Positions 1 to 64,000 of a stretch of DNA of 64,000 nucleotides are shown here, piece by piece. The stretch lies in the NCBI RefSeq assembly GCF_900636535.1, contig NZ_LR134289.1, positions 1,674,001-1,738,000 of the forward strand, written 5' to 3'. A program made the position numbers and the translations under genes. Source of the DNA: Chryseobacterium gleum. GTDB taxonomy: Bacteria > Bacteroidota > Bacteroidia > Flavobacteriales > Weeksellaceae. Each line of letters starts with the position of its first letter. Position 1 is the first letter of the stretch. The notes beneath the pieces were generated by a model. That model had not been told where the DNA came from. It saw nothing but the letters and a program-made list of their open reading frames with translations, and ran no database searches.

Positions 1-127
1 ATTGTACGGAATAGTATTTAGATTTTTATTGAACAGATCTCTCATTCAAAAAATCTATTATAATAAACGTTTTTTAGAGGTCGGAAGCTTGAAGAAATAT
101 TTTACATTTGGTGCGGCTAATATAACG

Positions 128-148
128 GAAGAATACTTTTTATTCTTC
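128..148. other. Short inverted repeat before the first gene
   Basis: Arms of 8 bp (128-135 and 141-148) enclose a 5-base loop. It may be the terminator of a gene lying left of the window, but the T-tract is poor. Positions 1-127 hold no gene that I can support. Confidence 0.3.
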
Positions 149-175
149 TTCATGCAAATTTTAAATTCTTTTACA

Positions 176-805
176 ATGAAGGACAACACATGGCTCAACA
201 GATGGGATGAAAGGTACAGCAGCGAAGAGTTTGCGTATGGAACCGAACCGAATAATTACCTGAGGGAGCAACTTAGTCAATTAAAGCCCGGCACTATACT
301 TTTTCCCGCAGAAGGCGAAGGACGGAATGCTGTTTTTGCAGCGACACAGGGATGGCAGGTTTCGGCTTTTGATATCAGTGCCAATGGCAGAAATAAAGCA
401 CTGCAGCTTGCTCATCAGCTGGGAACCACCATTGATTATCAGGTTGGAGAACTTTCTGATCTGAATTACCAAAAAGAGCAGTTTGACGTCATTGCACTTA
501 TTTACGCTCATTTTCCGGCAGCAGTTAAGTCTTCCATCCATCAGATGCTGAATCAATATCTCCGTAAAGGCGGATTTATTATTTTCGAAGCTTTCAGTAA
601 AAACCATCTTGAATATATCGCCAGGAATGAGAAAGTAGGCGGACCCAAAGATGTTGAATCCTTATTTTCTATTGATGAGATCAAAGCGGATTTCCCGGAT
701 TATGATATTATAGAATTAAAAGAAACAGAAATCGAACTCAAGGAGGGTTTGTTTCACAACGGAACAGGCTCTGTTATCCGTTTTGTAGGGCAAAAACATA
801 ACTGA
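176..805 (+). CDS. Class I SAM-dependent methyltransferase (TehB/TPMT-like)
   Basis: A cytosolic methyltransferase of 209 residues. The N-terminal pattern WDERY...YGTEPNNYL (about residues 9-29) and the glycine-rich SAM loop [14 protein letters not shown] (41-54), followed by acidic D66, are typical of the small TehB/thiopurine-methyltransferase-like family; the substrate cannot be read from sequence. The frame is open back to the window edge, but the conserved domain begins at the ATG at 176. An in-frame ATG at 152 is the alternative and would add eight residues. A glycosylase gene follows on the same strand after 84 bases. Confidence 0.85.
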
Positions 806-889
806 TCCTGTAATGTTTACATAGGTTTGTTTTAGGATGAAGATTCAGATAATGGAATACTATTTGAATCTTTATCTCAAAACAAACTT

Positions 890-1624
890 ATGCCTGAAGG
901 TCCATCCATCATATTAATGAAAGAAAACCTGCAGCCATTTGCAGGCCAGCAAGTGACAGAAGTTTCAGGGAATGCCAAATTTGAAAAAGACTCTTTTATC
1001 GGGCAGACCCTTCGCGAAATCCGTACTTTTGGAAAACAGACTTACCTCATTTTTGAGAAAGCGGCCGTCCGTATCCATTTATTAATGTTTGGCTCTTACG
1101 GTATTGATGAGCAGACCAAACCTGATAAAAGCCTGCGTTTGGCTTTGTTTTTCCCAACCGGAAGCATTTATTTTTACACCTGCTCGGTAAAATCCGTAGA
1201 TCTTGAATTTCTCTCCACCATTGATTGGGAAGCTGACGTGATGAGCGATCAGTGGAATCCGAAAAAAGCGGAAGAAAAACTAAAATCGAATCCGAAAATG
1301 ATGGTGTGCGATGCCTTAATGAATCAGGATATTTTTTCAGGTGTAGGCAACATCATCAAAAATGAAGTCCTTTTCAGGATTGGAGTACAGCCTGAAAGTC
1401 TGTTGGGCAATCTCCCGGCTAAAAAAAGGAAAGAGCTTATTGCTGAAGCCAGAAATTATAGTTTTGATTTCCTGAAATGGAAAAGGGATTTTGTTTTGAA
1501 AAAACACTGGCTGGTACATACCAAATCTGTATGTCCGGTTTGCGGACGGAAGCTGATCAAAAAACAGACAGGTGTTGGAAAAAGAAGGAGCTTCTTTTGT
1601 GAAAAAGATCAGAAACTTTATTGA
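890..1624 (+). CDS. Fpg/Nei-family DNA glycosylase/AP lyase
   Basis: A base-excision repair glycosylase of 244 residues. It begins MPEGP, which supplies the N-terminal proline nucleophile and the following glutamate of the family. K49 in FGKQTYL and the helix-two-turn-helix around residues 147-165 (IFSGVGNIIKNEV) fit Nei/Fpg. The C-terminal zinc-finger region has C215, C218 and C237, but the usual fourth ligand position is D240 (CEKDQ). Substrate specificity (oxidised pyrimidine versus purine) is uncertain, although the PEGP start resembles endonuclease VIII. Confidence 0.88.
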   Translation: MPEGPSIILMKENLQPFAGQQVTEVSGNAKFEKDSFIGQTLREIRTFGKQTYLIFEKAAVRIHLLMFGSYGIDEQTKPDKSLRLALFFPTGSIYFYTCSVKSVDLEFLSTIDWEADVMSDQWNPKKAEEKLKSNPKMMVCDALMNQDIFSGVGNIIKNEVLFRIGVQPESLLGNLPAKKRKELIAEARNYSFDFLKWKRDFVLKKHWLVHTKSVCPVCGRKLIKKQTGVGKRRSFFCEKDQKLY

Positions 1625-1640
1625 ATAAACTATTTTTAAG

Positions 1641-1742
1641 TTTTGGCTGAAGCCGTCGAATGTTTTTATGGATTTAACGGGCTAAGGCCCGTTTCTGTTG
1701 AATAATTTTTTAGCCCCAGATTACACGGATTTACACAGATGA
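1641..1742. repeat. Dispersed palindromic repeats (GGCTnAAGCC family plus a 'cagattacac' type)
   Basis: The palindrome GGCTGAAGCC (1645-1654) is followed about 23 bases later by CGGGCTAAGGCCCG (1678-1691) and a TGTTGAA tail. The same architecture recurs near 41.8, 45.95 and 54.3 kb. Positions 1712-1742 hold a second repeat type (cagattacacggatttacacagat), with relatives near 6459 and 16801. No gene is seen here. Confidence 0.7.
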
Positions 1743-1817
1743 ATATGCATATTCTTTTTATATCATAATCCTGCTTATTAAATTTCTCATTACTTATTGC
1801 TCATTACTCATCCATCA

Positions 1818-2543
1818 TCAGTCTGAGTTGAGGAGGCCTCCGGCAAATCTTGTAAAGAATTCTGACCTGTATACTTCTCCGAGCGGGATTTCTGAGTCTT
1901 CAATGTAGATATTATGATTATCAAATGAATCAATATAATTCATATTGACAACATACGATTTACTTACCCTGATAAAGGTTTCACCTGAAATTTTCTGATG
2001 AATGGTTTTCAGATTCATAGCCGTGATAAGCTTTTGGTGCTTGGTATGGATAACAACATAATCTTTAAGTCCTTCTATAAATTTAATATCTGAAAAATTA
2101 ATTTTGTAAAATCGGCGTTCGGCTTTGATAAACAAAAAGTCTGCAGTATTAGATTCTACGGTATTCTTTACTGTATCTTTGGACAACAGTTCTGTGTAAA
2201 GAATGGCTTTATCAATTGCTTTTTCCAGTCTTTGGGGATCAATGGGCTTCAAAAGATAATCTACGGCTTCCAGCTCATAACTTTTTAAGGCATATTGGGA
2301 ATAGGCCGTCGTAAAGATGATCAGTGACTTTTTAGGAAGCATTTCAGCAAATTCAAGACCGGTTACCATAGGCATTTCTATATCCAGAAAAATAAGATCT
2401 ACCTCGTTATCTTTAAGAAACTCAAGAGCAGACGGCGCACTGGAAAATTCACTAAGAATATCTATACCGGAAATTTCGGAGATCAGTGATCTCATTTCTG
2501 ATCTTGCCAAAGGTTCATCATCAACTATAATACAATTCATCAC
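1818..2543 (-). CDS. LytTR-family response regulator
   Basis: A DNA-binding response regulator of 241 residues. The receiver domain (about 1-120) has the acidic pair D8-D9, phosphoacceptor D54 in FLDIEMP, and K99 in LLKP. The C-terminal LytTR domain spans about 140-235 (KAERRFYKINFSDIKFIEG...). A second ATG lies three bases in. The gene overlaps the stop of the upstream LytS-type kinase by a few bases, so the two form one two-component operon. LytTR proteins bind 9-bp direct repeats about 21 bp apart; such repeats are visible in the promoter region at 3671-3768. Confidence 0.93.
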   Translation of the reverse strand: MMNCIIVDDEPLARSEMRSLISEISGIDILSEFSSAPSALEFLKDNEVDLIFLDIEMPMVTGLEFAEMLPKKSLIIFTTAYSQYALKSYELEAVDYLLKPIDPQRLEKAIDKAILYTELLSKDTVKNTVESNTADFLFIKAERRFYKINFSDIKFIEGLKDYVVIHTKHQKLITAMNLKTIHQKISGETFIRVSKSYVVNMNYIDSFDNHNIYIEDSEIPLGEVYRSEFFTRFAGGLLNSD

Positions 2544-3616
2544 ACGGGAATTTTTAAATTTACAATATATTCTTTATCTCCTGATTCTATCTGCAGATCA
2601 AAAGTATCACCATAAAGAAGTTCAAGCCTTCTTGTAATGTTGGCAAGTCCAAGACCGCTGTTTTTTTTATCGGGAACAATATAACCGGGACTTCTTGAGT
2701 TCACACAGGTAAAATGAAGCTGCTTATTCTCAATATTTAATTTGACATTCACAAAAGACTCTGCTCCACTGATGTCTACACTGTGTTTAACAGCATTTTC
2801 TACAAAAGTGGTAAACAGGTTCGGCGGAATAAAGATACTGTTGACCGTTCTTTTGTCAATATCAATCTGAATATCAAAAGAAAAATGATCACGCCTTATT
2901 TTTTCAAGATTTAAAAAATTGGACAGAAAATCTATTTCTGAGGTCAGTAATGTCTTTTCTTCACTGTTTTCATAGAGCTGATATCTGAGAAACTCGGAAA
3001 GTTTTACAATTACTACTGAAGCTTTGGCCGGGTCTGTCCGGATAAGAGCTTTTACATTATTCAGCATATTAAACAGAAAATGGGGATTAATCTGATTTCT
3101 GAGCTCATTGAGTTCCATATTCAGGGTAAGATTGCTCAGCTCATTAATTCTTTTATTATCACTGATCCATTTCTGGAGAAGTTTTATGGTAGTGGTGGTA
3201 AGAATAATCGGGATGCACATCAGAATACCTTCATAAATGCCTCCTCTTTCATTATCTTTCGGAATATCTTGTGTTCTGAAATCCTGAAAGAGATGTCTGA
3301 AACCATACCCGATGAAATTAAGTCCCGCCACGCCCATCAGAACCAATAAAACCAGATAGGTAATATATTTGGTTTTAAAGAAGAACCTGGGAACCAATAC
3401 ATATATATTAATATAGACCATGGCAATCAGGATGGTATACACAAAGAATAAAACGTAGTACTGATATATCCCGGAATACCAGTGCCAGAACCTTGTGCTG
3501 TAAATCAGAAAGAAAAAGAAGATGAGAAACAGCAGATGTCTGCGGAATCCATATTTCGCTTCCACCAGAAAGTCCATCACAAATGTTTCTTCAAATTTCC
3601 ACGGACTGTATTTCAT
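2540..3616 (-). CDS. LytS/YehU-type sensor histidine kinase
   Basis: A membrane sensor kinase of 358 residues. Four hydrophobic segments (about 28-47, 53-76, 84-104 and 125-145) precede a His_kinase domain with QINPHFLFN, where H179 is the phosphoacceptor, and a C-terminal HATPase with an N-box (FVENAVKHS) and GLGLANI. There is no periplasmic sensor domain; the signal is unknown. It is co-transcribed with the LytTR regulator that follows. A TATTTTTG -7 box sits just upstream on the minus strand, at 3640-3647. Confidence 0.92.
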   Translation of the reverse strand: MKYSPWKFEETFVMDFLVEAKYGFRRHLLFLIFFFFLIYSTRFWHWYSGIYQYYVLFFVYTILIAMVYINIYVLVPRFFFKTKYITYLVLLVLMGVAGLNFIGYGFRHLFQDFRTQDIPKDNERGGIYEGILMCIPIILTTTTIKLLQKWISDNKRINELSNLTLNMELNELRNQINPHFLFNMLNNVKALIRTDPAKASVVIVKLSEFLRYQLYENSEEKTLLTSEIDFLSNFLNLEKIRRDHFSFDIQIDIDKRTVNSIFIPPNLFTTFVENAVKHSVDISGAESFVNVKLNIENKQLHFTCVNSRSPGYIVPDKKNSGLGLANITRRLELLYGDTFDLQIESGDKEYIVNLKIPV

Positions 3617-3639
3617 AGGATAGGCTCTTTTATCATTAA

Positions 3640-3647
3640 CAAAAATA
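3640..3647 (-). promoter_or_regulatory. Candidate -7 box of the lytS/lytTR operon
   Basis: Read on the minus strand, this is TATTTTTG, a match to the Bacteroidota -7 consensus TAnnTTTG. It would give a leader of roughly 17 bases before the kinase start at 3616. Confidence 0.5.
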
Positions 3648-3670
3648 GAGAATAACGGAAATTATAACTA

Positions 3671-3768
3671 CTTTATTATACAAAACCTGTATTTTATTAT
3701 ACCAATGAGTACACTTCTTAGTATACTTCCGGTTTTGGTATAAAATACCTGCCGTTTTGTATAAAAAC
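3671..3768. promoter_or_regulatory. Inverted array of LytTR-like half-sites in the divergent promoter
   Basis: The spacer between the kinase and the unknown gene at 3820 carries two arms. The right arm (3733-3768) has TTTTGGTATAA and TTTTGTATAA starting about 21-22 bp apart. The left arm (3671-3705), read on the minus strand, repeats the same two words in the same order. Pairs of 9-bp direct repeats with about 21-bp periodicity are known LytTR targets. The right arm overlaps the -33 region of the 3820 promoter. Autoregulation by the adjacent LytTR protein is inference. Confidence 0.55.
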
Positions 3769-3788
3769 ATGTTTGCATACTACTTTTC
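3757..3788 (+). promoter_or_regulatory. Candidate promoter of the unknown gene at 3820
   Basis: A TTG at 3757-3759 and TACTTTTC at 3781-3788 are separated by 21 bases, as in Bacteroidota -33/-7 promoters; the last base of the -7 box is off consensus. The LytTR-like repeats overlap the -33 element. Confidence 0.5.
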
Positions 3789-3819
3789 TCTATTCCTTTG
3801 CACTATAAAATGAACACAT

Positions 3820-4272
3820 ATGGAATTAAAAGCTTTTCATGAACTGACTCAGGAAATATCCTCAGAATGCTTTTTTATGACAGAATCTCAACAAGAAGAA
3901 AAAGTAATACAGCTGATTGATTTGTACCACTTTGTAGAATGCTTCGACCCGAAAATGAAAATTCTCAGCTACCTGTACCACCCTATTAATATTGTAGAAC
4001 ATGATGGCCATAAAAAAGGAATTCTGTTTTGTGATCTTAAACACTCTGCAGTACCTGACTGCAGTGATTCAGAAGCGTTCAGAAGAAGATACGGACTCTC
4101 AGAACTATGGTTTGTTTTTGTAGAAGAAACATGCCATCGGGACAAAACCAGCTATACTGATGTCATTATTGAAAACTGTCTGGACATCTTCTATGACAGA
4201 ATTTTCACTTTCAATTTTTTCCAGTCTGTCATTCAGCCTTTAAAAGGTGAAACCACATTTTACAATATCTGA
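3820..4272 (+). CDS. Hypothetical protein, divergent from a LytS/LytTR operon
   Basis: I do not recognise this 150-residue protein. It has no signal peptide or membrane segment and is mixed alpha/beta in character, with several Cys residues (including C73 and C80 region, and ETCHRD) and many aromatic and acidic residues. It stands alone, divergent from the LytS/LytTR pair, with repeats in the shared promoter that look like LytTR sites, so it is the most likely target of that system. The start ATG follows a plausible promoter by about 30 bases. Confidence 0.75.
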   Translation: MELKAFHELTQEISSECFFMTESQQEEKVIQLIDLYHFVECFDPKMKILSYLYHPINIVEHDGHKKGILFCDLKHSAVPDCSDSEAFRRRYGLSELWFVFVEETCHRDKTSYTDVIIENCLDIFYDRIFTFNFFQSVIQPLKGETTFYNI

Positions 4273-4482
4273 ACTTATTATTGAAGTCTCAATATCAGAG
4301 AGATTAAAAAAAAATTAAAATTTTCTCTTTTCAGTATTTAACCATTCCCGCAAAATATAATCAAACTTCATAAAACACAAATTCGGGAAATTCTATTTCA
4401 TGAAAAACTTATTACCTCTCATGCAAATGGTTTATGAAAATGATTTCAGGATTTTAATATAAGAACTTACTAAAAATAGAAT

Positions 4483-5139
4483 ATGGCTGTACCCAAACAG
4501 ATATTTCAGACTTTTATAACTAAAAAACTTCCTCTCATTACGCGTTATCATATCTGGAATATGAAACGAAAAAATCCTGAATATGACTATTACTTTTATG
4601 ATGATCAGGATATAGAAAATTTCCTTGAAGAAGAATTCCCTCCTCATTATATTGAAACTTATCGCAAGCTGAGGATTGGTGCCGCAAAAGCTGATTTTTT
4701 CAGATATGCCGTACTATATAAGAAAGGAGGTGTATATCTGGATGTGGACAGCAGTATTATTAAGCCGTTCAGAAAATTAATTAAGGATAATGATGAAGCA
4801 GTAATCAGTGTAGAAAGACATGAAAATCTGTATGTTCAATGGGCACTTATTTTCAATAAGAATCATCCTTTTCTAAAGAAAACACTGGAGTTGATGATGG
4901 ATAATATCAATACTCACCGCTATCCTCATGATATACATTCTACCACAGGACCTACTGTATTCAGCAATGGCATCAGGCAGGCTTTAGAAGAAAATCCGGA
5001 TACTCCCTTTACATTATTTGACGGTATTGAGTTCCGCGGATATTTAAAGTTCAAATATAAACTGGGAAAGTTTTTCTTATACAAAACAAGATCTAAGCAC
5101 TGGAAGCAGATGCAAAAGCACCAGGAAATTATTTTTTAA
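4483..5139 (+). CDS. OCH1-like glycosyltransferase (GT32, DXD motif)
   Basis: A sugar transferase of 218 residues, probably acting on an envelope glycan. The signature RIGAAKADFFRYAVLYKKGG and the catalytic DXD (D87-V-D89 in YLDVDSS) match the Gly_transf_sug/OCH1-like family, which uses nucleotide sugars with a divalent metal. It has no membrane segment and is short for the family but complete. Its TAA stop overlaps the stop of the convergent SMR gene. The donor and acceptor cannot be assigned. Confidence 0.88.
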   Translation: MAVPKQIFQTFITKKLPLITRYHIWNMKRKNPEYDYYFYDDQDIENFLEEEFPPHYIETYRKLRIGAAKADFFRYAVLYKKGGVYLDVDSSIIKPFRKLIKDNDEAVISVERHENLYVQWALIFNKNHPFLKKTLELMMDNINTHRYPHDIHSTTGPTVFSNGIRQALEENPDTPFTLFDGIEFRGYLKFKYKLGKFFLYKTRSKHWKQMQKHQEIIF

Positions 5140-5471
5140 TGAGTTCCCATTTTTGAAAATACATTAATAATAATCACTCCGAGTACGATCAGGGCAATAC
5201 CAATTATGGCTGGCAGATCCGGAACCTGTTTGAATGCAATAACACCGATTATAGTTATAAAGACAATTCCCACTCCGGACCAGATGGCATAGGTAATTCC
5301 GACAGGAATTTGACGAAGGGTGAGGCTGAGAAAATAAAAAGCACAGGCATATCCTATCACCGTTACAACAGATGGCCATAGTCTGGAAAATTCCTCAGAT
5401 TTTTTCAGGAAAGAGGTAGCAATGATCTCAAATATAATTGCCAGGGCAAGAAAAATATAACTGCGTCCCAT
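5136..5471 (-). CDS. Small multidrug resistance (SMR/EmrE-like) transporter
   Basis: A four-helix inner-membrane efflux protein of 110 residues, the standard SMR length. E15 in IIFEIIATSF corresponds to the essential membrane-embedded glutamate of EmrE, and ITYAIWSGVG is a typical SMR helix. The frame stays open upstream to 5594, but that extension would add 41 unrelated residues, so the ATG at 5471 is chosen. Substrate could be quaternary ammonium compounds, guanidinium or polyamines. The gene converges on the GT32 gene with overlapping stops. Confidence 0.9.
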   Translation of the reverse strand: MGRSYIFLALAIIFEIIATSFLKKSEEFSRLWPSVVTVIGYACAFYFLSLTLRQIPVGITYAIWSGVGIVFITIIGVIAFKQVPDLPAIIGIALIVLGVIIINVFSKMGTH

Positions 5472-6011
5472 AAATTCATTCTTTGTACAAAAATAGTGAA
5501 AGCCTTCGGGGAATTCCAAAATGAGAACAATTAATATAATTACTCTAACGACAATTCGCTTTCCTATATTGATTTTAAAAATATCAGTAAACAATAATAC
5601 TTTCTAAAGGCACATAAAATTATTTATGTGCCTTATTCTTAGTTATTTTCTTTTTTCCGTGATATTTGACTGATCTGGAAAAAATGTGCCATTACGCTTC
5701 ATTATTAACCAGTTGTGTCATATCATTAGTTATTCTATATATCAGGAAATGTCACAGCTGACAAAAATTCCGGCACAAAAAATTATCTCCAATAATAAGT
5801 TTTCTTAACACAAAATCTATTTCACATGAAAAAATCTACTGCCAAAAACGGCATCTAAAAACGATATTATGCAAGGCATTATTTATTATTTGTTTTATCA
5901 AGTCCAATATAGAAGTCAGGAAACGATTAACGTTTTCATAAAATTTTACAGAAAGAATAATAAAAATATTAATAAATTTTCAATAATACATTAATTTAAT
6001 ATAAACAAAAC
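5472..6011. other. AT-rich intergenic region with a 12-bp palindrome
   Basis: No gene is seen. At 5607-5634 a perfect 12-bp inverted repeat (AAGGCACATAAA with a 4-base ATTA loop) lies upstream of the SMR gene. It has no convincing T-tract in either direction, so it could be an operator or leader hairpin rather than a terminator. The remainder is very AT-rich. Confidence 0.5.
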
Positions 6012-6046
6012 ATCACCATAACACAAAGGCAAATCACCGTAACACA
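6012..6046 (+). promoter_or_regulatory. 21-bp-spaced direct repeat, LytTR-like operator
   Basis: ATCACCATAACACA (6012-6025) and ATCACCGTAACACA (6033-6046) match at 13 of 14 positions and start exactly 21 bp apart, one helical face. This is the geometry of LytTR or AraC half-sites. They lie about 22 bases before a TACTTTGG box at 6069, upstream of the 26-residue peptide gene. A regulator is not proven. Confidence 0.5.
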
Positions 6047-6150
6047 CTGATAAACATCATAATATTTTACTTTGGCACATGATTTGAAAGTAGTAATATT
6101 GCAATTGAAAAATTAATAAAAAAAAGTCAAATAATTAAAAATAATACAAA

Positions 6151-6231
6151 ATGATAACTTATATCGGTATCGCAACAGGTTTAGTAGTAATTACTTCATA
6201 TTTCATGACAGTAAGAAGAGAAAGAAACTAA
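6151..6231 (+). CDS. 26-residue single-span membrane peptide
   Basis: Starts MITYIGIATG, continues LVVITSYFMT and ends VRRERN. One hydrophobic helix (about residues 3-19) is followed by a basic tail, which predicts an inner-membrane peptide with the C-terminus in the cytosol. A rich regulatory region precedes it (direct repeats at 6012-6046, possible -7 box near 6069), and hairpins with a Rho-independent terminator follow at 6290-6424. I do not recognise the family. It could be a membrane-complex subunit, a type I toxin-like peptide or a stress microprotein. Translation is inferred from the context only. Confidence 0.5.
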   Translation: MITYIGIATGLVVITSYFMTVRRERN

Positions 6232-6424
6232 TAGTAAATAAAGCAAGCCTATAGAATATCTATACTAATTATATTGTTTTATGTTTTTAATCTGAGAGAT
6301 CAGATCACTCTTTTACCCATCGGGTAAAAGGGTCCAAAAACATAAGCAGAAAGATCTTAGTTTCATAACAAATTTTAATATCCAAATGAATAAAGCCGGT
6401 CGTAAGTCTGGCTTTATTTTTTTT
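6232..6424 (+). ncRNA. Structured 3' region or small RNA after the 26-residue gene
   Basis: Three hairpins follow in a row. ATCTGA/TCAGAT (6290-6305) closes on a GAGA tetraloop, a perfect 9-bp stem CTTTTACCC/GGGTAAAAG (6310-6330) has a 3-base loop, and a terminator stem lies at 6389-6418. The density of clean stems in an AT-rich stretch suggests a structured 3' UTR or a processed sRNA. The boundaries are guesses. Confidence 0.4.
6389..6424 (+). terminator. Rho-independent terminator
   Basis: Stem AATAAAGCC (6389-6397) pairs with GGCTTTATT (6410-6418) and is followed by a T-run. It ends the short transcript carrying the 26-residue gene. Confidence 0.7.
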
Positions 6425-6652
6425 ATGTTGCGTCCTGTAAAAACGTAGAGGTGTATTTCCCGCAGATTTCGCAGATTTTCACAGATCTTCAGGAAGATTG
6501 TAAAGAATATGCTGGTTTGTTCGTTAACCACTGATCCCATTCATCATTCATTATTCATCTATGCGCTGGACCAGATGTTTATTATGATTCAGGATTTCTT
6601 TTTGCATGCTGTAAAGCTTTATCTTTGTGTATTCAATAATCATTAAATCATC

Positions 6653-7372
6653 ATGAATCTGTACAACCTTATTATTCAGGATAAAGAACAGGTAAATCTT
6701 AACGAAGTATTCCTCAATGCCGGCAACAGAGAACAGCTTGTACAGCTTATCAAAGAGCATACTTACGCTAAAGAATTACAGGAATACGGCCTTCCGGTTA
6801 ACCATAAGATTTTACTTGAAGGAAGTTCCGGATGCGGAAAAACCATGACGGCAAAGGCCGTTGCCAACGCTCTGGAAAAAAATATCATTATTTTAAACCT
6901 GAGCAATATCGTTTCGTCCCGCATTGGAGAAACGTCACAGAATATTAAAATGATTTTTGACAAGGCTGCAAGGGAAAGATCTGTACTTTTTCTTGATGAA
7001 CTGGATCAGATCGGGAAAGCAAGAGGAAGTGATGATAAGGATGTAGGCGAAATGAGAAGACTCGTTAATACCCTCATTCAGTTGATAGATTATTATCCTG
7101 AAAATGCACTTCTCATCTGTGCCACCAATCATCCTGAGATTATTGACACTGCCCTTTTAAGACGTTTTCAGTTAAAAATTAATTACGAAATGCCTTCCGA
7201 CGAAATTCTTGATACGTACTACGATCATTTATTAGCCCAGTTTCCTGAAGATATGAGAAGCGTTGAAAGAAAGTATTCTATTTCTTTTGCTGAAGCGAAA
7301 GACTATGCTTTGACGGCTGTCAAATCCGCTTTGATCAAAAAACTTGAAGCCAGAGAAACCATCCCATCATGA
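6653..7372 (+). CDS. AAA family ATPase
   Basis: A compact AAA+ ATPase of 239 residues. Walker A is EGSSGCGKT (56-64), Walker B VLFLDELD (111-118), sensor-1 N159 in ICATNH, and arginine-finger candidates R170/R171 in LLRRF. Only about 50 residues precede the ATPase core, so it lacks a substantial substrate-recognition domain. The fold resembles FtsH/ClpX-type remodellers, but no protease domain is attached. Its stop overlaps the yggS start by four bases (ATGA), implying translational coupling. The target is unknown. Confidence 0.88.
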   Translation: MNLYNLIIQDKEQVNLNEVFLNAGNREQLVQLIKEHTYAKELQEYGLPVNHKILLEGSSGCGKTMTAKAVANALEKNIIILNLSNIVSSRIGETSQNIKMIFDKAARERSVLFLDELDQIGKARGSDDKDVGEMRRLVNTLIQLIDYYPENALLICATNHPEIIDTALLRRFQLKINYEMPSDEILDTYYDHLLAQFPEDMRSVERKYSISFAEAKDYALTAVKSALIKKLEARETIPS

Positions 7373-8109
7373 AAGACGATATTCTCCACAACCTCGCCGC
7401 TATCAATGAAAGAATAAAAAAGGCATGTGAACAATCCGGAAGGAATACTGATGATGTAAAATTATTACTCGCTACCAAAACTGTTCCGCCTGACCGTATT
7501 AAAATTGCTCTTGAAAACGGATACACTTTAATTGCAGAAAATAAAGTGCAGGAACTGAAGGAGAAATATGAAGATCTAAAGAGCATTCCTCATGAAAGTC
7601 ACTTTATAGGCCATCTTCAGACCAATAAAATTAAAGATATCCTGAAATACGATGTCATCTGCGTTCAGTCTCTGGATCGTCTTGAACTGGCAGAAAAACT
7701 TCATCAAAGACTTCTGGCTGAAAACAGAACAATGGATGTTTGGATTCAGGTGAATACATCCAATGAAGAAAGCAAATTTGGAGTTAATCCTGATCAAGCT
7801 ATTGAAATTACCCGAAAGATTTCCAACTACTCTACTTTAAAGATAAAGGGATTGATGACGATCGGCTTATTCAGTGCTGAGACCGATAAAGTAAGAGCAT
7901 GCTTTAAAATCCTGAAAAATCTTCAGCAGGACATCATCCGTGAAAACATTCCCAACGTAGAGATGAAAGAGCTTTCTATGGGAATGAGCGGAGATCTGGA
8001 AACAGCTATTGAAGAAGGCGCCACTATTGTACGGGTGGGAACTGCCGTTTTCGGAGCAAGAATCTACCCGGACAGCTATTATTGGGATGAAGGAAAAACA
8101 AATAACTAA
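7369..8109 (+). CDS. yggS: YggS family pyridoxal phosphate homeostasis protein
   Basis: A cytosolic PLP-binding protein of 246 residues (YggS/PROSC/YBL036c family) that buffers pyridoxal phosphate and influences amino-acid balance; it has no known catalytic reaction. K37 in LLLATKTV corresponds to the PLP lysine. FIGHLQTNK (79-87) and the C-terminal SMGMSGD...GATIVRVGTAVFG phosphate-binding segment are family signatures. It is translationally coupled to the AAA ATPase gene and followed after 12 bases by a small membrane protein gene. Confidence 0.95.
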   Translation: MKDDILHNLAAINERIKKACEQSGRNTDDVKLLLATKTVPPDRIKIALENGYTLIAENKVQELKEKYEDLKSIPHESHFIGHLQTNKIKDILKYDVICVQSLDRLELAEKLHQRLLAENRTMDVWIQVNTSNEESKFGVNPDQAIEITRKISNYSTLKIKGLMTIGLFSAETDKVRACFKILKNLQQDIIRENIPNVEMKELSMGMSGDLETAIEEGATIVRVGTAVFGARIYPDSYYWDEGKTNN

Positions 8110-8121
8110 GCTTAAAACTCT

Positions 8122-8562
8122 ATGTTCCCATTTACTTATACTTTTGAGAGAGAAATAAAAGATAGCAAAACGTTTAAAAATGTCACTGATGTAGTATGTC
8201 ATTCAATTACAGAAAGGGGCTTAACTTATATTGTTCCTGCTGACGGCACCATCATAGGTGAAAACAAAATGTTTAAACTTGATTTTGCAAACAAATCTCC
8301 ATTAGTTTTCTCACCTGGCAAAGAATACTTTTACTACAACGAAAATACAAGAATTCTTACCTACAAAACAAAAGCATTGTATTCTATACTATTTTCCCTG
8401 ATCTATTCCGCTGCACTTTTTCTGATCCTGCATTTTATCCTACATCACCTGACTACTGAGATAATAATAGCTTCTCTACTTTTCATTGCCGGTATTATTA
8501 TTCATTATTGTCATTATATTTTGGTAATAGATAACGTTTCCAAAAATTTAAACGAAAATTAA
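8122..8562 (+). CDS. Hypothetical membrane protein downstream of yggS
   Basis: A protein of 146 residues that I do not recognise. The N-terminal 80 residues are soluble. Two hydrophobic helices follow (about 85-107 and 111-136), then a short polar tail. The gene begins 12 bases after yggS on the same strand and is probably in that operon. An extracytoplasmic or cytosolic N-domain anchored by a helical hairpin is all that can be said. Confidence 0.7.
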   Translation: MFPFTYTFEREIKDSKTFKNVTDVVCHSITERGLTYIVPADGTIIGENKMFKLDFANKSPLVFSPGKEYFYYNENTRILTYKTKALYSILFSLIYSAALFLILHFILHHLTTEIIIASLLFIAGIIIHYCHYILVIDNVSKNLNEN

Positions 8563-8595
8563 GCAGTAAAAACCTATCTCTTTAGTAAATACTGG

Positions 8596-8669
8596 CTTCG
8601 ACAGGCTCAGCCTGACAACGCTTAAAAATTTCGGTTGGTATTCGGGTTGTCACCCTGAGCCTGCCGAAG
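8596..8669. repeat. Dispersed inverted repeat (CTTCGaCAGGCTCAG type)
   Basis: Left arm 8596-8619 and right arm 8646-8669 form a 24-bp inverted repeat with three mismatched positions. A fragment of the same sequence (CTTCGACTAGGCTCAG) is embedded in another repeat near 54410. This is non-coding, and similar sequences are common between flavobacterial genes. Confidence 0.7.
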
Positions 8670-8805
8670 GGTTATTAATAAGAAAACCTTTGTTACTCAT
8701 TAATGCAGGTATTAACTGAAAGGACAAGTCAATAAACCTATTCCTTAGTCTACAAATCCGGTATAGTTTTTGATGTAAATATTTCGTAACCAAACAAATA
8801 CATTT

Positions 8806-8979
8806 ATGAATAAAAAATTACTATCGGTATGTCTGTTTATGACATTATTATTCTTTTTTTCATGTGAAAAAGAAAACACACAGATGAAAAGTGGAATTTC
8901 AATTGAAACCATTTCAATTATAACCTGCGTTACTATGGGCTTTGCTATTTTGCTGGCGTATAGCTTTAAACGAAGATAA
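8806..8979 (+). CDS. 57-residue lipoprotein-like protein with C-terminal membrane span
   Basis: Starts MNKKLLSVCLFMTLLFFFSC, a lipoprotein signal peptide with the lipobox Cys at position 20. A short polar linker (EKENTQMKSG) follows, then a second hydrophobic helix (about 34-53) and the basic end SFKRR. A lipidated N-terminus plus a C-terminal span is an odd layout for so small a protein. A clear terminator follows at 9003, which supports a real single-gene unit. The family is not recognised. Confidence 0.65.
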   Translation: MNKKLLSVCLFMTLLFFFSCEKENTQMKSGISIETISIITCVTMGFAILLAYSFKRR

Positions 8980-9002
8980 AAAACCTGAATTTAAATACTA
9001 AG

Positions 9003-9033
9003 CACCTCCAGATTTTCTGGAGGTGATTTTGTT
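9003..9033 (+). terminator. Rho-independent terminator of the 57-residue gene
   Basis: A perfect 10-bp stem, 9003-9012 with 9016-9025, has a TTT loop and is followed by a T-rich run. Confidence 0.8.
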
Positions 9034-9088
9034 TTCATTAAAAAGAATTTGGTACAAATCTTCAGCTCTACATATTAATATCACCCAC

Positions 9089-9114
9089 GCTCCGCAAAGT
9101 CTCCTGACTTTGAG
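9089..9114. repeat. Left REP-type palindrome of the RAYT module
   Basis: CAAAGTC (9095-9101), loop TCCT, GACTTTG (9106-9112). The 26-base segment is the inverted copy, with one mismatch, of the sequence following each RAYT gene (9796-9821, 10523-10548 and 10895-10920). Confidence 0.85.
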
Positions 9115-9179
9115 GAACATCAAACCTTAAAAATTATATAATTTACAACTCTATTAATTATCTTTGATAAAAACCAAAT

Positions 9180-9791
9180 ATGAAAGAAGGATATGTTATC
9201 AGAGATCAGGATAGACCTCATTTCTTAACTTGCACGATTATTGAATGGATAGATATTTTTACCCGGAAAACATATCGGGATAGCATTATAGAATGCTTAG
9301 AATTCTGTATCAAAAATAAAGGAATGATTCTATATGGTTATGTCATCATGAGTAACCATTTACACTTTATTGTACAGTCAAGGGATGGAAAACTCTCAGA
9401 TCTAATCAGGGATTTTAAAAAATTTACAGCGAAACAAATATTAGAAAAAATGCAGACAGAACCTGAAAGCCGAAAAGACTGGATTTTAGAACGATTGGCT
9501 AAAGCTACTGAAACTCATTCAAGAAATAAAAATTTTCAGGTTTGGCAATATGGAAATCATGCTGAAGAAATTTTCAGCTTAAAGTTTCTATGGGATAAAT
9601 TAAACTATATACATCTGAACCCGGTTCGTGCAGGGATTGTATCAAAAGCAAATCACTACGTTTATTCTTCAGCAACTAATTATTCTAATGGCACAGGAAT
9701 AATCAATTCAATTGAAATTGCGGAAAATCCTGTGATTAATGTAAATAGAAGTTCTGAATTTTGGAAATATAACAATTATAATGATGAATGA
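9180..9791 (+). CDS. REP-associated tyrosine transposase (RAYT), copy 1
   Basis: A Y1-type HUH nuclease of the IS200/TnpA_REP family, 203 residues. The HUH motif is NHLHFIV (H60, H62). The conserved block NYIHLNPVRAGIV (142-154) contains the likely catalytic tyrosine region. Family members nick single-stranded REP sequences near a palindrome. The gene is bracketed by inverted REP palindromes at 9089-9114 and 9796-9821. It differs from copy 2 at one residue (E89 here, D89 there) plus a silent change. Confidence 0.92.
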   Translation: MKEGYVIRDQDRPHFLTCTIIEWIDIFTRKTYRDSIIECLEFCIKNKGMILYGYVIMSNHLHFIVQSRDGKLSDLIRDFKKFTAKQILEKMQTEPESRKDWILERLAKATETHSRNKNFQVWQYGNHAEEIFSLKFLWDKLNYIHLNPVRAGIVSKANHYVYSSATNYSNGTGIINSIEIAENPVINVNRSSEFWKYNNYNDE

Positions 9792-9797
9792 TTTACT

Positions 9798-9839
9798 CAA
9801 AGTCAGGAGACTTTGCGTAGCTGGAGTCTCCTGACTTTG
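9798..9839. repeat. Back-to-back REP palindromes between RAYT copies 1 and 2
   Basis: The 15-bp arms 9798-9812 and 9825-9839 are perfectly inverted around a 12-base spacer. The first half is itself the hairpin CAAAGTC/GACTTTG (9798-9815). Confidence 0.85.
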
Positions 9840-9906
9840 AGGAACATCAAACCTTAAAAATTATATAATTTACAACTCTATTAATTATCTTTGATAAAAA
9901 CCAAAT

Positions 9907-10518
9907 ATGAAAGAAGGATATGTTATCAGAGATCAGGATAGACCTCATTTCTTAACTTGCACGATTATTGAATGGATAGATATTTTTACCCGGAAAACAT
10001 ATCGGGATAGCATTATAGAATGCTTAGAATTCTGTATCAAAAATAAAGGAATGATTCTATATGGTTATGTCATCATGAGTAACCATTTACATTTTATTGT
10101 ACAGTCAAGGGATGGAAAACTCTCAGATCTAATCAGGGATTTTAAAAAATTTACAGCGAAACAAATATTAGACAAAATGCAGACAGAACCTGAAAGCCGA
10201 AAAGACTGGATTTTAGAACGATTGGCTAAAGCTACTGAAACTCATTCAAGAAATAAAAATTTTCAGGTTTGGCAATATGGAAATCATGCTGAAGAAATTT
10301 TCAGCTTAAAGTTTCTATGGGATAAATTAAACTATATACATCTGAACCCGGTTCGTGCAGGGATTGTATCAAAAGCAAATCACTACGTTTATTCTTCAGC
10401 AACTAATTATTCTAATGGCACAGGAATAATCAATTCAATTGAAATTGCGGAAAATCCTGTGATTAATGTAAATAGAAGTTCTGAATTTTGGAAATATAAC
10501 AATTATAATGATGAATGA
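9907..10518 (+). CDS. REP-associated tyrosine transposase (RAYT), copy 2
   Basis: Full-length 203-residue duplicate of the gene at 9180. HUH residues H60 and H62 and the NYIHLNPVRAG block are intact. It differs by E89D and one synonymous base, so the duplication is recent. It keeps the same 5' leader of about 80 bases and the same downstream palindrome (10525-10542), so both copies carry identical expression signals. Function is as for copy 1. Confidence 0.92.
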   Translation: MKEGYVIRDQDRPHFLTCTIIEWIDIFTRKTYRDSIIECLEFCIKNKGMILYGYVIMSNHLHFIVQSRDGKLSDLIRDFKKFTAKQILDKMQTEPESRKDWILERLAKATETHSRNKNFQVWQYGNHAEEIFSLKFLWDKLNYIHLNPVRAGIVSKANHYVYSSATNYSNGTGIINSIEIAENPVINVNRSSEFWKYNNYNDE

Positions 10519-10524
10519 TTTACT

Positions 10525-10542
10525 CAAAGTCAGGAGACTTTG
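10525..10542. repeat. REP palindrome after RAYT copy 2
   Basis: CAAAGTC, loop AGGA, GACTTTG; identical to 9798-9815. The break with the truncated third unit lies about 10 bases downstream. Confidence 0.85.
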
Positions 10543-10551
10543 CGTAGCTGG

Positions 10552-10890
10552 AGGACAGAACCTGAAAGCCGAAAAGACTGGATTTTAGAACGATTGGCTA
10601 AAGCTACTGAAACTCATTCAAGAAATAAAAATTTTCAGGTTTGGCAATATGGAAATCATGCTGAAGAAATTTTCAGCTTAAAGTTTCTATGGGATAAATT
10701 AAACTATATACATCTGAACCCGGTTCGTGCAGGGATTGTATCAAAAGCAACTCACTACGTTTATTCTTCAGCAACTAATTATTCTAATGGCACAGGAATA
10801 ATCAATTCAATTGAAATTGCGGAAAATCCTGTGATTAATGTAAATAGAAGTTCTGAATTTTGGAAATATAGCAATTATAATGATGAATGA
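10552..10890 (+). pseudogene. 5'-truncated RAYT copy 3
   Basis: Encodes the C-terminal 110 or so residues of the transposase, from about residue 93 (TEPESRKD) to the stop. The HUH motif is missing, so it cannot be catalytic. Substitutions relative to the full copies are N158T and N198S. An in-frame ATG at 10540 lies within the preceding palindrome region and gives a 116-residue reading frame, but this is a junction by-product. It ends with the same palindrome (10897-10914). Confidence 0.88.
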
Positions 10891-10896
10891 TTTACT

Positions 10897-10914
10897 CAAA
10901 GTCAGGAGACTTTG
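10897..10914. repeat. Right REP palindrome of the RAYT module
   Basis: CAAAGTC, AGGA, GACTTTG as in the other units. Two copies of an 'attgct..ctcgcaatgac' word (near 10950 and 11100) follow in the spacer up to gcvP. No gene is seen in 10924-11130. Confidence 0.8.
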
Positions 10915-11130
10915 CGTAGCTGGAAATAAAAAATCATTGCTGTATTGAGATTGCTTCGCTGCGCTCGCAATGACAATGACCATACAAGTCTCGCCATTTG
11001 CCGAAAAAACACATCGTTTAAGCTTTGCTGAGTGGAACGCCTTTGCGAACATTGAAACAATTAGTTGTCAAAAAATCCTTGCGACATTTGCGTTAAAGAG
11101 ATTGCTGCGCTCGCAATGACTATAAAAACA

Positions 11131-11167
11131 AAAATCCCTCTCATTACTGAAAGGGATTTTTTTATAG
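11131..11167 (-). terminator. gcvP terminator
   Basis: AAAATCCCT (11131-11139) pairs with AGGGATTTT (11152-11160). T-runs flank both sides, so it may work in both directions. It lies 14 bases beyond the gcvP stop. Confidence 0.8.
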
Positions 11168-11180
11168 TTAAAAACTGAGA

Positions 11181-14039
11181 TTACATATAAGCTTCAATTG
11201 GCTCACAAGTACAAACTAAGTTTCTGTCTCCGTAAGCTTCATCTACTCTTGATACAGAAGCGAAGAATTTGTGGTCTCTTACCCACTCTAACGGATAAGC
11301 TGCCTTTTCTCTGCTGTATGGTTTATCCCATGAATCTGAGATCACCAGTTGTTCTGTGTGAGGAGCATTTTTCAATACGTTGTTTGTTGCATCTGCTTCT
11401 CCATTAGCAATTTCATCAATTTCTTTTTTGATGGAGATCAATGCTTCTGCAAAACGATCGATTTCAGCCTTACTTTCAGATTCTGTAGGCTCAATCATTA
11501 ATGTACCAGCAACCGGGAAAGAAACAGTAGGAGCATGGAAACCATAATCCATTAATCTCTTCGCCACATCTGCCACTTCAATTCCTAAAGACTTGAACTG
11601 ACGGAAATCTACGATACATTCGTGAGCTACTCTTCCGTTTTCGTTTGAATATAAAATCGGGAAATGCTCTGCTAACACTTCTTTCAGATAGTTAGCGTTA
11701 AGGATAGCATGTCCTGTAGCCTTTTTAAGACCTTCAGTTCCTAACATTTTGATGTAAGCATAAGAAATGTTAAGGATCAATCCTGAACCGTAAGGTGCTG
11801 CAGAAATACCGTCGATTGCTTCTTTGGAACCGATTCTGATATTCGCGTTGGAAGGAAGGAAAGGTACTAAGTGTTTAGCAACACAGATAGGACCTACTCC
11901 AGGACCTCCACCTCCGTGAGGAATTGCAAAAGTCTTGTGAAGGTTAAGGTGGCAAACGTCCGCTCCGATGTTTCCAGGACTTGTAAATCCTACCTGAGCA
12001 TTCATGTTCGCACCATCCATATATACCTGTCCTCCGTGCTCGTGGATAAGGTTGGTAATTTCTTTAATGTTGGCATCAAAGAAACCGTAAGTTGAAGGAT
12101 AAGTAATCATTACAGCTGATAAGTTGGCTGAATGAAGTTCTGTTTTAGCTTTAAGATCTTCGAAGTCGATTTCCCCGTTTTCAAGGTTTTTCACAACTAC
12201 GATTTTCATTCCTGCCATAGCAGCAGAAGCCGGGTTGGTACCGTGTGCAGACTGAGGAATCAACACTACATTTCTGTGGTGATCACCTCTTGAGATATGA
12301 TATTGTCTGATCACCATTAATCCTGCATATTCTCCCTGAGCTCCGGAGTTTGGCTGAAGAGAAGTTCCTGCAAAACCTGTAATTTCTGCCAGGTCTTTCT
12401 CTAACTCACGGATCATTTCCTGGTATCCTTCAGCCTGGTTTACAGGTACGAATGGGTGAACTGCTCCCCAGTTTTCCCATGAAAGCGGTAACATCTGAGT
12501 GGCTGCGTTCAGTTTCATGGTACAAGATCCTAAAGAAATCATTGAATGTGTTAATGATAAATCTTTTCTCTCAAGACGCTTGATGTAACGCATCAATTCT
12601 GTTTCCGTATGGTATTTATTGAATACTTCTTCTGTAAGAATCTCGTCTTTTCTTAAGTTTTCTTCAGGAATGCTGTATCCTTCTTTGATTTCTAATTTGA
12701 AAGTCTGCTTGTCTTTAAACTGAGCAAAAGAGGCCATCAGATAGTTTAATTTCTCTAATGTTGTACTTTCATTAATCGCAATACTTACAACACCTTCTGT
12801 GAAATAGTTAAGGTTAAGTCTGTGATCCAGCATCAGTCTTACTAATTTAGCTTTCTCTTCTTCAGGCATCGTGATTTTCACCGTATCGAAGATTGGCTCT
12901 TCTACTACCTGATATCCTAATGCTTTAAGACCTCCTTTCAAAGCATTTGCTTTAAAGTGGATCTGATCAGCGATATAGTTTAACCCTTTCGGACCGTGAT
13001 AAACAGCATACATTCCTGCCATTACCGCCAAAAGAACCTGAGCTGTACAGATGTTTGAAGTCGCTTTCTCTCTTTTGATGTGTTGTTCTCTTGTCTGTAA
13101 CGCCATTCTTAATGCACGTTTTCCATACATGTCCTGAGAAACTCCAATGATTCTTCCCGGGATATCTCTTTTATAATCTTCTCTACAAGCAAAGAACGCT
13201 GCGTGAGGACCTCCGTATCCTAATGGAATACCAAATCTCTGTGTAGTTCCTACCGCACAGTCAGCTCCCATTTCGGCAGGAGACTTTAACTTAACCAAAG
13301 CAAGAGGATCACAAGCTACTGCTACCTGAAGGTCAAGTTTTTTATATTCTACGATATCTTCAGTATAATCTAAAACGATTCCGTTTTTACCAGGATATTG
13401 TAATAAAACACCATAGTAAGAATCATCAAACTGATGTGTTTTATGATCTCCAATTACGATTTCAATTTCTAATCCTTCAGCTTTTGTTTTTAATACAGAA
13501 ACAGTCTGAGGTAGAACAAGATCAGAAACAAAGAACTTGTTAGCCCCCGCTTTTTTCTGGTCTTTAGACCTGTTATTGAAGAACATGTGCATCGCTTCAG
13601 CAGCAGCAGTAGATTCATCCAATAAAGATGCGTTTGCCAGTGCAAAACCTGTAAGGTCACATACTACAGTCTGGAAATTAAGAAGAGCTTCCAGTCTTCC
13701 CTGTGCAATTTCTGCCTGATACGGAGTATAAGCCGTATACCAGCTAGGGTTTTCAAAAATATTTCTCTGGATTGCTGAAGGCAAAAGTGTATTGTGGTAT
13801 CCAAATCCGATATAACTTGTATAATCTGTATTTTTAGATGCCAATTCTTTTGAATGGTTCAACATTTGGTATTCAGAAAGTGGTTCCGAGATCTCAAGAT
13901 CTTTCTCTAATCGGATTGAAGAAGGGATTGTCTGAGAAATTAACTCTTCGATACTTGAAACGCCAAGTTTTTCCAACATCGCCTGTTTATCGGCTTCATT
14001 AAGGGAAATGTGACGGCTCACAAACTGTTCTGTATTCAT
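11181..14039 (-). CDS. gcvP: Glycine dehydrogenase (decarboxylating), glycine cleavage P protein
   Basis: PLP-dependent P protein of the glycine cleavage system, which decarboxylates glycine and transfers the aminomethyl group to the lipoyl arm of GcvH. At 952 residues it is the fused one-chain form. The PLP lysine is K702 in HLNLHKTF, just before the glycine-rich stretch AIPHGGGGPG. The N-terminal half (SYIGFGYHNTLLP, ENPSWYTAYTPYQAEIAQGR) is equally characteristic. The gene is monocistronic, with its own terminator; gcvT and gcvH are not in the window. No glycine riboswitch is visible upstream. Confidence 0.98.
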   Translation of the reverse strand: MNTEQFVSRHISLNEADKQAMLEKLGVSSIEELISQTIPSSIRLEKDLEISEPLSEYQMLNHSKELASKNTDYTSYIGFGYHNTLLPSAIQRNIFENPSWYTAYTPYQAEIAQGRLEALLNFQTVVCDLTGFALANASLLDESTAAAEAMHMFFNNRSKDQKKAGANKFFVSDLVLPQTVSVLKTKAEGLEIEIVIGDHKTHQFDDSYYGVLLQYPGKNGIVLDYTEDIVEYKKLDLQVAVACDPLALVKLKSPAEMGADCAVGTTQRFGIPLGYGGPHAAFFACREDYKRDIPGRIIGVSQDMYGKRALRMALQTREQHIKREKATSNICTAQVLLAVMAGMYAVYHGPKGLNYIADQIHFKANALKGGLKALGYQVVEEPIFDTVKITMPEEEKAKLVRLMLDHRLNLNYFTEGVVSIAINESTTLEKLNYLMASFAQFKDKQTFKLEIKEGYSIPEENLRKDEILTEEVFNKYHTETELMRYIKRLERKDLSLTHSMISLGSCTMKLNAATQMLPLSWENWGAVHPFVPVNQAEGYQEMIRELEKDLAEITGFAGTSLQPNSGAQGEYAGLMVIRQYHISRGDHHRNVVLIPQSAHGTNPASAAMAGMKIVVVKNLENGEIDFEDLKAKTELHSANLSAVMITYPSTYGFFDANIKEITNLIHEHGGQVYMDGANMNAQVGFTSPGNIGADVCHLNLHKTFAIPHGGGGPGVGPICVAKHLVPFLPSNANIRIGSKEAIDGISAAPYGSGLILNISYAYIKMLGTEGLKKATGHAILNANYLKEVLAEHFPILYSNENGRVAHECIVDFRQFKSLGIEVADVAKRLMDYGFHAPTVSFPVAGTLMIEPTESESKAEIDRFAEALISIKKEIDEIANGEADATNNVLKNAPHTEQLVISDSWDKPYSREKAAYPLEWVRDHKFFASVSRVDEAYGDRNLVCTCEPIEAYM

Positions 14040-14462
14040 TTTTATTTATTAGATTTTGTTTGTAAAAAAGATTCGTAAAATTACGATTTTTTAAGCGATT
14101 TCACAACATGGAAAATAGGCAGTCATTTTCTTAAAAATTCTTAAAATTGAGGCATAAAATCTTTTTTAAATGTTAAAAAATAAAATTTATTATTTCACTG
14201 TTTAATGAATTATATTTTAGAAAAATTAAATTTTAAAGAATATTCCTTTCATTTTCGCTTCTTTTTTTTAGCTTTTATCTTCTATAAACCTATTAAAAAC
14301 CTTAAATTTTTCACTTACACCATTTCCAGAAGCATTTGTACATTCGCATCAAGTATATTAATGAAACACAAAAAACTGTCCTAAGCAGTGTAACTTTAAA
14401 TATTAACGGATAAATTCAATTTACGTGAGTAAATAAAGGGTAATCCATTATTAACAACACAA
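14040..14462. other. AT-rich divergent spacer between gcvP and the porin gene
   Basis: Apart from the gcvP promoter candidate the spacer is plain AT-rich DNA. It must carry the porin promoter, but no clear TAnnTTTG box could be fixed. No small gene or RNA is seen. Confidence 0.5.
14076..14106 (-). promoter_or_regulatory. Candidate gcvP promoter
   Basis: On the minus strand a TTG (14104-14106) lies 20 bases before TAATTTTA (14076-14083), close to the Bacteroidota -33/-7 arrangement. The leader would be about 28 bases. Confidence 0.5.
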
Positions 14463-15641
14463 ATGATGAAAAAAAGATTGAGCAGGCATTTTATGCCGGC
14501 GTTCACTACTATGACTTTAATATTATTTCAGACTAAAGCCCATGCACAAATAACTCTTGCCGATACAGAACCAGATTCTTCAGGCAGGAAATGGTCTGCT
14601 TATTTAAAAGGATTTGTACATGCAGACGCTATGCTTGATTTTCAGAAATTTGGAGCTAAGGACGGAATTGTAGCTCCTTCTATTATAATTCCACAACAAA
14701 ATTCAATGTCAAGTTACTTCAGTGTAAGACAATCACAGATAGGGCTAGGGCTAAAACAGACAGATAAAAACGGAGATTCTCCGGTTAATGCTTATATAGA
14801 AATAGACTTTTACGGACCTAACGGGACTACTACGCCAAGATTAAGGCATGGTTATCTTCAATGGAAAAAATGGCTGATTGGGCAAACCTGGAGTAATTTC
14901 ACAGATATCAGGATTTTCCCCAATATTTTTGATTTTAACGGAGCCAACGGAGCGATGTTTCTGCGATCTATACAGCTACGTTATACTGAAAAACTTTCTG
15001 ATAAAGAGTCCCTATCCTTCTCATTGGAAGATCCTGGTAAAGTAAGTATGACTGTACCGAAGAACCATCCGGAATGGAAAAAGAAAAGCCTGATTCCAGT
15101 TGTAACGGGTATGTATCGCTATGGAAATGCCAGAGATTATGCTAAAATTGGAGCTACGCTCTCTCCTGTTAATTATGAAAATCAGGAAAATGAGTATACT
15201 AAGATAGGATTTGGAGGTATGATTTCATTCAGAAAGCATATAACAAATCTTGATGATTTCAGATTTCAGGCCTCATACGGAAAAGGAATGGCAAGAAATA
15301 ATATTGTTTTAAGCGGAGAAGGCTATGATGCCGTCTTTGATCCTCAAAAAAATACAGCAGAAATGCTAAGTCTGTTCAATATTTTAGGAATTTACGGACA
15401 TTGGTGGTCTTCTAAATGGAGCTCGACAGTTTATTACAGTTATTCACAGGTTGGTTCCAGCTCCGCAATTGAGACTAGTCTTATGAAACGTTTTCAGAAT
15501 GCAGCAATCAATCTTATTTATCATCCCTATAGAAACCTGAGAATGGGTATGGAAGGCAATTACGCAAGTGCAGAAAATTTTGAAGGAATGAGAAGTGATG
15601 CTTTCAGGCTTCAGTTTTCGACTTCATTTTCATTTAAATAA
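14463..15641 (+). CDS. DcaP-like outer-membrane porin
   Basis: Predicted beta-barrel porin of 392 residues. A signal peptide ends near ...QTKAHAQ (about residue 28). The mature part has KGFVHADAMLDFQ, VRQSQIGLG, YIEIDFYG, LRHGYLQW and IGQTWSNFTD, a pattern typical of DcaP/PA-type trimeric porins, and it ends in an aromatic strand (FSTSFSFK). The pore probably passes anionic solutes, but the substrate is inference. Two adjacent ATGs exist; the first is used. It is monocistronic with a strong terminator. Confidence 0.87.
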   Translation: MMKKRLSRHFMPAFTTMTLILFQTKAHAQITLADTEPDSSGRKWSAYLKGFVHADAMLDFQKFGAKDGIVAPSIIIPQQNSMSSYFSVRQSQIGLGLKQTDKNGDSPVNAYIEIDFYGPNGTTTPRLRHGYLQWKKWLIGQTWSNFTDIRIFPNIFDFNGANGAMFLRSIQLRYTEKLSDKESLSFSLEDPGKVSMTVPKNHPEWKKKSLIPVVTGMYRYGNARDYAKIGATLSPVNYENQENEYTKIGFGGMISFRKHITNLDDFRFQASYGKGMARNNIVLSGEGYDAVFDPQKNTAEMLSLFNILGIYGHWWSSKWSSTVYYSYSQVGSSSAIETSLMKRFQNAAINLIYHPYRNLRMGMEGNYASAENFEGMRSDAFRLQFSTSFSFK

Positions 15642-15647
15642 AGCCCC

Positions 15648-15683
15648 AATTGCAGGTCTAATTTTCAGGCCTGCAATTTTTTA
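15648..15683 (+). terminator. Porin gene terminator
   Basis: A perfect 9-bp stem AATTGCAGG (15648-15656)/CCTGCAATT (15670-15678) is followed by a T-run. Confidence 0.85.
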
Positions 15684-15729
15684 TGAAAATTTATTAATTA
15701 TATTTATTCTAAATTAATATATTTGCATC

Positions 15730-15879
15730 ATGAATATGATAGTCCCATTTAAAGTTCCGCCTTTGGCACCTTACTCTTTCAATAACGAAGAGATGTTCTG
15801 TGAAAAGAAATCATGTTGCAAAAAATTCAAGAAGGGTAAAAGATGTAAAAAATGCCCGGGAAGAAAAAAAATGGCTTAA
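15730..15879 (+). CDS. 49-residue Cys/Lys-rich protein
   Basis: Starts MNMIVPFKVPPLAPYSFNNE; the second half is very basic with five cysteines (C24, C29, C30, C39 and C42) among about twelve lysines, including CEKKSCCKKF and CKKCPGRKK. It has no signal peptide. The spacing suggests metal or nucleic-acid binding, but no named family is recognised. The TAA stop lies one base from the stop of the convergent J-domain gene. A longer overlapping frame at 15800-16177 is a shadow. Confidence 0.7.
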   Translation: MNMIVPFKVPPLAPYSFNNEEMFCEKKSCCKKFKKGKRCKKCPGRKKMA

Positions 15880-15880
15880 G

Positions 15881-16528
15881 CTAGTCAAAGTTTTTTATCA
15901 ATATATAGATTGCAATCGCAAGGATAATAATTCCCCAGATCAGCATCATAATTTTAGGCTGGCCGGATTTGTTAATTCTGGTTACAGGTTGTGGCTTAAA
16001 CATTTCTTCCACCGAATTTTTGAACTTTTCAGCATCATTCTCAAAAACTTCCGTGATGGTGATTCCCTGAACAACCGTTTTGTGCAAAAGAGAATTTGTT
16101 GCATGAAGCAAAAGCTGGAATTTTCCGTCTTTAAATTCTGTGATCTTAAAGATCCTCTCTCCATAAGGCTTTTCTAACCCGAAAGGCAATACCTTCACCA
16201 CATCGGCATTATTCGTCTGCCAGTTGATGATAATCTCCTCTCCTTTTTTTGCATGAATTTTATTCGCTGTAAACGTTTTGATCGCAGGAGGAATATTATA
16301 CCTGAAACTTCGCTGATGGCTTTCCAGATTCTGGTCATATGTACGTCTTCTCGTCGGATCACTCAAAGTCTCATAAGCCTCCTGAATCTCACGGAAACGG
16401 TCAGCAAAAAAGTCATCGTTATCATTTTTATCCGGATGGTATTTTAAAGATAATTTCCGATAAGCTTTTTTGACGTCTTCTTCTGAAGCATCCTGTGATA
16501 TACCGAGAAAATAATAGTAATCTTTCAT
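15881..16528 (-). CDS. J-domain (DnaJ-like) membrane-anchored protein
   Basis: A co-chaperone-like protein of 215 residues. The N-terminal J domain (about 1-65) has the HPD tripeptide at 31-33 (KYHPDKND). A beta-rich middle region (about 85-180, 'IKTFTANKIHAKKGEEI') follows, and a hydrophobic helix at the very C-terminus (about 190-212) anchors it. The G/F and zinc-finger regions of true DnaJ are absent, so it is a specialised partner of DnaK. The upstream frame would start at 16540, but the MKDYYYFLGI start at 16528 fits the J domain best. Confidence 0.9.
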   Translation of the reverse strand: MKDYYYFLGISQDASEEDVKKAYRKLSLKYHPDKNDNDDFFADRFREIQEAYETLSDPTRRRTYDQNLESHQRSFRYNIPPAIKTFTANKIHAKKGEEIIINWQTNNADVVKVLPFGLEKPYGERIFKITEFKDGKFQLLLHATNSLLHKTVVQGITITEVFENDAEKFKNSVEEMFKPQPVTRINKSGQPKIMMLIWGIIILAIAIYILIKNFD

Positions 16529-16876
16529 TGAGCAATACAAAAATAAGGATTTATTTTTCTTTGCGTTTGATGTTTACGGTAAAATTTTGTTGAAAGTATG
16601 AACCAGAAAGTCATTGCGAACCGAAGGTGAAGCAATCTCAATATAGCTCGTAATCCATTGGTTGAAAAACGCAAAGCCGCAAAGTTTTTCACAACAATCT
16701 GTATATTTTTTTTAAGCGCAAAGATTTTATCTCCGATAAAATTTCAACGGCGAGTTTGTCATTCCGAGCAAAGCAAGGAATTTCAACTTCATATTAAAGG
16801 TATTTCCCGCAGATTACCCAGATCATTTCGTAGTAACTTCAACCATAAGAACCGAAGGGTCATAGACCGACCGTAA
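16529..16876. repeat. Intergenic repeat cluster
   Basis: No real gene is seen. It contains a 'gtcattgcgaa...gaagcaatctc' word, a composite GCGCAAAGATTTTATCTCCGAT...attccgagcaaagcaa block (16716-16780) that recurs at 27821-27907, and a 'cccgcagattacccagat' word (16801-16823). A 72-codon frame across it is made of these repeats and is not credible. Confidence 0.6.
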
Positions 16877-17518
16877 TTATTTACGATAAACCCAATCCTT
16901 AGCCGGAGCAATCCAGTCATTAAGTGCTTTGAAAAGGAAACCATGATTAAGTCCCGTATTAAGTTCTATTTCCTTAAAATCTTTAATGTGAGACCTGATG
17001 AACCTCTGTTCATGCGACATCAGAACATGGCCGTCATCAGATTTTTCAGTGATGGAAAGTATTCTTCCATATAATCTGAAATTTTTATCTTTTTCTAGAG
17101 AATCATCTTTAAAACTGGCTCCAATAATCACAAATTTTAATTGCGGATTCTTCTCATAGTAAGAAACATATTGTGCAATATATCCTCCCTGGGAAGTTCC
17201 TATTACTGCAATATTTCCAGCAGGGACTCCTTTTTTCATAAGACTGTCAATCTGTTTTTTCACCTTTCCTGCATACACTATAGGATCTGTATCTGCTTTT
17301 CTTTTTTCAGAAATCACAACCGTATTGTTCTCCTTTAGTTGATGAAGTATTGCTTCATATTCTGCCACTCCGTATTTTGGATGCTTTTCCTCCAAAGAAT
17401 GGTCTTCCAGAAATTTATTATGCAGAAAGAAAATATAGTGTTTTTGCTGAGAATTCTGTCCATAGATGATGATTGAGAAAACAGACAGTAATGCAATATA
17501 AATATCCCTGAGCTTCAT
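16877..17518 (-). CDS. Secreted alpha/beta hydrolase
   Basis: An alpha/beta hydrolase of 213 residues with a signal peptide (cleavage near ...IIIYGQ, about residue 21). The nucleophile elbow is GTSQG (107-111, S109), and a late histidine occurs in LNHGFLF. It is small for the family, with no obvious lid. Its product probably acts in the periplasm or outside as an esterase. The gene is transcribed alone, 130 bases downstream of the small ECF-linked gene and its very strong terminator. Confidence 0.8.
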   Translation of the reverse strand: MKLRDIYIALLSVFSIIIYGQNSQQKHYIFFLHNKFLEDHSLEEKHPKYGVAEYEAILHQLKENNTVVISEKRKADTDPIVYAGKVKKQIDSLMKKGVPAGNIAVIGTSQGGYIAQYVSYYEKNPQLKFVIIGASFKDDSLEKDKNFRLYGRILSITEKSDDGHVLMSHEQRFIRSHIKDFKEIELNTGLNHGFLFKALNDWIAPAKDWVYRK

Positions 17519-17578
17519 GATAACCGAACTTTTTATAATACAAATGTAGCGTTAAAAAGGTTTATATAAAGTGTTTAA

Positions 17579-17624
17579 ATAAAAAAATTCCGGCGCGGGA
17601 AGCAAAGCTTCCCGCGCCGGAATT
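17579..17624 (-). terminator. GC-rich 18-bp terminator hairpin
   Basis: Arms 17586-17603 and 17607-17624 are perfectly complementary over 18 bp with an AAA loop. On the minus strand a run of T follows. It ends the ECF sigma operon transcribed toward it. The GC-rich stem stands out in this AT-rich genome. Confidence 0.9.
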
Positions 17625-17651
17625 AAACAATTTCAATTTAGTTCTTATGGA

Positions 17652-17909
17652 TTATGCTTCGCAGGTATTATCCTTTTTGCAGCATCTTGAACCGAATTCC
17701 TTTTTGAACTTTCCTTTCAGTTCCTGATAATCCTCATCATTCATTTCTCTGATCTTATCTGCCAGTCCGAAAGGGGATTTTTCTTTGATTCCGTATTCGT
17801 CAAAAATACCTTTAATAAATCTTTTTCTTTGTGCGGCTTTTTTAGCAATTAAGACTACACCCACAACGGCTAGTGCTCCAAGAGCTCCTTTTAATGCTGA
17901 ATTTTTCAT
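17652..17909 (-). CDS. Small membrane protein, last gene of ECF sigma operon
   Basis: A protein of 85 residues. An N-terminal hydrophobic helix (about 8-24, GALGALAVVGVVLIA) precedes a charged helical tail (REMNDEDYQELKGKFKKEF) and a Cys-rich end (CCKKDNTCEA). The tail resembles that of the 110-residue protein encoded upstream. It is probably co-transcribed with the sigma factor gene, with a 91-base gap. A role in sigma control or metal sensing is inference. Confidence 0.75.
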   Translation of the reverse strand: MKNSALKGALGALAVVGVVLIAKKAAQRKRFIKGIFDEYGIKEKSPFGLADKIREMNDEDYQELKGKFKKEFGSRCCKKDNTCEA

Positions 17910-18000
17910 TTTTTCAAAATTTTAAATTTTACTACTTCTTGTTTTTTATAGAGACGAATGAATTTTAATTTTACTTTACTACTTCTTTCAAATTTTTAAA

Positions 18001-18333
18001 TTATTCGTTATTTCTGTTGAAGAATCCTCCGGAGCATTTGTTTCTCCAGACTTCCTTGAATTTCTCTCTTTCCTCAGGAGACAAACCTGCCATTTTTTCT
18101 CTCATTTTTCTTTCCTTGAAATCTCTCATTCCTTTACCGAAATGAAAACCTCCGAAAAGAATTTTGCTTAAGATCAGTATTCCCATTGCCTGCCAGAAAG
18201 TAATTGTTTTCACTCCTAAAATCTCAGGAAGAAGACAGTTCCAAAGCATCATTACAATCCATGTAACGGCAGCTAAAATTAATGGCGGGCATAACAATAA
18301 AAAAATCCAACCCTTTTTGTGTTTATGATTCAT
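18001..18333 (-). CDS. Small two-span membrane protein next to ECF sigma factor
   Basis: A protein of 110 residues with two hydrophobic helices (about 9-33 and 43-62) and a cytosolic-looking charged tail, KMREKMAGLSPEEREKFKEV, ending WRNKCSGGFFNRNNE. The LSPEEREKFKE element recalls CpxP/Spy-type helices but there is no signal peptide. It starts 11 bases after the sigma factor gene, so it is a candidate anti-sigma or sensor component. It is not a recognised anti-sigma family. Confidence 0.75.
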   Translation of the reverse strand: MNHKHKKGWIFLLLCPPLILAAVTWIVMMLWNCLLPEILGVKTITFWQAMGILILSKILFGGFHFGKGMRDFKERKMREKMAGLSPEEREKFKEVWRNKCSGGFFNRNNE

Positions 18334-18344
18334 AATTTCTTTTT

Positions 18345-18923
18345 CTAACTTTTTAAATCTTCGTATAATTTTCTCAATCTGTTTCTTAAGTGCTTCACAG
18401 CATAGTTTTTTCTGCTGATGATGGTTTTGATGTTTTCTCCCTGTTCATCGGCGATCTCCTGGAGGGTTTTGTCGTTCAGTTCATTTTCTACGTAGACCAG
18501 CCTTTGTTTTTCGGGAAGTTCATCAAGCGCCTCAAACAGTTTTTTCCAGATTTCATCCTGAAACATCTTTACTTCAGGGCCTGCGCTTTCGTCCATCAAA
18601 AGGATATCTTTGATAGAGAACTCACCGTCTTCGTCTTCATATACGAAATCTTCAAGATTTTCTGTTTTCTTTTTACGGTAACGGTCGGTAATTTTATTTG
18701 CCGTCACCCTGTACAGCCAGCCTCCAACGTTTACGATCTCAGAAAGATTCGTAAGGCTACTGAACTGATACCACACTTCCTGCAGAATATCTTCCGCATC
18801 CTCCGTGTTTTTCACTTTGGGACGAATATAGGACATCAGCTTCCCTCCGTAGTTGGAAACGGTCTGTGAGATGATGCTTTCTTTCTCCTTCTGTGGCATT
18901 GTTATTTTTTCGACAACCTCCAT
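18345..18923 (-). CDS. ECF-type RNA polymerase sigma factor
   Basis: A sigma-70 family ECF factor of 192 residues. Region 2 (about 20-90) contains EDAEDILQEVWYQF and WLYRVTANKITDRYRKK. Region 4 (about 125-180) contains LDELPEKQRLVYVENELNDKTLQEIADEQGENIKTI with a helix-turn-helix. It heads an operon with two small membrane proteins (18001 and 17652) that may control it. The regulon and signal are unknown. Confidence 0.93.
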   Translation of the reverse strand: MEVVEKITMPQKEKESIISQTVSNYGGKLMSYIRPKVKNTEDAEDILQEVWYQFSSLTNLSEIVNVGGWLYRVTANKITDRYRKKKTENLEDFVYEDEDGEFSIKDILLMDESAGPEVKMFQDEIWKKLFEALDELPEKQRLVYVENELNDKTLQEIADEQGENIKTIISRKNYAVKHLRNRLRKLYEDLKS

Positions 18924-19364
18924 ACTGATATGACGGTTAGCCTTTTGGTTTTACTTTAATAAATTTAAAATATTTTTCTTACAATTCAGTTTTTCTTTTA
19001 TCCATCGGTTTTTTATCTTCTCAATTATCCCCGGATTACTCATTACTCATTACTCATTACTCATTACTCATTACTTATATTTGAGGGAGCTTTTTCCCGC
19101 TATCCGCTCATACTCCTCACGCCAGAACATCCCACACTCCTGCCCTCAGACTCTCCCATTCATGTTCCGGGGTAACCGCTTCTATCGGGGCTAAGCTGAT
19201 GAGTGATAATTGGTAATTGATGAATGATAAAGATTTTTTATCCATTCTCAATTTCTGACGTCATTTGAGATTCCTACGGAATGACACAATTGTAATGATA
19301 GTTGATCCATACAGCTTGTCATTCCGTAGGAATCTAAACACCCACCTAGTCATAATAACAAAAA
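18924..19364. repeat. Repeat-rich spacer with heptamer tandem repeat and inverted repeat
   Basis: No gene is seen. ATTACTC is repeated head to tail 5.9 times at 19035-19075. AGATTCCTACGGAATGACA (19268-19286) and its perfect complement (19317-19335) form a 19-bp inverted repeat around 30 bases; the same word recurs around 53.8-54.2 kb. Confidence 0.8.
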
Positions 19365-19392
19365 GAAACGGAAGACCTGAGCCTTCCGTTTC
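19360..19392 (-). terminator. S9 peptidase terminator
   Basis: GAAACGGAAG (19365-19374) pairs with CTTCCGTTTC (19383-19392). On the minus strand a TTTTTG run follows. Confidence 0.85.
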
Positions 19393-19412
19393 AAACATTA
19401 TAAAATTATAGG

Positions 19413-21419
19413 TTACTTATTAAAATTTTCAGCAAAGAATCCTAACATTGACTTATAAAGTTCAATCCTGTTAGGCTCTTTTCCAAATCCGTGTCCTTCA
19501 TCATATTTTACCAGATAAGGAACTTCAAATCCTTTGGCACGCGTCGCTTTTACAATCTGATCAGATTCATTGATATTAACCCTTGGATCATTAGCTCCCT
19601 GAACTACAAATAAAGGCTTTTTGATCTTATCAATCTGGTAAACCGGGGAAACTTCCTTAGCAATTTTTGCTTCCTCGGGATTGTCAAGGTCATACCAGAT
19701 CTGTTTTACCATTTCTTTATAAGGTTTCCAGTATTCAGGGAAAGAATCAAAGAAAGTAAAGATGTTGGATACGCCTACATAATCTACTCCACAAGCATAT
19801 AAATCCGGAGTTTTAATCAGTCCCATCAATGTTGCATATCCACCATGGCTTCCTCCGTAAATGGCTACTTTATCCTTATCTACCCATCCCTGTTCAATGG
19901 CATATTTTACTCCGTCTTCCACATCATCCATTGCTTTTCTTCCGATCTGTTTGTAACCGGCTTTCTGGAATGATTTTCCGTATCCTCCGGAAATTCTGAA
20001 GTTCACCTGAAGCGTAGCATATCCACGGCTTGCAAAAAGCTGTGCTTCCGGATTGAATCCCCAGCTGTCTCTGATTCCCTGAGGGCCACCGTGAGGATTT
20101 ACAATCAAGGGAACTTTTTTACCTTCCAGTGCTGCTTTAGGTAATGTAATATATCCATGGATTGTTAATCCGTCTCTGCTTTTAAATTCGATAGGTCTCA
20201 TCTCGGCCATATCTTCTTCCTTCAGCTGTGGCATCAGGTTATACAGAAGTTTGGTTTGCTTGGTCTTGGTATCATATTCATAATAAGTTCCATAGAGCTT
20301 ATCACTTCCTACAATAACCAGAAGTTTATCATTATTATCATCAGAAGAAACAATTCCAAATTCTTTGTCTCCAAACTGAGCTTTTAATTTATCATGTATT
20401 TCCTTATAAAATTTACTTACTGGAACCGTTTCTCCTTTGGTTCCTTCATAGCTGATGTAATCAAGCTCATAGTTTCTGTTTTTACCTGCAGTACTTATTG
20501 AGCTTACATCATATACCGGATTGGAATAAATTTCTTTAATCACAGCATTTTTCTTAAGATCATACAGTACAATCCTCGCTTTATCGCTATCCAGATTGGT
20601 TACTACATAGGCTTCATCTTTGTTTTTAGAATTTTCATTAAATTCAATAATACTGAAGGTATCAGACCAGTCTGCAGATTTGATCAGATTAAATTTGTCA
20701 GTCTGCAGGTCTTTATAATAGGTTTTTGTCGTTAATCCGTTTTCAAGAACGCTGTATCCTCTCAGATTTCCGTCTTTATCAAAAAGGTAATCATCAATAG
20801 GGCTGTTGACATCTTTATTTTCATACAGCTGGGTCATTTCTCCGGTAACGAAATTGATTTTAAATGGTTCAAAGATCTGTTTGTTGTTTTTATTCATGGT
20901 CACCACAACGAAATCCGTATCCTTTATCGGAATAATTGACTGTACTTTTACGCCATCAAACGGTGTCAGATCTTTCTGATTGCCTCCATCTATATCTGTA
21001 GCGTAAAGGTGAATATTTTCATTTCCTCCTCTATCCTGTGTATAGAAAAGACGTTTTTTGTTCAGCCATCCGTAACCTCTTATGAGGTCATCTTTCTCAA
21101 CAATAGCTTTGGTAATTTTCCCGGTACCAAGATCTTTAACATAGACGTGATTCTTTTTATCCTGATCTTTTTCTTTATAAGAAAGGTACTTTCCGTCAGG
21201 AGAGATTTTAAATGCTGAAGCTTTTGGTCTTGCAAAATAATCTTCAACTTTGTATTTAAAGTTTCCCTTGTCGTAAGAAATAAGCTTTTCAAGATTGGCT
21301 TTGGAAGATGGCAAAGTAGGATCTCCCGGCAGTTTGGCAGTAGAACTTTGTGCGTTGATCATAATAGTAGACAGTACAATATAGGCTGTACCGAAAATTT
21401 TGGGATTCAGTAGATTCAT
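19413..21419 (-). CDS. S9 family prolyl oligopeptidase-like peptidase
   Basis: An exported serine peptidase of 668 residues. A signal peptide occupies about the first 23 residues. An N-terminal beta-propeller (about 50-400) is followed by the alpha/beta hydrolase domain. The catalytic triad candidates are S524 in GGSHGGYA, D611 in GANDPRVN and H643 in DEGHGFGKE. This matches Bacteroidota dipeptidyl/acylaminoacyl peptidases that cleave short peptides in the periplasm. The gene is monocistronic with its own terminator. Confidence 0.94.
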   Translation of the reverse strand: MNLLNPKIFGTAYIVLSTIMINAQSSTAKLPGDPTLPSSKANLEKLISYDKGNFKYKVEDYFARPKASAFKISPDGKYLSYKEKDQDKKNHVYVKDLGTGKITKAIVEKDDLIRGYGWLNKKRLFYTQDRGGNENIHLYATDIDGGNQKDLTPFDGVKVQSIIPIKDTDFVVVTMNKNNKQIFEPFKINFVTGEMTQLYENKDVNSPIDDYLFDKDGNLRGYSVLENGLTTKTYYKDLQTDKFNLIKSADWSDTFSIIEFNENSKNKDEAYVVTNLDSDKARIVLYDLKKNAVIKEIYSNPVYDVSSISTAGKNRNYELDYISYEGTKGETVPVSKFYKEIHDKLKAQFGDKEFGIVSSDDNNDKLLVIVGSDKLYGTYYEYDTKTKQTKLLYNLMPQLKEEDMAEMRPIEFKSRDGLTIHGYITLPKAALEGKKVPLIVNPHGGPQGIRDSWGFNPEAQLFASRGYATLQVNFRISGGYGKSFQKAGYKQIGRKAMDDVEDGVKYAIEQGWVDKDKVAIYGGSHGGYATLMGLIKTPDLYACGVDYVGVSNIFTFFDSFPEYWKPYKEMVKQIWYDLDNPEEAKIAKEVSPVYQIDKIKKPLFVVQGANDPRVNINESDQIVKATRAKGFEVPYLVKYDEGHGFGKEPNRIELYKSMLGFFAENFNK

Positions 21420-21561
21420 AACTTATATTTTAAGGGTTAAAAGTTATTGAAAGCACCTTTTTAAAATAATAAAATCAAGTGCATTTATACAATAAGACAC
21501 ATTAACCCTATAAAATGTTACAATTTTCTATCACTTAATTAAAAAAACATTATGAATATGA

Positions 21562-21591
21562 AAAAAGACAGCCTTTCCCGACTGTCTTTTT
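21562..21591 (-). terminator. Terminator abutting the DoxX stop codon
   Basis: AAAAAGACAG (21562-21571) pairs with CTGTCTTTTT (21582-21591). The stem begins in the stop codon of the DoxX-like gene; runs of T lie on both sides. Confidence 0.85.
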
Positions 21592-22049
21592 TAGTGTAAA
21601 TAAATTCCGAAATACCACGTCCAGGCAATTAAAATAATCTGCATGGGGATCCTTTGATAATAAAGGTATTTCATCCCGGGACCTGTATAATCTGCTTTAA
21701 AAATATTGATCTTTTTCCTGGAGGAATTGATGTTGGCAATAAAAACCAATACATAAAAAATGATCAGTAAAACAGCTGTAGTTTCACGGATGGACGGAAT
21801 CATGAGGCCAATCCCTGCCGCAATTTCCAGTACCCCTGTAAAATAGACCCAAAACAGTTTTCCGGGAATAAAATCAGGGATCATCATCGCCATTCCTTTT
21901 TGGAATTTAAAATGCGAAAAGCCTGTAAAGATGATAAAAACAGTCATTCCCAGGTTTCCCGAAAATATTAAATCCGGTTTCCCATGAAAAAGAAAAGTTG
22001 CCAGCAAAGCCAGAATACATGTTCCCAAAAGTATGACAAGTAGTTTCAT
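21591..22049 (-). CDS. DoxX-like membrane protein
   Basis: An integral membrane protein of 152 residues with four hydrophobic helices. FTGFSHFKFQKGMAMMIPDFIPG and GVLEIAAGIGLMIP match the DoxX/DUF417-like quinol-associated family; function in Bacteroidota is unclear, possibly redox-related. It is the last gene of the minus-strand run of START/VOC genes and carries a terminator overlapping its stop. Confidence 0.8.
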   Translation of the reverse strand: MKLLVILLGTCILALLATFLFHGKPDLIFSGNLGMTVFIIFTGFSHFKFQKGMAMMIPDFIPGKLFWVYFTGVLEIAAGIGLMIPSIRETTAVLLIIFYVLVFIANINSSRKKINIFKADYTGPGMKYLYYQRIPMQIILIAWTWYFGIYLH

Positions 22050-22135
22050 AGTTGATAATAGGTTGCAGGTTACAGGGATTAGGCTCAGGTATCAGTTTTA
22101 AACTTGAGACCTTGAACTCTAAACGTTGAATTATA

Positions 22136-22594
22136 TTATACTGAATCAAGGCTAACTCCTTCTGCAAGGCTTTTTACAATCATGAGCCCTTTTGTAAATC
22201 CTGTATTGAGATGATCCTGCCATTCTTTTTCAACCTGAACCTCTGTATGAAGTTTTGTTTTCCCATCGAAGTCGATCAGGAAATATTTCTCAAAACTGCC
22301 GCTCCATTCCATTACTTCTTTGCTATGTATATCTTCATGACCTTCCTTATCTATCATTCCCAGATGTTTGAATACAACCTGTCTCGGTTCATCAAGACTG
22401 TCTATGGTAGAAACCATGCCTTCTCCACTGGCATTAACGAAGTAAGTTTTTCCGCCTACCTTCCAATCGGATTTCATGACGGATCCTTCTGCAAAGTAAC
22501 GGGTCCATTCGCTATATGTTTCAGGGCTCCAGAGAATATCCCAGACTTTCTGCATGGGAGCATCAATTACTGTTTCGTATGATAAAATTTCCAT
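22136..22594 (-). CDS. SRPBCC (START/AHSA1-like) domain protein
   Basis: A helix-grip ligand-binding protein of 152 residues. MEILSYETVIDAPMQKVWDI and the paired strands up to KSLAEGV are typical of the SRPBCC/polyketide-cyclase superfamily. It is a paralogue of the gene just upstream (22631) with similar start and end. No ligand can be assigned. It lies in a run of small proteins of the same kind. Confidence 0.85.
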   Translation of the reverse strand: MEILSYETVIDAPMQKVWDILWSPETYSEWTRYFAEGSVMKSDWKVGGKTYFVNASGEGMVSTIDSLDEPRQVVFKHLGMIDKEGHEDIHSKEVMEWSGSFEKYFLIDFDGKTKLHTEVQVEKEWQDHLNTGFTKGLMIVKSLAEGVSLDSV

Positions 22595-22630
22595 ATTTTA
22601 ATTTTTATGATTTGTATTATTTGGCGGCTC

Positions 22631-23059
22631 CTACAGTTGATTTTCCGAAAGGTGTTTCACAAGTGACATGGCTTTTGGAAATTTCTCCTCAAAAAATTCT
22701 TTAAATTCTGCAGGAGTCTGAATCTCAGTCCTCAGCAAAGTTCCTTCTTCGTTTTCCTTCAGGAAGTAAGCTTCTGTAGCCTCACCCCAGTCCTGAGGAA
22801 CTTCAATACCATCGTAAATCTCACCCAGATGCAGAAATGTTATTTCCTCGTTAGGAATTACTTTTTCTACCCTGCTGTACATTCCGTTGTTTTTTGGGTC
22901 AAGAAATTTAACAATATTATTTTCTTCCAACGTTCCTTCATAAAAAGAACCGTCTGTAAAAGCTGATGTCCATTGCCTGTAGGTAATATCACCCCAGAGG
23001 ACACTCCATACTTTTTCAGGTTCGGCATTGATTTCTATTTCGTATGATAATTTTTCCAT
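22631..23059 (-). CDS. SRPBCC (START/AHSA1-like) domain protein
   Basis: A protein of 142 residues with the same fold as its neighbour at 22136: MEKLSYEIEINAEPEKVWSV at the N-terminus and a C-terminal amphipathic helix (FPKAMSLVKHLSE). The two probably arose by local duplication and then diverged. There is no signal peptide. The upstream spacer contains tandem repeats (23085-23116 and 23166-23192). Confidence 0.85.
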   Translation of the reverse strand: MEKLSYEIEINAEPEKVWSVLWGDITYRQWTSAFTDGSFYEGTLEENNIVKFLDPKNNGMYSRVEKVIPNEEITFLHLGEIYDGIEVPQDWGEATEAYFLKENEEGTLLRTEIQTPAEFKEFFEEKFPKAMSLVKHLSENQL

Positions 23060-23084
23060 TTTTTAAGTATTAAGTGGTGGTAAT

Positions 23085-23192
23085 GGGTTGGAGGGTTGGA
23101 GGGTTGGAGGGTTGGAGGGTTTGAGAGTGAGAGAGTTTGAGGGTGAATGAAATTACTGATCAATCACTTCTAACTTCTAACTTCTAACTTCC
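23085..23192. repeat. Octamer and heptamer tandem repeats
   Basis: GGGTTGGA is repeated four times (23085-23116) and decays into a gagag-rich tract. ACTTCTA is then repeated three times (23166-23186) with a degenerate fourth. This non-coding spacer lies between the START and SDR genes. Confidence 0.85.
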
Positions 23193-23209
23193 AGCCTCCG
23201 GCTTCTATC

Positions 23210-24049
23210 TTATCCTCCGACAAAATCACCGCCGTTAATATGAATGATTTCCCCGGTGATATAACTTGCATCTTTTGAAGCAAGAAAAACATAAGCTGGT
23301 GCTACTTCAGAAGGCTGTCCCGCACGTTTCAGCGGAGTATCTTTTCCAAATGAGTCAAGGTCATCAAACGCTTCTTTCACCAGTGGGGTCCAGATAGGTC
23401 CGGGTGCAATTCCGTTCACCAGAATTTCTTTTTCTGCGAGGTTATCTGCCAGAGACCGGATAAAAGACAAAACAGCTCCTTTTGTAGCCGCATAATCTAT
23501 CAGATGATCACTTCCACGGTATGCTGTGACAGAGGTTGTACAGATGATACGTCCTCCTTTTCCTATCAATGGAAGAAAATTTCTGGTGAACGAAATCATG
23601 GAAATGATATTGGTCTCAAACGTTTCCTGAATCTGCTCATCAGAAATCTTTTCCAAACTTGTTTTCGAGGTATGTATTCCGGCGTTGTTGATCAGAATAT
23701 CAAGGCTCTTCCACTCTGCTTTAATTTTGTCTGCGCACTTTGTTCTGAATGTTTTCCTGGTGAGATCTCCTTTGATCAGGATACACTTCTGCCCTTCTTT
23801 TTCAACCAGTTTCTGAGTTTCTCTGGCATCGTCGTCACTTTCTTTATAGATAATGGCAACATCTGCTCCTTCTCTTGCAAAATGAACGGCTACAGCCTGT
23901 CCTATGCCACTGTCTCCCCCGGAAATCACTGCTTTTTTCCCTTGCAGCTTCCGGCTTCCCTGATAATCATTCCGGATAATTTCCGGAAACAGCCCTTCTT
24001 TAGGGACCTTTGACTTAGAGTCTGATTTGTTCTGTGTTTTCATATGCAA
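23210..24049 (-). CDS. SDR family oxidoreductase (YghA/glucose dehydrogenase-like)
   Basis: A short-chain dehydrogenase of 279 residues with an N-terminal extension (PKEGLFPEI...) seen in the YhdF/YghA-type stress SDRs. The nucleotide-binding loop is GGDSGIG (44-50), NNAG follows near residue 125, and the active site is Y-x3-K in YAATKGA. It ends in INGGDFVGG. NAD(P) is the likely cofactor; the substrate is unknown. An in-frame ATG two codons downstream is an equally plausible start. Confidence 0.9.
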   Translation of the reverse strand: MHMKTQNKSDSKSKVPKEGLFPEIIRNDYQGSRKLQGKKAVISGGDSGIGQAVAVHFAREGADVAIIYKESDDDARETQKLVEKEGQKCILIKGDLTRKTFRTKCADKIKAEWKSLDILINNAGIHTSKTSLEKISDEQIQETFETNIISMISFTRNFLPLIGKGGRIICTTSVTAYRGSDHLIDYAATKGAVLSFIRSLADNLAEKEILVNGIAPGPIWTPLVKEAFDDLDSFGKDTPLKRAGQPSEVAPAYVFLASKDASYITGEIIHINGGDFVGG

Positions 24050-24091
24050 ATCTTTTTTCTCTAAACCACATCAAACAATACGCCGAAATCA

Positions 24092-24958
24092 TTAAGAGTT
24101 ATAGGCATCTTCCAGATCCTGAATGATGATTTTCTGCATTTTCATCATAGCCTGAACTACTTTATAGGCTTTTTCCTGATCGGAATCGTTCATCAGCTGA
24201 ATGAGTTTTTTAGGGACAATCTGCCAGCTCAGGCCATATTTATCTTTCAGCCAGCCGCACATACTTTCTCTTCCTCCGTCCGCCGTCAGTGTATTCCAGT
24301 AATGATCGGTTTGCTGTTGGTCATCTGTCATCACCACCAATGATATTCCTTCATTGAAATCAAACGGATGATCATAGGAATTATCCATGCAGAATAAGTT
24401 GTAGTTATCAATGACAAAATGAGCATGCTGAACATTTTCTGCCGGTTCCGGAATGTCATGTCCCTCACTTCCTGCTCCATACGCTAATATGTTTCCTATG
24501 TTTGAGTTGGGAAATGTCTTCGTATAAAGCTCCATCGCTTCTTTAGCTTTTCCATTGTTTGCATGGATAAACATCAAAGTAGGAATTATTTTCTGGTCGC
24601 TTGCTTTTTCTCCCAGGAATAACTGCCATGTTACTCCGTATTTATCCTGAACCCATCCGTATTTCGGGCTCCATGAGTAAGACCCCAGTTCCATGAGGGC
24701 TATTCCGCCATCCAATAACCTGTCCCAGTATTTTTGAACTTCGTCTTCCGTCTCACAGATTACCATAAAAGAAATGGAAGGATTTTTTTTAAAATGCGGA
24801 CCACCATTCAACAGCATCAGTCTTTGTCCGAACAGGTCAATGTTCATTACAACAGGAGTATCTGCTGTGATCTCTCCTTCAAAAACATTACAGTAAAATT
24901 CTGCAGATTGTTTGGCGTCGCCGTCATACCAGAGACATGGGAAAATATCGTTGTTCAT
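24092..24958 (-). CDS. Two-domain VOC family protein (PhnB-like)
   Basis: A tandem PhnB-like/3-demethylubiquinone methyltransferase-like protein of 288 residues. Both halves carry the hallmark pattern: FPCLWYDGDAKQSAEFYCNV...WQLFLG in the first (about 5-125) and TLMFIHANNGKAKEAMELYT...WQIVPK in the second (about 130-260). Usual metal ligands are poorly conserved, as is common for PhnB homologues. No reaction can be assigned. Confidence 0.87.
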   Translation of the reverse strand: MNNDIFPCLWYDGDAKQSAEFYCNVFEGEITADTPVVMNIDLFGQRLMLLNGGPHFKKNPSISFMVICETEDEVQKYWDRLLDGGIALMELGSYSWSPKYGWVQDKYGVTWQLFLGEKASDQKIIPTLMFIHANNGKAKEAMELYTKTFPNSNIGNILAYGAGSEGHDIPEPAENVQHAHFVIDNYNLFCMDNSYDHPFDFNEGISLVVMTDDQQQTDHYWNTLTADGGRESMCGWLKDKYGLSWQIVPKKLIQLMNDSDQEKAYKVVQAMMKMQKIIIQDLEDAYNS

Positions 24959-25145
24959 AACTTTATATTTAAATGGGTTGATAGATGTATTTTTATTTTT
25001 GTCTTATGGATCATTCCGTTTCAAAACGAATAAAATGCTGTGAAAAGTTTTACCATAAATAACAGCAAAGAAATATGATGTCTTTGCATCTGAAAGTGAT
25101 TTCTTATCTGCAATGACACCTTAGAAATGCCAGGTTGAATACTTA

Positions 25146-25385
25146 TTATGCCTCTTTAAAACATACCTGATGCTCTTTCATATAATTCTTCAGTTTAAGC
25201 ATCGTATTTTTTCCGAAACCATGAAGCTGCATGATTTCTTTTTCGGAATAATCTGACAGTTTTTCCAAAGAATTTATTTTTTCTTTTTCCAGAGCCTTTC
25301 TTGCCGGTATTGCTATAACCCCGTGAAGAAATTCTTCTTTGGAATCATAATTAAAAGCATACATTGAATTTAAACTCTTTGACAT
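25146..25385 (-). CDS. Helix-hairpin-helix protein resembling RNA polymerase alpha CTD
   Basis: A protein of 79 residues. PARKALEKEKINSLEKLSDYSEKEIMQLHGFGKNTMLKLKNYM is an HhH2/alpha-CTD-like fold (LHGFGKNTM is the hairpin). It could bind DNA or protein. The frame is open to 25403, but MSKSLNSMYAF at 25385 is the better start. It sits alone among START/VOC genes. Confidence 0.8.
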   Translation of the reverse strand: MSKSLNSMYAFNYDSKEEFLHGVIAIPARKALEKEKINSLEKLSDYSEKEIMQLHGFGKNTMLKLKNYMKEHQVCFKEA

Positions 25386-25420
25386 GATAACTAAATTGAT
25401 CATGGCTACAAAAAATATTG

Positions 25421-25834
25421 TTAATGATTCTCAACATACTTGTGGAAATTATTCAAGATAGCATACCAGCCATCTCTTTGCATTTCCACAGAATTTTGTT
25501 TTTCCGGATCGAAAATTTCAATCACTTTCGTTGTGTTGTCATCTATTTTATCGAAAATAACTTCCACATTCCGGCCGTCTTCCATATGATATCTGATCAC
25601 CTGGTGAGGTATAATTTCATCATATACCCCTTCAAAATCAAACCCGAAGCTTTTATCTTTAGCCTCCATCCTGTTTCTGAATTTACCTCCTACCTCAAGA
25701 TTATTTTCAGAACTAGGACAGTGCCAGCTTTCATGGGCGAAATTCCATTTCGTGATATGTTTGGGTTCATTAAAGTAAGTCCAAACCTTTTCAACCGGTG
25801 CTAAAATTGTAATGTCTATTTTAATTGGATCCAT
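25421..25834 (-). CDS. SRPBCC (AHSA1-like) domain protein
   Basis: A protein of 137 residues starting MDPIKIDITILAPVEKVWTY, with W-N-F-A...WHCP and DFEGVYDEIIPHQVIRY typical of the AHSA1/YndB group of START-like proteins. It is distinct from the two paralogues at 22.1-23.1 kb. A 77-base spacer separates it from the VOC gene upstream. Ligand unknown. Confidence 0.87.
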   Translation of the reverse strand: MDPIKIDITILAPVEKVWTYFNEPKHITKWNFAHESWHCPSSENNLEVGGKFRNRMEAKDKSFGFDFEGVYDEIIPHQVIRYHMEDGRNVEVIFDKIDDNTTKVIEIFDPEKQNSVEMQRDGWYAILNNFHKYVENH

Positions 25835-25911
25835 AGTTCTGATTTTTTAAAGTTTAAACAAAGAGCTGCCCATAAAGCGGGCACCTCTTTTATAATGAGT
25901 TAAATATAGTA

Positions 25912-26343
25912 CTATTTTGCGTATTCTTCATTATAGTTCACCATCCAATGAACACCATATTTGTCCTGGAAGCATCCGAAATAGTCTCCCCAAAACTGAT
26001 CTTCAATGGGCATTTCCACATTTCCGCCTTCAGAAAGTTCTTTAAAAATTCTGTCGGCTTCACTTTTGGAATCAGGGAAAATAGATACGTAATTGTTGTT
26101 TCCTACAGTAAGAGTCTGCCCAAATCCGGGTACAATATCAGATGCCATTAAAAGATCATTTCCAACAGGCAGGGCAATATGCATCACTCTGTTTTTTTCT
26201 TCTTCTGAAAGATTTTCGGTACCGGGAGCATTTCCCATTTTGTGAATTTCCCCGACGAATTCGCCACCGAAAACAGTTTTGTAAAAATTGAACGCTTCTT
26301 CAGCTGTTCCATCAAAATTCAGATACGGATTTAATTTAGCCAT
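25912..26343 (-). CDS. VOC family protein (PhnB-like)
   Basis: A single-domain PhnB homologue of 143 residues: MAKLNPYLNFDGTAEEAFNF, then MHIALPVGNDLLMASDI and the C-terminal GCFQDKYGVHWMVNY. This is a common Bacteroidota/proteobacterial family of unknown activity, often near sigma-24 or AraC genes. It is located between an SRPBCC gene and an alpha/beta hydrolase gene, all minus strand. Confidence 0.9.
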   Translation of the reverse strand: MAKLNPYLNFDGTAEEAFNFYKTVFGGEFVGEIHKMGNAPGTENLSEEEKNRVMHIALPVGNDLLMASDIVPGFGQTLTVGNNNYVSIFPDSKSEADRIFKELSEGGNVEMPIEDQFWGDYFGCFQDKYGVHWMVNYNEEYAK

Positions 26344-26431
26344 GATTTTAAATTTTAAAGTTATAATTATAAAAAATAGGTTCTACTGTTGATCCATTAA
26401 GAATTAATTAAGTTAATATGAATATAAATGC

Positions 26432-27208
26432 TTAATGGTTTAAAAATTTTTCTACTTCCCTTACGGTAAAGTCTATTAAGTTGGTATCAATACTTCCGTC
26501 AAAATCCGGCATCATATAAACACCGTGCGTTGCAGGAAGTATCATCAAACGGGAACCCTTAACCAGCCGCCACATTTCGGCAGCATGTTCCGGTTTCATG
26601 ACATCCTGATCACCACTGATGAATAATGTGGGTGATTGTATGGAAGACAAGACCTCATCATTCCAGTCCTGAAAAGTCTGCATTCTTGTACAGTCTTTCT
26701 CAAAAAGGTTTTCAAGCTTTGAAAAATCAGGATTGAGGCTTAAAAAATTAATTTTAAGAGGTTCCGGCATCGAGTCAAAGGTGGCTTCCTGCATTCCTTC
26801 AAAAAAACCGTCTATCATTCCGCTTCTTTTGTAGAAAGCTGAGGCAACAACCAGTTTTTCAACGATTCCCGGATGGCGGTGGGCAATCTGCATTACGGTA
26901 CTTCCTCCGTTGCTGAATCCCCAGAATGACGCTTTACCAATATTCAGTTCTGCCAGAAGTCCTGCAACATCGTCAGCATCCTGCTCAAAGGTTTCAGGAA
27001 TATAGCGGTGCTCGCTTCTCCCGTGATTCTGTAAATCGATTCCTATCAGCTTGAATTTGCCTTCCAGTCTGGCAATAACTTCTTTAAAATCATACAAAAT
27101 GGAAGATCCTCCGCCATGAATCAGAACCAGAGGTTTTCCTGCCCCATAGATTTCGTAATATAACTGGATTCCGTTAACCTTCTTATACCCTTTTTCTACT
27201 GGATTCAT
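26432..27208 (-). CDS. Alpha/beta fold hydrolase
   Basis: A cytosolic alpha/beta hydrolase of 258 residues. LVLIHGGGSSILYDF gives the oxyanion-hole HGG, and the nucleophile elbow is GFSNGG (the serine lies in FWGFSNGGS). Acid D-Q-D-V in ISGDQDVMKPEHA and late H in PATHGVYMMP complete the triad. It starts two bases before the DinB gene's stop region ends, so the two are closely coupled. Substrate unknown. Confidence 0.9.
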   Translation of the reverse strand: MNPVEKGYKKVNGIQLYYEIYGAGKPLVLIHGGGSSILYDFKEVIARLEGKFKLIGIDLQNHGRSEHRYIPETFEQDADDVAGLLAELNIGKASFWGFSNGGSTVMQIAHRHPGIVEKLVVASAFYKRSGMIDGFFEGMQEATFDSMPEPLKINFLSLNPDFSKLENLFEKDCTRMQTFQDWNDEVLSSIQSPTLFISGDQDVMKPEHAAEMWRLVKGSRLMILPATHGVYMMPDFDGSIDTNLIDFTVREVEKFLNH

Positions 27209-27210
27209 CG

Positions 27211-27735
27211 CTAATATGTAAGGTTTTCGTCAACATCATATTTCATTCCCGGATAATTTAATATCCTGCGCATTAAGCCTATCTGTCCGCATAAGTAATC
27301 TTCACGACCGATACACATGCCTGCAAAGTTGAGCTTTGTTTCTTTGATGAAAGGGATATTCATTCCTATTTCAAATATTTCGTCAAGTTCTTCGTCGGTC
27401 ACCTCATGCAGTTTCTGGTATACCTTAGGAGAAATGGCATGGAAATTCTCCTTCAATTCAGCCAAAGTCGGATATTTAAAACTTTCATCGAGTGCTTTTC
27501 CCTGAAAAAACAGGTCATTATAAGGATCCTGTTCCTGAATTCCCAATACAGCGCCCAAACCGTAGCGCATATTGATAAAGTTTCCTGCCATCCATACAAT
27601 ATGGTTGGTTTTATTTTCAATTCTTTTCAAAGCGTCTTCTTCCGAAATGCCGTCCAAAACGTTCATAAAGCTTTGAGAATGCATTCTGTAAGCCGGAATA
27701 ATGACTTCTATTTTTTTTGATTTTGGGGTGTCCAT
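27211..27735 (-). CDS. DinB superfamily protein
   Basis: A four-helix DinB-like protein of 174 residues. NHIVWMAGNFINMRYGLG carries the typical first metal-ligand helix, and GQIGLMRRILNYPGMKYD is the common C-terminal motif, though the usual H-x-x-x-H-x-x-H pattern is degraded (CGQIG in place of HxGQ). It lies two bases upstream of the hydrolase gene and is probably in one operon with it. Members of the family bind metals and may act as thiol-dependent transferases. Confidence 0.85.
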   Translation of the reverse strand: MDTPKSKKIEVIIPAYRMHSQSFMNVLDGISEEDALKRIENKTNHIVWMAGNFINMRYGLGAVLGIQEQDPYNDLFFQGKALDESFKYPTLAELKENFHAISPKVYQKLHEVTDEELDEIFEIGMNIPFIKETKLNFAGMCIGREDYLCGQIGLMRRILNYPGMKYDVDENLTY

Positions 27736-27820
27736 TTTAATTTGATATTAGAAGTTAGAAATTATAGAATTGGGATAAACACAAAGGCGCTAAGTATTGT
27801 AAAAACTGTGCGTTTTTAGG

Positions 27821-27907
27821 GCGCAAAGATTTTATCTTCGATAAAATTTTGCTCTTTAATGAATATTTTAATGCTGTTTATTTTATTCCGAGCAGAGCAA
27901 GAAATCT
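27821..27907. repeat. Copy of composite repeat also found at 16716-16780
   Basis: GCGCAAAGATTTTATCTTCG...ataaaattt, with a short palindrome ATTTTATC/GATAAAAT, is followed after about 40 bases by attccgagcagagcaagaaat. The 16.7 kb copy has the same two parts in the same order. No gene is seen in 27736-27905. Confidence 0.65.
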
Positions 27908-28367
27908 ATTTTATTGCGCCTGGTTTTCCTAAAATTCGTCTGAGATAGCCCAACTGCCCACTGTGGTAAATTTCATGGAGACTAAGGGTTGAGATATCTT
28001 TAACCGTTTCAGGTTTAAAACCTTCAAGCGTGTTGAGTTTTGCTTCCAGTTTGTCCTGAGATTGTTTTAAATAAGATTTTAATTCTTCGAAACTGATCAA
28101 TTTATCTTTGTGATCCAAAGCAATTTCGCCTCTGTTGTAGAAAGAAAATTTTTCATTATCCCACACAGAATCTTCTCCTAAAATATTCAGTAAAGGGTTT
28201 CTGATGTAGATCAGATGTCCAAGAATCCAGTTCATACAATTGGCTTCACCATTGGGAAAAATCATCGATTCTTCATGGGTAATACCGTCCATATTCATAG
28301 TCATCACGTAATAGTTACTGACTACCTGATTTTTTATGATTTCTATATCGTTTGATTGTGTTTCCAT
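27906..28367 (-). CDS. DinB family protein
   Basis: A DinB-like metalloprotein of 153 residues. NCMNWILGHLIYIRNPLL and the C-terminal SLHEIYHSGQLGYLRRILG retain histidines for a metal site (GHL...HEIYHSGQ). The frame is open back to 28430, which would overlap the stop of the upstream VOC gene; METQSNDIEII at 28367 is the better start. It is related to, but diverged from, the DinB protein at 27211. Confidence 0.87.
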   Translation of the reverse strand: METQSNDIEIIKNQVVSNYYVMTMNMDGITHEESMIFPNGEANCMNWILGHLIYIRNPLLNILGEDSVWDNEKFSFYNRGEIALDHKDKLISFEELKSYLKQSQDKLEAKLNTLEGFKPETVKDISTLSLHEIYHSGQLGYLRRILGKPGAIK

Positions 28368-28398
28368 GTGACTGTTATTTGATCTTGGAAGACAGCAA

Positions 28399-28809
28399 TT
28401 ATTCGGACGGTAATTGAGAAACATCTGCATGCATTACTTCCCACTGATGGCCGTTAAGGTCTGCAAAACTGCTTTGGTACATCCATCCGTGGTCCATAGG
28501 CTCGCTGTATTTTGAACCTCCGTTTTCTACAGCTGTTTTTACCATGTTATCCACTTCATCACGGCTATTGACTCCTATGGCAAGAAGTACCTGTGTTGTA
28601 TCTCCTTTCGCAAAAGGCCTGTTGGTAAAGGTTTGGAAGAACTCTTCTTTGAGAAACATTGCATAAATGTGATTTTCTTTCATGATTACACAAATCGCCT
28701 TCTCATCTGAAAACTGCTCATTGATAGAAAACCCCAGCTTCGTCCAGAACTCTCTGGTTTTTTGAACGTCTTTTATCGGTAAGTTGACGTAAATTTCATT
28801 GATTTTCAT
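28399..28809 (-). CDS. VOC family protein, paralogue of the next gene upstream
   Basis: A protein of 136 residues: MKINEIYVNLPIKDVQKTRE at the start, DHGWMYQSSFADLNGHQWEV near the end. It is a glyoxalase/bleomycin-resistance-fold protein closely similar to the product at 28906, so the pair is a tandem duplication. Lactoylglutathione-lyase activity is possible but unproven. Confidence 0.9.
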   Translation of the reverse strand: MKINEIYVNLPIKDVQKTREFWTKLGFSINEQFSDEKAICVIMKENHIYAMFLKEEFFQTFTNRPFAKGDTTQVLLAIGVNSRDEVDNMVKTAVENGGSKYSEPMDHGWMYQSSFADLNGHQWEVMHADVSQLPSE

Positions 28810-28905
28810 TTTTATAAATTTAGTGGTGATTATGCTTCAAAATTATCAGGATATACTAAGAAAGTGCTTGCCATAGGGCAAGATTTATTTTGTATCCGGA
28901 TTGAA

Positions 28906-29313
28906 TTATGCTGTTGGCATCTTAGACAGATCAGCAAAAGTGATATTCCAGCCGTGCCCGTCCGGATCCCAGAAGGAATTCTGATACATCCATCCGTAAT
29001 CCTGAGGTTCCTCATGTTGCCATGCTCCGTTTTCTACGGCTGTATTCACTACTTTATCTACTTCTTCCCGACTGTTTAATCCTACTGCCACAAGAACCTG
29101 GCTGGTATTTTCTTTGGCAACGGGCTTATTGGTGAAAGACATAAAATAATCTTCCTGCAGAAACATAACATAGATGGTATCATTCAAAGCAACACAGGCT
29201 GCCTTCTCGTCCGAGAACTGTTCATTAATTGAAAAACCTACTCTGGTCCAGAATTCTTTTGTTTTCTGTACATCTTTTACCGGAAGGTTCACATAAATCT
29301 GATTGACTTTCAT
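28906..29313 (-). CDS. VOC family protein
   Basis: A protein of 135 residues, MKVNQIYVNLPVKDVQKTKE to FADLSKMPTA, sharing most of its length with the downstream paralogue at 28399. The frame extends to 29355, but the conserved start is at 29313. It follows the Crp/Fnr regulator by 77 bases on the same strand and may be its target. Its role is inferred only from the fold. Confidence 0.9.
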   Translation of the reverse strand: MKVNQIYVNLPVKDVQKTKEFWTRVGFSINEQFSDEKAACVALNDTIYVMFLQEDYFMSFTNKPVAKENTSQVLVAVGLNSREEVDKVVNTAVENGAWQHEEPQDYGWMYQNSFWDPDGHGWNITFADLSKMPTA

Positions 29314-29390
29314 TTTCTGTAATTTTAGTGTTAAACTGTTATCCAAAATTACCAAGGTGCAATGAAAATCAACTTGTCATAGGGCAAGAT

Positions 29391-29981
29391 TTAAATTTTC
29401 TTGGGATGGGAAACGATTTCTTTACGGATACGGCTCAGAGAGGTGTCTGTAACTCCGAGATAGGAGGCAATCTGTTTTAAAGGAGCAAACTGGATGACTT
29501 TGGATTTCTGCTCCAGAAGATTAAGGTATCTTTTGGTTGCCGAAAGGGTAAACATTTCTACAGATCTTTGTTTGTAGGCAAAAAGTTCCTGGGACATCCA
29601 TGATCTTCCCCACTCTCTGAGGTTTGGAATTTTATGGAAAAGTTCCTGAAAGGTGTCATAATCCAGCTTCCAGCATTCACAGTCTGTAATACAAACGATA
29701 TTTTCCTGAGAAGGTATTCTTTGAAACATGGACAAAACCTCAATAATCACTTCATTCTCCGTAAAAAAATGGGTGGTTACTTCATTTCCGTTGAAGTCAT
29801 TGACATATGAACGGGCAAGTCCACTCTCAAGGATATAGTATTCATTGGCTGTTTTTCCTTCTTCAAGGATGAAATCTCCTTTCTGAAAAGATGTTTTTTC
29901 ATGAGCCTTAAATATTTCGTCAAGTTCTTCACGGAAAAAGAAGGGAAAATCATAGCAGATTTCTAAGGCTTTATTGGTCAT
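29391..29981 (-). CDS. Crp/Fnr family transcriptional regulator
   Basis: A protein of 196 residues. The cyclic-nucleotide-binding beta-roll spans about 20-120 (FQKGDFILEEGKTANEYYIL). The C-terminal helix-turn-helix is compact: APLKQIASYLGVTDTSLSRIRKEI. It has no cysteine cluster for an Fe-S site. It resembles the Bacteroidota Crp/Fnr group with short C-terminal domains. It heads the minus-strand array of VOC, DinB and START genes and could regulate it. Confidence 0.92.
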   Translation of the reverse strand: MTNKALEICYDFPFFFREELDEIFKAHEKTSFQKGDFILEEGKTANEYYILESGLARSYVNDFNGNEVTTHFFTENEVIIEVLSMFQRIPSQENIVCITDCECWKLDYDTFQELFHKIPNLREWGRSWMSQELFAYKQRSVEMFTLSATKRYLNLLEQKSKVIQFAPLKQIASYLGVTDTSLSRIRKEIVSHPKKI

Positions 29982-30150
29982 TTGGTGTCAATTTTTTTAA
30001 GTCTTTAAAAATAAAATTTTTAATTGAATTAAAAAGAAAAAATATTAAACAAAGCATATAAACCTTTTATAAAAAAGCAGATATCAATCTGAAATAAAAG
30101 ATATTTGTAAGGATAATATTTTTTAAACAGACATTTAAAAAACAAACTAT

Positions 30151-30210
30151 TTTAACCACCCCGTCAAAAATTCTTTGAATTTTCGCCCCCCACTCCGGAG
30201 GTTGGGAATG
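30151..30210 (+). repeat. Dispersed hairpin repeat, copy A (AACCACCCCGTC family)
   Basis: AACCACCCCGTC is followed by the AT hairpin AAAATTC-TTT-GAATTTT and a GC-rich half ending ggttgggaatga. It is a solitary copy of the repeat that brackets the DUF559 gene near 58.3-58.8 kb. The rest of 29982-30257 is AT-rich and empty. Confidence 0.8.
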
Positions 30211-30257
30211 ACTATCTGCCGATACAGTAATTGTAAGCTTTTACAGGAAATTTTTTT

Positions 30258-31469
30258 TTAAAACAGGGAAAGCTGTATGGGTTTGGGAGGGTTTGGTTTC
30301 TGTGCATCACCGAATACCGTTTTCCCGCCAAAACGCCAGGAGTTTTGTCTTTCTTCTTCAATCACCTGCTGAATGTCAAAATCCGGGGTGAAGTCTTTTT
30401 CTGCCTTGGTCACGATCTGATGCAGCTTATTTAAGGAATTCAGTTTATCAGAATTTCCCAGTCTGGATTTTTCAATCCCTTTTCTGATAATGCTGATACT
30501 TTCATCATAAGTATTGATGGGAACAGGGAAAGGATGTCCGTCTTTACCTCCATGAGCAAAGGAAAACCTTGCCGGATCTGCAAATCTTGACGGCGCCCCG
30601 TGAATCACTTCACTTACCAGAGCCAACGATTGCATGGTTCTTGGACCTACACCTTCCAGCATCAGTAAATCCTCAAAATTCTGAGGCTGCTGCTCACGGG
30701 TTACATACAGAAGTGCTCCCAAACGCTTCAGGTCTACATCAGAAGCCTGAACATCGTGATGGGCAGGAAGAATCAATCTTGCAAAATCCTTCATTACTTC
30801 TGTTGAATCGGTATGGGAAATATCCAGGATTCCTTTTCTGTTTTCTGAAGCTTCTGCATCGGTAAGATTCAGTATTCTTCCTCTTGAAATTCCGTTGATT
30901 CCCGTATGAGGATTTTCCACAAATGAGGTAAGATTTTGGGAATGCCAGTGATACCGTCTTGCTGTTCCGTCCGATTCATGCATTCCCTGCTGAATAACAC
31001 TCCAATTTCCATTATCTGAGAGAATAAAATTATGAAGATACAATTGGTAACCATCCTGGATGGCCGTATTATCTACTTTTGCAGAAAGTTTGCTGGCTCT
31101 TACCAGGTCTGTTCCGTTCAATCCGGTTTTATCTGCAATTTTAATCAGTTCCGATGGTGTTTCTCTCGAAAACTTTCCTTTTCCGCCACAGATATAAAGC
31201 CCCAAAGATTGTGAATTGGGATTAATAGAACGTTTCAATGCTCCCATTACGGAAGTGGTAATTCCTGAAGAATGCCAGTCCATTCCCATTACAGCTCCAA
31301 AACTCTGAAACCAGAACGGATCTGCCAGCCTTCGCAATACCTCATCTTTACCATAATCCATGAGAATTACTTCGATAATGGAAAGCCCCAGCACGGACAT
31401 ACGTTCATACAACCATGGCGGTACTTTGCCATAGTGAAGGGGTAAATCTGCGGTTCCTGAACGTTTCAT
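30258..31469 (-). CDS. DUF763 protein with C-terminal beta-clamp-like motif
   Basis: A protein of 403 residues of the DUF763 family, whose function is not established. MKRSGTADLPLHYGKVPPWL at the N-terminus and LYICGGKGKFSRETPSEL are strongly family-like. LMLEGVGPRTMQSLALVSEV (about residues 273-292) reads as a helix-hairpin-helix-like DNA-binding element. The protein ends QLSLF (399-403), matching the QL(S/D)LF pentapeptide that binds the replication sliding clamp. A DNA metabolism role is therefore inferred. Confidence 0.85.
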   Translation of the reverse strand: MKRSGTADLPLHYGKVPPWLYERMSVLGLSIIEVILMDYGKDEVLRRLADPFWFQSFGAVMGMDWHSSGITTSVMGALKRSINPNSQSLGLYICGGKGKFSRETPSELIKIADKTGLNGTDLVRASKLSAKVDNTAIQDGYQLYLHNFILSDNGNWSVIQQGMHESDGTARRYHWHSQNLTSFVENPHTGINGISRGRILNLTDAEASENRKGILDISHTDSTEVMKDFARLILPAHHDVQASDVDLKRLGALLYVTREQQPQNFEDLLMLEGVGPRTMQSLALVSEVIHGAPSRFADPARFSFAHGGKDGHPFPVPINTYDESISIIRKGIEKSRLGNSDKLNSLNKLHQIVTKAEKDFTPDFDIQQVIEEERQNSWRFGGKTVFGDAQKPNPPKPIQLSLF

Positions 31470-31546
31470 TCTACAAAATTAGCTTTAATTTTCCGGATTT
31501 TCATTGACTGTAATCAACATTCGGTAAGATTTATTCTGCTTTAAAA

Positions 31547-31951
31547 TTAATGAATGGAGAAAAATTCAAGGTCTTTATGTTTTGCTTCATCATATTCTTC
31601 TTCAAATGTAATTTTATTCCCGAAAGGATCAATTACGGTGAAGGATACAGCGCCATAGAATGTTTTTTCCAGTCCGGGGCGGTTATATTTATACTTTTTG
31701 TCAATTAACTCTCTATGATATTGAGGAACGCCTTCCCCCCAGACGGCAACCCTTGTTCCGGGTGTTCCGTCTCCATGATGTTCGCTCAGATGGAAAATAA
31801 TATTTTCTCTTTTTACTTCCATATAAACAGGAGTATTTTCGTCAAAATAGTGCTCCCAGACAATCTCGAAGCCCAGCCAGTCTACATAAAATTCTTTAGT
31901 CTTCTGATAATCAAAAATTCTTAAGATAGGAATGATACGATCTGCTTTCAT
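31547..31951 (-). CDS. Glyoxalase/bleomycin-resistance superfamily protein
   Basis: A VOC-fold protein of 134 residues: MKADRIIPILRIFDYQKTKE, then FHLSEHHGDGTPG and TVIDPFGNKITFEEEYD. This matches the 'glyoxalase superfamily' group related to bleomycin-resistance proteins. Histidine and glutamate positions suitable for metal binding are present, but activity is unknown. It lies nine bases downstream of another VOC gene and is probably co-transcribed with it. Confidence 0.88.
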   Translation of the reverse strand: MKADRIIPILRIFDYQKTKEFYVDWLGFEIVWEHYFDENTPVYMEVKRENIIFHLSEHHGDGTPGTRVAVWGEGVPQYHRELIDKKYKYNRPGLEKTFYGAVSFTVIDPFGNKITFEEEYDEAKHKDLEFFSIH

Positions 31952-31960
31952 GATACTTTT

Positions 31961-32308
31961 TTATTGGTGAGACAGAATATTGATCAGCTTTTGAAAAGGA
32001 TCTTTAACGAAAAACCTGCGGACTCCCCATTCTTCATCAGTAAGTCCGTAAATGATTTCAAAGCCGGCTTTTTTCATTTTATCATAGATTTCATCCACGT
32101 TATCCACTTCAATGGAAAGGTCCGGAACTTCAGTACCATTTCCGCCCTGTTCTGCAAAGCTGATCTGGACCTTTGCCTCTTCATCATTTCCCAGTGTTTT
32201 AATCCAGCCGTGATCCATCAGAATATCCAGCTCAAGAATGTCCTGATAAAATTGTTCTGCTTTAGAAAGATCATCTGTTTTAATATTGGCTACAATTCTT
32301 TTTACCAT
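31961..32308 (-). CDS. VOC family protein
   Basis: A single-domain VOC protein of 115 residues: MVKRIVANIKTDDLSKAEQF, DLSIEVDNVDEIYDKMKKAG, and RRFFVKDPFQKLINILSH at the end. It is shorter than its neighbours. It forms a two-gene unit with the glyoxalase-like gene at 31547. No substrate is evident. Confidence 0.88.
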   Translation of the reverse strand: MVKRIVANIKTDDLSKAEQFYQDILELDILMDHGWIKTLGNDEEAKVQISFAEQGGNGTEVPDLSIEVDNVDEIYDKMKKAGFEIIYGLTDEEWGVRRFFVKDPFQKLINILSHQ

Positions 32309-32330
32309 TTTTGCGCTGTTTTATTTATTC

Positions 32331-32368
32331 AAAAAAAGCCTTGTAAAAATTAAATTCACAAGGCTTTT
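32331..32368 (-). terminator. tpx terminator
   Basis: An 11-bp stem AAAAGCCTTGT (32334-32344)/ACAAGGCTTTT (32358-32368) is followed on the minus strand by a seven-T run. Confidence 0.88.
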
Positions 32369-32386
32369 CTACAAAAATTATTTTTA

Positions 32387-32887
32387 TTATTTCAATGCTG
32401 CAAGAGCTGCATCGTAATTAGGTTCGTTGGCAATTTCCGGAACCTGCTCCGTATATACTACTTTGTTGTTTTCGTCTGTAACAATCACTGCACGGCTTAA
32501 CAATCCCTTCATAGGAGAATCTGCAATGGTTACTTCATAATCATCTCCGAAGCTGCTTCTGAAATCGGAAAGTGTTTCTACGTTATTCAATCCTTCTGCT
32601 GCACAGAATCTTCCCAATGCGAACGGAAGGTCTTTTGAAACATTGATGATCACTGTATTATCAAGTTTTGAAGCTTCTTCATTGAATTTTCTGGAAGAAG
32701 CTGCACAGGTAGGAGTATCAATGCTAGGGAAAATATTGAATACTTTTTTCTTTCCTGCAAAAGTTTCAAGGGTTTTTACATTTAATCCTGAGTCTACCAG
32801 TGCAAAATCTTTTACAGTGGTTCCTACAGCTGGTAATGTTCCTATTGTGTGTACTTCGTTTCCTTTTAAAGTAATTGTCGTTGACAT
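32387..32887 (-). CDS. tpx: Thiol peroxidase (atypical 2-Cys peroxiredoxin)
   Basis: A cytosolic peroxidase of 166 residues that reduces hydroperoxides with thioredoxin. The peroxidatic cysteine is C61 in SIDTPTCAAS and the resolving cysteine C95 in GRFCAAEG, the same numbering as E. coli Tpx. The conserved end SRAVIVTDENNKVVYTEQVP is present. It is transcribed alone, with a strong terminator. A second, exported Tpx is encoded at 53157. Confidence 0.97.
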   Translation of the reverse strand: MSTTITLKGNEVHTIGTLPAVGTTVKDFALVDSGLNVKTLETFAGKKKVFNIFPSIDTPTCAASSRKFNEEASKLDNTVIINVSKDLPFALGRFCAAEGLNNVETLSDFRSSFGDDYEVTIADSPMKGLLSRAVIVTDENNKVVYTEQVPEIANEPNYDAALAALK

Positions 32888-33101
32888 AATATTTATTTTT
32901 TAGTTCTTCAAATGTAATCAAAAAAGAAAATTTTTCCTGTTTTATTAAGGTTAAATTAATCTTAAAGTCAAAATACCTTTTCTTTTATCCAATAATCATT
33001 TTTCAAACAGAAATTGGTTTATAAGCCATACAATTACATCAATGTAAAATTAAAGAGGTATAGTCTCTTTTTTTATGGAAATATCCCAAATAAAACAATG
33101 A

Positions 33102-35372
<2,271 letters not shown>

Positions 35373-35393
35373 TTTCGTTCTGATATAAATAAG

Positions 35394-35421
35394 AAGCTCC
35401 TTTTTTAAGGGGCTTTTTTTA
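35394..35421 (+). terminator. icd terminator
   Basis: AAGCTCC (35394-35400) pairs with GGGGCTT (35409-35415), with one G-U, followed by a T-run. Confidence 0.75.
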
Positions 35422-35482
35422 TTTAACCACCCCGTCAAAATTCTTTGAATTTTTGCCACCTTTCTAGAGGAGCGGAATATTG
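35422..35482 (+). repeat. Dispersed hairpin repeat, copy B (AACCACCCCGTC family)
   Basis: AACCACCCCGTC, the hairpin AAATTC-TTT-GAATTT, GCCACC, then a degenerate second hairpin (tctagaggagcgg) and GAATATTGAG. It lies directly after the icd terminator. Confidence 0.8.
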
Positions 35483-35547
35483 AGCACATATTTATTCATC
35501 AACGGTCGGCTCGCTCCTAATCCCTGTAACCTAACCTCTGTCACCTT

Positions 35548-35883
35548 TCACCTATCTTCCACAATCACTCTCCTATGCTCCCTGCCCCAGTTGATCATTT
35601 CCTGAATGATATTTCCAAAGGTTCGGCAGTATTCTGTAGGTTCGTATTCTATTAAAACAGGAGTTTCCGGGTAAACGGTACGTTTTACCAGTTTATTCAG
35701 TTCCATATCTTTCAGTTCTTTAGAAAGCATTCTGGTGGTAATTCCGGGAATACTGCGTTCAATTTCCCTGAAGCGTCTGTTTCCGTTACAGATAGAATTA
35801 ATCACAGGAATTCTCCATTTTCCACCGATAAAATAAAGCGTATCCTGTAGCGCTCTTAGTTCTTCGTTTTGGTTTCTTTCCAT
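35548..35883 (-). CDS. HxlR-family transcriptional regulator
   Basis: A winged-helix regulator of 111 residues. TLYFIGGKWRIPVINSICNG and the core FREIERSIPGITTRMLSKEL are the HxlR signature. The frame is open to 35907, but MERNQNEELRALQD at 35883 is preferred. It is divergent from an SDR gene across about 100 bases that contain several GATAY/TGATA words, and is the likely regulator of that gene, probably in response to a reactive quinone or aldehyde. Confidence 0.92.
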   Translation of the reverse strand: MERNQNEELRALQDTLYFIGGKWRIPVINSICNGNRRFREIERSIPGITTRMLSKELKDMELNKLVKRTVYPETPVLIEYEPTEYCRTFGNIIQEMINWGREHRRVIVEDR

Positions 35884-35961
35884 AGTTGCAAAGTTAAGTG
35901 ATATCATGAATGATACCGATATACTCTGTGATACTGGTTACAAAAGTATACCATTTTGAAA

Positions 35962-35969
35962 TAACTTTG
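35962..35969 (+). promoter_or_regulatory. Candidate -7 box of the SDR gene
   Basis: TAACTTTG fits TAnnTTTG, 16 bases before the SDR start at 35985. Three TGATA/GATAC words (35896-35935) precede it and may be the HxlR operator. Confidence 0.45.
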
Positions 35970-35984
35970 ACAAAAAAATTTACA

Positions 35985-36731
35985 ATGAAAAAATTCAGTA
36001 ACAAACTGGCTGTCGTAACAGGAGGAAACAGCGGGATCGGATTCTCTGCAGCAAAAGAACTTATTTCAGAAGGAGCAACTGTCATCATCACCGGAAGGCG
36101 CAAAGAGGCTGTAGAAAAAGCGGCTCAGGAACTTGGTGCCATTCCATTTATCGCAGATCAGGCAAACCTCAATGATATTGATCTTTTAAAAGAAGAAATT
36201 GAAACACAATTCGGGAAAATAGATATCCTGTTTATCAATGCAGGAATTACAGGTACATTGACTCCGATTGAAAATATGGATGTCGAAAATTTTGATCAGG
36301 TCATGAATATCAACTTCAGAGGAGCTTACTTTACATTAAGCAAATTCATTCCAATATTAAATGATGGTGCTTCGGTCATCTTTTTATCTTCTATTGTCGC
36401 TTCTACCTATAAACCTAACAGTTCCGCCTATCAGGCAAGTAAGGCGGCACTGAACTCAATTGCCAAAACGGCAGCTGCAGAATTAGCTCCAAGAAAAATA
36501 AGGGTGAATATGATCAGCCCCGGTCCTATTAAAACAGAAATTATGAGTAAAGCCGGGCTGGATGAAGAGACTTTGAAAAATATTCAAACCCATCTCATAG
36601 AACAGATTCCGTTGAAAAAAACAGGAACTGCTGAAGAAGTTGCAAAACTTGTGACCTATTTATCAGATGATCAGATTTCAAGCTATGTTACCGGCACCGA
36701 AATTGTGATTGATGGCGGTATGACATTATAA
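35985..36731 (+). CDS. SDR family oxidoreductase
   Basis: A classical short-chain dehydrogenase of 248 residues: GGNSGIG near residue 13, NAG (NAGITG), catalytic YQASK, and the C-terminal VTGTEIVIDGGMTL. An upstream in-frame ATG at 35910 would add 25 residues that include the promoter, so 35985 is used. It is divergent from the HxlR regulator gene, a common pairing in which the reductase is induced. NADPH-dependent, substrate unknown. Confidence 0.93.
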   Translation: MKKFSNKLAVVTGGNSGIGFSAAKELISEGATVIITGRRKEAVEKAAQELGAIPFIADQANLNDIDLLKEEIETQFGKIDILFINAGITGTLTPIENMDVENFDQVMNINFRGAYFTLSKFIPILNDGASVIFLSSIVASTYKPNSSAYQASKAALNSIAKTAAAELAPRKIRVNMISPGPIKTEIMSKAGLDEETLKNIQTHLIEQIPLKKTGTAEEVAKLVTYLSDDQISSYVTGTEIVIDGGMTL

Positions 36732-36746
36732 TAAACAGATTTAAGC

Positions 36747-36778
36747 AAATCCCGGTAATTGTATTACCGGGATTTTTC
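36747..36778 (+). terminator. SDR gene terminator
   Basis: A perfect 13-bp stem, AAATCCCGGTAAT (36747-36759)/ATTACCGGGATTT (36763-36775), has a TGT loop and a following T-run. Confidence 0.9.
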
Positions 36779-36804
36779 ATGTGATTTTCGGAGTTAAAAA
36801 TTCA

Positions 36805-36875
36805 GGATTCATCCTTTGATTTGTCCAACTCAGTTTGTTTTCCGTTTCACAACATGTATTACCCGCCTACTTTTG
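36805..36875 (+). promoter_or_regulatory. Promoter with 22-bp element shared with the DUF1223 operon
   Basis: A 22-bp element (36805-36826, ending TTTGATTTGTCC) is followed after exactly 41 bases by TACTTTTGAATCA (-7 box 36868-36875). At 40427-40497 an element matching at 19 of 22 positions precedes the same -7 box by the same 41 bases. The element contains two GATTyrtCC words 12 bp apart. A common activator is inferred. Confidence 0.65.
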
Positions 36876-36902
36876 AATCAGAAAATAAAAACAATACACA
36901 TT

Positions 36903-37889
36903 ATGGATACCGCAAAGAAAAAGAGAAATCCCATTGCTATCGTATTTCTGGCAATATTAGGAATCTTCGGAGGACTTCAGCTATTCAGTAAACCACTGGA
37001 AGGAAAGCCGGTCACAGGAAAAATAGAAGCCCCAAAGGAGGTGATCAGTATTCTTGAAAACTCATGTTTCAACTGTCATTCCAATCAGCAGAATCTAAGC
37101 TGGTATGATAAGCTTGCTCCTGTTTCCTGGGCTGTAAACAAAGATATCAAAAGAGCCAGAGAAGTCCTGAACTTCTCAGAATGGGAAAAGTTATCTCCTG
37201 CAGAACATCAGGGCAAAATGTATGCTATTCTCAATATGATGCAAAGTGGTAAAATGCCTCTCCATGAATATACTCTTCTGCATCCTTCAGCTAAGATTAC
37301 AGAGAAAGATATTGAAACCATTAAAAAATATACGCTTTCTTTATCTTCAGTAAACCCGCCAGCGCCTAAAAAGAGTGAAGTGCCTGCAGCAACATCCAGC
37401 AGCACATCCATCTCGGCATCAACAAAATTTCCGGTTTCTCCCAATGGAGTTCGATACACACCTGATTTTAAAAACTGGAAAGTGATCAGTATGAGTACGC
37501 TGTTTGATCATTCCATCCGTGTGATCTATGGAAATGATATCGCAGTAAAAGCGGTGGAAACAGAAAATTTTCACCCATGGCCGGACGGAAGTATTGTTGT
37601 AAAATCTGTATGGAAACAGGAAGAGCTTCCTGATGGAGAAATCAGACCCGGAAAATTTATCAATGCGCAGTTTATGGTAAAAGATTCCAGACAATATAAA
37701 GATACGGAAGGCTGGGGATTTGCAAAATTCTCTGGAGATGACCTTCACCCAACGGGAAAAACAGCATCTTTTGCCAAAGAATCCTGCATTGCCTGTCACA
37801 GACAATTAGCAGAAAAAACAGGTTACCTGTTTGATGTTCCGATGAAAGTAAATACGCAAAGACTAATTCAAAATTTACAGAAAAAATGA
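36903..37889 (+). CDS. Haem-binding domain/cytochrome P460-like c-type cytochrome
   Basis: An exported protein of 328 residues. One N-terminal hydrophobic helix (about 11-27) is followed by a haem-binding domain with CFNCH (C55, C58, H59). A Ser/Thr/Pro/Ala linker (about 155-180) leads to a P460-like domain with a second CIACH motif (C295, C298, H299). It probably anchors in the inner membrane facing the periplasm. The start at 36903 places the signal helix correctly; the longer frame from 36816 includes the promoter. It overlaps the lipoprotein gene by four bases. Confidence 0.88.
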   Translation: MDTAKKKRNPIAIVFLAILGIFGGLQLFSKPLEGKPVTGKIEAPKEVISILENSCFNCHSNQQNLSWYDKLAPVSWAVNKDIKRAREVLNFSEWEKLSPAEHQGKMYAILNMMQSGKMPLHEYTLLHPSAKITEKDIETIKKYTLSLSSVNPPAPKKSEVPAATSSSTSISASTKFPVSPNGVRYTPDFKNWKVISMSTLFDHSIRVIYGNDIAVKAVETENFHPWPDGSIVVKSVWKQEELPDGEIRPGKFINAQFMVKDSRQYKDTEGWGFAKFSGDDLHPTGKTASFAKESCIACHRQLAEKTGYLFDVPMKVNTQRLIQNLQKK

Positions 37890-38329
37890 AAAATACAATC
37901 CTGATTTTATGGGTAAGCCTTATTTCCCTTACCGCGTGCAGCAAAGAAAATAATGATCCAAATAACGGACTTGTCAGAGTTGTTTTTGATCCGGGTTCTC
38001 TCAAATTGATCTCCAATTCTTTAAATCCCAAGAAAGAAACTATGTCTGCCCTATATGGAAATGAAAAAGCACTGGAATCTTTGTCGAAGAAAAGCCGGAC
38101 ACCAGAAGCAGGTGCTGTTATGAAACTGGTTACCTGGAAATATCACGACAATCCCCAATATATCGGTGGAACTATCACCGGAGAACTGGTAAGTGTCGAA
38201 ACCGTTCAGGCAGACAATGCCGGAAATATCTCTTATGATCTTAAAAATGATCAGCCTAAGAATACTTTCTCAAATAAGGAAGAAAGAATACAGTATTTCA
38301 TGAGTTACAGCCCCCTAAGCAGACCTTAA
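37886..38329 (+). CDS. Hypothetical lipoprotein coupled to the cytochrome gene
   Basis: A protein of 147 residues with a lipoprotein signal (MKNTILILWVSLISLTAC, lipobox Cys 18). The remainder is polar with no recognised domain. The ATGA overlap with the P460-like gene implies translational coupling and a shared complex or pathway in the envelope. It is followed after 80 bases by the second LytS/LytTR pair. Confidence 0.82.
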   Translation: MKNTILILWVSLISLTACSKENNDPNNGLVRVVFDPGSLKLISNSLNPKKETMSALYGNEKALESLSKKSRTPEAGAVMKLVTWKYHDNPQYIGGTITGELVSVETVQADNAGNISYDLKNDQPKNTFSNKEERIQYFMSYSPLSRP

Positions 38330-38409
38330 TAAAAATCGCCCGTTTTACTATTTATCATAATATTTTAAATAAAAAGCATTAATTTAACCTTTTCAAATCA
38401 GCAGATTTC

Positions 38410-39423
38410 ATGCAACAGCAAAAAATAAAAATCTCACCAGCCATTATCTGGATAAGCTCTGTTTTCCTGGGTGTTTTATCTTCTGTACCTCAGCTGGCCT
38501 CTCATGAGTTCAACTGGAAAGAGGCAGTCGTAAATTCGGCGATTACAGCAGCTTTTTCCATTATCATGTGGTATATCAATATCTATATGCTGAACCGTAC
38601 AGGAAAACGCAGGCAGCATATCTCCTATTCCAGATTGATGGTGGTACTGGCTTTCGGGATGGTGATCATGTTTGGGCTGGCATGGATCCAGCAGCTGATT
38701 CTTTCCCATATTAATTTCGGACCGGTGATGCTGATGGTGGAAGTAAGGGGAATTCTGATCAATCTGGTATGCTATATGTTTCTTACGCTGCTTCAGAACA
38801 ATTATACCGGGCAGCAGATACAACTTGAGCTGGAAAAGGTAAAGAGTGATAATCTTGGAGCCCAGTATGAATTATTAAAACAGCAGATCAATCCGCATTT
38901 TCTTTTCAACAGCTTGAATACCTTAAAATTGATGGCAGAAACCCATGACGAAGAGACGGTTGATTTTATTGTAAAGCTTTCAGATTTTTACCGGTTTACG
39001 CTGGAAAGCAGAAAACTGGATCTGATCAGCGTTCAGGAAGAAATGAAAATAGTAGACGCTTATCTTTTTCTTCAGAAAGCACGTTTTGGGGAAGGAATTA
39101 AGTTCACCAACGAACTTGGAAAAGAAATCAATGCTACCCTTATTCCGCCTTTCACGCTTCAGCTTCTGGTGGAGAACTGCATCAAGCACAATATTGTTTC
39201 ACAAAGCAAACCTTTGCATATTAAAATCTATAACAACGATAACCATATTGTCATTGAAAATCCCATCCAGCGTAAAATGAATGCAGAAGATTCGCTGGGA
39301 GTCGGGCTTGATAATATTAAAATGCGTTACAAACACTTATTGGAAAAGGATATCATCATTCATTCAGATGAAAAAACTTTCCAGATAAAACTACCATTAA
39401 TCCATGAATATAATCATTATTGA
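38410..39423 (+). CDS. LytS/YehU-type sensor histidine kinase
   Basis: A membrane kinase of 337 residues with four hydrophobic segments (about 12-28, 42-61, 76-97 and 103-128), QINPHFLFN with H163, an N-box (LLVENCIKHN) and a short HATPase (GVGLDNIKMRY). It resembles the kinase at 2540 in layout but not closely in sequence. Its 3' end overlaps the response-regulator gene by 20 bases. It lies between two operons that share a promoter element, so it may control both. Confidence 0.92.
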   Translation: MQQQKIKISPAIIWISSVFLGVLSSVPQLASHEFNWKEAVVNSAITAAFSIIMWYINIYMLNRTGKRRQHISYSRLMVVLAFGMVIMFGLAWIQQLILSHINFGPVMLMVEVRGILINLVCYMFLTLLQNNYTGQQIQLELEKVKSDNLGAQYELLKQQINPHFLFNSLNTLKLMAETHDEETVDFIVKLSDFYRFTLESRKLDLISVQEEMKIVDAYLFLQKARFGEGIKFTNELGKEINATLIPPFTLQLLVENCIKHNIVSQSKPLHIKIYNNDNHIVIENPIQRKMNAEDSLGVGLDNIKMRYKHLLEKDIIIHSDEKTFQIKLPLIHEYNHY

Positions 39424-40168
39424 AGATGAATTCAGGGCTGCAAAATCCCTGCAGAATTTACTCTCAGACTTAAAACCGGATTCGAAAATCCTTGGCGTTT
39501 ACGACAGTATTGAAACAAGTATTGAAGGCTTAAAAGATATCAAACCTGATCTTATCTTTATGGATATCCATCTTTCTGACGGACTTTCCTTCGAGATTTT
39601 CAAATCGGTGGAGATCACTTGCCCTGTAGTTTTCTGTACAGCCTTTGACCAGTACATGCTGGATGCCTTTAAAAGTAAAGGAGTTGACTATGTTTTAAAA
39701 CCTTTTTCAAAAGAAGATATTGCTGAAGCACTGAGAAAAGTGGATGAACTGAAAAAATTCTTCCAGAAAAATGAACTTCCGGATCTGGAATCACTGATAC
39801 AAAAAATCAGCCAGCCTGCTGCTGCCGGTAAGAGTAGTTTCCTGGTTTTTAAAAATCAAAAATATACTACCATACCTACTGAAGATATTGCCTATTTTTA
39901 TATCCACAATGAAATCACGCATCTGGTGACATTTGCCAAAGAACAGTTTCCCCTTTCACAGCCGCTTGGGCAGGTAGCGGAACAGGTTTCAGACAAGCAA
40001 TTTTTCAGGGTAAACAGACAGTATCTTGTTAATTTCAAAGCCATTAAGGAAATGGAACATTATTTCCAACGTAAAATCCTTGTAAAACTTACTGTTGAAA
40101 CGCCTGAAAAGCTTTTGATCAATAAAGAAAAAACGCATAGTTTCTTTACCTGGCTTGAGGACAGGTAA
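39404..40168 (+). CDS. LytTR-family response regulator
   Basis: A protein of 254 residues. The receiver has E7-D8 and phosphoacceptor D54 in FMDIHLSDG, with K in VLKPF near residue 98. The LytTR DNA-binding domain covers about 145-250 (FLVFKNQKYTTIPTEDIAYF). It overlaps the kinase gene. The candidate targets are the cytochrome and DUF1223 operons with the shared 22-bp element; this is inference from position. Confidence 0.93.
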   Translation: MNIIIIEDEFRAAKSLQNLLSDLKPDSKILGVYDSIETSIEGLKDIKPDLIFMDIHLSDGLSFEIFKSVEITCPVVFCTAFDQYMLDAFKSKGVDYVLKPFSKEDIAEALRKVDELKKFFQKNELPDLESLIQKISQPAAAGKSSFLVFKNQKYTTIPTEDIAYFYIHNEITHLVTFAKEQFPLSQPLGQVAEQVSDKQFFRVNRQYLVNFKAIKEMEHYFQRKILVKLTVETPEKLLINKEKTHSFFTWLEDR

Positions 40169-40426
40169 AGGAGTAAGCAAATCTGAAGCTAAGCTGGAAG
40201 TACTTGCAGTCATTCTGAGATATAGAACTCTTTTGAAATACATTATAACTCTGATTGATATGATCGGGCTTTTCTTTTGCTTTTATCTGATCTGTTTTAA
40301 TTTCTTAAGCTCTTTCCTGCTTCTATTTAATATTTAAAAGACAAACTTTCTTCTTTTGGTACTCCAGAAACTTCCCGCTTCCAACTTCCTGCTTCCAGCT
40401 TTAAACTACTTCCCCTCACAATTTCC
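40169..40426. other. Intergenic region after lytTR
   Basis: No convincing gene or terminator. A 60-codon hydrophobic frame (40155-40337) overlaps the regulator's end and looks like noise. Positions 40365-40400 carry degenerate 'acttcc(t/c)gcttcca' words. Confidence 0.45.
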
Positions 40427-40497
40427 GGGTTCACCTTTTGATTTGTCCGGTTGAACCTGTTTTGTATTCTTTTGCCTTTATCAGGTATCTACTTTTG
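40427..40497 (+). promoter_or_regulatory. DUF1223 promoter with the shared 22-bp element
   Basis: Element 40427-40448 ends TTTGATTTGTCC; 41 bases later TACTTTTGAATCA (-7 box 40490-40497) begins, 24 bases before the ATG. TGTTTT is also conserved at the same offset. It is the partner of 36805-36875. Confidence 0.65.
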
Positions 40498-40513
40498 AAT
40501 CAAATTAAAAGAC

Positions 40514-41287
40514 ATGATACTAAAAAACTTAATCACAGTAAGCGCTTTTACCGCAGTGTTATTTGCTACTTCAGCATTTATTCATCAAAATAAAGATCAA
40601 AAGACAGTACAACATCCAGCCTCTGAAACCAATGGTTTCGCTGTTTTGGAACTTTTTACTTCAGAAGGCTGTTCAAGCTGTCCACCTGCAGATGAACTCA
40701 TGGGAAAAATTGAAAAAGAATATAAAGGAGAGCCTGTTTATCTTCTCTCTTACCACGTTGATTACTGGAATCGTCTTGGATGGAAAGATCGGTTCAGTAC
40801 TGCAGAAAATTCGCAGCGCCAACAGCAGTACAGCCGTATTTTGAATTCACAGGTGTATACTCCACAACTGATAATTAATGGAAAAACGGAATTTGTAGGC
40901 TCTGATGAGGATCATATTAAAAATTCCATTCAGAAAGCTCTGCTTGTTTCTAAAAAAACAGATGTGGCACTATCGGCAAATATTTCCGGCAGTACAATTG
41001 ATGTTCAATATAAAACTTCAGCCTCAGATTCTCATAGTGTTCTTCTCGTTAATCTTGTTGAAAAACATTCCTCTACCCAGGTTGGTAAAGGTGAAAACGA
41101 AGGGCGTCATCTGCATCACTGGCAAATCGTTCATAAACAAAATCAGATCTCATTGAATAAGCAGGAAGGAACAACAACATTCAGAATTCCTGAAGGTTTT
41201 TCTCCTGAAAAATGGGAAGTGATAGCTTTTATTCAGAATGTCAAAACCGGAGAAATCTCGGGATCAGCAAAAACATCTTTTAAATAA
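40514..41287 (+). CDS. DUF1223 secreted thioredoxin-like protein
   Basis: A protein of 257 residues with an N-terminal signal segment (about 1-23). VLELFTSEGCSSCPPADELM places a thioredoxin-like CxxC at C53-C56 and is the DUF1223 signature; YHVDYWNRLGWKDRFS and QVYTPQLIINGK follow. Envelope redox function is likely but unproven. The downstream DoxX gene, 35 bases on, is a frequent partner in redox operons. Its promoter shares an element with the cytochrome operon. Confidence 0.9.
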   Translation: MILKNLITVSAFTAVLFATSAFIHQNKDQKTVQHPASETNGFAVLELFTSEGCSSCPPADELMGKIEKEYKGEPVYLLSYHVDYWNRLGWKDRFSTAENSQRQQQYSRILNSQVYTPQLIINGKTEFVGSDEDHIKNSIQKALLVSKKTDVALSANISGSTIDVQYKTSASDSHSVLLVNLVEKHSSTQVGKGENEGRHLHHWQIVHKQNQISLNKQEGTTTFRIPEGFSPEKWEVIAFIQNVKTGEISGSAKTSFK

Positions 41288-41322
41288 TTTCTACTACATA
41301 ATAACAACTAAAATATACAGCA

Positions 41323-41715
41323 ATGAAAACAAAAACTACAAAAATCATCTATTGGGCCGGAGCTATTTTTATGTCACTATGGTTTGGAGCCAGCGGGTTC
41401 TTTGAACTTACAAAAAATCCGGTAGTATGGGACATCACACAGCAATTAGGCTATCCACCTCATTTTATCTATATCCTGGGTGTTTTTAAAATTTCAGGAG
41501 TTCTCGTTCTTCTGCTTCCCAACAGATTATTGAGGTTGAAAGAATGGGTATTTGCCGGAATGTTCTTTGATATTCTCTTTGCTTTCTTTTCAAAAATTGC
41601 CGTGCTTGGTTTTCCGGCTACGGTGGACGCAATAGTTGCTTTTTCCATACTTACGATGACTTATCTGATGTTCAGGAAACTGTATTCTCCTGAGCTGGTA
41701 TTTGGAGAAGCATAA
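41323..41715 (+). CDS. DoxX family membrane protein
   Basis: A four-helix membrane protein of 130 residues. SLWFGASGFFELTKNPVVWD and LGVFKISGVLVLLLPNRLLR are DoxX-like. It is co-transcribed with the DUF1223 gene and followed by a strong terminator. A link to thiol or quinol redox chemistry is inference from the family and neighbour. Confidence 0.87.
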   Translation: MKTKTTKIIYWAGAIFMSLWFGASGFFELTKNPVVWDITQQLGYPPHFIYILGVFKISGVLVLLLPNRLLRLKEWVFAGMFFDILFAFFSKIAVLGFPATVDAIVAFSILTMTYLMFRKLYSPELVFGEA

Positions 41716-41737
41716 TTTAAATTTTTCTTATGTTCAA

Positions 41738-41775
41738 AACAGCACCTCCCGTTTCCCGGGAGGTGCTGTTGTTTT
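41738..41775 (+). terminator. DoxX gene terminator
   Basis: A perfect 14-bp stem (41738-41751/41757-41770) with a five-base loop is followed by GTTTT. Confidence 0.88.
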
Positions 41776-41802
41776 ATATCATTAAAGTTTGGATCAATAA
41801 GT

Positions 41803-41870
41803 TCTGGCTGAAGCCGGATGGATAATTACTGTTCCTGAAAGCGGACTAAAGTCCTCTGCTATTGATTGAA
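41803..41870 (+). repeat. Dispersed palindromic repeat (GGCTnAAGCC family)
   Basis: GGCTGAAGCC (41806-41815) is followed by CGGACTAAAGTCC (about 41842-41854) and a TATTGATTGAA tail. It has the same layout as 1641-1706 and 45951-46010. Confidence 0.75.
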
Positions 41871-41894
41871 ATATCTTGTATAGTAACCCGTTTA

Positions 41895-41960
41895 TATTAA
41901 CCACCCCGTCAAAAATTCTTTCAATTTTTGCCACCCCTCCAAAGGAGGGGAATACTGAGT
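41895..41960 (+). repeat. Dispersed hairpin repeat, copy C (AACCACCCCGTC family)
   Basis: The best-preserved solitary copy. AACCACCCCGTC, AT hairpin AAAATT-CTTTC-AATTTT, then the perfect CCCCTCC-AAA-GGAGGGG hairpin (41934-41950) and GAATACTGAGTAC. No gene is seen between 41716 and 42050. Confidence 0.85.
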
Positions 41961-42050
41961 ACCTGTTCACTGATTAAGTGACAACAACCCCATATCCTTA
42001 ATTCTACAGCTATCATCTACTACCTGTTACCTATCATCTGCCTCTGCTCT

Positions 42051-43043
42051 CTAACTCATAAAACTCTCCGGGAACCATTCAAAACCAGCAGCCTTTTCTT
42101 TTGTGTAACCCAAACCTGGCCATGGCAAGTGGTAAGCAAATGCTCTGATTCTGGTATCTGCCATTTGTTTCAGCAGTTTTTTTCTTGATGCAATCGCGAT
42201 ATCAAGATCCGTATCACCAAAATATCCCCATTCAGGATGCGGAAAAAGGACTACATCGGAATGAATCAGATCTGCGATATAGATCAGTTTTTCATTTCCA
42301 GATGAGATGGTTGTAACCGCTAAACCTGGGGTGTGACCAGGTGCTAATTGAAAATTAAAATAATCATACAAGGGATTATTAAAATCATAAAACTTCAGTT
42401 TGGGCTTAATCGTTTTCAGAATATTCCGGACGGCCGGGATAAATTGATTGAGGAATTCAGGCTGTGTTTTCAGAGCACTGTTGTTAAAGTCTTTCATGGA
42501 AGCCTGCATCCAGAAGTCATGTTCTGTTTTGGAGATGAAAATATTTGCATCAGGAAAAATAAGCTGATTTTTTTTATCTATCACTCCACCAATATGATCG
42601 GGATGGGCATGTGAAATAAAAACGTCAGTAATATCTTTGGGAGTAAAACCAGCTTTCTGAAGGCTTTTTAACAGAAATCCTGTTCTTTCATCAGCAAAAA
42701 TTCCCATTCCGGTATCTAGTAGAATGAGCTTATTCTTTGTTTTAACCAGTAGAATATTCATCGCAAGATCAATATAATCCTCTGGTCTGAAATTATCTCT
42801 AAGAATTGATTTTAATTCTGAAACGGTGCCTCTTGGTGCAAATGAATTCAGGTTTTCTTCATGAATATATCCGTCTGTGAGAATAAATAGTTCAAGCTCA
42901 CCAAGCTTCAGTTTTTTAAATCCGGAAAGATCATCCCCTGTTTTTACCGAAATGGATCTATGTTCTGCCATTAAACCGGAAAAAGGAATCATACTTAATG
43001 TTCCTGCCAATAATCCGTTCTTTAATAATTCTCTTCTGTTCAT
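42051..43043 (-). CDS. MBL-fold metallo-hydrolase with Tat-like signal
   Basis: A metallo-beta-lactamase-fold hydrolase of 330 residues. The N-terminus MNRRELLKNGLLAGTLSMIP looks like a twin-arginine signal, so the folded enzyme is probably exported. The metal motif HAHPDH (H145-H150) is intact, with later ligands in APGHTPG and YIADLIHSDV. This resembles quorum-quenching lactonase or hydroxyacylglutathione-hydrolase relatives. Substrate unknown; the gene is monocistronic. Confidence 0.9.
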   Translation of the reverse strand: MNRRELLKNGLLAGTLSMIPFSGLMAEHRSISVKTGDDLSGFKKLKLGELELFILTDGYIHEENLNSFAPRGTVSELKSILRDNFRPEDYIDLAMNILLVKTKNKLILLDTGMGIFADERTGFLLKSLQKAGFTPKDITDVFISHAHPDHIGGVIDKKNQLIFPDANIFISKTEHDFWMQASMKDFNNSALKTQPEFLNQFIPAVRNILKTIKPKLKFYDFNNPLYDYFNFQLAPGHTPGLAVTTISSGNEKLIYIADLIHSDVVLFPHPEWGYFGDTDLDIAIASRKKLLKQMADTRIRAFAYHLPWPGLGYTKEKAAGFEWFPESFMS

Positions 43044-43073
43044 AGTCGGGTTCTTTTCATTAAAATATAAATG

Positions 43074-43112
43074 AAAAACTGAGTTTCTTTCATAAGAAGA
43101 AACTCAGTTTTT
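43074..43112 (-). terminator. Aldo/keto reductase terminator
   Basis: A perfect 16-bp stem (43074-43089/43097-43112) with a seven-base loop and T-rich flanks in both orientations. It lies between two minus-strand genes and serves the aldo/keto reductase gene. Confidence 0.9.
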
Positions 43113-43126
43113 ATATAAAATAGTTT

Positions 43127-44128
43127 TTAGTTGTTTACCAATTTCATAGAACCTTCATTGTATCTTTCTCCTACATTAGGATATTTTTTCAGGATGGCAT
43201 CTATGGTATCCAGATCCGACTGGGAAAGTTCTATATTGACAGCTGCAATATTTTCTTCAAGATATTTGATTCGCTTTGTACCCGGAATCGGAATGATATC
43301 ATCTCCCTGGTTCAATACCCAAGCTAGCGCAAGCTGGGTTCCTTTCACTCCTTTGGAAGCTGCAAATTCGTTGATTTCGTTAGCCAGCTTTGTGTTATTT
43401 TCAAGATATTCCTGCTGATAACGCGGTAATGATTTTCTGAAATCGTCATCACCCAGATTTTGTGCATCATAGATATTGGTGAAGAGCCCTCTTGCCAACG
43501 GTGAATAAGGAACCAGAGAAATCCCCAGTTCTCTGATGGTTGGAAGAATTTCTTTTTCAATATCTTTGGTTAAAATTGAATATTCAGACTGTAAAGCTGC
43601 AATCGGGTGGATTTTATTGGCTTTTCTGATAGATTCTGCCGAAGCTTCTGACAATCCTAGATATTTCACTTTTCCTGCCTTTACCAATTCTGCCATTGCC
43701 CCTACTGTTTCTTCTACAGGAACATTTGGATCTACTCTGTGGGCGTAATACAGATCAATAGTATCGATTTTTAATCTTTGAAGACTTAAATCTACAGCCT
43801 GTCTGATCCATTCCGGAGAACCGTCGAAATAAGTTCCCGGAGCTCCGCTGTGGCTTGCTTTACCGTCTTTAAATCTGAATCCGAATTTGGTAGCAATAAA
43901 AATTTTATCTCTGTTTGGAACCAAAACCTTAGAGATCAGTTTTTCGTTTTCTCCATTGGCATACATATCTGCTGTATCCCAAAAGTTAACGCCCAAATCC
44001 AACGCTCTGTGTAAGGTATTGATACTTTCCTGCTCGTCGGTAGGACCATAAGCAAAACTCATCCCCATGCATCCTAAACCGATTGCTGATAACTGTTCTT
44101 CTGTGTTTCCTAATTTTTTAAATTTCAT
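43127..44128 (-). CDS. Aldo/keto reductase
   Basis: An NADPH-dependent oxidoreductase of 333 residues with a TIM-barrel fold. Catalytic residues are D51 and Y56 in WDTADMYA, K81 in IATKFG and the His in LYYAHRVDPN. PVEETVGAMAELVKAGKVKYLGLSE is typical of the YajO/AKR12-13-like group. Its promoter region has two AraC-type half-sites spaced 21 bp, and the AraC gene is immediately upstream, so it is probably induced by that regulator. The substrate is likely a reactive carbonyl. Confidence 0.94.
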   Translation of the reverse strand: MKFKKLGNTEEQLSAIGLGCMGMSFAYGPTDEQESINTLHRALDLGVNFWDTADMYANGENEKLISKVLVPNRDKIFIATKFGFRFKDGKASHSGAPGTYFDGSPEWIRQAVDLSLQRLKIDTIDLYYAHRVDPNVPVEETVGAMAELVKAGKVKYLGLSEASAESIRKANKIHPIAALQSEYSILTKDIEKEILPTIRELGISLVPYSPLARGLFTNIYDAQNLGDDDFRKSLPRYQQEYLENNTKLANEINEFAASKGVKGTQLALAWVLNQGDDIIPIPGTKRIKYLEENIAAVNIELSQSDLDTIDAILKKYPNVGERYNEGSMKLVNN

Positions 44129-44154
44129 GATAGGTATGATTTAATTTTACAAGA

Positions 44155-44220
44155 CAAAATTAGAATATGGAAAGATCAACTGTTATATAGAATTCAAACC
44201 AAGAATTATAAAATTCAAAC
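44155..44220 (-). promoter_or_regulatory. Aldo/keto reductase promoter with AraC-type operator
   Basis: On the minus strand GTTTGAATT occurs twice (44212-44220 and 44191-44199), exactly 21 bp apart, and TAATTTTG (-7 box, 44155-44162) follows. The proximal half-site abuts the -33 region, where no TTG is present. The distal half-site lies over the AraC gene stop codon. This geometry is typical of AraC-family activation. Confidence 0.65.
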
Positions 44221-45120
44221 AAGGTTCATTCTTAAAGCATTTGGGGTAATTCCTGTTTGTTTTTTAAAATAATTGGTAAAGTAAGCAGGCTCTTCAAAGC
44301 CCAGACCGTAAGCTATTTCAGAGATGTTCCAGTCTGTATGGGTGAGCAAAGCTTGGGCTTCCTGAATAATCTTTGCGGTGATCTGCTGGCTGGTTGTTTT
44401 CCCTGTAATCTCTTTTACAGAGCGGTTTAATGAATTCACATGTATGGAAAGGCTCTGCGCATAATCATTGGGAGTTTTTAACTTTAAACAGGCAGCAGGA
44501 CTGTCAATCGGAAATTGTCTTTCCAGCAATTCCATAAACAATGATGCTACTCTTTGTGAGGCATTCTGATAAGGCTCAAAACTTTCTGCCGGCTGCATTC
44601 TGATGGTTTCATGGATCATCAGATGAAGATAAGCCCTCAGCATATCGTATTTATGAATATATTCCGACTGAATTTCAGTCATCATTTTTGTATACATATC
44701 CGAAAGTGTTTTCTGCTGTTCTTCATCAACAAAGAAAATCGGAGTTCCTCCAATTTTAAAAAGCGGTGAATCCAGAAGATTGCCCATCCGGCTTCCATTA
44801 TGCAGAAACTGATCTGTAAACAGACAGAACCAGCCTTTCTGATTGGCATCATCAGCCTCCCATGAATAAGGAATATTAGGATTTGAAAACAGTAATGCAG
44901 GGCGGTCCACTTTAATCCATTTATCGGCATAATGAAGTTTTCCCTTTCCTATAATCAGTGAAATTTTGTAATAATATCTCCTGCTGTAAGGAGTCAGTAG
45001 TGAGCAGTGTTCCCGGGAAAATACATTGAAATGTCCCATTTTACTGATTCCGATACATGATGATTCCAGATTGGGAGCATTTCTTTCATAAAAGTCCTTA
45101 AGTGATTCGTGTGTTTCCAT
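44215..45120 (-). CDS. AraC family transcriptional regulator
   Basis: A protein of 301 residues. An N-terminal cupin-like sensing domain (about 20-160) is followed by two C-terminal helix-turn-helix motifs (about 200-300), including ISEIAYGLGFEEPAYFTNYFKKQTGITP. It lies 86 bases upstream of the aldo/keto reductase gene on the same strand. The word AATTATAAAATTCAAAC occurs both 7 bases ahead of its own start and in the reductase promoter, suggesting autorepression and activation. Confidence 0.93.
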   Translation of the reverse strand: METHESLKDFYERNAPNLESSCIGISKMGHFNVFSREHCSLLTPYSRRYYYKISLIIGKGKLHYADKWIKVDRPALLFSNPNIPYSWEADDANQKGWFCLFTDQFLHNGSRMGNLLDSPLFKIGGTPIFFVDEEQQKTLSDMYTKMMTEIQSEYIHKYDMLRAYLHLMIHETIRMQPAESFEPYQNASQRVASLFMELLERQFPIDSPAACLKLKTPNDYAQSLSIHVNSLNRSVKEITGKTTSQQITAKIIQEAQALLTHTDWNISEIAYGLGFEEPAYFTNYFKKQTGITPNALRMNLV

Positions 45121-45127
45121 ATATCAA

Positions 45128-45144
45128 AATTATAAAATTCAAAC
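45128..45144 (-). promoter_or_regulatory. Candidate AraC autoregulatory site
   Basis: A 17-base word identical to 44204-44220 in the reductase promoter. It sits over the expected ribosome-binding region or transcription start of the AraC gene, a repressive position. Confidence 0.55.
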
Positions 45145-45175
45145 AAATTAAAGGTAAAAATATTTCTGACCGGAC

Positions 45176-45205
45176 ATAAAAATGGCTGACAAAGATGCCA
45201 GCCAT
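45176..45205 (-). terminator. Terminator of the gene at 45230
   Basis: ATGGCTG (45182-45188) pairs with CAGCCAT (45199-45205). On the minus strand TTTTTATG follows. Confidence 0.65.
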
Positions 45206-45229
45206 GTAAGTGAATATAGTTGATAATTG

Positions 45230-45688
45230 TTAATCCCAATCGTCGTCGTGTCCATGACCACGATGTTTATTCTGTTTCTTATAGTACTTCTCCTGATTTT
45301 TATAGTATTTTTCCTGTTCTTTACGGAACTTTTTGTAATCATTTTTATTTCTTCCGTACACTATGACAGGATTTTGTCCTCTGTAATATTTCTTTTTGAA
45401 GATAATATACTTTTCTCTACCGAGGATTCTTTCCAGTTCAGAATAACGGTCATTTCTCCATCTTCCCGGCTCTACTACATAAACCCTGTTCCATGAATCA
45501 TAATCACGATACCTGTCATTCAATACATAGATCTGATTGGCCTGTGTTGTTGAAAGTACAAGATCAGTGATCACTCTCTGCCAGTTGATATCTGAAATAC
45601 TCCTTCTGTAATCATTATAATAATCGGACTGGGCATAGCTTAAACTGAACGTCCCAACCAATAATGCTGTTAATATTAATTTTTTCAT
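45230..45688 (-). CDS. Exported hypothetical protein with Lys/Tyr repeats and His/Asp tail
   Basis: A protein of 152 residues with a clear signal peptide (MKKLILTALLVGTFSLSYAQ). The middle is rich in Tyr, Asp and Arg. The C-terminus has repeated KYYK(N/K)Q units (about 127-142) and ends HRGHGHDDDWD, which could bind metal. No family name is recognised; such proteins are frequent in Chryseobacterium-type envelopes by my recollection. Monocistronic with a short terminator. Confidence 0.75.
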   Translation of the reverse strand: MKKLILTALLVGTFSLSYAQSDYYNDYRRSISDINWQRVITDLVLSTTQANQIYVLNDRYRDYDSWNRVYVVEPGRWRNDRYSELERILGREKYIIFKKKYYRGQNPVIVYGRNKNDYKKFRKEQEKYYKNQEKYYKKQNKHRGHGHDDDWD

Positions 45689-45950
45689 TTCACTCCACTT
45701 TTAGATTAATCATGAAGAGATAGTCAATTAAAGTGCCAATTTTTAACCGAAAATGCTAATATTTGTTAAGAAAAACCATAAACAGTTGATTATCTTTAAA
45801 ATATATTTTATTTTTTTAGAATTATTGAATGTTATTTGTTTTAAAAATTATAATAGTATTGTAATAGGTTTTCATTAACGTCGATCGTATTAATAATCAA
45901 TAAATTATCAATAAAAACTTAAGCTTTATAAAATGTATTTATTTTATTTT

Positions 45951-46010
45951 TGGCTAAAGCCAGTAGATGATAATTTTTTGATAAGTGGGCTAAAGCCCAC
46001 CCCTATTGAA
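45951..46010 (+). repeat. Dispersed palindromic repeat (GGCTnAAGCC family)
   Basis: Two perfect palindromes, TGGCTAAAGCCA and GTGGGCTAAAGCCCAC, 22 bases apart, with tail CCCTATTGAA. It is the best copy of this family in the window. Confidence 0.85.
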
Positions 46011-46024
46011 TTATAACAATAAAC

Positions 46025-46107
46025 ATCTTTTATCTTTTATCTTTTATCTTTTATCTTTTATCTTTTATCTTTTATCTTTTATCTTTTATCTTTTATCTTT
46101 TATCTTT
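46025..46107. repeat. (ATCTTTT)n heptanucleotide tandem repeat, about 12 copies
   Basis: Eleven perfect copies (46025-46101) plus a partial one. It ends about 147 bases upstream of the GNAT gene start. Copy number in such tracts is prone to slippage. Confidence 0.95.
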
Positions 46108-46253
46108 ATCCCTTATCTTACCATTTATGTTATAAAATTCGTTAAGATTATTAAAAACTATTATTCCATATGATTTAATTTCGTAATTTTAATGAAAAGA
46201 ATGTTTTTTTTAAAAGTATTCTTCAATTATTAATCAACCAAATCTTATTTATT

Positions 46254-46541
46254 ATGGAAAATATAAAGTTTCAGGTATCTCCATATCAGGATGAATTGCA
46301 GCTGTTTATTGATGATAAGAAAGCAGGTTATATGTCCATAGAGGTTGACGGAAGACTGCTAATTGTATATTATACGAAGCTTGATGAAGAGCGTGAGGGA
46401 AAAGGATACGCCAAACTATTGCTGGATGAATTGGTACGCTATGCAGAAGAAAAAGATTTGCTTGTAGACCCGGAATGTGATTTTGTAAGACAGCAGTTTG
46501 AAAATCACCCTGCAAGATATAAAGAAATCTGGCATGCCTGA
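46254..46541 (+). CDS. GNAT-like N-acetyltransferase (YjdJ type)
   Basis: A small acetyltransferase-fold protein of 95 residues. LDEEREGKGYAKLLLDELVRYAEEKDLLVDPECDFVRQQFENHP matches the minimal YjdJ/At2g31720-like GNAT domain with a degenerate acetyl-CoA loop (EGKGYA). Substrate unknown. Its stop adjoins the stop of the convergent MBL gene. The heptamer tract upstream might affect its expression. Confidence 0.88.
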   Translation: MENIKFQVSPYQDELQLFIDDKKAGYMSIEVDGRLLIVYYTKLDEEREGKGYAKLLLDELVRYAEEKDLLVDPECDFVRQQFENHPARYKEIWHA

Positions 46542-47639
46542 TCAGCTTTCCCACCAGGTGGTAAATTGCTGTCCTGAATGATTCAGATCAACTACCTCGC
46601 CTATCATGGGAGTGAGGATATTTATCTTTTTTTCTTTTCCTAGAGCAGTTATCTTCTGTAAAGGTTCATTCCATGGATGAAGTGCCAATGCAAATTTTGC
46701 AGAATGAACAGGAATAATGCGTTCTGCTTTGAGATCAATACCGGCCTGGATAACATCTTCCGGTAATGTATGGATATACTTCCATGCTTCTCCATACTGC
46801 CCGTTCTCAAGAATTGCATAGTCAAATGGACCATATTGCTCTCCTATTGTCTTAAAATGTGTATCATAGCCACTGTCTCCTCCCAAGAAAATTTTCTTTG
46901 TTGGTGTAATCAGGACATAAGAACTCCAGAGGGTATCATTCTTCCTCACCCTCCTGCCGGAAAAATGTCTGGCAGGGGTAAAAATAATTTTCAGATTATT
47001 TTTCAGCTCAACTTCTGCTCCCCACTCTTCTTCAATAAGTTTGTTTTCAGGATAGCCCCACCTTTCCAAATGTGCTCCCACTCCCAGAGGTAAAATGACC
47101 ATACCCGTTCTGTCTCTGATAGATTGTACAGTAGGATAATCCAAATGATCAAAATGATCATGGGTGATAACAAGATAATCAATCCCGGGAATATCTTCAG
47201 GCTTAAAAATATCTGATCCTTTAAATGCTTTATTAAAATATTTAAAAGGTGAGCCATACAGACTCAAAACAGGATCAATTAAAAAAGAAACTCCATCTGT
47301 CTGCAAATAATACGATGAATGCCCCAGCCATATCAATACATCCTGATTTTTATCTATATTTTTTAAATCCGTATGAAGAAATGGGATCGGATGCAGAGGT
47401 TTCAGCAGCGGATCCTTCTTACCTAAAAAGAAGTCATACATTACCTTCGACATTTTATATCCTTCTGTAAGGGAAGGAGTATAGCTGATATTCCGGAACT
47501 GTTTGTTTTTATAAAGTTTCGATTGTCTTATCCGCTTCAGTCTTTTTCCTTTGGGCACGCCGCCAAAAGCTTTCATATTGATCACAATAAAAAAAGTAAC
47601 TGTCAGAACTGCCAGACTCGTAATAATCCAATACATCAT
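46542..47639 (-). CDS. MBL-fold metallo-hydrolase (UlaG/NAPE-PLD-like)
   Basis: A protein of 365 residues. One N-terminal hydrophobic helix (about 1-20) may anchor it. VLIWLGHSSYYLQTDGVSFL, the metal motif THDHFDHLDY, and GAEVELKNNLKIIFTPARHFSGR resemble the UlaG/NAPE-phospholipase D-like branch. LGGDSGYDTHF provides a further ligand. A phosphodiesterase or lactonase role is possible. It converges on the GNAT gene with abutting stops. Confidence 0.88.
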   Translation of the reverse strand: MMYWIITSLAVLTVTFFIVINMKAFGGVPKGKRLKRIRQSKLYKNKQFRNISYTPSLTEGYKMSKVMYDFFLGKKDPLLKPLHPIPFLHTDLKNIDKNQDVLIWLGHSSYYLQTDGVSFLIDPVLSLYGSPFKYFNKAFKGSDIFKPEDIPGIDYLVITHDHFDHLDYPTVQSIRDRTGMVILPLGVGAHLERWGYPENKLIEEEWGAEVELKNNLKIIFTPARHFSGRRVRKNDTLWSSYVLITPTKKIFLGGDSGYDTHFKTIGEQYGPFDYAILENGQYGEAWKYIHTLPEDVIQAGIDLKAERIIPVHSAKFALALHPWNEPLQKITALGKEKKINILTPMIGEVVDLNHSGQQFTTWWES

Positions 47640-47808
47640 CTTTACAAATAAATTTCAAATGTATCGACTTTTAGTTTTAAATGAAAATATATTCCATTTT
47701 ACTACATTTTTTAACTAAATTTATCATGTATTTTGGAAAATTTATTACTCATTTAAATGGTGATTAATTTTAAACTTTCTATTTTAGCACGTTAAAAACT
47801 CAGATACA

Positions 47809-49347
47809 TTGAAAAATTATTCGGTAATATTTCTTCTCGCTATATTTTCGTCCTGTGCCTCTATAAAAAAACACAACGAACAGCGTGCTGCATGTATTCC
47901 ACCGGAGCAACTTAAGGAGGATGTGGATTTTGCCTATTCAAAATTACAGCAAATGCACCCTCAATTATACTGGTATATTCCCAAGAAGGAATTGGAACAT
48001 AAATTTGACAGTCTCAAGCAGACAATTACTGAACCTCTTACCCCTCTTCAGTTTTATTTTAAGCTTCAGCCAGTGATTGCCGGCATTCGGGAAGGACACC
48101 TTTCACTGAGAATTCCAAGAAAGAAATTTACCAAAAGTGAAATTAAAAGACTGGAACATCAGAAAGGAATGTTCAGCCGTTTTGAATATTATATTTCAGG
48201 AGATAGAATGTATATTATTGAAAACAAAGATTCTATCGAAAATATACAACCCGGAACCGAAATTTTATCCATCAATCATGTTCCTGTATCCGGTTATATA
48301 AAAAAATACAGAAGCCTGATCAGCAGTGATGGTGATAATACCACTTTCTATCCTTATTTTTTAAAGGATCTTTTCTTCAATTTTTATACTGCAGAAAATG
48401 GCTTTGGCAGCAAAGCCACTCTCGAAACCCTCTATAAGGGAAAAAAGAAAACGTATACTATAACCCGGGAAACAAAATCTGACTCTGATCTTGAAAAAGA
48501 GAAGGAAATGGAGAAGAAGACCCTGGAAAAGAAACTGAACGATTATGTGGCTTCCAGCGATTCTTATAACAGAAGCTTCAAATTTCTCGATAAAGACAGC
48601 ACTATTGCTTATATAAAAGTGAAAAGTTTCTCCAGAGATTTTTCAGATAGGTTCTATAAGGAAACTTTTACCCGAATCAATAATGCCAGGTCTTCTTATC
48701 TCATTATCGATGTCAGAAACAATTATGGAGGCTCTCTTTATGAGATCAACAACCTGTATTCTTATCTGGCGGATGCTCCTTTTACACTGATTAAACCTTC
48801 ACAGCTGGCTGCAAGGAGTACACCTCTGCGTACCAATTATTTCAGGAAAAGCAACCCGCTGGAATATGCATTGAAAAGTATTGCATACCCTAGTTATTTT
48901 TTTGCACAGGCTTTCAGTACGTATAAAAAAGACGGAAAGGTCTTCTATAAAATGAAAGCTGACAAACCTACAAAACCTAAAAAAGGAGCCTTTCATGGAA
49001 AAGTTTTTGTACTGATTAACGGTGGAAGCTTTTCAGCGTCTTCTATTATCACCGCCAAACTTAAGAATGATAAAAGAGCAACGCTGGTGGGCGAAGAGAC
49101 CGGTGGTGCCAATGACGGGACCGTTGCAGGTTTTTATTCATATCAGAAACTTCCCAATTCTGAAATAAGATTTCCTATCGGATTACTTCTGGTACAGCCT
49201 AATATCAATTTTTCAGATTCACGAAAAGGAGTTGTTCCTGATGTAAAAATTATTGAGAGCATGCAGGATATTATTGATAAAAAAGATCCTCAACTGGATT
49301 GGATAAAAAACGAAATTACCAAGGAAAAGAAAAATAAAAAGCAGTAA
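47809..49347 (+). CDS. S41 family peptidase, lipoprotein
   Basis: A C-terminal-processing-peptidase-like protein of 512 residues. It starts with TTG (MKNYSVIFLLAIFSSC); the lipobox Cys near position 16 predicts an outer-membrane or periplasmic lipoprotein. A PDZ-like segment lies at about 140-170 (NIQPGTEILSINHVPVSGYI). The S41 core includes YLIIDVRNNYGGSL and GGSFSASSII, with S409 the likely nucleophile and EETGGANDGTVAG after it. A strong terminator follows. Confidence 0.9.
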   Translation: MKNYSVIFLLAIFSSCASIKKHNEQRAACIPPEQLKEDVDFAYSKLQQMHPQLYWYIPKKELEHKFDSLKQTITEPLTPLQFYFKLQPVIAGIREGHLSLRIPRKKFTKSEIKRLEHQKGMFSRFEYYISGDRMYIIENKDSIENIQPGTEILSINHVPVSGYIKKYRSLISSDGDNTTFYPYFLKDLFFNFYTAENGFGSKATLETLYKGKKKTYTITRETKSDSDLEKEKEMEKKTLEKKLNDYVASSDSYNRSFKFLDKDSTIAYIKVKSFSRDFSDRFYKETFTRINNARSSYLIIDVRNNYGGSLYEINNLYSYLADAPFTLIKPSQLAARSTPLRTNYFRKSNPLEYALKSIAYPSYFFAQAFSTYKKDGKVFYKMKADKPTKPKKGAFHGKVFVLINGGSFSASSIITAKLKNDKRATLVGEETGGANDGTVAGFYSYQKLPNSEIRFPIGLLLVQPNINFSDSRKGVVPDVKIIESMQDIIDKKDPQLDWIKNEITKEKKNKKQ

Positions 49348-49353
49348 TGATAG

Positions 49354-49390
49354 AGTTTCGGCGGGCTTTCAGCCCGCCGAAACTTTTTAT
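49354..49390 (+). terminator. S41 peptidase terminator
   Basis: A perfect 14-bp stem (49354-49367/49371-49384) with a TTC loop and a T-run. The GGGCTTTCAGCCC core resembles the dispersed palindrome family, so the terminator may derive from such a repeat. Confidence 0.9.
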
Positions 49391-49440
49391 GTCTTCAATT
49401 CTTTCAGAAAACTTTTATTATTTGCGCAGAAACATCAATA

Positions 49441-49800
49441 TTATTTAAAATCAAGAAAATCATCTTTTTGAAGATAATGATTCAGAGCAGTGATAAGCTG
49501 GAAAGAAGTTACATTTCCGTACTGCCGGACAGCAAGATCCACCACATCCTGAATATTCTCATCAGAGCACATATAATTCAGTTTATTATGGTATACAAAA
49601 TCGGGTAAGATTTCATTATCATTCTCACCAATATCTAGAGGATCGCCAATGAAAACTTTCATTCCAGGCTCAAATTCGTCTTTTGAAGAATACACCGCAT
49701 AATTGTATTCCGGATCATAGGATTCTTTCCTGTCTTTCTTATGCTTTACGAATTCCAGGAATTCTTCTATAGAATACATCTGATTTTTAATCTCTTCCAT
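49441..49800 (-). CDS. Hypothetical acidic protein
   Basis: A cytosolic protein of 119 residues, rich in Asp, Glu and Tyr, with no membrane segment or signal peptide. Segments such as MYSIEEFLEFVKHKKDRKES and FEPGMKVFIGDPLDIGENDN suggest a compact alpha/beta fold. I do not recognise the family with confidence. It is monocistronic and may be an immunity-type or housekeeping protein; nothing in the context decides. Confidence 0.7.
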   Translation of the reverse strand: MEEIKNQMYSIEEFLEFVKHKKDRKESYDPEYNYAVYSSKDEFEPGMKVFIGDPLDIGENDNEILPDFVYHNKLNYMCSDENIQDVVDLAVRQYGNVTSFQLITALNHYLQKDDFLDFK

Positions 49801-49862
49801 CTGATATTTTTTTTAACAGCTCGACTTTTTAAAGATAAAAAATTTAAGAAGACAAGCCATTT

Positions 49863-50678
49863 CTAATTCAGTTTATTTAAAGCTCTCTGCAATGATCCTA
49901 TATCGAGGAATTCCAGTTTTGCACCCAATATGATGATAATCAGGAGAACAAGGGTTAAAAATAAAATGATAAAAATATACATGGATACAAACCATATGAC
50001 GGTATTCAGAATATTTCCTTTAATTCCCATTTTATTCATGAAAAAACTCTGTGATCGTTCAAACCAGGTCTTTTTCTTTTCCTGTTTCGGACTTACTTCA
50101 ATTCCATTAAGCTCATCTACCAGCCGTACTACATCATCAATATATCTTCCGTACATATAATACATCCAGTATCTGATGATAAAAGCGATCAGCAATAATG
50201 TAATCAGAAGGCTGATTCCGAAAATCGCCAGATTATATTCCATATCAAAATGGAAGTTGATTTTGATGAGTGACAAAAGAAATCCGAGAGGGATGTAAGA
50301 AATATAATAGGAAATATAAATTTCTTTCGAGACAAGAAGCTGGGTTTTAAGATTGAACAGGTCATAATTGGTATTGATGCTGTTTTTCCTGAGCAGCTTA
50401 TACAGTTTCAGGAACCGGGAATAAAAATAAATGATAATCGCAACGGTCAGGATGGTAACAAATGCTGATATGGTCCTGATATTATAATCTGTAGAAGCAA
50501 AAGGGAAACCGGTTAAAAGCATTGGCAGTGTTACAATCATCAGCCAGAATTCAGTTTCCATATTCACTTTCAGCATCTGCAGCGGAGAATGGATTTCTCT
50601 TTTCTTTTCCAGAGAAATTTCAGGAGATCCCTGTCCTGTATCTTTATTCCAAAGTTCTTTAAAATTGTCTAACTCCAT
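49863..50678 (-). CDS. Membrane protein, probable anti-sigma partner of the ECF factor
   Basis: A protein of 271 residues. A cytosolic N-terminal stretch (MELDNFKELWNKDTGQ...) precedes four hydrophobic segments (about 42-60, 68-88, 120-142 and 148-172) and a last one near 228-255. The gene starts 11 bases after the sigma factor gene, and the N-terminal MELDxFKELW pattern is common in proteins encoded after Bacteroidota ECF sigma genes. An anti-sigma role is inference. Confidence 0.78.
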   Translation of the reverse strand: MELDNFKELWNKDTGQGSPEISLEKKREIHSPLQMLKVNMETEFWLMIVTLPMLLTGFPFASTDYNIRTISAFVTILTVAIIIYFYSRFLKLYKLLRKNSINTNYDLFNLKTQLLVSKEIYISYYISYIPLGFLLSLIKINFHFDMEYNLAIFGISLLITLLLIAFIIRYWMYYMYGRYIDDVVRLVDELNGIEVSPKQEKKKTWFERSQSFFMNKMGIKGNILNTVIWFVSMYIFIILFLTLVLLIIIILGAKLEFLDIGSLQRALNKLN

Positions 50679-50689
50679 AGTGTTATCAT

Positions 50690-51199
50690 TTAATAGGAGC
50701 CCATATTTTGGCGGGTAATGATCTCTTTCAGTTTTTCTTTAGCCCTTTTCAGTTTTACCCTTGTATTCACTTCGGTAATTCCCAGCTGCGCTGCAATTTC
50801 TTTTCCGGAAAAACCTTCTAAAAAGAAAAATATCAGTGCTTTATCAATGGGGCTCAACTGATGGATGGCTTCATACATCCGTTTCATGTTTATATCATCT
50901 GTATCATTATAAGGCTCCTGCCGGGCATTCAGCCCATCTACATTCTGATTCTGTATAAAACTACGTTTTTTTTCACTTCGCAAAAAAACAATTGCTGTGT
51001 TAAGTGCAGTTCTGTACAGCCATGTGGAGAAATCACTTCTCTTTTGAAAATCACCGTATGATTTCCAGGCCTGGTAAATGATCTCCTGATAGAGATCATT
51101 CTGATCGTCCTTATTATCCATATACATTTTAGAGATCTTGAAAACCACTCCTTTATGCTTTTCAATTTTCTCTAAAAATTCTTTTTCCGATGAAGACAT
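50690..51199 (-). CDS. ECF-type RNA polymerase sigma factor
   Basis: A sigma-70 family protein of 169 residues. Region 2 includes DDQNDLYQEIIYQAWKSYGD and FSTWLYRTALNTAIVFLR; region 4 includes LSPIDKALIFFFLEGFSGKEIAAQLGI, with TEVNTRVKLKRAKEKL as recognition helix. It is co-transcribed with a membrane protein that may hold it inactive. It is different from the ECF factor at 18345. Confidence 0.94.
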   Translation of the reverse strand: MSSSEKEFLEKIEKHKGVVFKISKMYMDNKDDQNDLYQEIIYQAWKSYGDFQKRSDFSTWLYRTALNTAIVFLRSEKKRSFIQNQNVDGLNARQEPYNDTDDINMKRMYEAIHQLSPIDKALIFFFLEGFSGKEIAAQLGITEVNTRVKLKRAKEKLKEIITRQNMGSY

Positions 51200-51280
51200 G
51201 ATTTACAAACTGATCGTAGATGATATTTCTAAAAAACACCACCTTATTATAACACAAAACTTTAATTTCCGGTATTAAGT

Positions 51281-51321
51281 TAAAAAAATCCTCAACAAAC
51301 AAAGACGTTTATTGAGGATTT
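51281..51321 (-). terminator. Terminator of the GapN-like gene
   Basis: AAATCCTCAA (51286-51295) pairs with TTGAGGATTT (51312-51321). On the minus strand a T-run follows. Confidence 0.85.
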
Positions 51322-51352
51322 TTATTTTATGTTAAATACAGTCTGAACCGGA

Positions 51353-52981
51353 TCAGAAAATATAATCTGTACTTAAAAAGTTGGAATCATGTTCTCTTAC
51401 AATAGTATTCAGTAATTCTTTATTGGAATCCGTCAATTTCGCCGCTACCAACGACCTGATAGAGAATGAACGCAGGGCATCAAAAACTGAAAGTGTCCCT
51501 TCTGCACTGTCTTTCCTTCCGGTAAAAGGGAAAACATCCGGGCCTCTCTGCGCCTGGCAGTTGATATTGACACGGCTTACAAGATTTACAAACGGATCGA
51601 TAAGTCTTGCCACTTCCTGAGGATCTTCACTGAAAATACTCACCTGCATCCCATGTGACGCATTTACCTGATACTCTATAGGCTCTTCTATATCTTCAAA
51701 CGGAACAACAGGAATTACCGGACCAAACTGTTCTTCATGATACAGTTTCATATCACTGTTTACAGGATATACCACTGCTGGGAAAACAAACGACTCATCC
51801 GTATAGCCTCCATCCTTATTCAGAACTGCAGCTCCTTTCTGCAGAGCATCATCAATACATTCCTTTAAATAAGGAGGTTTATTGACTTCCGGAAGCGGTG
51901 TCACTTTCACATCTTTCTCCCATGGCAACCCCGGTTTCAGTGCAGAAACAGCTGCACTTAATTTCTCTGTAAATTCCAGCGCTACCTCTTTCTGTACAAA
52001 GATCAGCTTTAATGCTGTGCAACGCTGTCCGTTGAAAGAAAGTGCTCCTAAAATACATTCACTCACGGCTACATCCAGGTTTGCATTTTTGGTAACAATC
52101 GCTGCATTTTTCGCATCCAGACTTAAAATAGCTCTTAAACGGTTTACTTTAGGGTGCAGCTTTTTCAGTCCGTTTGCTACTTTACTGGACCCGATGAAAG
52201 CAAGCACGTTTACTTTTCCGCTTTCCATAATCGGAGTAATGATTTCTGAACCTTTTCCGTATAAAGTATTCACCGTTCCTTTCGGGAATGCTTCTTTGAA
52301 AGCCTCCAGCAAAGGATAGTGAGCCAATACACCATGTTTCGGAAGTTTAAAAAGGATGGTATTTCCCATGATCAGGGCAGGAATCAGTGTGGTAAAGATT
52401 TCATTCAGAGGATAGTTGAACGGTCCCATACTTAAAACGACTCCAAGCGGCGCTCTTCTGATCTGTGCAATTGTCCCTTCTGCCTGTTGAAAACGGGAAG
52501 ATTCCCTGTCCAGATCTTTCAGGGCATCAATGGTCTGGTTGATATAATCTACAGTACGGTCAAATTCTTTTGTAGAATCGGCCAGCGTTTTTCCGATTTC
52601 CCACATGAGTAACTTAATGATGAGGTCTCTCTGCTGGATCATCAGATATACAAATTTCTGCATGCATTTAATACGTCCTTCCACAGACATAGTCGGCCAT
52701 TCACCAAGACCATTATCATAGGCTTTTACACAGGCTTCCAGGACTTCCATGGCTTCATTCGGGCCAATATTCGGAATGCTTCCCAGAAGTTTCCTTTCCA
52801 ATCCGTTTTCTGTAGGAATGCATACGGGTGAATAGATTTCGGTGACATCACCGTTCCACTCTACCAGTTCGCCATTTAAAAGATAAGTTCTCTGATGAAT
52901 CACCGGAACTTTATATTCTTCAGGAATTTCGTTTTCACTCTTAAAAATGTGATGAAATGATGCTGTATTTTCTGAACTCAT
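51353..52981 (-). CDS. gapN: NADP-dependent glyceraldehyde-3-phosphate dehydrogenase-like ALDH
   Basis: An aldehyde dehydrogenase of 542 residues resembling the non-phosphorylating GAPDH of Bacteroidota. GPFNYPLNEIFTTLIPAL is the GapN-like cofactor/substrate block, and the nucleophile is C321 in FNGQRCTAL. The normally conserved ELGGK general-base segment reads SLDAK, so the catalytic glutamate position is not canonical. The frame is open to 53158, but the 59-residue extension is spacer sequence and MSSENTASFHHIF at 52981 is the start. The gene symbol is tentative. Confidence 0.85.
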   Translation of the reverse strand: MSSENTASFHHIFKSENEIPEEYKVPVIHQRTYLLNGELVEWNGDVTEIYSPVCIPTENGLERKLLGSIPNIGPNEAMEVLEACVKAYDNGLGEWPTMSVEGRIKCMQKFVYLMIQQRDLIIKLLMWEIGKTLADSTKEFDRTVDYINQTIDALKDLDRESSRFQQAEGTIAQIRRAPLGVVLSMGPFNYPLNEIFTTLIPALIMGNTILFKLPKHGVLAHYPLLEAFKEAFPKGTVNTLYGKGSEIITPIMESGKVNVLAFIGSSKVANGLKKLHPKVNRLRAILSLDAKNAAIVTKNANLDVAVSECILGALSFNGQRCTALKLIFVQKEVALEFTEKLSAAVSALKPGLPWEKDVKVTPLPEVNKPPYLKECIDDALQKGAAVLNKDGGYTDESFVFPAVVYPVNSDMKLYHEEQFGPVIPVVPFEDIEEPIEYQVNASHGMQVSIFSEDPQEVARLIDPFVNLVSRVNINCQAQRGPDVFPFTGRKDSAEGTLSVFDALRSFSIRSLVAAKLTDSNKELLNTIVREHDSNFLSTDYIF

Positions 52982-53156
52982 AAATCTTTCTATTTTTTTT
53001 ATGTGATAAGATTCTCCTTCTTCCGGAGATTTAATAATATAAAGGTAGAAGTAAATTGTTTTGAAAAAAATATTCTGACAATAGATTCGATCTATTTGAA
53101 TTAAAATTAATCTTAGCTCCTGAAAAAAGAATAATTTAGCTGAAAAATAAAATTTC

Positions 53157-53726
53157 ATGTTTTCAAAATTAGTTTTCAGTACACTCTTATTCTGTTCTGC
53201 TGTGGGCTTTGCTCAAAAATCCAAAGCCATCAATACTGTTTTAATGGGAGGAAAGGAAGTTCATACCTACGCCAAATTGCCGGCTCTCAATAAGCCAGCC
53301 CCTAAATTTACCCTTACGGATGTCAATATGAATGATCAGACTCTGGATTCCTACAAAGGAAAATTTGTTATTCTGAATATCTTTCCGAGTGTAGATACAG
53401 GAGTGTGTTCTGCATCTGTACATCATTTCAATGAAGAGGCAGGAAATCTTCCCAATACAGTAGTACTTTGTATTTCCAAAGACCTGCCGTTTGCCCAGAA
53501 AAGATTCTGTGGTGCAGAAGGAATCAAAAATGTGGTAATGCTTTCAGATTTCCGTTCCGACTTCGGGTGGAACTATGGAGTGGAGCTGGTAGATTCTCCA
53601 ATGAAAGGGCTTCTGAGCAGAGCTGTTGTGGTGATAGACCCTTCAGGAAAGATCATCTACGAAGAGCAGGTACCGGATATTTCCCAGGAACCGAATTATG
53701 AGGCGGCTATTGCGGCTGTGAAGTAA
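53157..53726 (+). CDS. Exported thiol peroxidase-like protein
   Basis: A peroxiredoxin of the Tpx family, 189 residues. It carries a signal peptide (MFSKLVFSTLLFCSAVGFAQ), absent in ordinary Tpx. The peroxidatic cysteine is C84 (SVDTGVCSAS) and the resolving cysteine C118 (RFCGAEG). The TPTC motif has become TGVC, retaining the Thr. The C-terminal half closely parallels the cytosolic Tpx at 32387. It probably detoxifies peroxides in the periplasm. Confidence 0.92.
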   Translation: MFSKLVFSTLLFCSAVGFAQKSKAINTVLMGGKEVHTYAKLPALNKPAPKFTLTDVNMNDQTLDSYKGKFVILNIFPSVDTGVCSASVHHFNEEAGNLPNTVVLCISKDLPFAQKRFCGAEGIKNVVMLSDFRSDFGWNYGVELVDSPMKGLLSRAVVVIDPSGKIIYEEQVPDISQEPNYEAAIAAVK

Positions 53727-53753
53727 TACTCTTTTACTTTGAAATAGACATAG

Positions 53754-53784
53754 ACTCCGGCATCTTCGATCGCCGGAGTTTTTC
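53754..53784 (+). terminator. Terminator of the exported Tpx gene
   Basis: ACTCCGGC (53754-53761) pairs with GCCGGAGT (53772-53779), then TTTTTC. Confidence 0.85.
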
Positions 53785-54291
53785 ATTAACTATGTAAAAA
53801 ATGCAATCATTTTTTAAAGCACCTAATTCCGTTTAGATTCCTACCGGAATGACAAAGTGGATGCATAATTGTTGGTGTATAACCGGTTACTTGCTACTGA
53901 CTTAATGTAGACTTAATACCAATTACTCACTTAGACTAGACGCACAGTTTGTCATTCCGTAGAATCCGGGACAGCGAAAGGTTATTATAATAAATAATGA
54001 TTAAATAACAGCTTAGATTCGCAAGGTGAACGTATGTATGTGGGTGCATAGCCGCTTATTTACTCTAGACATAATATTAACCATTCCCCTAGCCTATCCG
54101 CAACGCTTGTCATTCCGTAGGAATCCAGGCACAGAAGGCATTCTAATAATAAATAATGATAAAATAACAGTTCAGATTCCTACGGAATGACAAAAAAGGT
54201 GAAAAATTATACACTAATTGTATGAATTAAATATGCGCAACATTTGTCATTAGGAGCGAAACAAAGTGAAGCGTAGAATCTAATAAAGTCA

Positions 54292-54350
54292 TCAATAGCA
54301 TCGGGCTTTAGCCCGATATTAAAAATAAAAATACAAAAGGCTTTAGCTAA
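54292..54350 (-). repeat. GGCTnAAGCC-family repeat, inverted copy
   Basis: Read on the minus strand: TTTTAGCTAAAGCC, spacer, ATCGGGCTAAAGCCCGAT, then GCTATTGA. It is head-to-head with the copy at 54364-54448. Confidence 0.8.
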
Positions 54351-54363
54351 AACTTTATTTTAA

Positions 54364-54448
54364 ATTTTAGCTAAAGCCAATTATATTACGCACAAAAGAA
54401 AACGGGCTTCCTTCGACTAGGCTCAGGATTATAGCCCGTTCCTATTGA
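54364..54448 (+). repeat. GGCTnAAGCC-family repeat interrupted by another repeat
   Basis: TTTTAGCTAAAGCC is followed by AACGGGCT...AGCCCGTT and CCTATTGATG. The loop of the second palindrome holds CCTTCGACTAGGCTCAGGAT, which matches the 8596-8669 repeat type, so one repeat appears nested in another. Confidence 0.75.
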
Positions 54449-54519
54449 TGTTGAGATTCTTCATTCCATTCCATTGCATTTCATTCAGAATGACAATTTT
54501 CCTTACAAATAAATCAAGA

Positions 54520-55275
54520 TTACACCAGTACCGCTCCATCTTTCAAAATCATATACTCCTGCCCTACTTCCTCTGATATATTTATCAAATCCTTATCATC
54601 AAATACCTGAGGAACATAAAATTTCTCATGTGCAAACAAACCATAGTGTATAGGGATCAGTTTTTTTGCATGAAGCAAATGAGCAGCAGCAAAGGCCTCT
54701 TTCAAATTAAGTGAAGCAGGAACAGGACTGTATTCCAAACCGATGATCTCAAAATTGACCACAACACCATTTACGGGTAAGAACGCATAATCTATATTGG
54801 GATTTTCTTTTCCAAGCTTCCAGAACTGGTTGTGCCAGATGGTATCTCCGCCATGAAAGATCTTGGTTTCTCCATCATCTACCATCCATGAAGACTGTAT
54901 CTCTCCCACGCCATCCATCGCAAATACAGGTTTGAAAGTGATATTGTTTTCTGTGAAGGTTTCATCAAGATCAAGAACTATGATCTCCACTTCATTCAAA
55001 ATTTTTCTTACCACACCTTCAAGCCCTTTGTATACAATGAGCTTTCCGTCTTTCTTTAAACATTTCCGGATCACTCCTTTATCAAAATGATCGAGATGCA
55101 TATGTGTAAACAGAATATAATCTGCCTGTACATGATCTGAAAATGCTATAATATTCTCCACTGCATCCCCTAAAACGGGTTTATAATAAGAGTAATCTTC
55201 CACAGCATCTATTAAGATCGTTTTGTTGTGAGAAGTAAGTTTGATCCCTGCCCAGTTTAATTTTTGTATTTCCAT
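54520..55275 (-). CDS. MBL-fold metal-dependent hydrolase (UlaG-like)
   Basis: A protein of 251 residues: WAGIKLTSHNKTILIDAVED at the N-terminus, then the metal motif THMHLDHFD and FHGGDTIWHNQFW, and a late H in IPIHYGLFAHE. This is the L-ascorbate-6-phosphate-lactonase-like (UlaG) branch of the MBL family. It has no signal peptide, so it is cytosolic, unlike the two other MBL proteins here. Substrate unknown. Confidence 0.9.
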   Translation of the reverse strand: MEIQKLNWAGIKLTSHNKTILIDAVEDYSYYKPVLGDAVENIIAFSDHVQADYILFTHMHLDHFDKGVIRKCLKKDGKLIVYKGLEGVVRKILNEVEIIVLDLDETFTENNITFKPVFAMDGVGEIQSSWMVDDGETKIFHGGDTIWHNQFWKLGKENPNIDYAFLPVNGVVVNFEIIGLEYSPVPASLNLKEAFAAAHLLHAKKLIPIHYGLFAHEKFYVPQVFDDKDLINISEEVGQEYMILKDGAVLV

Positions 55276-55514
55276 ATTCTTTTTTCAGCAAAGGAAGAAA
55301 CTTACGGAAGGCAAGTCAATAAACAAAAGATAATAAATGAATAAACATACTGAAAGATAAAACGCGATGTACGCAAAGAATATATAATGATGGCTATTTT
55401 TCGATCGCAAGGGCATTTCATTCAGCTAAAAATATACTGTTGCTGAGCGACAGCGACTTTGCGAACGTAAAAATAAAGTGAAAAATCTTTGCGAGCGTGG
55501 CGTTAAAAATAACA

Positions 55515-56057
55515 CTAATGAATACGCTTCCTGATTCGGCTTAAAGAAATAGGTGTAATGCCAATATAGGAGGCAAGATATTTCAGAGGAATATTCTGAA
55601 TATAATGGGGTTTGTTCTTCAGCAGGTATTCATAAAGGTCCTGCGGAGTATTTTTCAGCAGAAGCATTTCCCTTTTCATTGCAGCGTTGAGCTTTCTGCT
55701 CAGATAGTAGTTCTGTACGAAACGGCAATGTGGATTGACAGCGAACAGATTTTTCACCTCATCCAGAGTGATTTCCCAGGCCAGTCCTTTATTGATAGAC
55801 TCGTAAACGGCATCGGAACTTTTTTCTTCAACGGTAAAAATATCTCCCGGAAAGTAAAATTCTGCACAGATTTCGGTATCAATATCCGATGTGCTGTTGA
55901 TGTAATATTTCCGGACAAGCCCATCTTCCAGAAGATAGGCTTTGCGGTCCGGAAATATTGTTTTTTTTGAAAATTCAACCTCAGCAAACTTTTCCCATAC
56001 AGAATCATTATCCTCTACGTTCAGATGTGAAAACAGTTTTTTGTTGATCGTTGCCAA
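55515..56057 (-). CDS. Crp/Fnr family transcriptional regulator
   Basis: A protein of 180 residues. A divergent cNMP-binding domain (about 20-110) leads to the short C-terminal helix-turn-helix YLASYIGITPISLSRIRKRI. It differs from the regulator at 29391 but shares the compact C-terminus. It starts 15 bases downstream of the hutU stop on the same strand, so it may be co-transcribed with hutU. No Fe-S cysteines. Confidence 0.9.
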   Translation of the reverse strand: MATINKKLFSHLNVEDNDSVWEKFAEVEFSKKTIFPDRKAYLLEDGLVRKYYINSTSDIDTEICAEFYFPGDIFTVEEKSSDAVYESINKGLAWEITLDEVKNLFAVNPHCRFVQNYYLSRKLNAAMKREMLLLKNTPQDLYEYLLKNKPHYIQNIPLKYLASYIGITPISLSRIRKRIH

Positions 56058-56072
56058 TGTTGAATGTATATA

Positions 56073-58058
56073 TTACAGTAAGTTTTCGTCTACGAGATTC
56101 GGAAGGGTTACTTTCAGGTTCGGTTCTGTTTCCATAGCTCTTTTGATAGCGAAAATGGCACCTTCATTTCTTGCCCAGCTTCTTCTTGAGATTCCGTTGT
56201 TTACGTCCCAGAAAAGCATAGACTTCAGTCTTCTGTCGGCATCGTCACTTCCGTCAAGAAGCATTCCGAAACCTCCGTTGATTACTTCTCCCCAGCCTAC
56301 ACCGCCACCATTGTGAATGGAAACCCAGGTAGCCCCGCGGAAACTGTCACCAATCACATTATGAATGGCCATATCTGCAGTAAATCTTGAGCCGTCATAG
56401 ATATTGGAGGTCTCTCTGTAAGGAGAATCTGTTCCTGACACATCATGGTGATCTCTACCTAATACCACAGGTCCAATCTCTCCGTTTTTAATAGCTTTGT
56501 TGAAGGCTTCTGCTATCTTCATTCTTCCTTCTGCATCTGCATAAAGAATTCTTGCCTGGGAACCTACCACCAGTTTATTTTCCTGTGCTCCTTTAATCCA
56601 CTGGATGTTGTCTTTCATCTGTTGCTGGATTTCTTCAGGAGAGTTCTTAATCATTTCTTCCAATACGGCACATGCGATGTCATCCGTCTTTTTCAGGTCT
56701 TCAGGATTTCCGCTTGTACATACCCAACGGAACGGCCCGAAACCGTAATCAAAACACATTGGTCCCATAATATCCTGAACATAGCTCGGATATCTGAACT
56801 CTCTTCCTAATGTTGGGTTTTCTGCCATTACATCAGCTCCTGCCCTGGAAGCTTCCAGTAAGAAGGCATTTCCATAATCGAAGAAATAAGTTCCTTTTGC
56901 TGTATGTTTATTGATCGCTGCTGCATGTCTTCTCAACGTTTCCTGAACTTTTTCTTTGAATAATTCAGGGTTTTCAGCCATCATTATGTTTGATTCTTCA
57001 AAACTTTGTCCCACAGGATAGTAACCACCCGCCCAGGGGTTGTGAAGGGAAGTCTGGTCTGATCCGATATCAATTCTTAAATCTTCCTGATCGAATTTCT
57101 CCCATACATCAACTACATTTCCAAGGTAAGCCAAAGAAACAGTTTCTTTGTTAGCCTGTGCCTCTCTTACTCTTTTTACCAGTGCATCAAGATCTTCATG
57201 AATCTCATTCACCCATTTCTGATCGTGACGGATTTTGGTAATTTTCGGATTCACTTCTGCACATACGGTCACACAGCCTGCAATATTACCTGCTTTTGGC
57301 TGGGCTCCACTCATCCCTCCTAATCCTGAAGTTACGAAAAGACCTCCTTTCGGTTCTTTTTTAATTTTTCTGAAAGCATTTAAAGCCGTAATCGTTGTCC
57401 CGTGAACAATTCCCTGCGGGCCAATATACATATAACTTCCTGCCGTCATTTGTCCGTATTGGGTAACGCCCAATGCATTGAATTTCTCCCAATCATCCGG
57501 TTTTGAATAGTTCGGGATCATCATTCCGTTTGTAACTACCACTCTCGGTGCATCTTTATGAGAAGGAAATAATCCCATCGGATGGCCGGAATACATTACC
57601 AATGTCTGCTCATCACTCATTTCAGACAGATATTTCATTGTCAGCAGATACTGTGCCCAGTTTGAAAATACGGCTCCGTTTCCACCATAGGTAATCAATT
57701 CGTGAGGATGCTGCGCTACTGCATAATCCAGGTTATTCTGAATCATCAGCATAATTGCTTTCGCCTGCTCAGATTTTCCGGGATAATCTGTGATCGGTCT
57801 TGCCTTCATCTCATAATCCGGACGGAAACGGTACATATAGATTCTTCCATAATCTTCGAGTTCCTGCTTAAATTCAGGAATTAATTCTGCATGAAATTTA
57901 GGATCGAAATAACGTAAAGCATTCTTCAATGCCAGTTTTTTCTCTTCTTCTCCTAAAATTTCTTTACGCTTCGGAGCATGGTTGATATTGGTCTCGTATG
58001 GTTTCGGTTGTGGCAGCTGATCAGGAATCCCCTGCTGTATCTGTTCTTGAAATGTCAT
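56073..58058 (-). CDS. hutU: Urocanate hydratase
   Basis: A histidine-degradation enzyme of 661 residues that converts urocanate to imidazolone propionate with tightly bound NAD. YSGHPMGLFPSHKDAPRVVV, GGLGGMSGAQPKAG and GGYYPVGQSFEES are family blocks, and FGPFRWVCTSG carries the active-site cysteine. It is longer than the classic 550-residue form, as in Bacteroidota and eukaryotes. Other hut genes are not in the window. A heptamer tract lies upstream. Confidence 0.97.
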   Translation of the reverse strand: MTFQEQIQQGIPDQLPQPKPYETNINHAPKRKEILGEEEKKLALKNALRYFDPKFHAELIPEFKQELEDYGRIYMYRFRPDYEMKARPITDYPGKSEQAKAIMLMIQNNLDYAVAQHPHELITYGGNGAVFSNWAQYLLTMKYLSEMSDEQTLVMYSGHPMGLFPSHKDAPRVVVTNGMMIPNYSKPDDWEKFNALGVTQYGQMTAGSYMYIGPQGIVHGTTITALNAFRKIKKEPKGGLFVTSGLGGMSGAQPKAGNIAGCVTVCAEVNPKITKIRHDQKWVNEIHEDLDALVKRVREAQANKETVSLAYLGNVVDVWEKFDQEDLRIDIGSDQTSLHNPWAGGYYPVGQSFEESNIMMAENPELFKEKVQETLRRHAAAINKHTAKGTYFFDYGNAFLLEASRAGADVMAENPTLGREFRYPSYVQDIMGPMCFDYGFGPFRWVCTSGNPEDLKKTDDIACAVLEEMIKNSPEEIQQQMKDNIQWIKGAQENKLVVGSQARILYADAEGRMKIAEAFNKAIKNGEIGPVVLGRDHHDVSGTDSPYRETSNIYDGSRFTADMAIHNVIGDSFRGATWVSIHNGGGVGWGEVINGGFGMLLDGSDDADRRLKSMLFWDVNNGISRRSWARNEGAIFAIKRAMETEPNLKVTLPNLVDENLL

Positions 58059-58150
58059 ATTACTATTTAAACGTCTATGTTTTTAAACAATGTTTGAAGT
58101 TTTAAAGATATTCAAATTAGGAAATATAGGCAAGGGGTGAAGGGAAGAAT

Positions 58151-58206
58151 GGTTTAAGGTTTAAGGTTTAAGGTTTAAGGTTTAAGGTTTAAGGTTTAAG
58201 GTTTAA
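58151..58206. repeat. (GGTTTAA)8 heptanucleotide tandem repeat
   Basis: Eight perfect copies. It lies about 92 bases upstream of the hutU start (minus strand) and about 145 bases upstream of the DUF559 gene. The word resembles a telomere repeat only by chance. Confidence 0.95.
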
Positions 58207-58275
58207 GCAAAGTTATAAAAGTTGTAAACCAGCCAACATTTGATAGTAAATACTATATTTGAATAAATATACCTT

Positions 58276-58335
58276 AATTCCCCTCTCGCGGAGGGGTGGA
58301 TTTCAAAGTTGATAACTTTGGAAGACGGGGTGGTT
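58276..58335 (-). repeat. Dispersed hairpin repeat, copy D (left flank of DUF559 gene)
   Basis: Inverted orientation: AATTCCCCTC-TCGCG-GAGGGG (58280-58296), TGGATTT, hairpin CAAAGTT-GAT-AACTTTG (58304-58320), then GAAGACGGGGTGGTT. It ends 16 bases before the DUF559 start and faces copy E. Confidence 0.88.
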
Positions 58336-58351
58336 AAAAATAAACACAATC

Positions 58352-58789
58352 ATGAAAGAAATCATAACCATTATCATTGGAGTTCCGATCCGCAGGAATT
58401 TTGTTGAAAACCTTCCCTACAATCCCCATTTAAAAGCATTATTAAAAGAAAAACGTAAAGCCCGGATTTTGGGTGAAGTGATATTCTGGAAGAAAGTCCG
58501 TGCAAAAAATTTTCATAAGATTGATTTTGACCGACAAAGAATAATAGGAAATTATATTGTTGATTTTTATGTAAAAACATTGGGATTAATTATAGAAATA
58601 GATGGATCAAGTCATGATGAAAAGCAGGTTTATGACGGCATAAGAGAGGAATATCTTGAATCTTTGGGGCTTTTGGTTTTCAGAATAAGTGATTTTGATG
58701 TAAAGAATAATCTGAACGTGGTAATGAAAGAATTGGAAGACTTTATTGTGCAGCATTATGGAACCACCCCGTCTTCAAAAATTATTTAA
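58352..58789 (+). CDS. DUF559 (Vsr-like) endonuclease domain protein
   Basis: A protein of 145 residues of the DUF559 family in the PD-(D/E)XK nuclease superfamily, related to very-short-patch repair endonucleases. Key residues: E42 (GEVIFW), D71 in NYIVDFY and E82-x-D84 in IIEIDGSSHDE. The last residues, GTTPSSKII, are encoded by the flanking repeat E itself (58762-58789), so gene and repeat have moved or evolved as a unit. The N-terminal 22 residues before LPYNPHLKAL are unusual for the family. Confidence 0.88.
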   Translation: MKEIITIIIGVPIRRNFVENLPYNPHLKALLKEKRKARILGEVIFWKKVRAKNFHKIDFDRQRIIGNYIVDFYVKTLGLIIEIDGSSHDEKQVYDGIREEYLESLGLLVFRISDFDVKNNLNVVMKELEDFIVQHYGTTPSSKII

Positions 58790-58822
58790 TTTTTGAATCC
58801 ACCCCACCGAGGGAAGAGAATT
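58762..58822 (+). repeat. Dispersed hairpin repeat, copy E (right flank of DUF559 gene)
   Basis: AACCACCCCGTCTTC, hairpin CAAAAATT-ATTT-AATTTTTG, AATCCACCCC, a degenerate second hairpin (accgagggaaga) and GAATT. It overlaps the 3' end of the DUF559 gene. Confidence 0.88.
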
Positions 58823-58852
58823 GTCCTTACCCATATTGGTTGTTATTCAACA

Positions 58853-58885
58853 TAAAAAAAACCTTACTAAATTCAGCAAGGTTGG
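58853..58885 (-). terminator. Terminator of the acidic-protein gene
   Basis: AACCTTACT pairs with AGCAAGGTT (one mismatch). On the minus strand an eight-T run follows. Confidence 0.75.
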
Positions 58886-58903
58886 TTTATTTATCGTAAA
58901 AAT

Positions 58904-59197
58904 TTAAGTTAGAACATCATCATTTTCCTCTTCATGGTCATCTTCATTATCGCTGAGACTCCAATAGTTATTTTCTTCATCTTCCGCCCCTATCTCTTCC
59001 ATCTCATCATCTTCTTCTGCACCGGGAATATCCAGTCCCTTATCAATTTTATCTTCATCAAAATCCTCATCTAAAACAGGATTTCCGTCTCCGTCAAGCG
59101 GAATATGTTTTTCTTTTTTGAATATATCTTCGTTGGGGTTATAATCCATCTGTTCCAGCTTTCTGTTTTGCTCATTAATATTGTTTTCTGGTGACAT
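58904..59197 (-). CDS. Hypothetical highly acidic protein
   Basis: A protein of 97 residues with strings of Asp and Glu (EEDDEMEEIGAEDEENN, ending DEEN-type tail) and little hydrophobic content; probably disordered in part. MSPENNINEQNRKLEQMDYN starts it, and a KEKHIPLDGDGNPVLDEDFD segment is its most ordered-looking part. No function is recognised. It is downstream of the dehydrogenase gene at 59247 on the same strand, with its own terminator. Confidence 0.75.
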   Translation of the reverse strand: MSPENNINEQNRKLEQMDYNPNEDIFKKEKHIPLDGDGNPVLDEDFDEDKIDKGLDIPGAEEDDEMEEIGAEDEENNYWSLSDNEDDHEEENDDVLT

Positions 59198-59246
59198 AAT
59201 ATTACGATTTAAAGGTTTCTGTAATCAGAACAAAAATAATTCCAAG

Positions 59247-60233
59247 TTAGGATAAACGACTAGAATAAACTTCAGGGTTAGCACAATTTGGCATTTTTTT
59301 GTTTTCTGAAAAAGCAATAATATTTCCTGCAGCTAGTCTGGCCATTCCGTTTCGGGCCTCAACAGTAGCCGAACCAATATGCGGAAGAATACAAACACTT
59401 GAAAGCTGCAGAATGGGATCATCCGCAGCCATAGGTTCAGGATTGGTAACATCCAGACCAGCACCCCATATTTTCTGATCAACCAAAGCCTGGTATAAAT
59501 CCTTTTGATTATGAAAGCCCCCTCTGGCGGTATTGATGAAAATAGCATTTGACTTCATCTGCTCAAACAGGGACTTATTGAATAATTCTTTATGTTCCGG
59601 AGTAAAGTTGGCATGCACACTCAAAACATCTGAGTTTCTGATCAGGTCTTCAAAAGAAACGTACGTGGCACCCAGCTCCTTCTCTGCTTCTTCATTATGA
59701 TGCCTGTTGTGATAAATGATATTCATTCCAAAGGCTTTCTTAGATTTTTCTGCCATTTCATATCCGATACGTCCCAGTCCAAAAATCCCCAGCGTTTTTC
59801 CATAAAGCTCCTGCCCCAAAGCATGTAAAGGATCAAATGCACCCCAGCTTCCCTCTTTTACTTTCCCGAAATTATAGCTTGCTCTTCTTGCTACCGACTG
59901 CATGAGTAAGAAAGCGACATCCGAAGTCGCCCGGCTGAGTACATCCGGGGTATTCCCTATCGGAATATTTTTAAGGGTGGCTTCTTTAGTATCTACATGG
60001 TCAAAACCTACAGAATATAAAGCAATGGCTTTAACATCCGGGCAGGCTTCAAAGAAATTTTTGTCATATGTAAATTCTGTGCCAATACTTAAAATAGTAT
60101 CGGTATTTTTACAGTAATTCAGCCACTCTTCATAAGACAGATTTTCTTTTTCCGGGAAAATTATTTCAAGACCAGCTTCTTCCAGCATTTTAATTCCTGC
60201 TTCGGGAATTCTTTTATTGATAAAGACTTTCAT
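59247..60233 (-). CDS. D-isomer-specific 2-hydroxyacid dehydrogenase
   Basis: An NAD(P)-dependent oxidoreductase of 328 residues, related to glyoxylate/hydroxypyruvate or D-glycerate reductases. The Rossmann loop is GIFGLGRIG (near 150). The catalytic Arg lies in INTARGGF, and the acid/base His in PHIGSATVEAR. The substrate is most likely glyoxylate, hydroxypyruvate or a similar 2-oxo acid. Confidence 0.94.
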   Translation of the reverse strand: MKVFINKRIPEAGIKMLEEAGLEIIFPEKENLSYEEWLNYCKNTDTILSIGTEFTYDKNFFEACPDVKAIALYSVGFDHVDTKEATLKNIPIGNTPDVLSRATSDVAFLLMQSVARRASYNFGKVKEGSWGAFDPLHALGQELYGKTLGIFGLGRIGYEMAEKSKKAFGMNIIYHNRHHNEEAEKELGATYVSFEDLIRNSDVLSVHANFTPEHKELFNKSLFEQMKSNAIFINTARGGFHNQKDLYQALVDQKIWGAGLDVTNPEPMAADDPILQLSSVCILPHIGSATVEARNGMARLAAGNIIAFSENKKMPNCANPEVYSSRLS

Positions 60234-60255
60234 TGTGATGGATTAATGGTTGTCA

Positions 60256-60287
60256 ATAAAAAACCTCACTCGCAAAAAGTAAGGTTT
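60256..60287 (-). terminator. Terminator of the gene at 60308
   Basis: AAACCTCACT (60261-60270) pairs with AGTAAGGTTT (60278-60287) with one G-U. A T-run follows on the minus strand. Confidence 0.75.
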
Positions 60288-60307
60288 CTGAACTTTAATA
60301 TTAAAAA

Positions 60308-60571
60308 TTATTTCTTTTCATCTGAATGGTTTTTATTCTTCTCCCAGGCTTCCGAAGCAATTTCCTGAATCTCAGCCCAAACTTCTTTTGCAGATTTCTG
60401 AGCCTGCGCCATAAATCCCTGCTTGGTAGCTTCCTGATTCCTCTTTTTCATGTCGCTGATGTAATCTTTTACCTGTTGAGAATAGCTTTCTACACTATAT
60501 CCCGGGTTATTGTGCAGGTTTTTCTGAAGATTGCTAAAATCATGTGACGCTTTGAATCTGTTCGTATCCAT
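60308..60571 (-). CDS. Hypothetical helical protein
   Basis: A protein of 87 residues, predicted entirely alpha-helical and charged: MDTNRFKASHDFSNLQKNLH, then AQAQKSAKEVWAEIQEIASE. It has no signal peptide or membrane segment and no recognised family. Its own terminator and clear start suggest a real single-gene unit. Confidence 0.72.
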   Translation of the reverse strand: MDTNRFKASHDFSNLQKNLHNNPGYSVESYSQQVKDYISDMKKRNQEATKQGFMAQAQKSAKEVWAEIQEIASEAWEKNKNHSDEKK

Positions 60572-60675
60572 AATAGTAAGATTTTAGTGATTGGGTTCTG
60601 TGATGAGTTCAATTTTCATTCCGAAATCAGTTAAAATATTTTAATTTTATTTTAAAACTTTTGAATTTTACTCAT

Positions 60676-60700
60676 AAAAAAACGGACTCAATAGTCCGTT
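60676..60700 (-). terminator. pcm terminator
   Basis: AACGGACT (60681-60688), loop CAAT, AGTCCGTT (60693-60700). A TTTTTT run follows on the minus strand. Confidence 0.85.
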
Positions 60701-60775
60701 CTTATTTTATCTTGTTTTAACAATGAAACTGTTGTTTGAGACCACTCGTCTGCCAATTCCGTATCTGTGATACAA

Positions 60776-61426
60776 TTATTGATTGGTACTTCCAAGCATG
60801 GGAACAAATTTATACGCCCCGAATTCTTCTTTTTCAAATTCTGTAGGACCTACCTTGGTAAATCTGTATAAAACCTGTTCATCTGTGGGACCTAACGGAA
60901 TCACCATTATTCCTCCGACATTCAGTTGTTTTAATAATTCTGTCGGTAAAGTAGAGGCTCCACAGGTAACAATAATCTTGTCAAAAGGAGCAAAGGTAGG
61001 AAGCCCGGCAAAGCCATCTCCAAAACTCTGGAATTTTGGAAACAGATGAAGTTCCCTGAGTTTCTTTTTAGAAAAATCAAAAAGATCTTTCTGTCTTTCT
61101 ACTGTGTAAACATGAGCCTTCATTGCCATTAAAACAGCGGTCTGGTAACCACATCCGGTACCGATCTCCAACACTTTTTCACCGGGTTTTACCTTCAGCA
61201 GCTCAGACTGCTCCGCTACCGTGGAAGGATGGGATATAGTCTGGTGTGCCAGAATGGGAAATGCCCTGTCTTCATAGGCAAAATCTTCAAAAATACTTTC
61301 GATAAAAAGGTGTCTCGGAACTTCACTCATTGCCGAAAGTACATTTTCGTCTGAAATTCCAATTCTGTTTCGAAGGTAATCTACTAAAATCTTTCTTTTT
61401 CCTTTATGTACAAACGAATCCTGCAT
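60776..61426 (-). CDS. pcm: Protein-L-isoaspartate O-methyltransferase
   Basis: A SAM-dependent repair enzyme of 216 residues that methylates L-isoaspartyl residues in aged proteins. The SAM motif VLEIGTGCGYQTAVLM is standard Pcm, with MSEVPRHLFIES and AYEDRAFPI typical of the N-terminal part and the late IIVTCGAS...LLKQLNVGGIMVIPLG. Monocistronic. Confidence 0.96.
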   Translation of the reverse strand: MQDSFVHKGKRKILVDYLRNRIGISDENVLSAMSEVPRHLFIESIFEDFAYEDRAFPILAHQTISHPSTVAEQSELLKVKPGEKVLEIGTGCGYQTAVLMAMKAHVYTVERQKDLFDFSKKKLRELHLFPKFQSFGDGFAGLPTFAPFDKIIVTCGASTLPTELLKQLNVGGIMVIPLGPTDEQVLYRFTKVGPTEFEKEEFGAYKFVPMLGSTNQ

Positions 61427-61527
61427 TTGACAAAAATAAGAAATTAGAAATTAGATTTCAGAAATCGCCTGAAAGAATTATCCACAAAAACAAAGCAAAC
61501 ATCTGTTAACTGCTTTTCTTTTATCTT

Positions 61528-62175
61528 TTAATTCCATTTTATCGGATAAGGTCCGTAAAAATCACTGAAGGTGTTATCTGCACATCTTTTTCTTACAAAA
61601 AAGTTATAATTCACCGTTTTACTTAACCCTATATAAACAGCTTTTTGACCTGAAATCACCTGTTCTCCACCTGCCGGTGGTGCAGGACTGGTTGTCAAAA
61701 CAGTTTCATATATAGAAACTCCATCATTTTCCCAGGTTACTGTAGCATCAAAAACAGAAGAATGAACAGAAGAGGTTGTTTTTGAATAGGTTGCATACGC
61801 TGGCTTTATACAGGTGGTTGTATTAGTCGCCAATACGGTAACAGGTCCTGCCCAGTTGCTCCGGCCATTGTCAGCTCCGCAGTTTTTTCTTACATAAAGG
61901 TCATATTTATTATTCTTATACAACGGAAGATTGCAGGAAGTCTTACTGGTGACAACGGTTGTTCCCTTTCCTAAAGTGAACCCCTGCTCTCCATACTGTA
62001 CTTCATAATATCCTTCGCCCTGACTGATCATGTTCCAGGAAAGCTGGTTATTCACTTTATCAAATATCAGATTTGCAGGAGTTCCACATTTAGCCTGCGG
62101 GTCATATGGACTATCTCCTATACATCCCGTAGTAAGTAATCCGAATACAAATACAATCGAAATTATTCTTTTCAT
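61528..62175 (-). CDS. Lipoprotein with FN3-like repeats
   Basis: A protein of 215 residues with a lipoprotein signal (MKRIISIVFVFGLLTTGC, Cys 18). Two segments of similar layout follow (about 28-112 and 117-214), each with a W, a 'Y-x-V-x-Y-G'-like strand and YDLYVRKNC or YNFFVRKRC, resembling fibronectin type III domains closed by Cys pairs. It is probably a cell-surface protein. Binding partner unknown. Confidence 0.8.
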   Translation of the reverse strand: MKRIISIVFVFGLLTTGCIGDSPYDPQAKCGTPANLIFDKVNNQLSWNMISQGEGYYEVQYGEQGFTLGKGTTVVTSKTSCNLPLYKNNKYDLYVRKNCGADNGRSNWAGPVTVLATNTTTCIKPAYATYSKTTSSVHSSVFDATVTWENDGVSIYETVLTTSPAPPAGGEQVISGQKAVYIGLSKTVNYNFFVRKRCADNTFSDFYGPYPIKWN

Positions 62176-62310
62176 AGTTACTTTTCAAGCTTTGAATTTA
62201 CTGCAATTTCTTTAATGAACAGAGGTGTTTAATCTTAAAAATCTCCAAGTAAAAAGTCATGTATTTTAATAAATGTACATTCACTATCTTTACAAAAATT
62301 TAATACAGCT

Positions 62311-63273
62311 ATGTTAAAAGCAGGTTTGGTAGGTGCCGGACACTTGGGAAAAATACATTTAAAACTTCTTAATCAGTCAGATAGATATGAATTTGTAGGA
62401 TTCCATGATAAAGATGTTGAAAACGGAAAGAAATTAGAAGCCGAATTCGGGTATAAATATTTTGAAAATTTTGATGATTTACTGGAGCAGATTGATATGC
62501 TGGATATTGTCACCCCAACGATTTATCATTATGATTATGCTTTAAAAGCCATTGAAAAAGGTCTTCACTTCTTTATTGAAAAACCGGTAACCCAGACTCT
62601 TGAGCAGGCAGAAGAAATTTTACGTTTATGCCAGGAAAAAGGAATAAAGGCACAGGTAGGACACGTTGAGAGATACAATCCCGCTTTTATAGCGACTAAG
62701 GAATACATCAGCAATCCGATGTTCATTGAAATCCACAGGCTGGCAGAATTCAATCCACGCGGTACAGATGTTTCTGTTGTACTGGACCTGATGATTCACG
62801 ATCTGGATATTCTGTTGAGCATGGCAAAATCTAAGGTTAAAAACATCCATGCAAGTGGTGTCTGTGTAGTAAGCAAGACTCCTGATATTGCCAATGCAAG
62901 AATTGAATTTGAAAACGGATGTGTTGCTAATCTTACAACTTCCAGAATTTCTATGAAAGCTATGAGAAAGAGCAGATTCTTCCAGAAAGATGCTTATATT
63001 TCTGTTGATTTCCTTGAAAAAAAGGCAGAAGTGATCAGAATGAAGGATGCTCCTGAAAATCCTACTCCATTTGATATGATCATTGAAAATGCAGAAGGAG
63101 AAAAGAATCAGATCCTTTTTGAATATCCGAATATCCAGCCTAACAATGCGATTTTGGATGAATTGAACTCTTTTGCAGATGCTATCACAGGAGATAAAAA
63201 TGTTGAGGTTTCTCTGGAGGACGGAACTGAAGCGTTAAAAGTAGCTTTGGAGATTATGAAACTGATCATTTAA
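62311..63273 (+). CDS. Gfo/Idh/MocA family oxidoreductase
   Basis: A dehydrogenase of 320 residues. The Rossmann start is GLVGAGHLGKIHL; EKPVTQTLEQAEEIL contains the conserved EKP. H155-type catalytic residue is expected in the MIHDLDILLSM segment. Substrates of the family are sugars or amino sugars; similar stand-alone genes occur beside cell-wall or cyclitol functions. It stands alone with a strong terminator. Confidence 0.92.
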   Translation: MLKAGLVGAGHLGKIHLKLLNQSDRYEFVGFHDKDVENGKKLEAEFGYKYFENFDDLLEQIDMLDIVTPTIYHYDYALKAIEKGLHFFIEKPVTQTLEQAEEILRLCQEKGIKAQVGHVERYNPAFIATKEYISNPMFIEIHRLAEFNPRGTDVSVVLDLMIHDLDILLSMAKSKVKNIHASGVCVVSKTPDIANARIEFENGCVANLTTSRISMKAMRKSRFFQKDAYISVDFLEKKAEVIRMKDAPENPTPFDMIIENAEGEKNQILFEYPNIQPNNAILDELNSFADAITGDKNVEVSLEDGTEALKVALEIMKLII

Positions 63274-63704
63274 AAACATACTGATTCTTAAATATACTAT
63301 GCTATCTTATAATCAGAATAATGGATTATGAGATAGCATTTTTTATTATGAAAAAACGCAAAGTTTCATTTTCAGCGACGGATCATATGTAAGTAAGCAA
63401 AGATTGAATCCATTAAAATTGATTTGATGAAGCTGCATATTAAATTAATTCAGAATTTGTTTTTAAGAAACTCATACAAAAGAAAAACAATTCATTAATA
63501 ATTACAGATTTACCAATAAAAAATCTTTTTCAAAATAAAAAAGCAATATATTTGGAGAATAATTCAATACAATATTGAAAGATTTTGTTTTACATATATG
63601 GATATCTGGCAAACCTGATGACATGAATTCTGATTCATCTCATGCCATTACCATTCCGTATCATTTCTAATACTTCCCTATTATTTTAAACCATTAAAAC
63701 CACT
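63274..63704. other. Intergenic region before the GH5-like gene
   Basis: Apart from the terminator at 63299 it is AT-rich with no reliable gene. A 23-codon basic frame at 63427-63498 is not convincing. The promoter of the GH5-like gene must lie here, but no clear TAnnTTTG box is seen. Confidence 0.45.
63299..63345 (+). terminator. Terminator of the Gfo/Idh/MocA gene
   Basis: A 16-bp stem (63299-63314/63324-63339) with one G-U and a T-run after it. Confidence 0.88.
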
Positions 63705-64000
63705 ATGACAAGAGCTATTCTATTATCCGCATTTTTATTGTCTCAATTTGGGACATCACAATTACTGAAGACTTCCGGACAGAAAATTGTTAATGATAAA
63801 GGTGAAAATGTTCAACTGCGAGGTCTTGGTCTTGGCGGCTGGATGCTTCAGGAAGGTTATATGCTGAAAACTGCTGATTTTGCCGGTCCGCAGTATAAGA
63901 TTAAGGAAAAAATTGCAGAATTAATCGGTGAAGACGGCATGAATGCTTTTTACAAAGCTTACCTGAAAAACGGCATTACCAAACAGGATATTGATCTTCT
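63705..64000 (+). CDS. Glycoside hydrolase family 5-like enzyme, 5' part
   Basis: The reading frame runs off the window end; 98 codons are present. A signal peptide (MTRAILLSAFLLSQFGTSQ) is followed by IVNDKGENVQLRGLGLGGWM and LQEGYML, the conserved start of GH5/cellulase-type (beta/alpha)8 catalytic domains, in which N-x-R-G-x-x-L-G-G-W is typical. An exported polysaccharide hydrolase is likely; specificity and active-site residues lie beyond the window. Confidence 0.82.
   Translation, partial: MTRAILLSAFLLSQFGTSQLLKTSGQKIVNDKGENVQLRGLGLGGWMLQEGYMLKTADFAGPQYKIKEKIAELIGEDGMNAFYKAYLKNGITKQDIDL

Follow-up and report, generated by a model that had tools for sequence, protein, structure and literature searches.

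The window, a stretch of 64,000 nucleotides from Chryseobacterium gleum, contains a 145-amino-acid DUF559 gene, the only one in the 5.6-Mb, one-contig genome, which lies between two inverted copies (D and E) of a repeat of about 60 bp. The repeat is built of two hairpins, hp1 and hp2, in the general layout AACCACCCCGTC-hp1-CCACCCC-hp2-GGGGAATT, and occurs in the window in three further solo copies. The features are as follows:

30154..30219, plus strand: solo copy A (motif search, covariance model)
35425..35488, plus strand: solo copy B (motif search, covariance model), position shared by 5 of 9 aligned relatives
41899..41963, plus strand: solo copy C (motif search, covariance model), position shared by 4 of 9 aligned relatives
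58276..58335, minus strand: repeat copy D, left border of the unit (sequence, covariance-model match); in minus-strand reading AACCACCCCGTC-hp1-CCACCCC-hp2-GGGGAATT
58280..58296, no strand assigned: hp2 of copy D, CCCCTC TCGCG GAGGGG (sequence)
58300..58323, minus strand: hp1 of copy D, arms CAAAGTT/AACTTTG (sequence)
58352..58789, plus strand: predicted DUF559 nuclease (Vsr-like, PD-(D/E)XK/EDxHD-type), 145 aa (ORF, Pfam, alignments, AlphaFold2 model)
58762..58822, plus strand: repeat copy E, right border of the unit (sequence, covariance-model match)
58774..58797, plus strand: hp1 of copy E, TTCAAAAATTATTTAATTTTTGAA (sequence)
58904..59197, minus strand: neighbour gene, 97 aa, syntenic anchor

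Copies D and E point outward on either side of the ORF, and the last 8-9 residues of the nuclease (...TTPSSKII) are encoded by copy E. The inverted arrangement, the C-terminal overlap and the three solo copies had all been proposed from the sequence in the original prediction and were found again here at the coordinates given above. The second hairpin, proposed to be perfect in copies C (CCCCTCC/GGAGGGG) and D, is present in D, with the small correction that its stem there is 6 bp around TCGCG.

In the Pfam search, the window protein matched DUF559 with 86.5 bits and another nuclease family below the cut-off, whereas no transposase domain was found. Its named relatives belong to Chryseobacterium. 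The residues of an EDxHD-type site are invariant or nearly so in the family alignments and are carried by the window protein. The AlphaFold2 model (pLDDT 89.8) resembles most closely the PDB folds 3hrl (E 9e-7) and 3r3p, the homing endonuclease I-Bth0305I (E 3e-4), while E. coli Vsr gave a weak match (E 0.21). Matches to enterotoxin and cholera B chains (E 0.09-0.9) were taken as chance. Within Pfam, DUF559 still carries the name "unknown function". A Caulobacter DUF559 protein has been linked to a cytosine methyltransferase and DNA damage (PMC12907096).

The AT-rich hairpin hp1 pairs in every copy although its letters differ, as had been claimed and was confirmed for D (CAAAGTT/AACTTTG), E (CAAAAATT/AATTTTTG) and A (AAAATTC/GAATTTT). 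For a statistical analysis, 22 distinct hp1 sequences (17 bases, ACC...GGT type) were used, these being the distinct ones among 47 matches at any position in the loci to a search pattern which itself requires those flanks. In this set 97.7% of the cells are paired and 35 cells are changed on both sides, compared with 12.1 after shuffling. The covariation score was 0.58 vs 0.151 in shuffled sets (0/500 shuffles as high) and at most 0.238 in a sliding control; kinship among the hp1 sequences can raise such scores. The number of double-change pairs (3; 374/500 shuffles as high) and of pair types (9; 64/500 as high) in the same set was not above that of the shuffles. Across the genus, the mean over 111 distinct hp1 sequences was 7.5 pairs vs 3.95 after shuffling, and the short hp1 class TTCTCC..GGTCGAA showed poor pairing in this simple count. 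The arms of the variable hairpin thus covary, and the covariation score together with the genus-wide pairing count supports the compensated arms that had been postulated.

The genome contains 17 exact occurrences of the 12-mer AACCACCCCGTC. When one mismatch was allowed, 36 occurrences were counted vs 17 for the reversed control pattern, some of these matches being clearly unrelated, e.g., in rRNA. The covariance-model search suggested in the original prediction was run on this genome with a model built from 20 copies and yielded 36 matches at E≤0.01 (weakest E 0.003). Copies D and E, 495 bp apart from start to start, form the sole pair less than 4 kb apart among these 36. None of the 30 copies read overlaps an ORF of at least 150 aa; the 145-aa DUF559 ORF overlapped by copy E is smaller than this cut. 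The hp1 of most solo copies in this genome differs from that of D and E.

Within the genus, matches to PF04480 were found in 98 of 148 genomes and were split by score into a window type (89 matches) and a higher-scoring type. An inverted CCACCCCGTC pair (at most one mismatch, within 350 bp) frames 68 of the 80 window-type genes read out of the 89, among which one (L340) is cut by a contig end. Nine others have a one-sided motif and three were scored as having none, one of them (L337) bearing one motif in the other orientation. The window motif was found in 0 of the 10 loci read of the higher-scoring subfamily, two of which (L032 and L033) sit within MetH and LeuS and have other repeats. Where the window-type gene is intact (72 genomes), the exact 11-mer has a median of 18.5 occurrences per genome; the median is 20 where the gene is broken or partial (9) and 5 where there is none (67), these groups having been assigned by hand. 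Motif number goes with the gene (Mann-Whitney p=3e-10 for intact vs none, uncorrected for phylogeny), and at least 10 motifs are still present in 23 of the 67 genomes without the gene.

Outside the genus, an inverted-repeat score of at least 30 was reached by 45 of 57 relatives of a Novosphingobium DUF559 gene, compared with 2 of 140 nearby ORFs, a rate biased upward because the query (L159) had been chosen for its clear repeats. These loci are mostly from alphaproteobacteria, some from other phyla, and the 57 scored remain from 64 after omission of six that were partial or near an end and of one (L221) dropped by hand. The Novosphingobium repeat, CCCCTCC-GTC-hp1-GCCA-CCTCCCC-hp2-GGGGAGG, has the same layout as the window repeat.

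In the same phylum, 20 hand-picked DUF559 genes (frames below 200 aa, one per genome; L168 with 84 bp on one side) were scored for the best inverted repeat formed by their two flanks of 250 bp. The median was 32.5 vs 18 for 204 neighbouring ORFs, and scores of at least 36 were reached by 8 of the 20 vs 4 of the 204 (p=2.9e-7). At L169, L170, L182 and L183 nothing was found in the 250-bp flanks. On plasmids, where DUF559 loci alone were scored, 9 of 15 reached at least 30: Azospirillum lipoferum, two Sphingomonas, Sinorhizobium, Sphingobium, Novosphingobium, Qipengyuania, Pseudanabaena and Deinococcus. The remaining plasmid loci (L151, L153, L155, L160, L162 and L165) scored below 30. Outside the genus, a clear inverted pair is missing at 12 of the 57 relatives, at 6 of the 15 plasmid loci and at no fewer than 4 of the 20 hand-picked genes. 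With 68 of 80 in the genus and 45 of 57 vs 2 of 140 elsewhere, the proposed link between repeat and nuclease proved to be both specific and wide.

Two of the plasmid loci have a particular gene context. In Sphingomonas parapaucimobilis (L157) the repeat-framed DUF559 gene lies between sufB and sufC, and in Deinococcus sp. NW-56 (L164) it lies in a cluster with hpa genes.

In a nuclease tree of 116 loci and 104 columns, with many unresolved forks and coarse repeat labels, the repeat types cluster (29 changes vs a shuffled mean of 61.1). L067, L076, L080, L087, L194, L213 and some others are not part of this tree. Four units in the type I restriction gene HsdR (L068, L070, L074 and L083; Pfam confirmation for L068) group together in one supported clade and occupy two different sites of the host gene.

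The DUF559 domain was also found by Pfam inside LeuS, MetH, HsdR and type ISP methylase genes, in frame in each case, and appended to a PurL-type GATase. No rate can be given for such units, since the 16 loci read were mostly picked for long frames. They appear to be kept in the protein, as judged from the open reading frames. In the LeuS of one genus genome (G045) clear repeats lie at both junctions of the unit, while the borders in a second (G060), in two relatives from the order and in MetH are hairpin-like and partly degraded. The comparison of filled and unfilled in-gene sites covers LeuS, which was found in 147 of the 148 genus genomes. Of 30 LeuS loci read, 2 (G045 and G060) are filled and 28 lack the unit, four of the latter containing short other inserts. 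In-frame units, hairpin borders in LeuS and the 28 LeuS loci of 30 that lack the unit together make the arrangement repeat–nuclease–repeat look like a mobile unit.

At the syntenic site of the window, presence and absence of the unit as well as both orientations were observed. The pair is present in 20 of the 30 best spacers and a single repeat in one; the other 9 have none, two of these (G108 and G034) with a neighbourhood that is itself different. Three genomes (G037, G044 and G125) have one hp2-like palindrome, AATTCCCCTCC-nnn-GGAGGGGAATT (imperfect in G044), as expected for loss by recombination between the hp2 arms or for a pre-insertion site. Duplicated target and deletion scar look alike here, and a target-site duplication cannot be defined because hp2 itself is palindromic. 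One and the same neighbour gene has 50 of the 89 genus matches on its 3′ side at a distance of up to 1.5 kb (27 in opposite and 23 in the same orientation), and a further 19 lie 1.8-9.3 kb off on that side. The window gene is thus largely syntenic in the genus, which argues that it moves rarely if at all.

Solo copy B is in place in 5 and solo copy C in 4 of the 9 relatives aligned for each, the copy being absent or reduced in the others. Since these positions are shared across relatives, both look like old positional orthologues, and recent insertion was rejected.

Tandem heptamers were noticed in two intergenic spacers of the window, GGTTTAA at 58151-58206 and ATCTTTT at 46025-46107. Related heptamer arrays adjoin the unfilled site in G037 and G044.

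Five known systems were compared with the unit. REP-like repeats are widespread, and a dedicated enzyme is known only for their GTAG class. The unit resembles the RAYT-REP/REPIN systems (REPtrons) in that its gene is mostly syntenic, as a rule present once and set between inverted palindromic repeats (68 of 80 genes in the genus), and in its dispersed intergenic copies (36 in this genome), which are commoner in genomes with the gene. It differs from them in that the enzyme is a predicted Vsr-like PD-(D/E)XK nuclease and not an HUH tyrosine transposase, and in that the window repeat has two hairpins. No HUH/Y1 transposase was recognised in the window protein by Pfam or by the fold search (3hrl and 3r3p best), and the repeat lacks the GTAG end tag, its conserved end being AACCACCCCGTC. 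The comparison with RAYTs in the original prediction consequently stands as an analogy, but not as membership. RAYTs are single-copy, vertically inherited and associated with more REPINs, as stated in PMC8049555.

As in the CGTC-tagged REPs, hp1 of the window repeat is preceded by CGTC and followed by CCA. At the DUF559 loci checked, no repeat of the GTCATTGCGAG type, an alphaproteobacterial CGTC repeat, was found (at most one mismatch) less than 1 kb from the gene. DUF559 is therefore not claimed to be the enzyme of all CGTC repeats; assignment of the window repeat to the plain CGTC class was rejected although the tag fits, and the common tag may be a coincidence. According to Di Nocera et al. 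(2013; PMC3733652), the stems of the CGTC REPs measure 8-9 bp with A-T pairs at positions 1 and 2, and these repeats apparently have no dedicated transposase. The window repeat does not follow this stem rule: its hp1 starts in most copies with AA or TT, and its stem lengths vary.

The third system is the Vsr-like homing endonuclease I-Bth0305I, which the window nuclease resembles in fold and sequence profile (3r3p), related DUF559 units resembling it in their in-gene positions. It belongs to the EDxHD family, and the modelled Vsr-like catalytic fold and conserved site residues of the window protein agree with this type. The window gene differs in being a free-standing ORF without visible intron or intein, and no Rfam match at E≤0.1 was found in window positions 29000-60000.

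The YcjD family, predicted to be of the PD-(D/E)XK type, belongs to the same Pfam family, E. coli ycjD being annotated as DUF559, and its profile detects Vsr according to PMC1189080. In contrast to the window locus, the two E. coli ycjD loci read have C-rich repeats downstream only, without an inverted pair. In the search for a clean strain-level empty site in E. coli, 3362 of 5426 genomes had a place matching the ycjD query over 80% or more of its length. Such a site was rejected, as the three gene-free strains read have efflux genes there instead. In the E. coli sapF-fabI region (L250-L255) one strain has a frameshifted ycjD copy.

Rickettsia palindromic elements (RPEs) are palindromic repeats that have entered protein-coding genes in frame, a likeness to the in-gene units described above. 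They differ in that a nuclease gene is carried here between two repeats; RPEs are not known to have such an enzyme. The R. conorii CGTC repeats have been equated with RPE-4 and RPE-6 (PMC3733652).

The association, its breadth, the hairpin covariation and the in-frame repeat-bordered units elsewhere were all observed, and the locus is best read, with a probability of roughly 0.6, as a nuclease-based, REP-bordered mobile or homing unit of the form repeat–DUF559–repeat. The inverted hairpin repeats would be the borders of a compact unit whose sole gene codes for a Vsr/homing-type nuclease, and the solo repeats would be its non-autonomous companions or remnants. The nuclease would most likely recognise the C-rich hairpin, i.e., hp2 together with its CCACCCC or CCTCACCC tail, and hp1 would serve as a structural spacer. 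The nuclease would nick or cut at this hairpin or at a target site, after which host repair would copy, delete or flip the unit. We infer these steps of recognition, cleavage and repair-driven copying by nuclease and host. The original proposal that the nuclease mobilises the solo copies found no support: B and C look old, most solo hp1 sequences differ from those of D and E, and 23 of 67 gene-free genomes keep at least 10 motifs.

A MITE-like element, in which a transposase encoded elsewhere acts on the terminal repeats and DUF559 is a passenger or stabilising cargo, seems unlikely. Terminal inverted repeats, as in insertion sequences and MITEs, are present, and these, the solo copies and a protein without a transposase domain would fit, but members of this nuclease family also sit within inverted repeats, of differing sequence, in distant taxa, and a mere passenger would hardly be so constant. 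Rather less probable still is a Vsr-like repair or hairpin-processing nuclease which preserves or prunes hairpins, the repeats spreading otherwise and flanking the gene for regulation. The Vsr/homing-like fold and the tie of the Caulobacter protein to a cytosine methyltransferase and DNA damage (PMC12907096) agree with this, but it explains neither the repeat-bordered in-frame units in LeuS and MetH nor the boxed-in position of the gene itself. An effect of chance or composition, since C-rich hairpins (terminators, for example) are common beside any gene, is very improbable: some control ORFs do score high (4/204; 2/140), but this explanation is largely contradicted by 45/57 DUF559 genes vs 2/140 control ORFs and by 68/80 vs 0/10 within one protein family and genus.

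The recurrence of similar pairings in distant bacteria points to an as yet undescribed partnership of a nuclease with repeats spreading through genomes. Among the open-licence PubMed Central papers retrieved, no title or abstract mentions a link between DUF559 and repeats. As a tentative generalisation, it is possible that DUF559 nucleases mobilise C-rich hairpin repeats across bacteria as minimal selfish elements without transposase or splicing, each nuclease lineage recognising its own hairpin, spreading by cutting and host repair and entering essential genes in frame at recurrent sites. A nuclease tied to hairpin repeats in distant taxa is a testable candidate for the origin of another repeat class and would give DUF559 a function, and LeuS and MetH would be important enzymes that put up with a mobile gene in their frame without splicing.

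Further dispersed repeats were noticed. In the window, GTCATTCCGTAGGAATC palindromes form inverted pairs at 19269/19318 and 54109/54175; none of the DUF559 loci checked contained this pattern. Inverted repeats of the GGCTAAAGCC type at 41825, 45976, 54291 and 54340 belong to another dispersed family. In one relative (G109, contig 1) exact ACCACCCCGTC motifs form direct arrays with a spacing of approximately 265 bp, located at about 2187115-2187909, 2258682-2258951 and 2277274-2277811.
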